A stretch of 36,227 bases of DNA. It comes from a virus. Numbering within the stretch: the stretch's first letter is position 1; each line of letters begins with the position of its first letter. A model generated the notes under the pieces. It ran no database searches, had not been told where the DNA came from, and was given only the letters and a program-made list of their open reading frames with translations. Made by a program: the position numbers and the translations under genes. The stretch is taken from IMG/VR virus record IMGVR_UViG_3300031220_000007, positions 1 through 36,227 of that record. The stretch is one strand, 5' to 3'. This document shows, piece after piece, positions 1-36,227 of this stretch.

Positions 1-36
1 AGTTTCTTTAAACGGTTATAAATGCCCCTGGTTTTA

Positions 37-282
37 AATTTTACACGATACGCTGAAGTGTGCACAATCTGAAAAACAGTATCATTCTAATTTATTGGGG
101 AAATGGTTTTTTAGATATGTCTAGTGTAGTATTATATATGTGTGTTATGCCATAAAAGTGCCTCTAAAAGACTAATACAATGTTGTATTGTCCTATTGTT
201 ATGCCATAACGACTCTGGGAGAGCAACTGGGCTTTGATACTGTTTTTCAGATTGTGCACACTTCAGCGTATCGTGTAAAATT
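37..282. repeat. Perfect 48-bp inverted repeat with 150-bp spacer
   Basis: Bases 37-84 are the exact reverse complement of 235-282, as read by eye with no mismatch. The spacer 85-234 has no convincing gene. As RNA or as a cruciform this gives a 48-bp stem. The right arm ends inside the first unit of the 9-bp tandem array that starts at 277, so the two elements are physically joined. Possible roles are a replication origin structure, a recombination site pair bounding an invertible segment, or a structured RNA. The sequence alone does not decide between them. Confidence 0.9.
144..209. repeat. Palindromic motif pair in the inverted-repeat spacer
   Basis: GTTATGCCATAA occurs at 144-155 and again at 198-209. 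Its core TTATG-C-CATAA is an 11-bp palindrome. Between the copies, at 174-189, lies a second dyad, AATACAA-TG-TTGTATT, whose flanks GAC and GTC can also pair. Two copies of a palindrome plus a central dyad look like binding sites for a dimeric protein, such as a repressor, an initiator or a recombinase. No such protein can be assigned from this window. Confidence 0.6.
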
Positions 283-402
283 ACCAAAATTACCAAAATT
301 ACCAAAATTACCAAAATTACCAAAATTACCAAAATTACCAAAATTACCAAAATTACCAAAATTACCAAAATTACCAAAATTACCAAAATTACCAAAATTA
401 CC
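277..402. repeat. Iteron-like array, 14 x 9 bp (AAAATTACC)
   Basis: Fourteen exact, head-to-tail copies of AAAATTACC fill 277-402, followed by a partial AAAT. The array directly abuts the right arm of the 48-bp inverted repeat and lies about 95 bp before the first gene. Apparent reading frames through it (KLP or VIL repeats) are artefacts of a unit divisible by three. The layout resembles plasmid and phage iteron clusters or an AT-rich unwinding element; that role is inferred. Confidence 0.85.
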
Positions 403-438
403 AAATCAAACTAAAACAATAAAACTAAAACAAACCTC

Positions 439-487
439 TTGCAGAGTATTACCCACCGTGATAAAGATAAACCAACATCACAAGGAA
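439..487 (+). promoter_or_regulatory. Candidate promoter and leader for the left accessory operon
   Basis: TTGCAG (439-444) is followed after 17 bases by TAAAGA (462-467), a weak sigma70-like pair. The leader CATCACAAGGAA (476-487) follows and contains the ribosome binding site for the gene at 497. The same 12-base leader occurs before the genes at 2366 and 7907, which supports this as a transcription unit start even though the -10 box is poor. Confidence 0.35.
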
Positions 488-496
488 CCAAACAAA

Positions 497-634
497 ATGA
501 AACAAGCACCAATGAGTGTGGAACTCTCACAATCCGACTTGAACCAGGCTGTTGCGGAATGGGCGTTGAAACATCACCAACAAACCGTGATCAGTGTGCA
601 AACCCGCTCACCTGTCACATATGCAACAAAATGA
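497..634 (+). CDS. Small hypothetical protein, 45 aa
   Basis: The ATG at 497 lies 12 bases after the AAGG of the repeated leader CATCACAAGGAA. An in-frame reading exists further upstream but runs through the 9-bp tandem array and is not credible. The product is soluble, rich in Gln and Ser, and resembles nothing I recognise. Its stop TGA (632-634) overlaps the ATG of the next gene (631-633), so the two are probably translationally coupled. It may mainly serve as a leader cistron for the gene at 631. Confidence 0.55.
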   Translation: MKQAPMSVELSQSDLNQAVAEWALKHHQQTVISVQTRSPVTYATK

Positions 635-1176
635 CAGATGACATTCGCGCAATTGTTGCAAGCGGCGCGCAACTAACCAGTGATCAAGATGATAGGGCTT
701 ATGCGCTTTTGTCACCTGAAGAATATGCACAAATTCCAAACACTCAAAAACCACAAACACAAGCAACCTTAACCGTCCAAGGTTTCGCATCACTTCAAAA
801 TGATTGGTGTGTTTATGTGGTGAATGGTGTGTTTGTTGGTTTGTGTAAATTCTCGCAAATGTTAGCAATGCCGGATATGCTACAATCCAAAACATTCAAA
901 ACAATGAACACACCGGAAACACCTTTAACAATAAATTTGGTAGGTGTGTTCAACAGCGCCACAGACGCCAACCAGCACCGTGACACGCTATTGGCGTCCG
1001 GTCCCTACATATCCAGCATGAACAGCACAGAATGGGCTAGTTTCAAGCCTCACACCATACGCTGTACATCAGACGGTAACACGTTCCGAACTATCAAGGA
1101 TGTTACCGACTTTTACGGAATATCTCGCACAACTGTTTATAACGGTTTAACAAATGGAAGCTTTGAAAGAATATGA
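631..1176 (+). CDS. HTH (NUMOD/IENR1-like)-ended phage protein, 181 aa
   Basis: The start at 631 is chosen because ATGA overlaps the stop of the 45-aa gene; a longer in-frame reading back to 439 would overlap that gene completely. The C-terminal about 45 residues contain TIRCTSDGNTF, then an Ala/Val-type helix, YGISRTTVYNGL and the end SFERI. This fits the helix-turn-helix modules (NUMOD1/IENR1 type) found at the ends of GIY-YIG and HNH homing endonucleases. No nuclease domain is visible here. The central part (a VGVF..ATDAN..RD segment) aligns by eye with the protein at 1523-2017, so the two look like diverged paralogues. Probably DNA-binding; function unknown. Confidence 0.7.
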   Translation: MTDDIRAIVASGAQLTSDQDDRAYALLSPEEYAQIPNTQKPQTQATLTVQGFASLQNDWCVYVVNGVFVGLCKFSQMLAMPDMLQSKTFKTMNTPETPLTINLVGVFNSATDANQHRDTLLASGPYISSMNSTEWASFKPHTIRCTSDGNTFRTIKDVTDFYGISRTTVYNGLTNGSFERI

Positions 1177-1355
1177 CAATAACAATCGCAATTTATCTCT
1201 ACATTGTCGGTGTACCAATTACGGGGTGCAGCTTGGTTAACAACTGGCAAGAATTCAAACGCTTTTGGATACTTAACACAGCCTTTTGTTTGATTTGGCC
1301 GATTGGCTGGCCTATTTTGCTTTTGGTAATTCTCTACATGAAATTGGACCGTTAA
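1173..1355 (+). CDS. Small membrane protein, 60 aa
   Basis: The ATG at 1173 overlaps the upstream TGA (ATGA), and the stop is one base before the next ATG at 1357. Two hydrophobic stretches are visible: residues about 3-20 (ITIAIYLYIVGVPITGCSL) and about 33-55 (ILNTAFCLIWPIGWPILLL). A short charged loop, NNWQEFKRF, lies between them. This looks like a two-pass inner-membrane protein. Phage proteins of this size in early operons are often superinfection or host-takeover factors, but nothing here identifies the role. Confidence 0.6.
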   Translation: MTITIAIYLYIVGVPITGCSLVNNWQEFKRFWILNTAFCLIWPIGWPILLLVILYMKLDR

Positions 1356-1356
1356 A

Positions 1357-1533
1357 ATGTACAAAGTAACACAAGGAACACAAATCAAAATAGCTTTTAC
1401 AATGCGCCAAGCATTGTATTATGTAACTGATTTTCAGCGCCAACAACCAACCGCAACCAATACAACTATCACCTTACCGGATGGAACAGTTTTAGCGGTT
1501 GATTATAAGGGGGATTTAAGCCTTGTTAATTAA
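1357..1533 (+). CDS. Hidden small gene, 58 aa hypothetical
   Basis: An ATG one base after the preceding stop opens a 58-codon frame that ends with TAA at 1531-1533. It begins MYKVTQGTQIKIAFTMRQAL and ends DYKGDLSLVN. It fills what would otherwise be a 170-bp gap between tightly packed genes, and it overlaps the TTG start of the next gene (1523) by 11 bases. No signal peptide or membrane segment is seen. I do not recognise the family. Operon packing is the main evidence that it is real. Confidence 0.6.
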   Translation: MYKVTQGTQIKIAFTMRQALYYVTDFQRQQPTATNTTITLPDGTVLAVDYKGDLSLVN

Positions 1534-2017
1534 CACAAGCAACACCCGCAAACCTATCACCTGTGAATTTGTTGCAAATTTCAAAGATGATCGTGCGGTG
1601 TTTGTCAGTTATACGCACAGTGTAATTTATGAAACTGGTGAAAAGATTATGTTTGCGGGATATGGGCTATTCCGCAATTTGTTGGATGCAACAGACGCGC
1701 GCAAAAACACCGCATGGCGTGAACATATTGCACCGCAGCAATCGGTAATCTTGCGGGTACATGGGCGGTTTGAGTTTGCGCATGAAGCGGCAAATGATGT
1801 ATCTCGCCTTGTGCGCGAACATAAACCGTTCTGCAATATGCACGGGGTACGCAATTCTAAAGGCGGTCCTATCCGGTGTGTCAGTGAAGATAAATCATTT
1901 GAGAACGCAACAGAGTGTGCAAAATTCTACGCAATTTCAAATTCTACACTCTCCAACCACCTGAACAAGCGACCAGGTTATGTTACAATAAGGGGTTTGA
2001 CCTTTGAGCGGATTTAA
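1523..2017 (+). CDS. HTH (NUMOD/IENR1-like)-ended phage protein, 164 aa
   Basis: The start codon is TTG at 1523, preceded by GGGGG about 10 bases upstream; no ATG fits as well. The last 45 residues (PIRCVSEDKSF, then AKFYAISNSTLSNHL, and the end GLTFERI) match the NUMOD/IENR1 helix-turn-helix module. They closely parallel the end of the protein at 631-1176, which finishes SFERI. An upstream ILRVHGRFEFAHEAAND stretch also parallels the VGVFNSATDAN stretch there. No nuclease motif is present. This is probably a DNA-binding protein duplicated from the same ancestor. Its stop overlaps the next gene's TTG start by 14 bases. Confidence 0.7.
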   Translation: MLINTSNTRKPITCEFVANFKDDRAVFVSYTHSVIYETGEKIMFAGYGLFRNLLDATDARKNTAWREHIAPQQSVILRVHGRFEFAHEAANDVSRLVREHKPFCNMHGVRNSKGGPIRCVSEDKSFENATECAKFYAISNSTLSNHLNKRPGYVTIRGLTFERI

Positions 2018-2324
2018 TGAGATAGGCAACCCGCCAATGATGTGCAGCACGGTTGAACCTTATTCAGATGTAGAGATTGACCAACATCAGGACAGTTTGC
2101 GAATTTGGGCAACCGTGCAAAAGGTGCGTGATGGTTTGGAACATGACATCAATTGCGCAATTGAGGATTTAGCGAAAACCATTGAATGTGTGATTGATGA
2201 GGATGATGGAAAACTATATTTTGAATGTGAGGATGAAACTATTTTAGACGCATTGCGATACTGCGAAAAATTCATCAACACCTACAAATTGGCTAAGTTT
2301 TATGTTGACTGCTTTGCTGACTAA
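2004..2324 (+). CDS. Acidic hypothetical protein, 106 aa
   Basis: The TTG at 2004 has AGGGG 8 bases upstream and overlaps the previous gene's end. An ATG at 2037 is an alternative start with a poorer binding site. The product is strongly acidic, with an EDLAKTIECVIDEDDGKLYF centre, predicted helices either side and no membrane segment. No family is recognised. It is the last gene of the first coupled run; a promoter-like pair lies over its 3' end (2305-2333). Confidence 0.6.
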   Translation: MSGFNEIGNPPMMCSTVEPYSDVEIDQHQDSLRIWATVQKVRDGLEHDINCAIEDLAKTIECVIDEDDGKLYFECEDETILDALRYCEKFINTYKLAKFYVDCFAD

Positions 2325-2356
2325 CTGTAGTGTTAGTTTAACATCATCACAAGGAA
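2305..2356 (+). promoter_or_regulatory. Candidate promoter and repeated leader before the Cys-triplet gene
   Basis: TTGACT (2305-2310), 17 bases, then TAGTGT (2328-2333). A small dyad GTTA-GTT-TAAC (2332-2342) follows, then the leader CATCACAAGGAA (2345-2356). The -35 spacing and the TAG-type -10 resemble the candidates at 7845-7873 and 34726-34754, suggesting one phage promoter class. Strength and use are inferred. Confidence 0.45.
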
Positions 2357-2365
2357 ACAAAACAA

Positions 2366-2872
2366 ATGACCAATTACATCACAGACAAAAACGGAAACCG
2401 TGCAAGTGTGCGTTATTTTGGTTCAAAAGAAGCCGCTGAAGCATCTTTGAAAACATTAATAAATTGCACAAATTGCACAGATTGCAGATATTGCACAGAT
2501 TGCACAGATTGCACAAATTGCACAAATTGCACAAATTGCACAGATTGCACAAATTGCACAGATTGCAGATATTGCACAGATTGCACAGATTGCACAGATT
2601 GCAGATATTGCATAAATTGCACAAATTGCACAAATTGCACAGATTGCAGATATTGCGCAAATTGCACAGATTGCGCAAATTGCACAAATTGCACAGATTG
2701 CATAAATTGCATAAATTGCACAAATTGCACAAATTGCACAGATTGCAGATATTGCATAAATTGCACAAATTGCACAAATTGCACAGATTGCAGATATTGC
2801 ACAAATTGCACAAATTGCACAGATTGCACAGATTGCACAGATTGCACAGATTGCACAAATCGAAACCTCTAA
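2366..2872 (+). CDS. Cysteine-triplet repeat protein, N-terminal part (frameshifted)
   Basis: The ATG lies 12 bases after the AAGG of the repeated leader. Residues 1-32 (MTNYITDKNGNRASVRYFGS onward) form the conserved head of a phage and prophage family that I recall. Residues 33-163 are 44 consecutive units with Cys at every third position (NCT, DCT, RYC variants). The frame then stops after TNRNL. Immediately downstream, in the +1 frame, a typical folded tail follows (2862-3062), so the gene appears to be broken by an indel at the repeat edge. The repeat may bind metal or form a solenoid; this is inference. Functional status is uncertain. Confidence 0.6.
   Translation: MTNYITDKNGNRASVRYFGSKEAAEASLKTLINCTNCTDCRYCTDCTDCTNCTNCTNCTDCTNCTDCRYCTDCTDCTDCRYCINCTNCTNCTDCRYCANCTDCANCTNCTDCINCINCTNCTNCTDCRYCINCTNCTNCTDCRYCTNCTNCTDCTDCTDCTDCTNRNL
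2462..2859. repeat. 9-bp tandem repeat tract inside the Cys-triplet gene
   Basis: About 44 degenerate 9-bp units (TGCACAGAT, TGCACAAAT, TGCAGATAT, TGCATAAAT) run head to tail. All units are multiples of three, so gain or loss of units keeps the frame. Other frames through the tract (QSV, NLC or LHK repeats, both strands) are artefacts. Such tracts are prone to copy-number change and to assembly errors. Confidence 0.9.
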
Positions 2873-3062
2873 AATTATCGGTCCGTTCAGGTCAGATGGT
2901 TATCAGTTTGTAATGTCTGAAAAAGGTTCAATTCATGCAGGTCGCCGCGTGTTTGACAATGATTGCGAGCGTCCGCCATATTGTCAAACACGCGGCGGCA
3001 CAAAATTGGGTGATGAAACAATGAGAATTCTTGACTACATGGAAACCGCTTTCAATGGATAA
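2862..3062 (+). pseudogene. Out-of-frame C-terminal domain of the Cys-triplet protein
   Basis: In the +1 frame relative to the repeat, 66 codons run to TAA at 3060-3062. They begin ETSKIIGPFRSDGYQF and continue through a SIHAGRRVF stretch to LGDETMRILDYMETAFNG. From memory, GPFRSDGY and the AG.R.F pattern are typical of the C-terminal part of this repeat family, so the segment should belong to the upstream gene. An internal ATG at 2913 could give a 49-residue fragment. The next gene's ATG (3055) overlaps its end, as expected for an intact operon member. The cause is either a real 1-nt or 2-nt indel or a sequence error. Confidence 0.6.
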
Positions 3063-3261
3063 CAAAGCAGTTGAAACCGCTTGGTTAATATTCAACCAAT
3101 TTGTAAAAACAGACCAGATGCAACATATTGTGTTTGATGGTTTCGCGCGCGTTGGGGAGTATTATCACATCAGCGTTGGCTACACGCTGGAAACCAGACA
3201 ACACGCAGTGTTTGAAATACAATGCCAAACTTACAAAATGAAAAGGATGATCACAACATGA
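3055..3261 (+). CDS. Hypothetical protein upstream of thyX, 68 aa
   Basis: The ATG at 3055 overlaps the stop of the out-of-frame domain (ATGGATAA). An upstream TTG at 3031 is less likely. The sequence starts MDNKAVETAWLIFNQF and has a GEYYHISVGYTLETRQH beta-rich centre. Its TGA (3259-3261) overlaps the thyX ATG (ATGA), and the AAGGATGA ribosome binding site for thyX lies within its last codons. Unknown function; coupling suggests co-expression with thyX. Confidence 0.6.
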   Translation: MDNKAVETAWLIFNQFVKTDQMQHIVFDGFARVGEYYHISVGYTLETRQHAVFEIQCQTYKMKRMITT

Positions 3262-5036
3262 AATTAACACCTGAACAGAAAACACAAATCTCCGCTTCAC
3301 GTGACAACCAACAAATGACACGGCGCGCAATTTCACCAGGAATGGAAAAACACCTACACACCGCTCACCCCGTCTTAGATCACGGTTTTGTGCGTGTGGT
3401 TGATTATATGGGTAATGACGAAGCGATTGCACAGGCCGCGCGGGTTAGCTATGGAACCGGAACAAAAACCACACAAGATGACGCCGGATTAATTCGATAC
3501 CTTATGCGTCATTGGCACAGTACACCATTTGAAATGTGCCTTAGTGGCGATACAAAAGTACCACATTTTGCACCATCCGGTGTTTCCGTGAAATGGTACA
3601 CAATGAGAGAATTAGCTGAAGCATTTGAAGTTGGCGGTAAAGAAAATTCTTGGGTCAAAATTTTAAAAATTAGAACGGTAAACCCAACAACAGGTGTTGT
3701 GACAGGAACAAAAATTAAAAACGCTTGGAAAACCGGAGTTCGTTCCGTTTATAGGATTACCACCGGAGCGCCGTTTTTCCGGTCAATTAAAGTAACAGAT
3801 AATCACAGAATTATGACACCTAATGGATTTGGAACATTAGCGGACGGTTTGAAAATCGGAAGCGAAGTAATGTTGAATGGTTCAAAATGTTATGGTGCCG
3901 ATATTGTTTCTGAGATTGTAAGGCGGCGTGACGCTGGTGAAACTCAAAAGCAAATTCATTCCGCTATGGGTGTTGCACCAGCGACAATAACAAAATACGC
4001 GGGGAGAATGATTGCAACAGGTACTCACACGATTATGAACCCTGACAACAGGCGAGTTGCACCTGAAGATCAAAAAGACGTGAGACACATCACACGTTCG
4101 ATGTATCCTAAGATCGGAACTTGTGAAACACTTGGTTGTAGTGAAAAAGCCACAGACAGACATCACATTGACGAAAATCCGGCAAATAACTTGCGTGAAA
4201 ATGTTTCTTTCTTGTGCGCCAAACATCACAGACACGTCCACACCAACGGTTTGTTGAGCAAAGCTATTTCTTGCAAAATTGCAAAAATTGAATACGTTGG
4301 TGTTGAAGATGTTTACGATTTGGAAACCGTTGATAGTAATCACACTTTTGTAGCCGAAGGAATAATTGTTCACAATTGCGAAATAAAATTGCACGTTAAG
4401 TTGCCTGTATTTGTTGCGCGCCAATGGATACGCCACCGCACCGCGAATGTAAACGAATACAGCGCGCGCTATTCAATTCTGGACCGTGAATTTTATTTTC
4501 CAGAACCGGAACAAGTGCAAGCGCAATCAACAACAAATGCACAGGGTAAATCAGGTGCCGTTGATCCAAAACACATTGAAGATTGGTTGTGTGATAGCAA
4601 AGAAGCATGTGAAACGGCTTACGATAACTATCAACACGCTCTGCATGATGCTGGTGAAAGCAATCAAAACGGTTATGGAATTGCGCGTGAACTCGCCCGC
4701 ATCAACCTACCTGCAAACATCTACACACAATGGTATTGGAAAGTTGATTTGCACAATCTTTTCCACTTTTTGAGATTGCGCGCGGATGCACATGCACAAT
4801 ATGAAATTCGTGTTTATGCTGATTTGATTTGCAAGCTGGTAGCAGATTGGGTGCCTGAAGCGTATGCAGCGTTCGAAGAATACCGTTTGAGCGGCGCACA
4901 GCTATCACACAGCGGCCTAGAGGCTGTTCAGGCTATGTTGCGCGGGGAAACTGTCACAAGGCACACAGCAGGCATGTCAGCAGGCGAGTGGCGCGAATTT
5001 CAGGCTGTGATTGACAGTAAAGCGCAACCCGTATAA
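3258..5036 (+). CDS. thyX: Flavin-dependent thymidylate synthase ThyX with intein
   Basis: Makes dTMP from dUMP using FAD, NADPH and methylene-tetrahydrofolate, supplying thymidine for phage DNA. The ATG at 3258 has AAGGATGA 7 bases upstream and overlaps the previous stop. The 592-residue precursor holds an intein at residues 94-373; the spliced product would be about 312 aa. The signature RHR-x7-S appears as RHRTANVNEYSARY at residues 392-405. The later NLFHFLRLRADAHAQYEIR segment also fits the family. The intein follows HSTPFEM, a conserved active-site stretch. It is the last gene of the left + operon, followed by hairpins at 5044-5134. Confidence 0.95.
   Translation: MKLTPEQKTQISASRDNQQMTRRAISPGMEKHLHTAHPVLDHGFVRVVDYMGNDEAIAQAARVSYGTGTKTTQDDAGLIRYLMRHWHSTPFEMCLSGDTKVPHFAPSGVSVKWYTMRELAEAFEVGGKENSWVKILKIRTVNPTTGVVTGTKIKNAWKTGVRSVYRITTGAPFFRSIKVTDNHRIMTPNGFGTLADGLKIGSEVMLNGSKCYGADIVSEIVRRRDAGETQKQIHSAMGVAPATITKYAGRMIATGTHTIMNPDNRRVAPEDQKDVRHITRSMYPKIGTCETLGCSEKATDRHHIDENPANNLRENVSFLCAKHHRHVHTNGLLSKAISCKIAKIEYVGVEDVYDLETVDSNHTFVAEGIIVHNCEIKLHVKLPVFVARQWIRHRTANVNEYSARYSILDREFYFPEPEQVQAQSTTNAQGKSGAVDPKHIEDWLCDSKEACETAYDNYQHALHDAGESNQNGYGIARELARINLPANIYTQWYWKVDLHNLFHFLRLRADAHAQYEIRVYADLICKLVADWVPEAYAAFEEYRLSGAQLSHSGLEAVQAMLRGETVTRHTAGMSAGEWREFQAVIDSKAQPV
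3537..4376 (+). mobile_element. Intein with HNH homing endonuclease in ThyX
   Basis: 280 codons in frame. The first residue is Cys in CLSGDTKV (block A), with a VTDNHRIMTPNG segment matching block B. The end has VYDLETVDSNHTFVAEG (block F) and terminal IIVHN followed by Cys (+1, TGC 4377-4379). All residues needed for splicing are therefore present. A resolvase-like HTH (ETQKQIHSAMGVAPATITKY) precedes an HNH-type segment with GCSEKATDRHHIDENPANN and FLCAKHHRHVH, including the paired Cys and His residues. This points to an active, mobile intein. Confidence 0.92.
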
Positions 5037-5043
5037 AACAAAT

Positions 5044-5134
5044 CATGCACCTAGCTGGGGGTGCATGGAAACCGCCTACAGAGTACGTGAACGGTGTGAT
5101 GACGTTTGCGGAAAATGGGCGGTTTTTATTTTTT
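5044..5134 (+). terminator. Tandem hairpins ending the thyX operon
   Basis: The first hairpin is CATGCACC (5044-5051) with GGTGCATG (5060-5067) and an 8-base loop. The second is AAACCGCC (5069-5076) with GGCGGTTT (5118-5125), loop 41 bases, running into TTATTTTTT (5126-5134). The T-run on the + strand fits an intrinsic terminator for the left operon, although the second loop is long. It also separates the convergent minus-strand operon. Confidence 0.6.
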
Positions 5135-5181
5135 AACTCTACCTTGCAACCATCTTTGGAACACCCATCATTTCGATAAAT

Positions 5182-5277
5182 TCATATGTGTTGAGTATCG
5201 AAACAAACGCACTTAAAGCCCATTTGCGCCCAAGGTTTAACCGCTTCACCAGTAAAATCGTACAGAGACAATATCAC
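5182..5277 (-). pseudogene. Truncated, GTGA-coupled DNA methylase-like remnant (31 aa)
   Basis: A GTG at 5277-5275 overlaps the TGA of the primase gene (GTGA), the coupling style used elsewhere in this phage. The frame reads VILSLYDFTGEAVKPWAQMG, then FKCVCFDTQH, and stops at 5184-5182. LSLYDFTG..VKPWA..G..C.C.D.QH strongly resembles the amino end of phage DNA (cytosine) methylase-like proteins, where it would be the SAM-binding motif I region. In the +1 frame the reading continues NTYEFIEMMGVPKMVAR to a TAG at 5141-5139, which also looks protein-like. An internal deletion of a once longer gene is likely. The family assignment is from memory. Confidence 0.5.
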
Positions 5278-7577
5278 GCTTCATACCCCTGCATTTGTCC
5301 AAATTGAGCAACGTTTGCAGTTGGTTCAATGTGATAAATTTCCGCTTTGTTGTTTGCATCTTCAGTAAAATATGGACGTGTTGCGCGCCCAATTCTCATA
5401 TAACCAAGCTGTTCAAGAACACTCGCAATTGTCTGTGTAGAAACCGCCCGTTGCCCAACCTGTTTGATCCTGTTTGCAACCGCCAAACTTGAAACATAAC
5501 CACCGCGAAAACCAGGTGCAGCATCTTCAACCGCATCAAGAACCATTTTTTCCAACGGTGAACGGGATTTTTGCAACGCCTCTTGTGTGCTGGAAGTTTG
5601 CGGCGCGCGCATCGGTATACCTCTAAACTCAATCGGATAGTTTTTTAGATAGTTTGCCACAATTGCGCCGCCGTTCTGGTGTTCAATCCAATCAAACAAC
5701 CAGTTGAAATATGGGTCATCCATGCCAGCCGCTAAAATGTGTTCAGCAGTTTGCAGACCACTATAGTTGATTGAGAACCGCCGCCCGTTTTTGTTAATGG
5801 GAATTGCATCTTTCCAGTTGCTAAAAAACATCCAATTTGAATAGTTATCTTCTTTGTCTTGGTCACTGCCTTTACCTTGAATTTCAATCTCTTTTTCAGA
5901 TATAAAATCCTTCAGAATTTCAATCATATCACGGCGTTCATCGGTGCGAATTTCATCAACCAAAATGAACAATTTAGCGCGCATCCAAGCATTAAACTTT
6001 GAACCACTTTCCGCCATTTCTTTAGCTTTAGGATAGTAAACATAAGGTGAACCCATTGCGTGACGCATTACCGCTTTAAATATACCCTTTCCAACACCTT
6101 CAGCAGATTGCAGCAATGGTGCCCAAGGTATTTTATAGCCTGGAAACTTTACATTGTGTGCAAGATATTGCAAAAATATATGTTGGTCATTTTCGTTTGG
6201 TAATATTCGCGCAAGGTGGTTTAAAAATGGCGCAGGATCACCAACAACCAAGTTGATGTTTGCAGGTTTATAGGTGTTGACACCAGCGCGCCCCAATTCA
6301 TCAACATGCACATCTAAGTGAGGCACATGCGGCAAAAATCTAATGTGGTCAACTTTTTGAATTGTGCCAAGTGTTGAGCGTGTAGCCGCTTGCCAAGGTT
6401 CATTCACAACTTTTGCCTGTTCATCAATGATAAACTTTTTACCACCATATTCAGCATTGAATTGCGTTACGTTCATCATGCGACCGGAAGGCGTTAGAAT
6501 TTTTCCCATGTTGGCAATAAATGCGCAACCTTGAAAATATATAGCTTGCTCACCAGCGGTCAATAACTCGCCTGTACCGTCCAATGTGGGTGGTTCTGGT
6601 GCTGGCATAGGCGGCACAGGGGCTTGCCCTGCTACGGGCGCGGACATGGGCTGTTGTGTGATACCTGCAAAGCTTGCGTGTGCTTTAACAGCAGGGACGC
6701 GGGATTTGATGCTATTCCAGCCAAGTTGTGCATTTTGTATGCTATCCCATTGCTTGCGATTTTCAGCAATATCATTGAATTCATAACGGTCACACCATGC
6801 GGACCACATATTGAAAATTGTGTCAGGGTCAGCAAGCGACCAAGCACATTGTTTGATTGCAGCGGTAAAACCTATCCACTCGCCACGGTCCAGGTCATTG
6901 GGGTCACATTGATCAAGTGCAAATTGTACCCATGTAAGCGATGGTGCAGCTTTGTCAGGATCACCCAATTCATGCCGCGCGCCACCAAAATCAACAATAT
7001 TAACGTGTTCTAAAGCTTGCTCAAAATACTCAATCGGTGTGACGTAGCCAAAACCAGACAATGCGGAACAGGTTACAAGTTGCGGTGTGCCCTTCTGGTG
7101 AAGGGTGCCAGGAAGGCGCATCACCCTTGGTGCATCAAAGATAACCGGATCAGCATCAAAAAACTGGATTAACTTTTTCTGAATTGTGCTGAAGCGGTCA
7201 TTGCCAGCGTATGCGACAACAGGCCAGTAAACATGCGCTTTGTTCGCACTACTTTGAACCATAAAGGCTGGTTTGATTGACCAATCATTTGCGCGCGCAA
7301 GGTTTTGCATTGCGTTCAAATTATCAAGGTCAACAAAATGTGCGCGAATTCGGGTGATGTTTTCAGCAAGGACGCGCCCGCCGTTGCTTTCATTTACGAC
7401 ACAAAAACAACCATAACCAGCGGTGTTATGTGTGACCAGTTGCGACCAAACATCGTCAATTGTGCCGCGAAAATTGACACCTTGTACGCCACGATCTTTA
7501 TCATGTATCGCGCGGAAATCGAACACGCCACCGCCTAGCGCATCGGTAAATGCGCGCGCTTGGGTTATGTCTTGCAT
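5274..7577 (-). CDS. Primase-helicase, DUF5906/SF3-like, 767 aa
   Basis: The N-terminal half (residues about 1-290) resembles RepB-like/archaeo-eukaryotic primases: HFVDLDN at about 88 and a KAHVYWPV segment. The C-terminal half carries a Walker A-type loop LLQSAEGVGKGIFKAVM at about residue 490 and a Walker B LFILVDEIRT at about 540, as in the DUF5906 phage helicases. A Pro/Ala linker (PVAGQAPVPPMPAPEPP) joins the halves. The likely role is priming and unwinding at the phage fork. The start overlaps the upstream HTH gene by 13 bases. The stop overlaps the GTG of a truncated remnant. About 100-200 bp beyond it lie the convergent hairpins of the thyX operon. Confidence 0.85.
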   Translation of the reverse strand: MQDITQARAFTDALGGGVFDFRAIHDKDRGVQGVNFRGTIDDVWSQLVTHNTAGYGCFCVVNESNGGRVLAENITRIRAHFVDLDNLNAMQNLARANDWSIKPAFMVQSSANKAHVYWPVVAYAGNDRFSTIQKKLIQFFDADPVIFDAPRVMRLPGTLHQKGTPQLVTCSALSGFGYVTPIEYFEQALEHVNIVDFGGARHELGDPDKAAPSLTWVQFALDQCDPNDLDRGEWIGFTAAIKQCAWSLADPDTIFNMWSAWCDRYEFNDIAENRKQWDSIQNAQLGWNSIKSRVPAVKAHASFAGITQQPMSAPVAGQAPVPPMPAPEPPTLDGTGELLTAGEQAIYFQGCAFIANMGKILTPSGRMMNVTQFNAEYGGKKFIIDEQAKVVNEPWQAATRSTLGTIQKVDHIRFLPHVPHLDVHVDELGRAGVNTYKPANINLVVGDPAPFLNHLARILPNENDQHIFLQYLAHNVKFPGYKIPWAPLLQSAEGVGKGIFKAVMRHAMGSPYVYYPKAKEMAESGSKFNAWMRAKLFILVDEIRTDERRDMIEILKDFISEKEIEIQGKGSDQDKEDNYSNWMFFSNWKDAIPINKNGRRFSINYSGLQTAEHILAAGMDDPYFNWLFDWIEHQNGGAIVANYLKNYPIEFRGIPMRAPQTSSTQEALQKSRSPLEKMVLDAVEDAAPGFRGGYVSSLAVANRIKQVGQRAVSTQTIASVLEQLGYMRIGRATRPYFTEDANNKAEIYHIEPTANVAQFGQMQGYEA

Positions 7578-7750
7578 TTATTTTGACCCTTCAACCAAGC
7601 GTCAACAGCATCGGTACACCAAATGCGAGGTTTTGTGTCGGGTATCGGCTCAACAGGAAACCGCCCGTCAATCAACATGCGGTGTAGGGTACGCAAGGGA
7701 ATATCAACATGCTGTGCAACTTGCTTTATTCTTAGGGTTTTTTTTGTCAT
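7565..7750 (-). CDS. AlpA/excisionase-like HTH protein, 61 aa
   Basis: The ATG at 7750 is preferred because GAAGG lies 7 bases upstream; a GTG at 7783 would add 11 residues without a good site. The sequence TLRIKQVAQHVDIPLRTLHR, then DGRFPVEPIP and WCTDAVDAWLKGQ is the winged-HTH layout of AlpA/Xis-type proteins (MerR-like fold). It is likely a regulator of this early operon, or an excisionase or replication accessory protein. It is first in its operon, and divergent from the lipoprotein cassette. Two direct repeats at 7816-7835 in the shared intergenic DNA are candidate binding sites. Confidence 0.75.
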   Translation of the reverse strand: MTKKTLRIKQVAQHVDIPLRTLHRMLIDGRFPVEPIPDTKPRIWCTDAVDAWLKGQNKCKT

Positions 7751-7815
7751 TGGGTCGCCTTCAGGTGTGATACCGTCCAGCACAGCTACATTTTACCAGC
7801 GGTAGAAGCAACACA

Positions 7816-7835
7816 AAAACGTGCCAAAACGTGCC
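7816..7835. promoter_or_regulatory. Direct repeats, candidate operator
   Basis: AAAACGTGCC is present twice in tandem (7816-7825, 7826-7835), 9 bases upstream of a -35 box and between divergent transcription units. A 10-bp period places both copies on the same face of the helix, as expected for cooperative binding. The neighbouring AlpA-like protein is the natural candidate ligand, by inference. Confidence 0.5.
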
Positions 7836-7844
7836 AAATATATC

Positions 7845-7899
7845 TTGACACTCTTTTGCGCATGGATTAGATGTTGTTCAACAGAAACATCACAAGGAA
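7845..7899 (+). promoter_or_regulatory. Candidate sigma70-like promoter and repeated leader
   Basis: A perfect -35, TTGACA (7845-7850), is followed by a 17-base spacer and TAGATG (7868-7873). A dyad GTTG-TT-CAAC (7873-7882) and the leader CATCACAAGGAA (7888-7899) follow. The leader is identical to those at 476-487 and 2345-2356. It drives the small-protein cassette 7907-8904. Confidence 0.55.
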
Positions 7900-7906
7900 A
7901 ATGAAA

Positions 7907-8005
7907 ATGAAATGGTTTGTAATTATCGCAATGTTAAGCGCATGTACCGCACCACTAACCCTTGAACAGTCAATTGATTTGGCTGTAAAAGAGGCAATGC
8001 AATAA
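7907..8005 (+). CDS. Tiny lipoprotein, 32 aa
   Basis: Two in-frame ATGs (7901, 7907) are possible. 7907 is chosen because AAGG at 7894-7897 then sits at a normal distance. The product MKWFVIIAMLSAC has a charged amino end, a hydrophobic core and the lipobox L-S-A-C. This predicts signal peptidase II cleavage and a lipidated mature peptide of about 20 residues beginning CTAPLTLEQ. It is too short for a known o-spanin and lies far from the lysis genes. Small phage lipoproteins such as T5 Llp block receptors against superinfection, so such a role is possible but unproven. The stop overlaps the next ATG (TAATG). Confidence 0.65.
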   Translation: MKWFVIIAMLSACTAPLTLEQSIDLAVKEAMQ

Positions 8006-8100
8006 TGTGGCTTAGAAATTTAATTTGGATGGTTCCGGTTTCACTTGCTCTTTGGTGGATTATTTTTATTATTGTTCGGGGAATTTACAATGTTTGGTAA
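8005..8100 (+). CDS. Single-pass membrane peptide, 31 aa
   Basis: The ATG at 8005 shares its A with the stop of the lipoprotein gene. The 31 codons read MWLRNLIWMVPVSLALWWII, then FIIVRGIYNVW. This is one hydrophobic helix of about 20 residues with Arg on both sides. Its stop overlaps the next gene (ATG 8090). No family is recognised. The coupling to the lipoprotein suggests a common membrane-directed task. Confidence 0.6.
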   Translation: MWLRNLIWMVPVSLALWWIIFIIVRGIYNVW

Positions 8101-8326
8101 TTCATCACCCAAAGTAACAGAACTGCAAGATAAATTACACGCATTGCGAAATATCAACGCACAGTTGGTTAAAAGTTTTGAAAATTGCGCTACGTTGATG
8201 GATATTAAACAACACGGTAGCGCCAATGTGTTCACCTTTCAACGCAACGCAAAAACCTTTGAAATTCGCACATACGGCACATTGTCCGACAATGTTGAAC
8301 AGTGGAAAAAAGATGCAGGGATTTAA
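8090..8326 (+). CDS. Hypothetical protein, 78 aa
   Basis: The ATG at 8090 follows GGGGAA by about 7 bases and overlaps the end of the membrane peptide gene. A start further upstream would duplicate the membrane peptide region in another frame. The sequence begins MFGNSSPKVTELQDKLHAL and contains a helix, then a beta-rich NVFTFQRNAKTFEIRTYG segment. It is soluble, of no recognised family. The next gene begins inside its 3' end (8313). Confidence 0.65.
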   Translation: MFGNSSPKVTELQDKLHALRNINAQLVKSFENCATLMDIKQHGSANVFTFQRNAKTFEIRTYGTLSDNVEQWKKDAGI

Positions 8327-8528
8327 AAAACACCTATTCTATATGTGGTGGCGTGTCAAAGCCGCGCGCCGTGTTGTTGAATTAACAGGGTGTAAACCGT
8401 ATCACGCAATTCAGCTTGCCAACAAAACAATGCGCGAAACACAACCTTGGGTTTGGGTGCCAGCTTGCCCAATCGGTTATATGGAACAACTTTGCAAAAA
8501 TCGCACAGTAGAGGAACTGTTAAAATGA
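8313..8528 (+). CDS. Basic hypothetical protein, 71 aa
   Basis: The start ATG at 8313 overlaps the previous gene by 14 bases. The protein is basic at its amino end (MQGFKKHLFYMWWRVKAARR). It has a helical middle and a Trp/Pro-rich QPWVWVPACPIGYM region. It could be peripherally membrane-bound or nucleic-acid-bound; neither is shown. The stop TGA overlaps the next ATG (ATGA, 8525). Confidence 0.6.
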   Translation: MQGFKKHLFYMWWRVKAARRVVELTGCKPYHAIQLANKTMRETQPWVWVPACPIGYMEQLCKNRTVEELLK

Positions 8529-8707
8529 CAATTAAGCGTGACCAAGACGGGCAATTTTGGAAAAACAATCAATTTGTAGGGTTTGAAGATGGTGACAAAC
8601 TCTATGGTGCGCCACTTTTTCCGTCAGACTATGTTGAAATAACTGCAAATGACCATTTACCAAACAATGAACGGATTGAAAAATGGCTCAAACCCTTGGT
8701 GAGATAA
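8525..8707 (+). CDS. Small acidic/aromatic hypothetical protein, 60 aa
   Basis: Chosen start ATG 8525, coupled by ATGA to the preceding gene. MTIKRDQDGQFWKNNQFVGF, then EDGDKLYGAPLF suggests a small beta-rich domain. No family is recognised. Its 3' end overlaps the next gene by 25 bases. Confidence 0.6.
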   Translation: MTIKRDQDGQFWKNNQFVGFEDGDKLYGAPLFPSDYVEITANDHLPNNERIEKWLKPLVR

Positions 8708-8904
8708 ACGGGGTTAAATTGGTTGAAATGGGTTATCCAGACCGCAACGAATTGTGGTGGAACATTTACGTTGATGGTAGTTTTGTGCGCGGGGTTTGGA
8801 CTGACATAGGTGACGCATTTACACAATGGTTTATTTTTGTGAATAGCCAATCAAGTTCAAATACTGAATGGCTTTTTCATCACCAACCGAAACAGCGTGT
8901 CTAA
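8683..8904 (+). CDS. Hypothetical protein, 73 aa
   Basis: Starts at ATG 8683 within the end of the previous gene. The centre GYPDRNELWWNIYVDGSFVR, then GVWTDIGDAF looks like a small beta-sheet domain with conserved-looking aromatics. The end of the gene overlaps the minus-strand TetR-like gene tail to tail by 74 bases (8831-8904). A shorter true product cannot be excluded. Confidence 0.55.
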   Translation: MAQTLGEINGVKLVEMGYPDRNELWWNIYVDGSFVRGVWTDIGDAFTQWFIFVNSQSSSNTEWLFHHQPKQRV

Positions 8905-9061
8905 CAATTGCATCATGTAGAATTGCAACCGTCCTAAAATGATGCAAAATGCTAGGGTGTGATACTTCTAAAACATCAGCAATTTGGCGCAATTTTACCT
9001 TTTGAAAACCACCATCAACCCAAAGTTTTACACCAGCATTTAATATCTGTTCAGGTTTCAT
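8831..9061 (-). CDS. Short TetR-like HTH protein, 76 aa
   Basis: The ATG at 9061 has GGAG 8 bases upstream and overlaps the stop of the 49-aa gene (ATGA), so upstream extension to 9085 is rejected. MKPEQILNAGVKLWVDGGFQ, then VKLRQIADVLEVSHPSILHHF is a clear TetR-type HTH (residues about 3-46). Only about 30 residues follow, so the ligand-binding domain of normal TetR proteins (about 190-210 aa) is absent. It may be a stand-alone phage DNA-binding protein. Last gene of the minus early operon. Confidence 0.75.
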   Translation of the reverse strand: MKPEQILNAGVKLWVDGGFQKVKLRQIADVLEVSHPSILHHFRTVAILHDAIVRHAVSVGDEKAIQYLNLIGYSQK

Positions 9062-9207
9062 TCTATGCGCTCCACACGCTTGCAAAGATTTGCTTGCAAT
9101 TTGTACTCACCAGAAATCAAATGTCCAGTATCATCCTCAATTGACGTGATTAGAAAACGTTTCTTTTGTGAACCAAATTCAACCAAATCACCTACCTGAA
9201 TATCCAT
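9058..9207 (-). CDS. Hidden small SH3/KOW-like protein, 49 aa
   Basis: ATG at 9207, TGA at 9060-9058 overlapping the next ATG. The sequence begins MDIQVGDLVEFGSQKKRFL and continues ITSIEDDTGHLISG. The G-D-x-V-x-F start with repeated short strands is typical of a small SH3-like or KOW-like barrel. It fills an otherwise unexplained 147-bp gap between genes in the operon. Function unknown. Confidence 0.65.
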   Translation of the reverse strand: MDIQVGDLVEFGSQKKRFLITSIEDDTGHLISGEYKLQANLCKRVERIE

Positions 9208-9208
9208 T

Positions 9209-9595
9209 TTATCGCCTCACTATCGAATTGATTTGCGCCGGATCATTTACAAAACCCGCATATCCACCAGCATTACGCACAATGTTGTGAAAGTTCAACT
9301 GTGCAATTGTGTGCGGGTCATCGGGTTTGAATACCCAAGCGGAATGTTTGGTTTCCAGCGCCGTAAAAATTCCAACAATTGAACCCACCATATCCGCAGT
9401 TACAAGAGTTGGTGTAATGCCGATTATGTCGCTGGATTTGGTGCGTTTGTTTTCCGCTTTTGTCTCATTAGCCAAACCGTACCGCACAGGGACGCCACGC
9501 GCGTCTAACAGCGCCCCTACGTTGTTGCGCCAGTTGGGGCCGATAAAGGCAAAGTCTCTCCTTGTATGGTTCTGTATGGCGGTTTCACTGGTCAT
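9209..9595 (-). CDS. VRR-NUC domain nuclease, 128 aa
   Basis: The visible motifs fit the PD-(D/E)XK VRR-NUC fold: KSSDIIGITPT carries the Asp, GIFTALETKHS carries the E-x-K, and AQLNFHNIVRNAGGYAGFV the Q and the conserved Gly/aromatic end. VRR-NUC proteins in phages are thought to act as Holliday-junction or flap nucleases in recombination. The combination with an SF2 helicase, a DUF2800-like exonuclease and a DUF2815-like SSB is a common phage replication set. Start ATG at 9595 overlaps the upstream stop (ATGA). Confidence 0.85.
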   Translation of the reverse strand: MTSETAIQNHTRRDFAFIGPNWRNNVGALLDARGVPVRYGLANETKAENKRTKSSDIIGITPTLVTADMVGSIVGIFTALETKHSAWVFKPDDPHTIAQLNFHNIVRNAGGYAGFVNDPAQINSIVRR

Positions 9596-9840
9596 TTGAA
9601 CAACTGTATCACATTTGTTTCAGGTTCAGGATTTTGTTCATTGTTGAGTTGGTCAATCATTGAGATTAGAGCACTAGCGTCTTTGTCATTTCCTGAACCT
9701 ATTGCGGTTTCCATACCCATTGATTGCAAAATTCGACAACAGGTGATCGCTGTCAGTCGTTGATTTTCAACAGAAAGAGTTTCAAAATTTTTAGTAATTT
9801 CATTGAAAATAGCTTCGTATTGATTAAGCAATTTATTCAT
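9592..9840 (-). CDS. Hypothetical coiled-coil-type protein, 82 aa
   Basis: The ATG at 9840 is chosen; a TTG at 9849 would add only MKK. The sequence MNKLLNQYEAIFNEITKNFE, then TLSVENQRLTAI is helical and heptad-like, and ends PEPETNVIQLF. It overlaps the upstream gene by 8 bases and the nuclease gene by 4. Family not recognised. It could act as a partner of the nuclease, judging only by coupling. Confidence 0.6.
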   Translation of the reverse strand: MNKLLNQYEAIFNEITKNFETLSVENQRLTAITCCRILQSMGMETAIGSGNDKDASALISMIDQLNNEQNPEPETNVIQLFK

Positions 9841-10228
9841 TTTCTTCAATCAACAGATAAGCCGCCGCCGCGTAAACAATAGCGCCAAGGAATTCAGCTT
9901 TTGCAGCATCGGTTGAGCCGCGCGCCGCCATACCTGTTGCTTCTTGCGCCTTTTTGCAAATTTGGTGACTCAAACCACCAACGCCAACCATGCGAGAAAT
10001 GTTAAAAATTGGTTGTTGGTCAAATGGTTTGCTATTTGCGTGACGCTCTTTGCCTTTACCGCGCGCCGATTGGTCATAGGCCAATTGAAGAACACGCGCG
10101 AGGGTTTCGTAACCTGGCACAGTCATCAAATTTTGCGTAAGTTGACTTGAACATTTTTCACAGGGGAGTGAATTGTGTGTACCATGCGCGCAAGTGTTTA
10201 TGCCAGTTGGTTGTTTGTGATCTGACAT
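9833..10228 (-). CDS. Conserved phage protein with GKGKERH motif, 131 aa
   Basis: The start is uncertain between ATG 10228 (MSDHKQPTGINTCAHG) and ATG 10240; both overlap the helicase end. The amino part has CAHGTHNSLPCEKC, a possible zinc site. The centre ARGKGKERHANSKPFDQQPI, then VGGLSHQICKKAQEA is a pattern I recall in many phage and prophage proteins, some of which are fused to nucleotide-pyrophosphatase-like domains. No enzyme motif is visible here. Function unknown. Confidence 0.65.
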   Translation of the reverse strand: MSDHKQPTGINTCAHGTHNSLPCEKCSSQLTQNLMTVPGYETLARVLQLAYDQSARGKGKERHANSKPFDQQPIFNISRMVGVGGLSHQICKKAQEATGMAARGSTDAAKAEFLGAIVYAAAAYLLIEENE

Positions 10229-11877
10229 TTTTCTATCCATTTTTCTATTGTTTCGATTAAGTTTTGCATTTCTTGTGTTTTCAGAGTTAGCGCCGTGATG
10301 GTATCTATTTTCAAAGCTTCATAAAAGCGGCGATAACTTTCTTGATCACTGCGCCCTATGTGGCGTTGCCAACCTGCCCATTCATCAATTCTATCCTGCA
10401 ATTTTTGCTGTGTCTCAATTCGCAAGATTTGCTTATTTCTAACACCTTTTGCAGCAAAGTCACCAGCAACAAAACCGACACGATTTGCGATTGCATCGGG
10501 GTTTTCTAATTCGACAAGAGCGCGCATTTTTGCCAGTGCTTCACGGTCCAGCAATATTAAATTACCCTCTACCTGTTGAATAGAGCCGCGTTCTGCAATC
10601 TCAATAATTGGTATCTCGCCACAATGCGGACAAGCCAACAAAACCTTATCATATGGTTTACCGCAGGCGATATTTTTGCAAGCAACTAGCGGCACATCAT
10701 CAGGATCAGGTTCTTTTTTCGCGCGTTTATCGCGTCTATCCATTGTCCAAACTCGCGGTTTATCCGGCCAACCGTGGCGTTTCCAGTTTGAAACATGATC
10801 AATGACCAAGCCGTAAGCTTTACCCACCATTGTGCGTAACACCCGCCCGAATTGCTGAAGGTAAACAGCGAGTGACGCGGTAGGACGGGCCATAATCACA
10901 ACTTCAACCGCTGGTACGTCGAAACCTTCACCAAACAAATCAACGTTTACAAGCACGGTTAACCGACCGTCTTTAAACCGTTCAACCATGTTTTCACGCA
11001 CTTCAGACGGGGTTTCCGCTGATATTGACGCCGCTGGAATTCCAGCATCATTAAATTTGCGCGCCATATTATTAGACGTTTCAACATCGGTTGCAAAAAC
11101 AATCGCTTTTTTACCAAGCGCGCGTAACATATAATTCCAGACAACATCGCCCGTAATTTTAGATCGCTGACTTTCTTGTTTCATTTTCTTTTGCGAGTAA
11201 TCACCGCTTGCACCTAATGCGCTATCGTCAATTTCATAATCGCTTTCAGGAATACAAATCTCATAATCGCAAAGCGCATCTTGATCAATCAATTGACGCA
11301 TGGTTAAACCATTTTCCATGTGATCAAAAACACCATCCGCATGAGAACCAATCCCGCAACCGTCCGCACGTTCTGGTGTAGCAGTAACTCCGCAACCAAA
11401 AGCATTTTTGAACATCGCAACCACAAAGCCCCATTTATTTTTTCGCAAAACATGGTGCGCTTCGTCAATAAACCAGCGGTGTTGTTGTTCGGCCCATGCC
11501 TTTAAATCTTTGTGCCGTGCCTTGATCGTATCAACGCCGCCAACACTGCAATTTGCATCAATTCGGACAAAAGATTTTCCAGCAAACGCGCGGCGGTGCT
11601 GGTTGATGATTTGCTTAATTACAGCTTTAGGGGCAATAATCGCGTGATGAATTCCCCGCTTCGCAATGTGCATTGAAAGCTGTGAAACTAATTCTGTGCG
11701 GTGCGCAATGACAACCTGTTTTAAATTTTGATTATGACCATCTAAAACAAGGTCACTCATTACGATTGATTTTCCGCCGCCCGTGGCGAGTTGCACCAGC
11801 ACATTGCGCAAGCCGCTGTTCCACGCCTCATAAGCGCCCAACTTGAGCGCCATTTGATCGGGTCTAAGCGTGATCAT
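10198..11877 (-). CDS. SF2 DEAD/DEAH-type helicase, 559 aa
   Basis: Walker A VQLATGGGKSIVMSDL at residues about 30-45, DEAH box FIDEAHHVL at about 137, motif III GVTATPERADG, and motif VI region QQFGRVLRT complete an SF2 helicase of the type III restriction (ResIII) class. A four-Cys zinc-binding segment (ACKNIACGKP to LLACPHCGEI) follows the helicase core. It is likely used for fork restart, recombination or replication initiation. It starts 14 bases inside the end of the methyltransferase gene, and lies upstream of the VRR-NUC nuclease, a frequent partner. Confidence 0.92.
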   Translation of the reverse strand: MITLRPDQMALKLGAYEAWNSGLRNVLVQLATGGGKSIVMSDLVLDGHNQNLKQVVIAHRTELVSQLSMHIAKRGIHHAIIAPKAVIKQIINQHRRAFAGKSFVRIDANCSVGGVDTIKARHKDLKAWAEQQHRWFIDEAHHVLRKNKWGFVVAMFKNAFGCGVTATPERADGCGIGSHADGVFDHMENGLTMRQLIDQDALCDYEICIPESDYEIDDSALGASGDYSQKKMKQESQRSKITGDVVWNYMLRALGKKAIVFATDVETSNNMARKFNDAGIPAASISAETPSEVRENMVERFKDGRLTVLVNVDLFGEGFDVPAVEVVIMARPTASLAVYLQQFGRVLRTMVGKAYGLVIDHVSNWKRHGWPDKPRVWTMDRRDKRAKKEPDPDDVPLVACKNIACGKPYDKVLLACPHCGEIPIIEIAERGSIQQVEGNLILLDREALAKMRALVELENPDAIANRVGFVAGDFAAKGVRNKQILRIETQQKLQDRIDEWAGWQRHIGRSDQESYRRFYEALKIDTITALTLKTQEMQNLIETIEKWIEKCQITNNQLA

Positions 11878-12592
11878 TCAACATCACCCTAAAGCAAGCT
11901 TTGTTGTAGTATTCTGGTTCTTGCTCAATACAAATCCATTTGCGATTGGTGTTTTCCGCTGCAATGGCTGTTGTACCACTACCTGCGCAATTATCTAGGA
12001 CGGTTTCACCTTCGTTTGTGTAGGTTTTGATCAAGTATTCAAATAGTGCAACAGGCTTTTGTGTTGGGTGTAGTGGATTTTTGTGAGTTTTAAAATCTTG
12101 AATTGAAACAGGATACCTAGAACCATCTGTGTTTTTTGTTTTAGTTCCTATAACAGAACCGTAATTTTTAGACGCGCTGTTTTCTGGTGTTTCGTATGTT
12201 GAGTGACCGAAAGACATTTGCGGGTTGTAAGAACATTTTTTTTTATAGAAAATTAAAACATTTTCATGTGACTTCATAGGTTGTATTTTAGCATTTAAAT
12301 GCCCTGTACCTCTGCACTTATTCCAAACCCATTCATATTTCAGGTGTTGAATTTGTGACATTCCCAAAGATTTGTCGAAAGGGCATTGCGCGGTTAAAAC
12401 AATAGCGGCATTTGGTTTTACAACTCGCCAATATTCAGCCCACAAAGGTTTAAACGGAATTACTGTGTCCCATTTGTTTTGTGTAGTACCGTAAGGAAGA
12501 TCACAAAGCACCATATCAACCGAACCATCAGGAATGTCACGCATCAATTCCAGACAATTACCCAACCAAAATTCACCATTCTTAATTTGCAT
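11864..12592 (-). CDS. Beta-group DNA methyltransferase, 242 aa
   Basis: Motif IV CDLPYGTTQNKWD lies near residue 32 and motif I-type VLDNCAGSGTTAIAAE near 210, with HPTQKP between (motif X region). This order (IV before I) is the beta group of amino-methyltransferases, making N6-methyladenine or N4-methylcytosine. DLPYG rather than DPPY is a common phage variant. No restriction enzyme gene is adjacent, so it is an orphan that probably protects phage DNA or marks it. The start ATG 12592 overlaps the DUF4406 stop; a TTG at 12613 is less likely. Confidence 0.9.
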   Translation of the reverse strand: MQIKNGEFWLGNCLELMRDIPDGSVDMVLCDLPYGTTQNKWDTVIPFKPLWAEYWRVVKPNAAIVLTAQCPFDKSLGMSQIQHLKYEWVWNKCRGTGHLNAKIQPMKSHENVLIFYKKKCSYNPQMSFGHSTYETPENSASKNYGSVIGTKTKNTDGSRYPVSIQDFKTHKNPLHPTQKPVALFEYLIKTYTNEGETVLDNCAGSGTTAIAAENTNRKWICIEQEPEYYNKACFRVMLNDHA

Positions 12593-12893
12593 CGTCCGCC
12601 CATTCTTCAACAATTAAACCGCAATTTTTGGCTAGAGCCAATTCAGCAGACACACCCAGGCTATTTTGCCAACCTTTGAGTAAAACAATTTTATCAGCTT
12701 CAAGACATATAAAATTGCAATAAGTCGCAAACGCTTCTCTAATCGGAAAATTGTTTACATCCCAATTGTGTTCAGTCGGATTGAAAACAAACTCACCTTT
12801 AGCGCGCAACAACGCAGCAACACGGTTAAATTCTGGATAATTAAAATTCGGCAATCCTGTCATTGGACCGCTAAGATATGTCTTAATTTGCAT
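12582..12893 (-). CDS. DUF4406 nucleoside deoxyribosyltransferase-like protein, 103 aa
   Basis: MQIKTYLSGPMTGLPNFNYP at the start, then ADKIVLLKGWQNSLGVSAEL and a C-terminal LIVEEW are the hallmarks of DUF4406. The fold is related to nucleoside 2-deoxyribosyltransferases (SGPMTG nucleotide loop, S.G...E.A substrate strand). It may act in phage nucleotide salvage or base modification, consistent with a nearby methyltransferase and thyX, but activity is unproven. It starts with the same ATGCAAATTAAGA junction that begins the methyltransferase gene. Confidence 0.85.
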   Translation of the reverse strand: MQIKTYLSGPMTGLPNFNYPEFNRVAALLRAKGEFVFNPTEHNWDVNNFPIREAFATYCNFICLEADKIVLLKGWQNSLGVSAELALAKNCGLIVEEWADDAN

Positions 12894-13308
12894 TGCAAAA
12901 CACCATAATCAACCAATTGCCGGAACTGTTAGGACCGCTCACAGGGTAAGGCGTCCAAGCCGGATTATGCACAACCGCACCATCACGACACACAACCGCG
13001 TGATCTTCACCACCACAGCGACAAAACAACAGATAGTTTATGTTGGGATTGTTCACCCGCATAAACTCAAATAGTACATCTTTTGAAACTTGATCAGCGT
13101 CTAATGCGGTTGTAAACGGTGCAAGGTTGAGCGTCATCAAATAATCGCGCAATCGTTTTTGCCCTGTCTCACCATCACAACCATCTTCAAAAAAATGCGG
13201 AACATCATGCCCTAGCATGGTTGCAACACAAGCGCGCAAACAATCACCATATGTACCGTATTCAGGTTCATGTTTCACTTTGCAAAATTGTCGGATTAGG
13301 TCAGTCAT
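12883..13308 (-). CDS. Putative Cys/His hydrolase-like protein, 141 aa
   Basis: The ATG at 13308-13306 shares its A with the stop of the upstream gene (TAATG), so the longer frame back to 13386 is rejected. Residues GTYGDCLRACVATML carry a Cys in a C39/papain-like context, and GGEDHAVVCRDGAVVHNP supplies the His and a following Asn/Pro. This matches a small group of phage proteins annotated as cysteine peptidase-like. Catalytic assignment is tentative: Cys and His are present in the right order, and the length is short. Role unknown. Confidence 0.6.
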   Translation of the reverse strand: MTDLIRQFCKVKHEPEYGTYGDCLRACVATMLGHDVPHFFEDGCDGETGQKRLRDYLMTLNLAPFTTALDADQVSKDVLFEFMRVNNPNINYLLFCRCGGEDHAVVCRDGAVVHNPAWTPYPVSGPNSSGNWLIMVFCNAN

Positions 13309-13922
13309 TATCTCGCCCAACCTGGAATTGTTACAGGGTCCGGTGTGCTGTTGTTTTCCGGTTTTGATAAGAACACGCCAAGCCAATTCGGATCATGCAC
13401 GTCATTTACAACAACAGGTTTATCAACGTCAATTTGTTCAGGGAAAATGATCATTCCTGAAGGTGACGAACTCGCCAGAACTGCCAACCGCTCAACATTG
13501 GTGAACATGCCACCTGTTGTAATTTTGGGTAATTTATCCGGTAAACAACCGCGCCACCGATGCAACACGTTCTTGTCATCATCACCAACCAGTGCAGCAT
13601 TTTGGCCGTGAACATAACCAAATGATGTTTTTGCATACGTCCAGTTTAGAGCGGGGTTAAATTCAAAATCAATCGAACCACTAAACGATTTTTCAATCTC
13701 ACATTGCGCAATCAAAGCATCATCAACAACAGCGTTCATTGAAAAATCTACACCACCGCCTTCAGATATAAATTCAATCGCCATTATTTTGCGGTCAGTT
13801 GCAACGGCAATGGTTTTACCGTCTTTAACTTCTAACCAAATGGACCGCAAACAACCATCGGTGTTTAACCGTGCCACTTTAGCCAATCTCGCAAAAACTG
13901 AACAACTTATAGTTATGTTCAT
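13308..13922 (-). CDS. Sliding-clamp-like candidate (beta-clamp fold), 204 aa
   Basis: First gene of the long minus early operon, with AAGGA upstream of ATG 13922 and a promoter-like pair beyond. KDGKTIAVATDRKIMAIEF resembles the ATDG-type strand of beta-clamp domains. A later WRGCLPDKLPKITTG and LAVLASSSPSGMIIFPE stretch recalls proteins that phages of alphaproteobacteria carry as DNA polymerase III beta-like. The length of 204 aa fits two clamp domains only. The alternative is an unrelated regulator. A clamp would suit the polymerase encoded divergently at 16834. Confidence 0.45.
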   Translation of the reverse strand: MNITISCSVFARLAKVARLNTDGCLRSIWLEVKDGKTIAVATDRKIMAIEFISEGGGVDFSMNAVVDDALIAQCEIEKSFSGSIDFEFNPALNWTYAKTSFGYVHGQNAALVGDDDKNVLHRWRGCLPDKLPKITTGGMFTNVERLAVLASSSPSGMIIFPEQIDVDKPVVVNDVHDPNWLGVFLSKPENNSTPDPVTIPGWAR

Positions 13923-13948
13923 TTTATCATCCTTTAAAATTCTACCAA

Positions 13949-13977
13949 GTTGTAAAAAATGCTTGCACCCTTGTCAA
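13949..13977 (-). promoter_or_regulatory. Candidate minus-strand early promoter
   Basis: On the minus strand TTGACA (complement of 13972-13977) is followed after 17 bases by TACAAC (complement of 13949-13954). Downstream lies AAGGATGATAAAATG, the start of the clamp-like gene. It is a good sigma70-type match and heads the operon 13922 to 8831. Confidence 0.6.
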
Positions 13978-13991
13978 TCTCATTCTATACC
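13963..13991 (+). promoter_or_regulatory. Candidate plus-strand early promoter
   Basis: TTGCAC (13963-13968), 17 bases, then TATACC (13986-13991). It overlaps the opposing promoter, so the two would compete or be regulated together. It heads the plus operon 14026 to 18861. Confidence 0.5.
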
Positions 13992-14025
13992 AAACGAGCA
14001 AACTTTAACCACAGGACAAAACAAA

Positions 14026-14712
14026 ATGAACAGCGTAAGCGTAACACTTAAATTTTCCAGCCTTGCCGCGATGATTGCCCATTTTTCCGGCGATACATCA
14101 GCACAACCCGTTTTTACCAGCGTCAACACACCCGCGCATGATGACGAAAATGACATGGCGGTAAATATGTACGGGTCATCACCGGACGAAGATGACGAAA
14201 CCCTGAACACAGCACCGCCCGCAACCGATAGCGCAGGCATGCCTTGGGATGAACGTATTCACGCACCATCCAAGGGAACCATCAAGGACGGAACCTGGCG
14301 CGCGAAAAAAGGTGTTTCGGATGAACTGAAGGCGCAAGTTACCGCAGAATTGAGCGCAACCACAGCGCCACCCATGCCCACGGCACAACCGACACCGCAA
14401 GCAACCACAGCGCCACCCATGCCCACGGCACAACCGACACCGCAAGCAACCACAGCGCCACCCATGCCCACGGCACAACCGACACCGCAAGCAACCACAG
14501 CGCCACAAAGTGAATTCCAATCGTTCATGGAAAAGATGCAACCGATTATGCAATCTGGTGCAGTTGATGCTGCATATTTGTCCGGTTTGACAAGTGAAAT
14601 TGCGGGTGCGTTTGGTCAACCGTTGAGCGCAATCACAGATATTGCAAGCAATCCGCAAATGATCAATTTTGCAATTCAGGCAATGCAACGCGATGGAAAA
14701 TGGACCGCTTAA
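14026..14712 (+). CDS. Proline-repeat replication-module protein, 228 aa
   Basis: The ATG at 14026 follows ACAGGACAAAACAAA. The longer frame from 13789 would cross the promoter region and is rejected. Residues about 72-105 (GMPWDERIHAPSKGTIKDGT, then WRAKKGV) form a motif common in phage replication-region proteins. It is followed by three exact 15-residue Pro/Ala/Thr repeats (APPMPTAQPTPQATT) and a partial fourth. The C-terminal part is helical. It is probably a scaffold or regulatory partner of the exonuclease/SSB genes that follow; the function is unknown. Confidence 0.7.
   Translation: MNSVSVTLKFSSLAAMIAHFSGDTSAQPVFTSVNTPAHDDENDMAVNMYGSSPDEDDETLNTAPPATDSAGMPWDERIHAPSKGTIKDGTWRAKKGVSDELKAQVTAELSATTAPPMPTAQPTPQATTAPPMPTAQPTPQATTAPPMPTAQPTPQATTAPQSEFQSFMEKMQPIMQSGAVDAAYLSGLTSEIAGAFGQPLSAITDIASNPQMINFAIQAMQRDGKWTA
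14356..14506. repeat. 45-bp coding tandem repeat, 3.4 copies
   Basis: Exact copies at 14356-14400, 14401-14445 and 14446-14490, with a partial copy at 14491-14506. The copies are identical at the base level, so the expansion is recent. The unit is a multiple of three and encodes a flexible Pro-rich linker. Confidence 0.9.
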
Positions 14713-14713
14713 A

Positions 14714-15826
14714 ATGATTGATGTCATTGCAACAGATTTGCCGCGTTTGATTGCTTGCAATGGTTCTAACTCTATGGCGGTATTCAAACCCGCCACAGAG
14801 GACGCCGCCGCAATTATTCGTGACGAAGGTATAGCCGCACATGAAATGGCTGTTCTGTCTCACAACGGAACACCAGATGAAAAGCTAATCGGAAAACAAG
14901 CGTCAAATGGCGTGTTTATGACTGAAGATATGTTAGACGCAGTTTCGGAATATCTTGATTACATTAACAAACATGAACCTTACATTCCGTTAATGCAAGA
15001 AATGGAAATTGACACATCACATCAAAATGGTGATTTGTACCGTGTAAATGGTCGCGCCGATAACATCACACACACCAGCGATAATGTTCTGTTTATTGAT
15101 GATTTTAAACACGGTTATCGCATTGTAGAACCGTTGATGAATTGGACGTTAATCAGTCACGCAATCGGATACGTTCTGAACAATCCAGATCAAGAGCCGC
15201 CTAGTCGTTTTGTGTTTTCCATAATCCAACCGCGCGCAATCCATCGTGATGGACCAATTAGAACTTGGGAAGTAACCCGCGAACAGTTTTACATTTATTG
15301 GTCACATTTGATTGATGAATTATCGGACCTTAAAAATGAATTAAACACTGGTGATCATTGCAAACGCTGCCCGTCTTTGGTTTACTGTAACGCAGCAACG
15401 CAAGCCGGATACAATGCTTTGGAGGTTTCCGATATTGTTTTTCACGAAGAATTGTCAAATGAAGAATTGTCAAAATCTATGGATTTGTTGAGCGTCGCAA
15501 TCAAAAGATCGCAAAACAAATTAGAGGCATTAGAAGGTTTAGCACTTCACAAAATTAAAAACGGTGAGGTTGTTGAAAATTACACGCCTGAAAACAGCTT
15601 AGGAAACAAAACATGGCTTGGTTATGTAAACTCCGCTCTTATTAAATCTCTAACTGGTGTTGATATATCATCGCAAAAAATGATAACACCAGCACAGGCA
15701 ATCAAAAACAATGTTCCGAAAGAACTTGTTGAAGGTTTGACACATCGCCCTAACAGGGGTGTAAAGTTGAAACGAATAACTGCAAACGAAAAAGCAAGCA
15801 AAATGTTTGCTAAATTGAAAGGTTGA
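14714..15826 (+). CDS. Cas4/DUF2800-like PD-(D/E)XK exonuclease, 370 aa
   Basis: The chosen start ATG 14714 follows the previous stop by one base. An ATG at 14693 would add seven residues overlapping the upstream gene. The segment NGRADNITHTS to NVLFIDDFKHGYR gives the D...D-x-K core of PD-(D/E)XK nucleases. The later HCKRCPSLVYCNAA holds three of the four Cys expected for an Fe-S cluster as in Cas4/AddB-type DUF2800 enzymes. It probably resects DNA ends for recombination together with the SSB encoded just downstream. The 3' end is four bases before the SSB ATG. Confidence 0.85.
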   Translation: MIDVIATDLPRLIACNGSNSMAVFKPATEDAAAIIRDEGIAAHEMAVLSHNGTPDEKLIGKQASNGVFMTEDMLDAVSEYLDYINKHEPYIPLMQEMEIDTSHQNGDLYRVNGRADNITHTSDNVLFIDDFKHGYRIVEPLMNWTLISHAIGYVLNNPDQEPPSRFVFSIIQPRAIHRDGPIRTWEVTREQFYIYWSHLIDELSDLKNELNTGDHCKRCPSLVYCNAATQAGYNALEVSDIVFHEELSNEELSKSMDLLSVAIKRSQNKLEALEGLALHKIKNGEVVENYTPENSLGNKTWLGYVNSALIKSLTGVDISSQKMITPAQAIKNNVPKELVEGLTHRPNRGVKLKRITANEKASKMFAKLKG

Positions 15827-15830
15827 TTAA

Positions 15831-16715
15831 ATGGTTACTGAAGTAAAAGGTACAATTGTTGGGCGTTGCGTTTGGGGTGATGTTGGTAAACCCAAACCAA
15901 AGATTGATTTGGATACAAAGCAACCCGTTTTGAAAGACGGTCAACCCGTTATGCAAACTGCGTTTGGTTTGGCTTTTGACAAAGCACAATTTGCTGAACA
16001 CATTTGGCCTTACATGGCTAGTGAAGCGGCAACAGCATTTCCTAACGGTACACCGCCCCAATTTTCATGGAAATATATTGACGGTGACACAACCGACAAG
16101 CAAGGAAAACCATATTCCGCGCGTGAAGGGTATGGCGGTTGCATTGTTCTTACTGTCAAAACTGAAGCGTTCTCACCACCTGTTTACGCTTTTGAAAATG
16201 GTTCATACCGTCAAATGCAACCACACGAATTCAAAACAGGCGATTATTTTGCAATTGATCTGAAATTGCAAGTAAACGTGCCAACAAATCGGACGCACAC
16301 ACCAGGGCTTTACGTCAACCCCGAGGGTTTGTTGTTTTTCCAAGCTGGCCCTGCAATTATGAACAGTGCCAGTCCTGAAGATATGTTTAGCGGTGTTCGC
16401 TCACAGCTTGCGTTACCACCTGGTGCGCCAACTATGCAATTGCCAGCAAGCAACATGCCACAGGGCCAGCCGCAAATGCAGCCACAGGGCCAGCCACAGG
16501 GCCAGCCACAGGGCCAGCCACAGGGCCAGCCGCAAATGCAGCCACAGGGCCAGCCGCAAATGCAGCCACAGGGCCAGCCGCAAATGCAGCCACAGGGCCA
16601 GCCGCAAATGCAGCCACAGGGCCAGCCACAGGGCCAGCCACAGGGCCAGCCGCAAATGCAGCCAGCACACGGTTTTGCACAGGGTCCAGGCAGCACCCAA
16701 ACCCCAAACGGCTAA
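15831..16715 (+). CDS. DUF2815-like ssDNA-binding protein with Gln-rich tail, 294 aa
   Basis: Start ATG 15831 has AAGG about 9 bases upstream. The first 190 residues (TIVGRCVWGDVGKPKPKIDL, QTAFGLAFDK, then PGLYVNPEGLLFF) match the phage DUF2815 family, a gp2.5-like OB fold that coats single strands. The tail from about residue 205 is a Gln/Pro-rich linker made of repeated QGQPQMQP units. The frame ends TQTPNG at 16715. Just before the stop lies the heptamer C CCA AAC followed by a strong hairpin; a -1 shift there would replace the last residue or two by a Cys/His-rich extension. See the separate frameshift entry. Confidence 0.88.
   Translation: MVTEVKGTIVGRCVWGDVGKPKPKIDLDTKQPVLKDGQPVMQTAFGLAFDKAQFAEHIWPYMASEAATAFPNGTPPQFSWKYIDGDTTDKQGKPYSAREGYGGCIVLTVKTEAFSPPVYAFENGSYRQMQPHEFKTGDYFAIDLKLQVNVPTNRTHTPGLYVNPEGLLFFQAGPAIMNSASPEDMFSGVRSQLALPPGAPTMQLPASNMPQGQPQMQPQGQPQGQPQGQPQGQPQMQPQGQPQMQPQGQPQMQPQGQPQMQPQGQPQGQPQGQPQMQPAHGFAQGPGSTQTPNG
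16461..16665. repeat. 12-bp/24-bp coding repeat in the SSB tail
   Basis: CAGGGCCAGCCA and CAGGGCCAGCCG-CAAATGCAGCCA units alternate about 13 times. They encode a Gln/Pro linker in frame 0; the same DNA gives AAGP or HRAS-type repeats in other frames, which are artefacts. In-frame units make the linker length free to vary. Confidence 0.85.
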
Positions 16716-16813
16716 AGGGGTGCAATCTTTGCGGTGCTTTTCATGGTGAGAAGTGCCGCAACAGAACCGGAATTGAATATGATGAAGGTCTTGACGATTG
16801 CATCCCCTTTTGA
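16703..16813 (+). other. Candidate -1 programmed frameshift signal with C-terminal extension
   Basis: At 16703-16709 the bases read C CCA AAC in the SSB frame, an exact X XXY YYZ slippery heptamer. After 4 bases the arm AAAGGGG-TGCAATC (16714-16727) can pair with GATTGCA-T-CCCCTTT (16796-16810): 14 base pairs with one bulged T and a 68-base loop. In the -1 frame 34 codons follow (RLKGCNLCGAFH, then GEKCRNRTG, ending DDCIPF) to TGA at 16811-16813. No ATG, GTG or TTG near the repeats starts this frame. The extension contains C-x2-C-x3-H-x3-C, near a zinc knuckle. Function is predicted, not shown. Confidence 0.5.
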
Positions 16814-16833
16814 TTTAGAATTGAGCATTGTAA

Positions 16834-18861
16834 ATGAACCTATCGCAAGCAATAGTTTATGACATAGAAACTTTCCCAAATGTGTTCACTCTACATGCGG
16901 AAATGCTCAATTCTGACACTTCTCAAACTTGGGAAATAAGCCACCGCCGCGATGATCGGTTGCAATTGTTTGCTTGGTTCACACAATTGCAACAAACACA
17001 AACACCAATGATCGGTTTCAACAGCGAACATTTTGACTATCCGGTTATTCACTGGTTATTTAAAAATCCCAATGCAACAGTTGAACAGATTTACGAATTC
17101 GCAATGCGGATTATTAAAAGCTTTGATCGGTTTGAGTTTGCGGTGTGGCAAAATGAACGGTTTGCACCGCAAATTGATTTGTTCAAAATTCATCACTTTG
17201 ACAACCGTGCAAAAACTACCAGCTTAAAAGCATTGCAAATTAACATGCGGTCCAAAAGCATTGTTGACGTGATCGGAACAGAGATAGAATTAGGGTCAAA
17301 CCTTACAGATGATCAGATTGACCGCGTGTTAATTCCCTACAACATTCACGATGTTAAAGAAACAAAGAAATTCGCTTGGTTTTCTATGCCAGCAATTGAA
17401 TTCAGAATTGGTTTGATTGCCTCACTACCTGGCGATGTTCTGAACTTTAACGATACAAAAATTGGCGCTAAGTTGCTGGAAAACAGGCTTGGTGATGATG
17501 TTTGCTATGACCGTGACCAGAATAACCGTAAAGCAAAACGCCAATCATTCCGCAGTGAAATTGTGTTGAGTGATATTATTTTCCCATATATCAAATTTAA
17601 AAATCCAGAATTTAGTCGCGTCCTGACATGGATGAAAACGCAAAAATTAACTAGTGCTGATATTGATGACCCTGAAGCGGATTTAGTAACCAAAGGTGTT
17701 TTTAAAGGTGTGTCTGCAAATGTTGGTGGAATGGATTTTCATTTTGGTACAGGCGGAATTCACGGCTCTATTTCAAAACAATTGGTGCGTTCAACAAACC
17801 AATTGCAAATCAGAGATATTGACGTTGCTTCGCTTTATCCATCAATTGCAGTTGTGAACAATCTAACACCCGCACATTTAGGTGAACATTTTGCGCGCGA
17901 ATTCAACCAACTTTTGATTGACCGCAGAACACACAAAAAAGGGACGGTCGAAAACGCCTCACTAAAGCTTGCGGCAAACGGAACATACGGTAATAGTAAC
18001 AGTAAATTTAGTGTTTTTTATGACCCTAAATTTACAATGTCTATCACAATAAATGGGCAATTGTTGCTTTGCATGTTAGCGGAATGGCTTGTAGATATTC
18101 CGACTTTTCAATTTGTTCAAATCAACACCGATGGTATAACATATCGAATTGACCGCGATTATGAACCTGAAGCGGCGCGTATTTGTAAAATGTGGGAAGA
18201 TTACACACACCTTGTTTTAGAGGGTGCAGACTATTCGAGAATGTGGATTAGGGACGTGAACAACTATGTTGCTGAAACACCGGACGGAAAACTAAAGCAA
18301 AAAGGCGCGTATTGGCACCCCAGCCCGCTCAACTTTGCGGAGAGTATCAGCACAGCAGGGCCACCCGCCTGGCATAAGGATTTTAACCCCACAGTAGTAA
18401 CACGCGCCGCCGTAGCAGCTATGACGCAAGGCATAGAGCCTGAAGCTTTCATGCGCGCTCAACATGACCCGTTTGAATTCGTGTGCAGGGTGAAGGTTGA
18501 CCGTGCATCTAAACTAATGTGGGGCGGTCAACAGGTTCAAAGTACATCACGGTATTTTGTAGCGCGCAATGGTCACACAATGAAGAAAATCAGCCCACCA
18601 AAAGACCCCGCGACACTAGGTCATTTTAAGCGCGCCAACAAACTGACAGACCAATTTTTTAACAGCGTTATTGATGAGATTGGAATAGATGTTTGGGATG
18701 AACGGATACACACAAAGAATAGAAGCCGTGTAACAATTCGGGAAACATCAATCCAAGCTGGTCAACAATTAGTGGTTTGTAATGACATTGATGATTTTGA
18801 TTTTGCAAATTTGAATTTAGACTGGTATGTTAATGAGGCGCGAAAGTTAATTATCGTGTGA
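16834..18861 (+). CDS. Family-B-type DNA polymerase, 675 aa
   Basis: Replicative polymerase with proofreading. Exo I YDIETFPN lies at residue about 9, Exo II FNSEHFDYP at about 63, and Exo III-like PYNIHDVKE near 170. Polymerase motif A is DIDVASLYPS (about 328), motif B KLAANGTYGNSNS (about 380) and motif C INTDGI (about 430). Motif C has Asn where most family-B enzymes have the first Asp of DTD. The protein is shorter than cellular family-B enzymes but usual for phage versions. It follows the SSB gene and its hairpin and overlaps the minus-strand gene at 18847 tail to tail. Confidence 0.9.
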   Translation: MNLSQAIVYDIETFPNVFTLHAEMLNSDTSQTWEISHRRDDRLQLFAWFTQLQQTQTPMIGFNSEHFDYPVIHWLFKNPNATVEQIYEFAMRIIKSFDRFEFAVWQNERFAPQIDLFKIHHFDNRAKTTSLKALQINMRSKSIVDVIGTEIELGSNLTDDQIDRVLIPYNIHDVKETKKFAWFSMPAIEFRIGLIASLPGDVLNFNDTKIGAKLLENRLGDDVCYDRDQNNRKAKRQSFRSEIVLSDIIFPYIKFKNPEFSRVLTWMKTQKLTSADIDDPEADLVTKGVFKGVSANVGGMDFHFGTGGIHGSISKQLVRSTNQLQIRDIDVASLYPSIAVVNNLTPAHLGEHFAREFNQLLIDRRTHKKGTVENASLKLAANGTYGNSNSKFSVFYDPKFTMSITINGQLLLCMLAEWLVDIPTFQFVQINTDGITYRIDRDYEPEAARICKMWEDYTHLVLEGADYSRMWIRDVNNYVAETPDGKLKQKGAYWHPSPLNFAESISTAGPPAWHKDFNPTVVTRAAVAAMTQGIEPEAFMRAQHDPFEFVCRVKVDRASKLMWGGQQVQSTSRYFVARNGHTMKKISPPKDPATLGHFKRANKLTDQFFNSVIDEIGIDVWDERIHTKNRSRVTIRETSIQAGQQLVVCNDIDDFDFANLNLDWYVNEARKLIIV

Positions 18862-19437
18862 AACTACCAAATCAAACCACGGCGAAAATCTAGGGACTGG
18901 TTCACGCGACCACTCGCAAGAGGGGTAAACAAGTGTGAATTGATACGAGTGCAAACCGTTTGGAATATATTCCGTTATTTCAAAATCGTGAATTACACGC
19001 GACACAAGCAAGTCGCCTTCAATGGGAGTAAAATTGCCAATAATAGGAATTTTATTGTTGTTATCATTGAGTATCTTTATTTCAACTTCAATTTGAGGAA
19101 TTCCGCATTTTTCACCATATAGTGTTCTGGTGAAAGAGTGCATTTTTTTGCAAGATTTTTTATTGCACGTTCCTAAAGAGCGCACATCCAACCAATTCAA
19201 AATTTTAGGCGGTGCCATATTATCTTCAATAAAATCCAAACGTGTGTTTGTTCCATTGAAACCAGCTTGCATTTCTTTGCGCAAATCGTTGCTACCGGAC
19301 ATTTCACGCAATTGGTACGTAAGACCAGGTCCAATATACTGAACCCAACCCGCAGCAATTAACGCAAGCAACCATGCCACGTTTCTTATAGGTTTTGTGA
19401 TGTTGTCAAGATGTTCTGTTTTACTCTTTAAAGTCAC
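18847..19437 (-). CDS. Membrane-anchored hypothetical protein, 196 aa
   Basis: A GTG at 19437 overlaps the upstream TGA (GTGA). One hydrophobic stretch near residues 18-35 (NVAWLLALIAAGWVQYIGPG) is followed by a long probably periplasmic region with several Cys (CNKKSCKK, EKCG, PSCEWS) and a beta-rich C-terminus. Position at the end of the lysis group suggests a spanin-like or accessory lysis role, but the length and Cys content are unusual for an i-spanin. The 3' end overlaps the polymerase gene by 15 bases. Confidence 0.6.
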   Translation of the reverse strand: MTLKSKTEHLDNITKPIRNVAWLLALIAAGWVQYIGPGLTYQLREMSGSNDLRKEMQAGFNGTNTRLDFIEDNMAPPKILNWLDVRSLGTCNKKSCKKMHSFTRTLYGEKCGIPQIEVEIKILNDNNNKIPIIGNFTPIEGDLLVSRVIHDFEITEYIPNGLHSYQFTLVYPSCEWSREPVPRFSPWFDLVVSHDN

Positions 19438-19817
19438 TTACGCACCTGATTTATCGCTAAGATTGCACCAGTTGTAAGGAAATAAAACCCAACAATGATC
19501 ATTCCTAAGTTTTGCTCAAATTGCCCTAGCGGGTCAGTTACTCCTAACCCTAAAACCTTGTCCCATACAATGACTTTCCCGTTATACACGATAAAAGGTA
19601 TTGCCCAAGCCGCTTGCACAGCTTTAGACAGCCAAGCGCCTTTGCCTTGAACTAGGGCGTTTTGGCGCGCGGTCAATTGAGCGATGGTAACATCAGCCGC
19701 CAATTTTTGCGTGTCTGTCTGTGCGGTCAATTTGTCGGCGTGTGCTTGCCTCAATTCGGACGCCAGACCGCTAAACCCGCCGCCTGTAAGCCACTTGACC
19801 AGTTGCCCCCACCACAT
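19434..19817 (-). CDS. Holin-like protein (3TM GTA-holin type), 127 aa
   Basis: Starts MWWGQLVKWLTGGGFSGLAS; the ATG shares a base with the preceding TGA. There is an amphipathic amino part and a charged helix (ELRQAHADKLTAQTDTQKLA), then hydrophobic stretches near residues 65-80 (VQAAWAIPFIVYNG) and 104-122 (MIIVGFYFLTTGAILAI). This layout resembles the 3TM holin family of gene transfer agents and related phages. It would form membrane lesions that release the endolysin. Confidence 0.65.
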   Translation of the reverse strand: MWWGQLVKWLTGGGFSGLASELRQAHADKLTAQTDTQKLAADVTIAQLTARQNALVQGKGAWLSKAVQAAWAIPFIVYNGKVIVWDKVLGLGVTDPLGQFEQNLGMIIVGFYFLTTGAILAINQVRK

Positions 19818-20071
19818 CAGTCAGTGGCCGTAGGATCGAGCGTGTAGGGGCGCGCTGTGCCGCTGCGTTGCTGCATGGCGAGGAACACTAAAACAATCGG
19901 CGCAAAAGTTTCAAGCTTGCTACCGATTGTTTGACCCGTCCAGGGTAGGAAAATTGAAAGCAATTCACCAACGCTGTAAAGAATATCAACTGGACCTTGA
20001 AAAAGCATTGTCAAAACCACCAAAGTCGCCAACCAAAACGAGCGCGTCCAAGCAAAGAAAATTGGTTTCAT
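19817..20071 (-). CDS. Small two-TM protein, candidate holin/antiholin, 84 aa
   Basis: The ATG at 20071 overlaps the endolysin stop (ATGA). Two hydrophobic segments are visible, at residues about 11-43 (FWLATLVVLTMLFQGPVDIL and beyond) and about 57-68 (FAPIVLVFLAMQ), with a polar tail. Its position directly after the endolysin and before a 3TM holin-like gene supports a holin or antiholin role. Which of the two proteins is the pore former cannot be told. Confidence 0.6.
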   Translation of the reverse strand: MKPIFFAWTRSFWLATLVVLTMLFQGPVDILYSVGELLSIFLPWTGQTIGSKLETFAPIVLVFLAMQQRSGTARPYTLDPTATD

Positions 20072-21012
20072 TTAAATAATCCTTTGATGATTGCAGTGAC
20101 CAGACTTACCCAATCTGTTTTCTTGTCAAATGCAGGTAAAGCGGGTGATTTGTCAACTTTGGCTTTTGCCATTTCACTTTTGATTTTCGCAAGAGTTACG
20201 CCACCCGCAAAACCGTCTTGTGTTAAATTGTGATCGCTTTGAAAATCTAACACATTTTCATGGGTTTCAGTTCCAAAACGACCATCAACACCTAAAGCAA
20301 ATTCATATCCCAAAAATTGTAAATCGGTTTGCAGATTGCGCACCGCTTCACCCTTTGAACCTTTACTCAATACGGTTGAATTTGTCTTTGTGGGAAAATT
20401 GCTGCGTTCTTTGTGTTTCACATACGAGAGCGCCGCTTTAACATGGTAATTGTTTTTTTCGTAACCAGAACCATTGTATTTTGACACAGCCGCGCGCCAA
20501 TTATCAGGACTGGAATAATCCCGACCAGGTTGCAACATTTCCGCCATGCCCCAATTTTTCATCAAGGTGACAAGTTGTGTCAATTGTTCAAATTCACCCT
20601 GTTGAGCGGTTTCAAACATTTCTTTTGCAGACCGATGACCCGCCGCTGTGTGATTGAAACCCATGATTTGACCTAGACCATAGGACGCAGAAAGAAACGC
20701 CGCGTTTTCGTGAATTTCAATTGCTTTTGACAATCGTGTGTAACTCTCACTTGGATATGCACCTGGTTTCCACTGCGCATAAGCCAAACCAAGTTTTGAA
20801 GCTGTTGACCGCATTGCAGTGTTTAAATTACGCCAAAAAATATGAGGTTCAAACAACATTTTAGGACGGTTTGAATTATCAAAACCGCGCCCGTTTGCTT
20901 CAACTTCCAAAAACGCCAGCAAAACCGCCGTTTCAATCCCTGTCTGTTTTGCAGCTTTACCAACATCACCAGACTGAAGCCGCGCACCCGTACCTTGAAA
21001 ATTCATGTTCAA
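20068..21012 (-). CDS. Endolysin: N-acetylmuramidase with peptidoglycan-binding domain, 314 aa
   Basis: Residues about 25-195 contain FLEVEANGRGFDNSNRPKML with the catalytic-type Glu, FEPHIFWRN and a SASYGLGQIMGFNH stretch, all typical of the PF11860 muramidase family. A C-terminal peptidoglycan-binding 1 domain (KGSKGEAVRNLQTDLQFLGY, then DGRFGTETHENVLDFQ) spans about 215-280. No signal peptide is seen, so release should depend on the neighbouring holin-like proteins. It cleaves the glycan strand during lysis. Starts four bases inside the tailspike gene end. Confidence 0.9.
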   Translation of the reverse strand: MNMNFQGTGARLQSGDVGKAAKQTGIETAVLLAFLEVEANGRGFDNSNRPKMLFEPHIFWRNLNTAMRSTASKLGLAYAQWKPGAYPSESYTRLSKAIEIHENAAFLSASYGLGQIMGFNHTAAGHRSAKEMFETAQQGEFEQLTQLVTLMKNWGMAEMLQPGRDYSSPDNWRAAVSKYNGSGYEKNNYHVKAALSYVKHKERSNFPTKTNSTVLSKGSKGEAVRNLQTDLQFLGYEFALGVDGRFGTETHENVLDFQSDHNLTQDGFAGGVTLAKIKSEMAKAKVDKSPALPAFDKKTDWVSLVTAIIKGLFK

Positions 21013-24000
21013 CGCCTCTTTGTGATCGTTAGATAAAATTGACCGCCACCAGGATTTTGCGTAGCTGCGGAATTATTGGTGATAGTTACCTCAACACTAT
21101 CGTTTGCGTTAGCGTAAGCATGATAAGTCATGTAATCATCATAAGCATCTGGTGCGATTTGAATGTTATCACCTGTACTAACACCAGTAACGCCAGTAAC
21201 AACAGCTTTAGATGATACACCTGGACCAAGTGAAGATGGATTAAAATAGATTTGCGCTTGCCAAGTTTCAGATGGTGCACGGAAACCAATGCCTTTTTGT
21301 TTTAATGAAATTTGTCCTGTTGTATCAACAATTCTGGAGGGTAAAAGCCCTGAACTATATTTTACATCAACATCGGGGTTTATCGGCCCTAGATTGGTTC
21401 CCGTTAAAGCGTCACCAGACATATTCACAACATTGTTTGTTCCGTTGCCGCCTGTGAATTTACCTGTTATTGTTGGTTCATTCCACTTACCGTTTGTCAA
21501 AACACCACATTGATTGATTGGGCCACCGCCATTCGGATTTACTGTTGCTGTTGACATTTGAAAATCAACATCAATAATTTCAAGTTTTCCCAAAGTTGCA
21601 GTATCAACAGCATAACCAGATTGAGCAGAACCCCTATACAAAAGTTCAACACCACGAATACAGCGGTTTCCCCTGATAACATCACCGTGAATAGAAAAGT
21701 CACCTGGTGCAATTTCATGTTGAATTGTTGCAGGCATCCAATATCCGCGTAAAACATCTTCCCAATAGTTGTTGCGGCAAATCATTTTACCTGCACCAGA
21801 ACCAAGTTGAACAGCACAATCAAGAGATTTTGTATAAACACCAGAGCGAAAACCCCTGTTGTTAATCAAAGCTGAACCACGACCAGCAACCCGAACATCA
21901 ATAAATTGTTCACAATCTTCAAATAACCCACTTTCAACAACAACATTTTCATGGTTGTCGTGAAACGCAACACCTGAGCGATAATGTGCGCGGTGTGAGC
22001 CGTTTCTCAATGTTACGTTTCGTGTTGGACCCCTTTCCGTTCCGCTTGACGTAAGGCTAACACCTTCTCTACCACCGCGAACTGAATAGTTATCAGCAAT
22101 TCCTTTTTCGCAACCATTTGCGATTGCAAGAGGATATTGCAGTTTACCAAAATCAGGGTCTTGCTCAATAATAAATTCGGTATCACGAATTGAAAAATCA
22201 ACCGTGTTTATCATGTGAACACCGTGTTTGTCAAATTTATTATAAACACCCCCGTCAAACTTAATTTTACCACCGTTAACCAACAGAATACCAACATCTC
22301 CGGTATATCCATCGGTCAAGCTTCTTACCCAAGTTGCTGTTGTTCCTGTTCTGTCATAAGTTGCATAGCCGCTTGAAATAGCTGGATCGCCAGACGCATC
22401 ACGGACCCAAACACGTTCATTTGCAACAACTGGTAGTGCGTTTCTTTCTGAAATTGTGTTAACGTAGGTAAGATCAAACCTACCAGCACCCACCATATTT
22501 AGATTGTTAAATGTCAAATCAAGCAAATTGACCGCCACTTGAAGCTCAAAACCACCAAAACTAACGTAATTATCTCGAATTGGACTTTCCAATTGTGCAA
22601 CAGTTGGCGAACCGTTGGCAGAACCCACAACCCAAACAAGTTCAGCTTTTAAACCTAACGTGCCTTCTTCTTTTGTAAAATATTGATCAGCAGACCTTAG
22701 ATAACAGGGCCAACGATTTGTTTTATTTTCTGCAAGATAAGCTAATATTCTGTTTAAGTTTGTTGAACCCATTGCTATAGTTTTATCGCCAGCGGACGGT
22801 AACACTTGGTTGGGTATTGTTGACGCGCGCGTAATTGGATCGTGATATGTACCAGCGCCATAAAAAACAGGGTGCGCGTTCAACTTACCGTCTCGACCCC
22901 AATCAACAGCTTCAATCTTTGCACCATCACCACCATGCAAAATTGCAGATTGTGGAAGATACAAACGACCATCTGCGCGATTGTTCAAACGATATGTGCG
23001 CGATGAACCTATCGGATTGCTAAAAACAATTTCACGACCTTCACCAGCGTTAAACGCGGATTGTATTCCGGCGTGACAATTTAATGTGTCATTTGGATCA
23101 ACGTAATCAGCAACATCAATATAACGGCGTCTAAGTACTGTAGGACTTACAACATTGTTTATAGTCGCACTTTCAACCCAACTTGCCCAAGAACCGTTTA
23201 AAATGCGATGATATGTTTTATCACCTACAATTAAGAATTGAGAGGCATTTGTCGAATTTCTTTGAATGTGAAAACCATAACCCGCCGATGATGTTGGTGA
23301 ATTTAAACAATTAACAACACTTCTGAAAAATCTTGTGTTATCAAGAGTGTTTAAATCACTTACATCTTTTGCGGTGCTACCTACACCCGTTTCTGAAAAC
23401 GCAGCAGCTATAACCGCTGCACTTGCGGCACTTGCTGCACTTGCGGCGGCACTCGCGGCGGCATTATCTTGATACGCAACAGTTGCAATGTCGCTGATTA
23501 AACGAAAAGTTCCATCAGAAATAAAACCAGAAACAAACATGTTTTCTTTAAAAGCGTTTGCTGGTATTTGCACACCCGATACAGTCAAAACGCTTTTGGG
23601 AGTTTCACCGTTTATAGAAACTGTTACGTTTCCGGTGTTTGTTGCATTAACTTCAAAAGTAATTAATGCACGTCCATTTTGAATAGGCACGGGTAAATCT
23701 GTGTTAATTTGAATAGCGTTTGCCGTGCCTAAACCTTGATTTACACCAGCAATAGCAAACTGCGGAATGTCAATTCGCCGCGTCCAACTTGGTGCAATTG
23801 CTGTACCTGTATTTTCGTATATGCCGTTCAAGGCATTTACTGGATCACTTACAACCCAAGCCATAACTGAACGCTGTGAAACAGATGTTAAGCTTTGCAA
23901 ACTCGCTAGAGTGGCTTTAACCAAAGCACCAGCTTGCGCACCCTCAAGTTGAACCTGCATTTCAGCAAATGCTTTTACTGTGCCATGCCGCGATGGTGTT

Positions 24001-24059
24001 TTTCTTGGATCAAATGGGACGCCTAAAATCGCATCTCTGACTGTATCATAAGCTGACAT
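21009..24059 (-). CDS. Tail fibre/tailspike with beta-helix, 1016 aa
   Basis: ATG 24059 lies directly after the previous stop. The N-terminal 200 residues look like a particle-attachment region, followed by an Ala/Ser helix (AAASAAASAASAA-type, about 200-220). From about residue 315 the pattern YVDPNDTLNCHAGIQSAFNA resembles the pectate-lyase-like start of beta-helix tailspikes. Further on, rungs with many N, G, V, D turns (FRSGVYTKSLDCAVQLGSG) support a right-handed parallel beta-helix. This is the probable receptor-binding protein, possibly a depolymerase; catalytic residues cannot be placed by eye. Confidence 0.8.
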   Translation of the reverse strand: MSAYDTVRDAILGVPFDPRKTPSRHGTVKAFAEMQVQLEGAQAGALVKATLASLQSLTSVSQRSVMAWVVSDPVNALNGIYENTGTAIAPSWTRRIDIPQFAIAGVNQGLGTANAIQINTDLPVPIQNGRALITFEVNATNTGNVTVSINGETPKSVLTVSGVQIPANAFKENMFVSGFISDGTFRLISDIATVAYQDNAAASAAASAASAASAAVIAAAFSETGVGSTAKDVSDLNTLDNTRFFRSVVNCLNSPTSSAGYGFHIQRNSTNASQFLIVGDKTYHRILNGSWASWVESATINNVVSPTVLRRRYIDVADYVDPNDTLNCHAGIQSAFNAGEGREIVFSNPIGSSRTYRLNNRADGRLYLPQSAILHGGDGAKIEAVDWGRDGKLNAHPVFYGAGTYHDPITRASTIPNQVLPSAGDKTIAMGSTNLNRILAYLAENKTNRWPCYLRSADQYFTKEEGTLGLKAELVWVVGSANGSPTVAQLESPIRDNYVSFGGFELQVAVNLLDLTFNNLNMVGAGRFDLTYVNTISERNALPVVANERVWVRDASGDPAISSGYATYDRTGTTATWVRSLTDGYTGDVGILLVNGGKIKFDGGVYNKFDKHGVHMINTVDFSIRDTEFIIEQDPDFGKLQYPLAIANGCEKGIADNYSVRGGREGVSLTSSGTERGPTRNVTLRNGSHRAHYRSGVAFHDNHENVVVESGLFEDCEQFIDVRVAGRGSALINNRGFRSGVYTKSLDCAVQLGSGAGKMICRNNYWEDVLRGYWMPATIQHEIAPGDFSIHGDVIRGNRCIRGVELLYRGSAQSGYAVDTATLGKLEIIDVDFQMSTATVNPNGGGPINQCGVLTNGKWNEPTITGKFTGGNGTNNVVNMSGDALTGTNLGPINPDVDVKYSSGLLPSRIVDTTGQISLKQKGIGFRAPSETWQAQIYFNPSSLGPGVSSKAVVTGVTGVSTGDNIQIAPDAYDDYMTYHAYANANDSVEVTITNNSAATQNPGGGQFYLTITKRR

Positions 24060-26255
24060 TTAACTAGCCTCTATTTCAATTGTGAATTCAGCAAAGTTTT
24101 TAAAATTGCCTATTTCATCTGTCACAGTTATAACAATTCCACTAAAAACACCAACAGATAAAGGTGTTCCTGATATTTGACCATTTGCAGAGTTTATACT
24201 CAATCCATCCGGTAAATTTCCGTATCTGTCAGAATATATATAGGGTGTTGTGCCGCCTGTCACCCCAATTGTGAAACCTGCATACACTTCGTTTACAATC
24301 GCCGGAGACACAACGTTTGCTGAAATTATCAAAACTGAAGTGTTGACCGTTTGAACTGAACTCCACCCCGAAACTGTCCCGCCCGTAGATATACCGCGCC
24401 ACCTTACAAAATAATCAGAATTGAAAACAACCGTCCCAGAATAAGCAAAATTGTTTGGTTTTGAAACAATCATGTTTAACCAATTGGAATTGTCAGGCGT
24501 TAATATACCTTCTGGTTTTAATTGATTTTGAAATTCAAAATACCAATCTTCCCTTTGCGATGCATTGAATGATATTTGTATTTTGTTGTTTGTAAAACTT
24601 GTTACAATGCCGGATGGCAACACTGGTGTCAGTGTGTTTTCGCTATCTGCATTTATTGGTTTTGGTTTTTCTTCACCTGCTAAAAAATTCCAACGATTTG
24701 CATCAATAGGGACGCAACCGAAACCGACAAATGCGCCGTTACTTTCTATTTCAGTAGGGGTAACAATTTCATAATCACCCGAAAAGGTGTTATCATATTG
24801 CAGGTCAATTATACGTTCTTGACTTGCACGCAATCCGCGCAAACCTGTTGTCGGCATTAGTTTATGTTCAGGTTGTGACCTCTGTGAAATTGATTTTGCA
24901 AGCTGCATTGCTTGTCTGTGATTTTGAATTGTGAGAATATCAACAACCAGGTATTTAGGCGTTTCACCCTCAACATAGTAAAAAGGATTTATATATGGTG
25001 CGCTTGGTTGTGTTGAGTAATTCGCATCAGGGTCAATATAACGGACTATGACACCGTGCGTTAAACTTTCACCGTTTTGTGCCTCAACACTTTCCATCGC
25101 AATAATATCTCTGTTGCGATATAGATGCAAATCTGTTGCATAAAAATAACCAACTCTAGGCCAACATTTACCGTCATCATCAAAAACTAATTGAGCATCA
25201 CAAGACATTAAAATTTGTTGTTCGCCGATATTTCTTTCTGCGCTTTCTGGAATAGAAATATCACATTGATATTGCGGAGCAGAACCACCGCTAATATCAA
25301 TTTTCAAAATATCGCAAATGTTTGCCTGTTCTGCTACTTTCAACCAGTTAATGCTATCGGCTGGTTTACCTCGCCCGTAAGGGTGCGTTCTAAACCAAGC
25401 CCATTGAATAACGGGGTTTCTTGAATATTTGTGTGACGATTTGTTGTTGAATGTTTGTGTAATGTCACGCGGATCAAAAATTTTATTCCACCGACCTAAG
25501 ATTGAAAAAGATGGTTCACCGATACCAACCGAACCACGCCACTTTAAAACCTTATACCTGTTTTCTGGTGCAATTGGTTTTATCTTTATAGCTGTGTAGG
25601 CAACACCAGCTAACTTATGATCTGCCGTCCAAACGCCTGGAAAGGCTAATTGCATTGCTTGTATTGCTGGTGCAATTGGATTTGTTAAAGTGGGAGTTGT
25701 TGTGAGAACTTGAAAATATTTAACTTTTGTACCGCTTCCAGAATAAATTTCACCACCATCTGTTAAACAAAATTCATTTGTTTCAACAAAGTTGTTCGCA
25801 TCTAAAGATATTTCAAGATTGTCAAAATATCTTTTTTGTGTGCCGCTCAAAATGCTGTCACTGTGTGCAAGTAAATACCAAAAATTTCCTAAACTGTCAA
25901 ATTCAGCAAAAATTACGCCGCCACCAACTCTATTCAAACCACAATTTAACCATCTTTCTGGTTCTGAAATTCGGACGTTGACTGAAGCCGCCTCAATTGA
26001 AGGTACTTGAGGTTTCTTAATAAACAAAGCTGTTACAAGTTGTAGGCCAATTCCCAAAATCAAAGAACCGAAAGGAGACATTAAAAAAGCTGCAACACCT
26101 GCAAATGTTATCGAACCAATGGCCGCAACAACACCTGCGCCAAAAGTCGCGCCCGCCGATGTAACAGCTAGAAAAATTGAAATTGGTTCAGCAAAAGCAT
26201 GACTTGGAAATACCAAAAGAGCCGCTAAAACTGTCAAAAATCTAAGCAATTTCAA
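24060..26255 (-). CDS. Tail-tip/host-specificity (J-like) protein with signal peptide, 731 aa
   Basis: The amino end MKLLRFLTVLAALLVFPSHA, FAEP is a textbook Sec signal followed by two long hydrophobic stretches (about residues 25-80), unusual for a virion protein. The body resembles phage tail-tip attachment proteins (J/TipJ type). Towards the C-terminus are an FN3-like part and a putative-Ig domain with GLSINSANGQISGTPLSVG. Position between the tail hub genes and the tailspike supports a tail-tip role. The signal could aid membrane insertion at infection or be vestigial. Confidence 0.75.
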   Translation of the reverse strand: MKLLRFLTVLAALLVFPSHAFAEPISIFLAVTSAGATFGAGVVAAIGSITFAGVAAFLMSPFGSLILGIGLQLVTALFIKKPQVPSIEAASVNVRISEPERWLNCGLNRVGGGVIFAEFDSLGNFWYLLAHSDSILSGTQKRYFDNLEISLDANNFVETNEFCLTDGGEIYSGSGTKVKYFQVLTTTPTLTNPIAPAIQAMQLAFPGVWTADHKLAGVAYTAIKIKPIAPENRYKVLKWRGSVGIGEPSFSILGRWNKIFDPRDITQTFNNKSSHKYSRNPVIQWAWFRTHPYGRGKPADSINWLKVAEQANICDILKIDISGGSAPQYQCDISIPESAERNIGEQQILMSCDAQLVFDDDGKCWPRVGYFYATDLHLYRNRDIIAMESVEAQNGESLTHGVIVRYIDPDANYSTQPSAPYINPFYYVEGETPKYLVVDILTIQNHRQAMQLAKSISQRSQPEHKLMPTTGLRGLRASQERIIDLQYDNTFSGDYEIVTPTEIESNGAFVGFGCVPIDANRWNFLAGEEKPKPINADSENTLTPVLPSGIVTSFTNNKIQISFNASQREDWYFEFQNQLKPEGILTPDNSNWLNMIVSKPNNFAYSGTVVFNSDYFVRWRGISTGGTVSGWSSVQTVNTSVLIISANVVSPAIVNEVYAGFTIGVTGGTTPYIYSDRYGNLPDGLSINSANGQISGTPLSVGVFSGIVITVTDEIGNFKNFAEFTIEIEAS

Positions 26256-26637
26256 CCCTCCAAATTCTTTTCATTTTGCAAACTTTAAGTAGCAAGGAAA
26301 CAACGCCGCGACTAGAGCGAAAATGAACAGAACCTTGTGAGTATATTCCAGCAACTTCAATTTTACCAAATTGAACCAAAATCAAATCACCATCTTCAGC
26401 ACTTTCAAAAACACGCAAACCAGTTTCATTGATAATGTTTTCAACACTACCGTACAATGATACATGTTCTAAAGCCGATGTTTCGCTGTCAAAAGTTCCT
26501 CTGAATTTTTTACCAAAATCAGGATAACCACACTCAATCAAGTAATCAGCTAAGGACAGTAAACAATCGTTTTGATTGTCGTAACCAAATTGAGTTTGAC
26601 GCCACTTCTTTAACGTCCTTTCCAACAAATGTGTCAC
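26242..26637 (-). CDS. DUF6950-like tail assembly protein, 131 aa
   Basis: GTG at 26637 overlaps the upstream TGA (GTGA), so the longer 26682 start is rejected. DCLLSLADYLIECGYPDF has the Cys near the start and the acidic helix typical of the DUF6950/NlpC-P60-like phage proteins that sit next to tail-tip genes. The C-terminal half is beta-rich. It may process or trim peptidoglycan, or act as an assembly factor like lambda K. A His catalytic partner is not obvious. Confidence 0.65.
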   Translation of the reverse strand: MTHLLERTLKKWRQTQFGYDNQNDCLLSLADYLIECGYPDFGKKFRGTFDSETSALEHVSLYGSVENIINETGLRVFESAEDGDLILVQFGKIEVAGIYSQGSVHFRSSRGVVSLLLKVCKMKRIWRVEIA

Positions 26638-27290
26638 GGAATTATATATGTTCTGTTCGCAAGAGCCGCGACATATTCGCAACCTCTATCAACAGTAACA
26701 CCCAATTGCTTTGCCCGCTCAACTTGAATGGCGTTTGCATAAGTTCCGTTTGGTATTTCAGAACGTCCAAAATTTCCATCTTTTGCAATTATAGACGTTG
26801 TATATTTTTTAACAAAAGCACCGTTTACAACTTCCATTTTTTCAGAAAAATTAGGGTGCATCATTTCATATTCTTTAAAAAATACTATTGGTGTTGATGG
26901 TCGCAAACCTTCATCAATTTTGAAAATTGCGCGATACCCTGTTATTTTTCTTTTGTAAACTCGCCATTTGTCTTGTTTGATCGCTTCATAATGTTGACTT
27001 GCTGGAATTCCTGGTGTGTCTATTAGCTTCAATCCAAAAGTTGCTTTTACGCTAGAACCATCCCGACCGTCTTTAACAACTGGTGTTGTGTGATGGTCAA
27101 CACCGCGCGCGTCAACAGTACCCAACCAAGTGTTACCGTCCGCTGTGTGTAGCTTACCTTTGCCTTGCCACAACCGCAGCGGATAACCCTGAAAATCATA
27201 AAACCACAACATGCGAATAACAGCGCGAATATCGGTAACGTCATCTTGTTCACCGATATATTCATTTAACAAATCATAAAATTCTGACAT
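26634..27290 (-). CDS. Tail-tip protein, 218 aa (family not recognised)
   Basis: The ATG shares a base with the upstream TAA (TAATG). It begins MSEFYDLLNEYIGEQDDVTD and is a mixed alpha/beta protein with RMLWFYDFQGYPLRLWQGKG and GTVDARGVDHHTTP segments. It has no membrane or signal segment. It lies between the hub-type protein at 27290 and the DUF6950-like protein, in the position of lambda L/M-type tip genes. Function is inferred from position only. Confidence 0.6.
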   Translation of the reverse strand: MSEFYDLLNEYIGEQDDVTDIRAVIRMLWFYDFQGYPLRLWQGKGKLHTADGNTWLGTVDARGVDHHTTPVVKDGRDGSSVKATFGLKLIDTPGIPASQHYEAIKQDKWRVYKRKITGYRAIFKIDEGLRPSTPIVFFKEYEMMHPNFSEKMEVVNGAFVKKYTTSIIAKDGNFGRSEIPNGTYANAIQVERAKQLGVTVDRGCEYVAALANRTYIIP

Positions 27291-27982
27291 TATAAAATCA
27301 CTTCATCAAATATAATTCTGTTTAACCTTATCTGACCAACATTTGATGCGTCATAAGAATTTCGTATTTCAGAACCATTTGAAATCATACCTGTGAAATA
27401 TGGACGCAGAAAAATAAATTCATCAATGGCAACATTTTTGCGCAATGGCGGTTTTATTTTCAATTCAGCAGTTGAACCATCATATTCAATGTCATCAATT
27501 ATATGCGTGCTGTCACCAATTCCAATAACGTGACCAACTCGCAAAATCTCACCTAATGTTCCGATGTTGAGTGTCAGCATAGTTGAACCCTCTAAAACAA
27601 CATTTGACGCAATAACATAACCACCATCATTATTCCAATTTTTACCGTTGTTCCAAGGTTGATTGTTGTTCCAAGGAACACCGCTGCGATTGAACGGATA
27701 TTTAAAACCAGACACATTTGCGATTTGTGGTGTTTGCGTCATTTGAACTTTGAAAATTTCACCATTTGTTTTTGACATTATCCAGCTTGCAAACGGGGTT
27801 TCCCATTCCCGAACCTGCAAAGATGGTGTGACTTCTAAAACACCCCTTCCACCAGGTTCAGGCGAGAACATGCGCGCGCCGCCCGATGTTAAACCACCAT
27901 CTGCATAAGCACCTGGAACATGAAACAATTGGCTTTCAATAGTCAATTGGGGAAAATAAAAAACTTTATGTGCAATAGTCAT
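27290..27982 (-). CDS. Tail hub/distal tail-like protein, 230 aa
   Basis: Directly follows the tape measure gene with a TAATG overlap. Beta-rich with a GARMFSPEPGGRGVLEV and a PWNNNQPWNNGKNWNNDGG stretch; the Asn/Trp-rich loop is distinctive. Its position suggests a distal-tail or hub protein. I cannot name the family from sequence alone. Confidence 0.6.
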   Translation of the reverse strand: MTIAHKVFYFPQLTIESQLFHVPGAYADGGLTSGGARMFSPEPGGRGVLEVTPSLQVREWETPFASWIMSKTNGEIFKVQMTQTPQIANVSGFKYPFNRSGVPWNNNQPWNNGKNWNNDGGYVIASNVVLEGSTMLTLNIGTLGEILRVGHVIGIGDSTHIIDDIEYDGSTAELKIKPPLRKNVAIDEFIFLRPYFTGMISNGSEIRNSYDASNVGQIRLNRIIFDEVIL

Positions 27983-30900
27983 TACAACCCACCGTTGGTT
28001 TGATATTCATTAATCCAACCAACCATAGATTGCTTGACTTCTTCTTTTGTCGCTTCACCCGCCGCCCGAACCGATGCAACAATGCGTTCTTCAGACACCG
28101 CCCCATCCATTCTGTAAACATTGGTTATCTCAACACTGTTGTTCACATTAGTCTGTTTTGGTTGCGCTTGGTTGCCACCGTACATCTGGACGCCCAGAGA
28201 GCCGTTAGAGCCGCGCGTAAGGGGCATGATGGCCTCTGGGCCAGCCTCACCCATGACACCCAATGCGCCGCCCTGTGCGAAGGTAAACGGCGTTGCCCTG
28301 TCCACTATGGAATTTGTGAAACTTCCACCCTTAGCGAAAGGTGTTAATCCGCTCGCATCAAAGGCGTTACCCTTTGCACTGAACAGCGCGCCTATACCCT
28401 TCAGGATACCACCGAAGAAACCACCGCCACCAGAACCGCCGCCACCAATGTTTTCCAAGCTTTCTAAAATCGGTTTGACAACCAAAGCTTCATACGCAAT
28501 TTTCAACAAGTCTTTGACAATTGAAGATGCTAAATCACCAAAGCTTGCAGAACCACCCGTTGCAACATCTATAAATTTATCGCCCAATGAGGACAACGCA
28601 TTTTCGCCAACGGTTTTCATTTTGCTTGCAACGCTATCGGTTTGACCGTTTACAATTTTACCCCATTGTTCAGCCGTTCCACCTGTTGCAAGAAACGCTT
28701 TTTGAATTCTTTCCAAACTTGAAACAAATGTGTCATTGTTTATAACACCGTTGTTTAGAGCGGTATCAAGTGCGCTATAGGCGGTTTTTGCTTGGTCAAA
28801 AGGTTCTGAAAGTTTGGTTAAACCTTCAGCTAATTTTTGCAATTCGGTAACAGTTTCTTTAACCGCTCCGCCGCCAGAACCACCTCCCAAACTACTACTT
28901 TTCCAATTTGCTAAGAAAGCTGTTGCTTCAGCGGTGTTAATGTCCAAAGCACTACCGCCCATAGTGCGAGGATCACCACCGCGACCGCCATACTGCAAAC
29001 CGTTTTCGTCACGTGTGCTTGTGTCAGACAAACCTTGTGGTCCTAGGGCTGAAAGGCGCGCCGCAAGTTCCAAAGATATACCAAGTTGACCAGCCAACCG
29101 TGACGCCGCGTCAGCACCCGCCCCAATTGTTCCGGCAATATTAGTGTTTGCAATTCCAAGCATAGCTTTTTGCGCGTCTGTTGCTCTATCTTCTAAAAGA
29201 GCCGCAAGCGCATTTGTCCTTTCTAATTTTGTTCCTAGCGTTGTTGTTGTTGATACTGATTTTTGCAATTCAACAATAAAAGGTGCCAAATCTGGATTAA
29301 ATTTTACAACATTATCTAGTGATCTGTTTAGTTCAACAGATTTTGCAACGCTACCGTCTAAACCTTGCACCATTTGCGAAATAGCAGAAACCAACCTACC
29401 GTCAATTTGTTGTCCTGCGTTTTTCGCTTCTAACGCCATTTGGAAAACACCCTCTTTAGCATTAGTCAAAGATTGTGCTAATTCATCCGCATATCTTGCT
29501 TGCGCTAAAAGTGTTTCGGTTTGTGAAAAACTGCGCAACTGTTCTTCAGTCTGTGCCAGACCATTTGCAACATTTTCTAAACCAACCGAAAGAGGGACGG
29601 TTGCGGTTGTTATGCTTTCAATACTTTCCTTTGCGAAAATACTCGCCTCACCTGTGTTTGTGAACCATCTGTAAGCAAGCGTAAGACCAGCAACAACCGC
29701 GATAAAGGGAATTGCGTACATTGCAGCAGACAGAGCGTAAGACAATGTTGCGCTATAAATCGCCAACGCATTGTAGCTTGTAAGTGCAAAAGCTAATCGA
29801 ATAAATCCAGCGGCAATAGCTGGTAATTGCGTAGCGGCTAAAACACCAAACGCGATTATCAATACGTCGGTATTATCTGAAGCTAATTTGAAAACTTTAA
29901 CAACCGCTTCAGCAGCAGGAACAATTACCGACAAAAGTGCATAACCTAAATCAATTGAAAGGTTTGTAATTACCTGCAAAAGATCAAGCCACCTGTCACC
30001 AAGTTGAGCATCAACAAGAGACATTGCTGTTGCGGTTTCACCAGCGGCCCTAGTGGTGTCATCTAAAATTTTATTAAATGCGTTCCCACCCTCACCAGCA
30101 AAAGCAAGAGCCGCGTTCAAAGCTTCAACAGAACCAAACATGACTGATAATTTGTCAGCAGAACCACCAGTTTTTTCAATTACGTCTTGCAAGAAACCCG
30201 CTAAACCTTTGGACCGTAAAGCCGTTGTTGAAAAATCTAAACCAAGTTCAGTTGCAAGTTTGCTTGCCTCACTTGTAGGTTTCGCAATACCGGAAAGAAT
30301 TGCGCGCAAACTGGTTATTGCTGTTGCGGTTGACAAACCTTGTAGAGTAAGCGCCGCTGTACCAGCAACCAATTCATCAAAACCAACACCTAAAGCCGCC
30401 GCAATTGGAACAACATTACCTAAACCTGAAGCCAATTCTCCGATTGTAGTTTTACCCGCTTTCATGCCTACAAAAAGTAAATCACTCGCTTGCGCGGCTG
30501 TTAAACCACTCGCCGCGTAAGCATTTGTCGATGTTGTTAAAATATCAACACCCGTTGCGACATCAGTGATGCCACCAATTGCAAGTTTATTTGCAGTAGA
30601 AACAATATCAATCGCTTTTGCTGTTGTTGTTGCACCAGCCGACACAGCGCCGTAAAATGCTTTTAACTGAAATGCCGCATTTGTTCCGAATTCATCGGCC
30701 ATTGCGCGCGCCGCATCTTGCATTTCACCAAGTCTTGCGGAACCCACTGGCAACAGTGTGGAGAGTTCACCTATAGCGGTTGAAAGTTCAATTGCGCCGC
30801 TTATCATGTTGGCAAACGCAAAACCCGCAATTGCACCTGTTACTAGACCAGCAAAACCACCGACAAGGGTTTTCAAACCGCCGACTAATTTACTAAATGC

Positions 30901-31092
30901 ACCGCCGAGCGATACACTACCGCCTGTAAGTTTACCAAATGTTGAGTTTGTTTTTTTGGTTTGACGCTCTAAACCATCTTGGGATTTTTCAACTCTACCA
31001 GCCGTAGGAACCAACGCACCTAAAGCTTTGTCACCTTCTTTAAGGCTTTGTGTAGGTACAGAAAAACCAACTTCTGCAATTTCTGTTGCCAT
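27982..31092 (-). CDS. Tape measure protein, 1036 aa
   Basis: Sets tail length and is probably ejected with the DNA. The N-terminal third has the phage tape-measure TP901-like pattern (AFYGAVSAGATTTAKAIDIV and ALGVGFDELVAGTAALTLQG stretches). Hydrophobic segments at about 405-475 (VLIIAFGVLAATQLPAIAAG and following) fit a membrane-penetrating part, and a C-terminal GFFGGILKGIGALFSAKG loop completes it. It sits right after the G/GT chaperone genes, which matches siphovirus order. About 3.1 kb of tape measure predicts a tail of roughly 150 nm by the usual rule of about 0.15 nm per residue. Confidence 0.9.
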   Translation of the reverse strand: MATEIAEVGFSVPTQSLKEGDKALGALVPTAGRVEKSQDGLERQTKKTNSTFGKLTGGSVSLGGAFSKLVGGLKTLVGGFAGLVTGAIAGFAFANMISGAIELSTAIGELSTLLPVGSARLGEMQDAARAMADEFGTNAAFQLKAFYGAVSAGATTTAKAIDIVSTANKLAIGGITDVATGVDILTTSTNAYAASGLTAAQASDLLFVGMKAGKTTIGELASGLGNVVPIAAALGVGFDELVAGTAALTLQGLSTATAITSLRAILSGIAKPTSEASKLATELGLDFSTTALRSKGLAGFLQDVIEKTGGSADKLSVMFGSVEALNAALAFAGEGGNAFNKILDDTTRAAGETATAMSLVDAQLGDRWLDLLQVITNLSIDLGYALLSVIVPAAEAVVKVFKLASDNTDVLIIAFGVLAATQLPAIAAGFIRLAFALTSYNALAIYSATLSYALSAAMYAIPFIAVVAGLTLAYRWFTNTGEASIFAKESIESITTATVPLSVGLENVANGLAQTEEQLRSFSQTETLLAQARYADELAQSLTNAKEGVFQMALEAKNAGQQIDGRLVSAISQMVQGLDGSVAKSVELNRSLDNVVKFNPDLAPFIVELQKSVSTTTTLGTKLERTNALAALLEDRATDAQKAMLGIANTNIAGTIGAGADAASRLAGQLGISLELAARLSALGPQGLSDTSTRDENGLQYGGRGGDPRTMGGSALDINTAEATAFLANWKSSSLGGGSGGGAVKETVTELQKLAEGLTKLSEPFDQAKTAYSALDTALNNGVINNDTFVSSLERIQKAFLATGGTAEQWGKIVNGQTDSVASKMKTVGENALSSLGDKFIDVATGGSASFGDLASSIVKDLLKIAYEALVVKPILESLENIGGGGSGGGGFFGGILKGIGALFSAKGNAFDASGLTPFAKGGSFTNSIVDRATPFTFAQGGALGVMGEAGPEAIMPLTRGSNGSLGVQMYGGNQAQPKQTNVNNSVEITNVYRMDGAVSEERIVASVRAAGEATKEEVKQSMVGWINEYQTNGGL

Positions 31093-31104
31093 TTTTTCCG
31101 CACC

Positions 31105-31490
31105 TTATTTTTTAGGTTCTGATTGCCTAACTCTGAAATCTTCAAGTTCTTTGTTCATTTCAGAACAATAGGCTTCATCCATTTTGTGCAGAATATCGTA
31201 TTCCCACGGAAATACAACGCTGTCAGTAAGCGTTTGCCAATCTAAGAATTGACCAGGTTCTAGGGGAGAACAGACACCCTCTTGAATACGCCGGAAACGA
31301 TCAGAAATTTCAAAATACAAATCAAAATAGTGAAGTTCTGCAATGCTCAAATCATATGCAGGTGATTTGTCATCTTGTCCAAATTCTTCATTTCTAAATC
31401 GTCTGGTTTTTCCGTTTTCATCAAGTTGATCGTAGCGGACGCGAATACAAACCGCGTCCGCTAGAACCTGTTCTATTTGGTAAAAAAATC
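31105..31490 (-). CDS. Tail chaperone T part, made as a -1 frameshift fusion
   Basis: Not an independent gene: the apparent start (TTG 31350) is internal. In the -1 frame the reading runs from the T7 run through YQIEQVLADAVCIRVRYDQL and SPAYDLSIAELHYFDL without a stop, ending SEPKK at 31105. The fused product (G+T) would be about 260 residues. G/GT pairs are the rule for siphoviruses upstream of the tape measure; GT coats the tape measure during tail assembly. The start in this entry marks the slippery region, not a start codon. Confidence 0.85.
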
Positions 31491-31877
31491 GCTTTCAAGT
31501 TCCAATTTTTCAACAACAAAATCTTTGATCCAAGATTTAGCGTTTAGAATTTCAGCTTTTGTTTTCGGTGTGCAGTCTGGTTTCTCACCTTTATAAACCG
31601 CGTCATACCAATCCCAACTCACAATAGCACCGGACGCCATTGCAATTTCGTTTTCTTCAACCTCAACAGCTTTGATTGTTTTGCGTTTTGCTTGACGCTG
31701 CAAATTTGCGTTTTGAATTTGACGCTTCAAACCCTTCATGCGCTTGTCATTTACCGACATAAGCGTTACACGAATTCCAACATTTTCATCTGTTGAAGGG
31801 TGCGGAACTTCATAGGTTTTTTCAACCGTTGCAATGTCATCAATTTCGACGGGTGCGCTTTTTGGTTCTTTGGTCAT
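31473..31877 (-). CDS. Tail assembly chaperone G, 134 aa
   Basis: Starts MTKEPKSAPVEIDDIATVEK with AAAGG upstream. The sequence is helical and acidic, with a charged middle (MKGLKRQIQNANLQRQAKRK). It ends ESDFFTK at the TAG 31475-31473. The last codons contain GAT TTT TTT ACC, the slip site for the GT fusion. Major product of the G/GT pair; it precedes the tape measure. Confidence 0.8.
   Translation of the reverse strand: MTKEPKSAPVEIDDIATVEKTYEVPHPSTDENVGIRVTLMSVNDKRMKGLKRQIQNANLQRQAKRKTIKAVEVEENEIAMASGAIVSWDWYDAVYKGEKPDCTPKTKAEILNAKSWIKDFVVEKLELESDFFTK
31482..31488 (-). promoter_or_regulatory. -1 slippery heptamer T TTT TTT (G/GT)
   Basis: On the minus strand the seven Ts lie in the G frame as GAT TTT TTT ACC, an X XXY YYZ heptamer. 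Slipping back by one base continues as TAC CAA ATA, leading into the T frame. No clear stimulatory hairpin was sought beyond this; the heptamer and open -1 frame are the evidence. Confidence 0.8.
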
Positions 31878-31902
31878 TTTATTTACCTTTGTGATGGTGA
31901 TG

Positions 31903-31928
31903 CACCGCGCGAATTATCCCGCGCGGTG
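31903..31928. other. GC-rich hairpin between tail tube and chaperone genes
   Basis: CACCGCGCG (31903-31911) pairs with CGCGCGGTG (31920-31928), 9 bp with an 8-base loop, extended by a wobble and an A-T pair. No T-run follows on the minus strand, so it is not a typical terminator. It may stabilise the upstream major-tail mRNA or partly terminate, as is common after an abundant structural gene. CATCACAAAGG, a close relative of the early leader motif, follows before the G start. Confidence 0.6.
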
Positions 31929-31941
31929 TAGTGTTTGCAAA

Positions 31942-32478
31942 TTATGCGGAGCGTGGAACTTTGATTTGTTTTTGCACCAAACCAAGGGTGTAAATTTCCA
32001 AGTCAAAATCTTCATTCCGCCCGTTTGGTGTTGTCGGTCCAGTGACCAGGCCACGGTTGTAAACAATTGTCGGTGTACCAGAAACGGGTGCATCATTTTT
32101 GACAATTTTGAAAGCACATTTACCTGTCAAATCAACAGCAGCAAGCAAAGCAATTTGACCAGCATCAAGCGAGTTTGCAGCAACTTCAATCGTCGGTGAA
32201 CCCGCATCTGTCATACCTTTTGACTTTTGCGTAACATCATCGCCCCATGTGTCATAGGTCAAAATGTTTGTGGCGGAACCTGTCTCACCCACGTTACCAA
32301 CGCCGCCTATCTCTGTCCAGAAAAGCGCCTCATATTCCGTAAGTGTTTGGAAATCGTTCAATTCAGCGGGTGTTTCCGAACCGTCCGCAGTTTCGACTGC
32401 AATCCAAAGTGTTGAGCCTGCATTGGTGTTCGCAAAAGCTTGTGGCATTGCAGCGAGTGTAAGAAGTGACTTCAGCAT
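31942..32478 (-). CDS. Major tail tube protein, 178 aa
   Basis: The ATG at 32478 follows TAGGA by about 8 bases; a later in-frame ATG (MPQAFANTNAG) lacks a binding site. The beta-rich centre (GSTLWIAVETADG, TYDTWGDDVTQKSKGMTD, VTGPTTPNGRNEDFDLEIYT) fits tail tube proteins of the lambda V/phage_tail_3 type. Position between the tail terminator and G/GT chaperones is the canonical one. It polymerises into the tail tube. Confidence 0.8.
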   Translation of the reverse strand: MLKSLLTLAAMPQAFANTNAGSTLWIAVETADGSETPAELNDFQTLTEYEALFWTEIGGVGNVGETGSATNILTYDTWGDDVTQKSKGMTDAGSPTIEVAANSLDAGQIALLAAVDLTGKCAFKIVKNDAPVSGTPTIVYNRGLVTGPTTPNGRNEDFDLEIYTLGLVQKQIKVPRSA

Positions 32479-32487
32479 TTTAAATTC

Positions 32488-32916
32488 CTATTCAGGTTGA
32501 TAGCTTCTATAAGACATTGTTGCCGGAAAAAGGTTTGCGCTTTCTTCAGGCAACATACCACCAACAACGGGTTTCTGATAAATTTGTAGTGATATTGTCG
32601 CACCGTGTAAAGGTGTTGTTTTTTTGAAGTGTGACGCAATTGAACCGATAACATCAAAAGGATCATACGCGCCTTGATTGTTTTTAGGCCAATTCAGGAC
32701 AAGTCGAAAAATACCCTGGAACATTGTTTCATCACCCCAATAATTATCTTGATTGTTTGGAATGAAAACACACTCAACATATTTCATGTCATCTGGTTTA
32801 ACAAAGGTTACACCAATGAATGAAATTGGTAAATTTGGTGTAATGCTTTGAGTAACCGCCACTTTGGTTTCATCTTGCAAAACTCGCAACACGTCCGCAT
32901 TTGTTAAATCTGTCAT
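32488..32916 (-). CDS. Tail terminator-like protein, 142 aa
   Basis: Between the completion protein and the tail tube, the standard place of the tail terminator (lambda U-like). The chain opens MTDLTNADVLRVLQDETKVA and has a beta-rich GDETMFQGIFRLVLNWP segment. A -1 base overlap region joins it to the next gene upstream (32913-32916, ATGA). Function by position and fold impression. Confidence 0.65.
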   Translation of the reverse strand: MTDLTNADVLRVLQDETKVAVTQSITPNLPISFIGVTFVKPDDMKYVECVFIPNNQDNYWGDETMFQGIFRLVLNWPKNNQGAYDPFDVIGSIASHFKKTTPLHGATISLQIYQKPVVGGMLPEESANLFPATMSYRSYQPE

Positions 32917-33329
32917 TTCAAACGTTGCCTTATTTTTGCAGCATTTTTTGCCACGTTGCTTTTCCAGTTTTGCACAGCAGCATCTAAATAACCGTCATAG
33001 GTGTTGCGCGCTCTTGCGTAATTTGCAGACCAACCGAAATAAATAGTCATTCCCAATTGCAGCGCCGCAAGCGATGTTACAACTGTTGACTTATCTTCGT
33101 CATACTTTGTTTCACCATCGCCGCGAATAGGTCCAGTTGGCAAACCGTTAAGCGACATTTGACCGGACGCGCGCAAAAACCCTGTATCAACTCGCATCTT
33201 GCCACCTTTTGCCACTGGTGTTTGCGCTTCGTCAACTAGGTCTTGTGTTGACATACGTGCCAGAACCAAAAGAGCATTTTGATTTTTCGCAACAATGCGT
33301 CCGACCTGTGCTGTCAATCGCTCAACCAT
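32913..33329 (-). CDS. HK97 gp10-like tail completion protein, 138 aa
   Basis: MVERLTAQVGRIVAKNQNAL, then KMRVDTGFLRASGQMSLN and the C-terminal ARNTYDGYLDAAVQNWKS follow the HK97 gp10/neck protein pattern: a helical start, a V.TG.LR.S strand and a late helix. It caps or completes the tail top. Overlaps both neighbours by a few bases. Confidence 0.75.
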   Translation of the reverse strand: MVERLTAQVGRIVAKNQNALLVLARMSTQDLVDEAQTPVAKGGKMRVDTGFLRASGQMSLNGLPTGPIRGDGETKYDEDKSTVVTSLAALQLGMTIYFGWSANYARARNTYDGYLDAAVQNWKSNVAKNAAKIRQRLK

Positions 33330-34344
33330 CTAAACCACTCAACCAATCCACAACCGTTCTGCGTCTGCACCGACAATTTACGGTTTGTTCCATGCTGGCA
33401 CCCAATGACCTATCTTGCGGATACATCATTTTACTGTCATCCGGTGCAACAAATGGTTCACCAAATTTCACGCCATTGCCTTTATATTTAGCATCCATGG
33501 TCAAATGGTCCGGTCTAGTGCGACCATCTTCACCCGCGCTATCCCACTCGCTTGTAGTGTTGTTGCGGTTAATAGCCCCAAGGTCATCAGCTTGCACCAA
33601 CGCTTCCCATTCTGAAGCGTTCAAAGCCTCAATTGTCGCATCCCGCGCAAGAGTATCGCCGCGCAATTTTAGCAAATTATCCTTGTAACGTGTTGTCAGT
33701 TGTTCAACACGATCACCAGATACTTCACCATCTTTGAACATTTTTTCAACAGCGCTATCAAATCGTTTATCTCGCTTTTCTCTTGTGAAATAATTTCTGT
33801 CCAAATTCGCTAAATCAGCGCGCATTGCCTCAACAGCTTTTCTTTGTGGTTCATTTAAACCGACAACACCACCAACACGCTTTTTTGCAACGCGGTCATA
33901 GCGCCCGATTAAATCAAGTGAAATTTCACGCGGGTTTTTACCTAACTCAACGCCTGTAAAAATGTGGTTACGAACAACCGTTTTTGTGCTTTCTGCGATT
34001 GTGTCAACAACCTGCACAGCCTGGTTGCGCACCCACTTTTCCGCCCTGCTATTGCGCATGTCGAAACGGTAAACAGTCGGGCCAGCATTGGTATAAATCC
34101 GCTTGGGAAAGGTGCGACCTGTCTCTATGCCACCAGCTTCAAACACATCTTCCATTTTCTTGACCATAGGGCGCATGGCGGCTTGTGAGAAGCCCAACGC
34201 CTTGAAAGCCGCAAGAGGGTCGCCTAACTCAATCGCCCGCGTTACATCGGCTAAAACAACAGCGTCAACAACCTCTGCAATCGCATCCCGAAACGCTTTT
34301 GAAACTTGCGGTGTGTATAGGTCAATTAGTTCATCAAGGGTCAT
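33322..34344 (-). CDS. MuF/SPP1 gp7-like minor head protein, 340 aa
   Basis: The C-terminal 90 residues hold the phage_Mu_F signature: TTSEWDSAGEDGRTRPDHLT, PQDRSLGASMEQ and NCRCRRR at the end. The first 200 residues are helical and fit the minor head protein that binds the portal and enters the capsid. In most phages this gene follows the portal, whereas here it lies after small connector genes. That would be unusual and suggests local rearrangement. Confidence 0.85.
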   Translation of the reverse strand: MTLDELIDLYTPQVSKAFRDAIAEVVDAVVLADVTRAIELGDPLAAFKALGFSQAAMRPMVKKMEDVFEAGGIETGRTFPKRIYTNAGPTVYRFDMRNSRAEKWVRNQAVQVVDTIAESTKTVVRNHIFTGVELGKNPREISLDLIGRYDRVAKKRVGGVVGLNEPQRKAVEAMRADLANLDRNYFTREKRDKRFDSAVEKMFKDGEVSGDRVEQLTTRYKDNLLKLRGDTLARDATIEALNASEWEALVQADDLGAINRNNTTSEWDSAGEDGRTRPDHLTMDAKYKGNGVKFGEPFVAPDDSKMMYPQDRSLGASMEQTVNCRCRRRTVVDWLSGLDG

Positions 34345-34347
34345 TCT

Positions 34348-34707
34348 TTAGCGCCTCAAAATAAACACGTATGCAACAGGTGTACCCGCAGCGGGTTTAG
34401 GTAACAACTGGTGAATTTTGTATGTTGAACCGTCTACACGCACATTGTCTTTGATGTTTGGAACATAAAGCGGGTCAACAGGAGCAACAACCTGTAAATC
34501 ACTTGCAACCGCCATACCGCTTTGGACGTATTTGAATTTCACACCGTTTGCGGTTGCGTTGATTGGAAAATTCTGAACAACAGGTTCACCAGGATCATCA
34601 GCAGGACCGTTACCCGCTATTTGCCTAATGTAGACAATTTCACCTTGTGCAAATTCACCACTCAACACATCTTGCACAACTTTTTGCATATCATCGTAAA
34701 ATGGCAT
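34348..34707 (-). CDS. Head-tail connector-like protein, 119 aa
   Basis: MPFYDDMQKVVQDVLSGEFA followed by a beta-rich body (VVAPVDPLYVPNIKDNVRVD, YKIHQLLPKP) and a hydrophobic end resembles small head-closure or connector proteins. Its stop lies three bases before the MuF-like gene. Upstream on the minus strand lies the moron 34795-35226, so the late message must read through that gene antisense or restart here. Confidence 0.65.
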   Translation of the reverse strand: MPFYDDMQKVVQDVLSGEFAQGEIVYIRQIAGNGPADDPGEPVVQNFPINATANGVKFKYVQSGMAVASDLQVVAPVDPLYVPNIKDNVRVDGSTYKIHQLLPKPAAGTPVAYVFILRR

Positions 34708-34725
34708 TTTGTTTGACTTTCTGTG

Positions 34726-34754
34726 TTGACACTGTTGTTAGGTTTGTTTAGTGG
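34726..34754 (+). promoter_or_regulatory. Candidate moron promoter
   Basis: TTGACA (34726-34731), 17 bases, then TAGTGG (34749-34754). The -35 is perfect; the -10 is of the TAG type seen at 2328 and 7868. It fires on the + strand inside the minus late region towards 34795. Confidence 0.5.
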
Positions 34755-34794
34755 TTGTTTATCGAAATAGCAAACTTAAAAAATTGGAAACATC

Positions 34795-35226
34795 ATGAAA
34801 AAGCCCGCCGCAGTTGCACCGACACCAGCACCAAAGCCAACCGAAACAAAACCCACTGTAACAATTGGTGCTGTTTCATCCGCTGTTGAAATGCCTGAAA
34901 TTGTGAACAAACGCGGCTCCAAGTCGAAATATCCTTTTGATGATTTGACCGCCGTTGGTCAATCTTTCCCTGTTGTCGGTAAAACCGCAGCAAGCCTTGC
35001 GTCTGTTGTTTCTGGTCAAAACCGTAAGCACAAAATTGCAAAAGTTGACGACAAAGGTAACACGGTTTACACAAAACTGAAGCAAACCGCGCTTGATGGT
35101 TCTGTGACTGAAGTTGATGACAAAAACAAACCGGAAATGGTTGAACAAAAGAAATTCTTTGCCGTTGACACTGACCCGAAAACAGACCCCGACAAAGCAA
35201 CTGCGCGGGTTTTCCGCAAAGTTTGA
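34795..35226 (+). CDS. Moron: DUF7303-like protein, 143 aa
   Basis: Isolated + strand gene within the minus late operon, with its own promoter-like pair and a perfect terminator directly after it: the definition of a moron. An Ala/Pro/Thr-rich amino part (about 25 residues) is followed by RGSKSKYPFDDLTAVGQSFP, a motif I recall in DUF7303-type phage proteins, which are otherwise unknown. It carries many Lys and Asp and no membrane segment. The gene is probably expressed early or in lysogeny-like states; function unknown. Confidence 0.75.
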   Translation: MKKPAAVAPTPAPKPTETKPTVTIGAVSSAVEMPEIVNKRGSKSKYPFDDLTAVGQSFPVVGKTAASLASVVSGQNRKHKIAKVDDKGNTVYTKLKQTALDGSVTEVDDKNKPEMVEQKKFFAVDTDPKTDPDKATARVFRKV

Positions 35227-35255
35227 TTTGTCAGATAGAGGCGACTAGCCTTGCA

Positions 35256-35290
35256 CCCGTAACAATTCCTCCCGGTTGTTACGGGTTTTT
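35256..35290 (+). terminator. Intrinsic terminator of the moron
   Basis: CCCGTAACAA (35256-35265) pairs perfectly with TTGTTACGGG (35276-35285), loop of 10, then TTTTT at 35286-35290. The stop of the minus gene (35291) begins right at the end of the T-run. Confidence 0.9.
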
Positions 35291-35791
35291 CTATGTGCGA
35301 ATTGACGAACCGGACAGACTTGAAACATTAGACCGTGTTGAAATTAAACCAGACATAAGTTGCATCACGCGCGAAAATTTTGTCTGAATTTCTGACACGC
35401 TGTTGAACTTTGTAAACACCACAGACACAGCACCATCAATCGAAACGCTGTCATATTTTGTTGGTGTGTAATCAGCGTTCAAAACACCTGGTGTCGCAAG
35501 ATGCTTGTAAGCAACTTCATAGGTGGCCTGTTCATATTCCAACGGCACAACATCGGACGCAATCGAATATTCGTAACGGTCAAATTGTGAAATGCGCGGT
35601 TGTTCCCTGATTTGCGCCCGCTCACCTGTTTTTGTTCCTGTTAGATAGCTTGCAAATGTTGCATCCATCCATTCCGAACCGACAAGTAAACATGTTTCAA
35701 TTTCACTGTCATCAACATCTAAATTAATGACGTTTCCGCGCGCCAAGTGATACGCGCGGAAAGCGATTGCGGTGCCGTAAAAATCAATCAC
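35291..35791 (-). CDS. DnaT-like/HK97 gp6-type head-tail adaptor, 166 aa
   Basis: MIDFYGTAIAFRAYHLARGN, then LVGSEWMDATFASYLTGTKT and ATYEVAYKHL match the small helical adaptor proteins often annotated DnaT-like or gp6-type that bind the portal. Found immediately upstream of other connectors and after a capsid-region gene. The gene ends against the moron terminator. Confidence 0.75.
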   Translation of the reverse strand: MIDFYGTAIAFRAYHLARGNVINLDVDDSEIETCLLVGSEWMDATFASYLTGTKTGERAQIREQPRISQFDRYEYSIASDVVPLEYEQATYEVAYKHLATPGVLNADYTPTKYDSVSIDGAVSVVFTKFNSVSEIQTKFSRVMQLMSGLISTRSNVSSLSGSSIRT

Positions 35792-36119
35792 TGGTGTTCA
35801 GTGCCATGATTGCCGCCCAAGCATCGCCGCCCGTTGCATAGCCTTTTGCGGCAATACCTTTGACACCCGAAACCCTCTCATCGTTCAGGTAAACAAAATG
35901 TTTGTTTCCGTCCTGTTGAACTTTGTATTCAGGTGCAACACCTTTCGCAGCTTGCACATCACCAGGCACGACAACAGGCTCAACCACAGGGGTAGGTTTT
36001 GCGGGTGTGTCAGGGTCAGCATCCGCAAGGGTGTGTGTGTCAGGGTCATAATCCGCTTCATTGATCACCAGCGGGCCGTTTTTCGTGGTGATGGTCACGG
36101 TTGAAAGTCGTTTGTTCAT
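35784..36119 (-). CDS. Hypothetical capsid-region protein, 111 aa
   Basis: Starts MNKRLSTVTITTKNGPLVIN with GGATTG upstream, has an acidic Pro-rich linker (DPDTPAKPTPVVEPVVVPGD) and a C-terminal YLNDERVSGVKGIAAKGYAT domain. Such short proteins frequently lie between the major capsid and connector genes. Function unknown. It overlaps the adaptor by 8 bases. Confidence 0.65.
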   Translation of the reverse strand: MNKRLSTVTITTKNGPLVINEADYDPDTHTLADADPDTPAKPTPVVEPVVVPGDVQAAKGVAPEYKVQQDGNKHFVYLNDERVSGVKGIAAKGYATGGDAWAAIMALNTSD

Positions 36120-36227
36120 TGGTTCAATCCTTTGATTTGATATAATCGGACAATGAAGGATTTAAAATATTTTCGCAAGAGGGTAAAATAGTTGTTGACC
36201 AACTTGCAGATCATCGCTAAACAGGTG
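36116..36227 (-). CDS. Partial upstream reading frame at window edge
   Basis: Two minus frames are open to the edge. One ends LAKIF at a TAA (about 36159-36161) after LQVGQQLFYP. The other runs to a TGA that overlaps the ATG of the next gene and ends LYQIKGLNQ. The second fits the coupling habit of this phage. The first looks more like a folded capsid protein end. The correct one cannot be chosen without the sequence past the edge. Confidence 0.3.
   Translation of the reverse strand, partial: TCLAMICKLVNNYFTLLRKYFKSFIVRLYQIKGLNQ

Follow-up and report, generated by a model that had tools for sequence, protein, structure and literature searches.

A candidate replication origin with a long inverted repeat, a 9-bp tandem array and a centre found in two orientations in a siphophage clade

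The RepB' primase of the IncQ plasmid RSF1010 uses hairpin ssi sites, one per strand (PMC4234260, PMC4434180). A putative SCCmec origin contains both direct and inverted repeats; Cch2 binds the direct ones, which the helicase requires, and SaPI origins are bound by Rep (PMC7581432). The NrS-1 primase-polymerase initiates at TTTGGTTA (PMC8718748). For most environmental phages, the start of replication is unknown because origins have no common sequence. Here we describe an element near the left end of a linear IMG/VR fragment of 36,227 bases, the whole of which we call the window. With moderate confidence, we favour the view that this element is the replication origin, or the core of the origin, of a siphophage clade with an AEP-primase/helicase, and that its dyad centre can be flipped by recombination between the arms. 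No earlier description of the element was found in the open-licence literature on phage invertible promoters, on phage origins with iterons and inverted repeats, or on inversion isomers at origins.

The element begins with a left, flank-side arm at 37-84 (plus strand), and its right, iteron-side arm, identical in sequence, lies at 235-282 (minus strand). As the original prediction stated, the arms are exact reverse complements (48 nt, 100% complementary), with a spacer of 150 nt between them (85-234). The runner-up among perfect inverted repeats in the whole window, with copies at most 400 nt apart, was just 18 nt long, which excludes chance for the 48-nt arms, and the dyad score of the element reached z = 7.3 against dinucleotide shuffles. 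Position 1 lies 36 nt outside the left arm, and the DNA farther left is visible in two related contigs, L004 and L005. Three parts were kept in all known arms, namely TTTACACGATAC (40-51), GTGTGCACAA (58-67) and GATAC...GTATC (47-83). Within the spacer, a 13-bp direct repeat, TGTTATGCCATAA, occurs twice on the plus strand (143-155 and 197-209, the starts 54 bp apart). The two 11-bp palindromes that had been proposed here are the cores of this repeat, TTATGCCATAA (145-155 and 199-209), and they are palindromic only save for the centre base; neither core nor 13-mer had a further copy anywhere in the window. The additional dyad noted at 174-189 is present as AATACAATGTTGTATT (AATACAA-TG-TTGTATT), with one base changed in L005. 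The spacer held no conserved ORF, and as a structured RNA it was rejected (z = -1.2, with no Rfam match in the window).

The right arm runs straight into an iteron-like array of 14 full plus-strand copies of the 9-bp unit AAAATTACC (277-402; 14.3 copies to position 405), 100% identical as had been claimed, and the first 6 nt of copy 1 are common to the arm; L005 has 8 copies. The remainder of the AT-rich leader (403-496) is followed by a 45-aa ORF (497-634, plus strand), the first gene past the element. Positions 1-496 contained no credible gene, in agreement with the original prediction, and the first genes with an ATG start at 497 and then at 631. The AT content of the element (0.71) was the maximum across the 12 kb tested. 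Features of an iteron-type origin were thus found in the short tandem repeats in AT-rich non-coding DNA and in an architecture kept at the same place in relatives. Typical plasmid iterons are longer than these 9-bp units, which counts against an origin.

In IMG/VR, pattern scans for the arm gave L004 and those for the repeat array gave L005; a looser arm pattern yielded no contig beyond these two there and none in 84,980 species genomes or in phage records. By blastn, the minus strand of the window was matched by L005 1-678 and 766-957 and again by the outer flank (1151-1234), but L005 952-1198 matched the plus strand of window 37-282; L004 showed the same strand pattern. When window 85-234 was reverse-complemented in silico, the window, L004 and L005 all aligned through arms and spacer. 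The spacer stands in orientation A in the window and in the opposite orientation, B, in L004 and L005, as read from single contigs, the window's being one metagenomic contig that ends 36 nt past the arm; the inversion of 85-234 that had been suspected is therefore seen among relatives. Across the shared flank and spacer, L004 differs from the window at a single base (window position 40), where the window has, in its left arm, the base of the iteron side and L004 and L005 have another. The arms are identical in the window and diverged in L005, where both arms retain TTTACACGATAC, TGTGCACA and GATAC...GTATC and the rest of the iteron-side arm has diverged. Identical arms in the window, together with the iteron-side base at 40, would fit exchange between the arms. 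Six-frame searches for tyrosine and serine recombinases (PF00589, PF00239) found none in the window record, L004, L005, L008, G003 or G004; the controls were positive, but each record is a fragment and the host could supply such an enzyme.

The inversion might instead be an assembly error, in which the window phage is in truth oriented like L004 and assembly left the 48-nt repeat by the wrong exit. Ordinary reads are longer than 48 nt and so should bridge the arms, and a wrong path alone leaves the one-base difference at 40 unexplained, but perfect arms occur in the window only, that base is otherwise the sole difference between the window and L004 in their shared DNA, and each of the two contigs terminates within or close to the element. 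We consider such an error possible, though unlikely; it bears on the inversion alone and leaves the interpretation as an origin untouched.

The window phage is a siphophage and distant kin of the Rhizobium phages vB_RglS_P106B and RHph_X2_24, with a polymerase about 57% identical; genes for a terminase, a portal or a major capsid protein were not found in the window. We gathered relatives with a TerL profile (80 loci) and found interrupted inverted repeats upstream of terL in L027, L028, L029, L037, L041, L045, L049, L054, L061 and others. Two of these distant relatives add repeats to the dyad: in L049 (2500-2880) short ones lie within both arms of a dyad about 300 bp across, and in L054 (2500-3000) repeats of ~20 bp flank the dyad. 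For 13 relatives, a ranking anchored on the gene family of the 181-aa product encoded at 631-1176 in the window compared the non-coding stretch lying up to ~0.9 kb upstream of this gene with the ~12 kb around it. That stretch held the strongest dyad of about 12 kb in 8 of the 13 (chance share about one in ten per locus), a count that includes the near relatives L027 and L028, uses a 0.9-kb limit chosen after the first examples had been seen, and leaves out the window's own row, for which the scanned slice ended short of the full dyad. The same stretch was the AT-richest 300 bp in 11 of 13 relatives, and in 8 of 13 it exceeded every other stretch in 9-mer direct repeats; the dyad was not top-ranked in L051, L060, L073, L077 and L040. 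The dyad and AT-rich DNA, often with direct repeats, are conserved in position.

Two relatives whose primases share 63-66% identity with the window primase illustrate this arrangement. L006 (15688-16115) has a long AT-rich non-coding stretch with two 21-bp repeats beside a weak concentric dyad (z = 3.6), and G004 (L019 2071-2392) has AT-rich non-coding DNA with a nested 82-nt dyad (z = 3.1; innermost loop about 9 nt) followed by direct repeats. In each case, 1 of 500 dinucleotide shuffles reached the observed score, and 21 of 22 control intergenic stretches had z < 3. Nested arms of 23 and 16 nt were present in L028, and L038 repeats the plan of the window with the gene, eight 10-bp repeats and a dyad. 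The gene order runs from dyad to repeats to the 181-aa-family gene, with the primase-helicase farther along on the opposite strand. Since the upstream sequences of the relatives do not match one another, it is the plan that is conserved and not the sequence. The Rigallicvirus phages vB_RglS_P106B and RHph_X2_24 share homologues of the polymerase, primase and terminase and a similar order of genes with the present group, but at the corresponding position, which in the RHph_X2_24 record is about 45380-45743, the dyads of these complete relatives are only weak (z = 0.3 and 1.8, respectively), and both phages lack the 48-nt arms and the 9-bp array.

The 181-aa-family gene itself (631-1176, plus strand) adjoins the element in relatives through its homologues. 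The protein and its relatives have a predicted DNA-binding end in common, and an N-terminal motif is also common to the family members beside the element in the window, L006, L027, L028 and G004. In the AlphaFold model (pLDDT 76, pTM 0.45), the middle (about 51-131) is GIY-YIG-like, as in I-TevI and UvrC, and the end (about 135-181) is like the I-TevI DNA-binding domain. VIA-align returned Z values of 4.6-6.1 with several GIY-YIG chains at the top, Foldseek alone returned no significant match, and we treat the predicted GIY-YIG assignment as a lead only. Given that the middle part is missing in L027 and L028 and seemingly degenerate in the window, a nuclease role is doubtful. Judging from the model, the product could be an origin- or operator-binding protein.

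The phage encodes its own DNA polymerase, primase-helicase and SSB, as originally noted, the last being a Gp2.5-like annealing protein/SSB, and also an exonuclease. The primase-helicase (5274-7577, minus strand) contains RepB_primase (PF16793; 30.2 bits, curated cut-off 24.3), PriCT_2 and DUF5906, all above cut-offs. Its best solved match was the primase chain 6k9e (E = 0.0017, with weak sequence similarity), which we take to be the NrS-1 primase-polymerase. This primase-helicase likely uses the origin, and as initiators that bind the repeats, the products of 631-1176 and 5274-7577 are candidates only. Elsewhere in the window, about 44 tandem 9-bp repeats (AAATTGCAC) lie within a gene at 2366-2872, the product of which is cysteine-rich with C-T-[N/D] triplets (phrog_15341, no known function). 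At 3222-5036, an intein with an HNH-like part splits the ThyX gene, and in-frame tandem repeats at 14356-14506 and 16457-16664 encode Pro/Thr/Gln-rich stretches, the second of which lies in the tail of the Gp2.5-like SSB. A second inverted repeat, of 42 nt and 98% complementary, has its copies 4.3 kb apart (22790-22831 and 27104-27145), one in sense in a small tail gene and the other antisense inside the large tail protein gene; the pair possibly bounds a larger invertible or copied segment.

The anatomy of the element, the same-place architecture in relatives, the gene order, the replication genes and the inversion relative to L004 and L005 together support an origin. As to its activity, its binding protein and the route of flipping, we infer that the 9-bp tandem repeats and the dyad would be bound by an initiator, either the primase-helicase or the DNA-binding protein encoded at 631-1176, that the AT-rich DNA would then open, and that the primase would begin synthesis at or near the conserved blocks of the arms, which face opposite ways. 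Because the arms are long, identical and close and the phage encodes both an exonuclease and an annealing protein, occasional recombination or template switching from one arm to the other would flip the 150-bp centre. Such a flip would be harmless because the dyad is symmetric, and exchange between the arms would also keep them identical. A bolder version strikes us as rather doubtful: with no dedicated site-specific recombinase involved, the centre would be inverted regularly as the phage replicates, through annealing between the arms or template switching of forks from one to the other, and the flip would fix the direction or start strand of replication or else maintain arm identity. The weak dyads of vB_RglS_P106B and RHph_X2_24 and the five loci without a top-ranked dyad argue against an origin. 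Silent-site GC skew, proposed earlier as a check, had no peak at the element; it kept one sign on the plus strand over the window and L004 and followed the gene strand in RHph_X2_24, and, being uniform or linked to the coding strand, it neither supports nor refutes an origin.

The main rivals to an origin are a control region and an enzymatic switch. DNA so rich in AT and in repeats, placed ahead of an early operon, could instead serve as a control region, its repeats and palindromes being operators for a phage regulator (perhaps the 631-1176 product acting on its own promoter) with no replication role. The element does precede the operon, its spacer has two near-palindromic 13-mers and a further dyad, and one end of the conserved neighbour gene's product is predicted to bind DNA, but a perfect dyad of 48 nt and a 126-bp run of identical tandem repeats would be unusual for operators, and the 13-mer is confined to the spacer within the window. 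Sigma-70-like promoter sites in the element were no better than the window background in either orientation. We regard a control region as unlikely.

An invertible switch would require a recombinase (a host Xer-type enzyme or an unrecognised phage protein) that flips the spacer, turning the operon at 497 on and off or re-orienting the binding-site array. Both orientations do occur among near-identical phages, and the L005 arms consist of conserved blocks split by variable sequence, in the manner of recombinase sites. In L005 (1827-4650, minus strand), six near-identical promoters (TTGACC/T-N17-TAATGT/TAAGGT) precede small early genes and point at the element; the operon downstream of the element is without a copy of the TTGACC-N17-TAATGT promoter repeated in this early module, its neighbour on the left. 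The last bases of the window (36197-36227) begin another promoter of the TTGACC/T-N17-TAATGT/TAAGGT type. With neither a tyrosine nor a serine recombinase among the six fragmentary records of the group, and with sigma-70-like sites in the spacer at background level whichever way it faces, a classical invertible promoter switch lacks support, and the innermost dyad loop of about 9 nt in G004 leaves little to switch. Bacterial invertons share with the element the inverted repeats around a short segment and the occurrence of both orientations, but the element has no recombinase or promoter that could be found, and its dyad is kept in relatives that lack a comparable centre. Overall, a switch appears improbable. 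A packaging, partition or dimer-resolution site is very improbable: centromere and resolution sites also carry repeat arrays and dyads, and terS lies about 3.5 kb off in L005, but no partition protein, resolvase or integrase was present among the genes examined, and the site is not beside the terminase genes and accompanies the 181-aa-family gene. Of the roles named in the original prediction, the origin gains from the positional and architectural conservation in relatives, a recombination element keeps some plausibility, and packaging went unsupported.

The positional rule derived here (the strongest dyad, the AT-richest DNA and often short direct repeats shortly upstream of one recognisable early gene) yields testable origin candidates in about a dozen phages. 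The natural inversion at a candidate origin likewise offers a way to study what happens to long dyads when forks or annealing proteins meet them.

Among described systems, oriV of RSF1010 (iterons, ssiA/ssiB) is similar to the element in having iterons by AT-rich DNA and two oppositely facing sites, and the phage primase carries the RepB_primase domain PF16793. The phage differs in its 9-bp repeats, in a primase fused to a helicase and in the absence of any RepC that could be found, and its single arms, tried as ssi-type hairpins, folded no better than shuffles. SCCmec and SaPI likewise combine short direct and inverted repeats in non-coding DNA with an AEP-type primase and a D5/Rep-type helicase, whereas the phage element is not beside the helicase gene, has much longer and perfect arms, and has a flipped spacer. 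With regard to NrS-1, the iteron complement TTTGGTAA is one base off the start motif TTTGGTTA (7 of 8 bases), a weak likeness in which chance may suffice, as the exact motif is absent from the element. While answering to the full definition of none of them, the element appears, on the comparison of its anatomy, to resemble the RSF1010, SCCmec and NrS-1 systems.

Follow-up and report, generated by a model that had tools for sequence, protein, structure and literature searches.

Does the gene for the single-stranded DNA-binding protein (SSB) of this phage end at its stop codon, or do some ribosomes leave its frame just before the stop and add a further C-terminal segment? The question arises from a 36,227-nt stretch of viral DNA (positions 1 to 36,227 of IMG/VR record IMGVR_UViG_3300031220_000007, hereafter the window), for which an original prediction, made from the letters alone, had proposed a programmed -1 frameshift that gives the SSB a zinc-knuckle-like tail. 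We examined the gene, its relatives and the RNA around its end.

The SSB gene and its -1 extension

The gene and its two neighbors are arranged as follows:

14669..15826, + strand: exonuclease (DUF2800), the neighbor upstream of SSB
15831..16715, + strand: SSB gene, with a zero-frame product of 294 aa that matches PHROG 7011 (Gp2.5-like ssDNA-binding protein) at E 2e-45
16834..18861, + strand: DNA polymerase, the neighbor downstream, starting 20 nt after the tail

The SSB consists of an OB-fold core (residues ~1-200) and a linker of Q/P/M/G-rich repeats that runs to a terminal TPNG. A Pfam search with the protein gave no family match at E 0.001. An AF2 model based on 27 aligned relatives, in an alignment from which the RHph_X2_24 row was left out, had a pLDDT of 92.9, and its Foldseek matches were the DUF2815 structure 4klk (E 2e-9), the Enc34 SSB 5odl (4e-8) and T7 gp2.5 1je5 (4e-6). 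As modeled, the protein qualifies as an SSB of the DUF2815/gp2.5 type with a gp2.5-type OB fold. Within the linker, positions 16440-16670 consist of short repeats encoding QGQP/QMQP in which the reading frame is kept; several related contigs stop at these repeats, which perhaps break assembly.

In a comparison of four T7-type SSBs with known structures, each has a long acidic tail at its end; in SSBs of the T7 gp2.5/Enc34 type this C-terminal tail contacts replication partners, and such a tail has been described as a hallmark of every prokaryotic and phage SSB (PMC5686142). The window SSB has the same fold as these proteins, yet its ordinary product does not carry the acidic tail of its class: there are no acidic residues among its last 40, and the acid lies in the -1 tail only. 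Zero-frame products across the tailed phages described below have 0-3 acidic residues per 40 C-terminal aa. Thus, whereas in T7 gp2.5 and Enc34 every molecule bears the acidic tail, here it would be borne by the recoded product alone, with four Cys before it.

The zero frame ends ...CAA ACC CCA AAC GGC TAA, and three features define the proposed site:

16703..16709, + strand: slippery heptamer C CCA AAC (the -1 site), in register and one codon before TAA
16713..16715, + strand: zero-frame stop codon TAA of SSB
16709..16813, + strand: -1-frame extension RLKGCNLCGAFHGEKCRNRTGIEYDEGLDDCIPF plus its TGA stop, with equivalents in 22 other distinct phages

The position and register of the heptamer were as predicted, and so was a -1 frame that continues for 34 codons past it to the TGA at 16811-16813 without a start codon of its own. 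This frame is in fact open from 16391, the last stop before the tail being at 16388, and no ATG, GTG or TTG follows that stop. The tail reads PKRLKGCNLCGAFHGEKCRNRTGIEYDEGLDDCIPF up to its stop codon, with DDCIPF as its last residues. A single copy of CCCAAACGGCTAA is present in the window, against none in 100 shuffles, and only 2 in-frame heptamers of the form X_XXY_YYZ are present in the 885-nt SSB gene. To our knowledge C CCA AAC is not counted among the strongest bacterial -1 sites, and because of this the efficiency of frameshifting may be low.

Equivalent tails in relatives and three decoding routes

Relatives were collected from IMG/VR, by way of the neighboring polymerase and by alignment of the SSB core, and from GTDB genomes, which yielded one contig, filed under uncultured Glaciecola. 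Our initial viral-contig scan, initial genome-contig scan and plasmid search were all empty, and when phages were queried by TBLASTN with the tails themselves, the Rhizobium-type tail returned only P106B and X2_24 and the window tail returned nothing. The nearest GenBank relatives are two isolates, the Rhizobium phages P106B and RHph_X2_24, whose SSB cores are 56-58% identical to that of the window. Their tails lie in the +1 frame directly behind the SSB stop, as ...NRAVTCVKCGRPNRYGRPFSNGLCFICEIDDDIPF and ...NRAVVQCVKCGRLNYMGRPLHNGLCFPCEMDDDIPF respectively, each followed by a stop codon. Neither record annotates the tail, which explains an unannotated gap of ~120 nt after SSB in the RefSeq record of P106B.

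Tailed SSBs were found in 23 distinct phages including the window. The tail is in the -1 frame in 5 of these, in the +1 frame in 13, and in frame behind a TGA stop in the remaining 5; an uninterrupted in-frame fusion of SSB and tail was found in none of the 23. Less related SSBs (most below 42% identity; L117 and L118 reach 45%) lack the tail, as do the distant SSBs of Jedunavirus, Silvanus, 7-7-1, MR14, Scuro, vsMR, Vibrio, RHph_Y60 and L018. A -1 shift as the means of reaching the tail is supported for phages of the window's type, but -1 shifting is only one of three inferred routes in the family, and a +1 shift at a CGA-stop pair is the commonest.

Among the -1 phages, the heptamer C CCA AAC is exact in the window, L026 and L034 (3/3 of the window's subtype), and it had not been searched for; the codon between heptamer and TAA is GGC, GGT and CAA, respectively. 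In L106 the site is C CCT TAG, itself of the form X_XXY_YYZ, with the stop as its second codon. The end of L110 reads CCG CGG TAA and contains no recognizable slip site. Despite that absence, the L110 tail (L110:4380-4500, -1 frame) is a homologue of the L027 tail, which lies in the +1 frame. Two further contigs, L128 and L131, were kept outside the 23 and outside the evidence for heptamer conservation because the heptamer was part of the pattern that retrieved them; in both, the frame changes after IPF and six more residues follow (IPFDYALKM, then a stop), and the free terminal Phe is not kept. The missing slip site of L110 and the run-on tails of L128/L131 are exceptions to the recoding scheme that we cannot explain.

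In 13/13 of the +1 phages the final sense codon is CGA, with TAA as the stop in 10 and TAG in 3, and CGA makes up 11% of the Arg codons in the long ORFs of the same phages. These 13 cases share ancestry and are not 13 independent draws; if the shift takes place one codon earlier, part of the CGA conservation could also stem from a conserved +1-frame Asp (GAT). CGA is one of the few codons able to replace GCG in Ty3 +1 shifting, and Listeria phage PSA makes a +1 shift at a Pro codon adjoining a stop (PMC5009743). The SSB +1 relatives resemble +1 systems of the prfB, PSA and Ty3 kind in having a stop in the A site and a weak P-site codon, and differ from them in the uniform CGA-UAA/UAG pair and in a long nested stem inside the tail. 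In the in-frame group the intervening stop is TGA in 5/5.

Two other arrangements near the SSB stop were noted. An HNH-like gene lies between the SSB tail and the polymerase in L024/L025 and in L128/L131, which are of the same phage type and in which the tail no longer stops after IPF but continues with DYALKM. Just after the SSB stop, L124 and L125 have a different, larger ORF (~80 aa) in the -1 frame whose start is an overlapping ATG; it is probably the next gene, overlapping in the ordinary way.

Tail content and RNA structure

Two features of the window tail recur across the family:

16721..16801, + strand: four-Cys putative zinc site, with Cys codons starting at 16721, 16730, 16754 and 16799
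16793..16810, + strand: SSB-Ct-like tip DDCIPF (compare DDDIPF of bacterial SSB)

Exactly 4 Cys are present in every one of the 23 tails. The original prediction had described a C-C-H-C zinc-knuckle-like tail; the four Cys are kept throughout, but the His proposed as third ligand is not conserved and is swapped for other residues in most relatives (for example CDLCGAVTGEQC and CTGCGATQGQPC). Going by sequence, CCHC zinc knuckle is a less fitting description of the tail than a four-Cys module with an acidic, SSB-Ct-like tip. Weak matches to PF24623 (Phage_zn_bind_8) were obtained for 4 of 7 tails (best E 4e-4, 20.6 bits versus a cut-off of 24), the window tail had no match to PF24623, and none of these tails matched a Pfam zinc family above its cut-off. 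The tails share with PF24623 the signature C-x2-C-G-A...C-R, but their C-terminal half is different and all matches fall short of the cut-off. The AF2 model of the tail is only moderate (pLDDT 75.6). The four conserved Cys fit what is expected of a zinc-binding site, and the module is probably one; metal binding itself is an inference that rests on conservation alone.

Bacterial SSB ends in the hexapeptide DDDIPF (SSB-Ct; PMC5872125), through which it recruits proteins of repair and replication. The tails of P106B and RHph_X2_24 end exactly in DDDIPF, directly before the stop, and that of the window in DDCIPF. A tip of the form D-x-[ILV]-[PKR]-[FYW] closes 22/23 tails, E-Y-I-P-F taking its place in L027, and some relatives' tips end in KF, RF, RW, PW or PY. 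In the window, P106B and RHph_X2_24, the defining features of SSB-Ct, terminal acidic residues and a hydrophobic-Pro-Phe end at a free C-terminus, would be present once the tail is translated. Unlike bacterial SSB-Ct, the tip belongs to a gp2.5-type phage SSB and would be reached via recoding, and it is usually D-C-I-P-F, in which the Cys is a putative metal ligand.

When tails were compared, differences at codon positions 1, 2 and 3 of the tail frame numbered 65, 63 and 143, an excess at the third position. This count is descriptive, as it comes from overlapping pairs in protein-based alignments. With the four Cys in 23/23 and the tip, it matches what a -1 cassette should display if its shifted frame is under coding selection.

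The RNA just downstream of the heptamer can form two nested stems:

16714..16727, + strand: 5' arm of the outer stem, the presumed frameshift stimulator; its first two bases belong to TAA
16729..16743, + strand: 5' arm of the inner nested stem
16747..16761, + strand: 3' arm of the inner nested stem
16796..16810, + strand: 3' arm of the outer stem, with one bulge; conserved by compensatory change

The outer stem, a 14-bp pairing with one bulge, is as originally drawn: AAAGGGGTGCAATC pairs with GATTGCATCCCCTTT, leaving one bulged T, 4 nt downstream of the heptamer. The inner stem had been missed. Folding of the 100 nt after the SSB stop gives -41.8 kcal/mol, a stability equaled by 2/723 tiled 100-nt windows on the same strand. 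Between the SSB stop and the tail stop, the window fold has a z of -4.9 against dinucleotide shuffles, and the equivalent stretch folds better than its shuffles in 23/23 phages. Because Cys-Gly and Cys-Arg codons are partly complementary, we added a control in which tails were recoded synonymously. Against this control the window has a z of -4.4, with 0/300 recodings as stable, and all 23 tails are more stable than the recoding mean (mean z -3.39); the weakest results were those of L123 (59/300 as stable) and L121 (15/300).

Compensatory changes support both stems. Among the window, L026 and L034, an outer-stem G-C pair becomes T-A at A7 columns 30/136, and inner-stem T-A pairs become G-C at A7 columns 49/63 and 50/62. 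Compensatory pairs among P106B, X2_24 and L017 fall at A8 columns 41-103, 42-102, 70-97, 73-94, 76-91, 77-90 and 79-88. An Rfam search of the stem region gave no match to a known RNA family. A conserved 3' RNA structure with compensatory change lies a few nucleotides downstream of the slip site, as in a -1 cassette. The proposed check in relatives, for the open frame, the heptamer and the stem, thus came out in favor of the prediction: in the nearest -1-tailed phages the heptamer is unchanged and the stem has compensatory substitutions, and the recurrence of tail, recoding site and stem supports a -1 frameshift in the window.

Mechanism, alternatives and significance

The tail, its conservation, that of the recoding sites and the RNA structure are established at the level of sequence, and together they strongly support a recoding cassette that is conserved in a phage SSB gene, from which production of the fusion is inferred. 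We put the probability that the window SSB gene is recoded, with most ribosomes stopping at TAA 16713 and some slipping -1 to make an isoform with four Cys and an SSB-like tip, at approximately 0.88, expression again being an inference. Under this proposal the majority product would be the 294-aa SSB with its acid-free C-terminal 40 residues. A pause at the nested stem just downstream, suggested by conservation of the structure, would aid a slip on C CCA AAC from CCA AAC to CCC AAA, for which the exact heptamer in three phages is the evidence. Slipped ribosomes would add 34 codons, as inferred from tail conservation and the missing start codons, to give a longer SSB with a junction peptide expected around ...TQTPKRLKGCNLC....

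What the two forms do is likewise inferred. The four Cys may bind zinc, and the DDCIPF tip, to judge by its likeness to SSB-Ct, may dock host proteins that read SSB-Ct or phage replication partners; the tail-less majority would coat phage ssDNA without competing for proteins that read SSB-Ct. Ribosomal recoding as an event, the ratio of isoforms and the identity of any partners are deductions of the same kind.

Could the tail instead be a small protein in its own right, translated after the SSB stop through termination-reinitiation or internal initiation? It does start at that stop, and a GTG precedes the first Cys in the tail frame in 9/23 phages. ATG or TTG, however, precedes it in 0/23, and 14/23, the window among them, have no ATG, GTG or TTG there; a strong stem right behind the stop would presumably hinder initiation, and the conserved C CCA AAC, the 13/13 CGA and the TGA-only in-frame cases would be left unexplained. 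We regard this as improbable. Less credible still is a role of the stems in transcription or in processing of the mRNA (attenuation or 3' end formation), with the open frame a by-product. Very stable hairpins between SSB and polymerase could tune the ratio of the two proteins, but past the window outer stem there is no U-run beyond a TTTT that pairs with or abuts the stem, Rfam offers no match, and four Cys with an SSB-Ct-like tip in 23/23, as well as the third-position bias, would go unaccounted for. Finally, that the tail is the decayed or mis-sequenced end of a once in-frame SSB tail (a pseudogene remnant or contig indels) is scarcely tenable: random indels would give frames that differ between genomes, and nearby repeats could mislead assembly, but two cultured isolates and ~20 independent contigs concur, no fusion is uninterrupted in 23, the Cys and tip are kept while third-position differences pile up, and recoding sites and stems are conserved.

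Three further mechanisms were rejected. Transcriptional slippage lacks a long homopolymer run at any recoding site; bypassing of the hairpin in the style of T4 gene 60 would delete the tip, as the 3' arm of the window stem encodes DCIPF; and code reassignment in the TGA group conflicts with other ORFs there that end in TGA, according to a mechanical ORF list that includes non-genes.

Returning to recoding as the preferred reading, we placed the decoding states (-1, +1, readthrough, none) on a maximum-likelihood tree of 35 SSB cores. The tree requires 6 or more changes of mode, against a mean of 16.5 for shuffled states. Well-supported branches nest the readthrough phages L113/L121 with the +1 phage L116, and the -1 phage L110 with the +1 phages L115/L116, and a change of mode therefore occurs over short distances, in a direction that the tree leaves unresolved. 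The other three readthrough phages, L119, L120 and L123, occupy a long branch of their own, away from L113/L121, perhaps through recombination.

Relatives would obtain the same end by a +1 shift at CGA-UAA/UAG or by UGA readthrough. Because all three routes reach the same end, selection would appear to keep the two-isoform outcome and not one mechanism; that both forms matter is inferred from the switching of modes and the lack of in-frame fusions. It seems likely to us that this module, reached via -1, +1 or readthrough and never fused, reflects a maintained two-isoform SSB with a host-mimicking tip, in which recoding sets the recruitment of host SSB-interacting proteins.

In known systems, a heptamer and a 3' stem drive -1 shifting in E. 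coli dnaX, IS elements and lambda G-GT (PMC5009743). The window resembles these in its X_XXY_YYZ heptamer, short spacer, stable 3' stem and predicted isoform with a shared N-terminus, and departs from them in that the gene is a phage SSB, a stop lies between heptamer and stem, and orthologues use +1 shifting or readthrough. Extensions with phage Ig-like domains are decoded by -1, +1 or in frame in related phages (PMC5009743), and the SSB extension is similarly reached by different routes; here, in contrast, an orthologous tail is attached to one replication gene, no fusion is uninterrupted, and readthrough is among the modes. According to a major review, neither release factor 2 nor antizyme has been seen to exchange frameshifting for readthrough (PMC5009743). 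We found no report of recoding of a phage SSB in open PMC full text, a scope that leaves out most subscription papers and all preprints. Provisionally, then, the general kind is known, namely programmed recoding that yields a C-terminally extended isoform, while the SSB target is new and the interchange of modes unusual.

If expressed, this would be the first recoded SSB within the literature searched, one whose acidic tail appears to be dosed by recoding, and a natural experiment in which -1, +1 and readthrough signals replace one another among related phages without loss of the outcome. The pair of tailed and tail-less SSBs offers a direct test of the role of each form at the phage replication fork, and the recoded-tail pattern can serve annotators as a rule.

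Three other regions of the window deserve mention. A 168-aa ORF at 2366-2872 (+ strand) consists mostly of N-C-T-D-C / C-R-Y-C repeats with dozens of Cys; Pfam gives no match to it, and it could be repeat DNA. A tandem repeat at 132-634 is translated as (LPK)n in one ORF and as (VIL)n in the opposite one, and is likely a variable simple repeat. The ThyX (Thy1) gene at 3222-5036 (+ strand) contains an intein with the boundaries CLSGDTKV...VHNC: the Pfam Thy1 match is split in two, and Intein_splicing scores above its cut-off.
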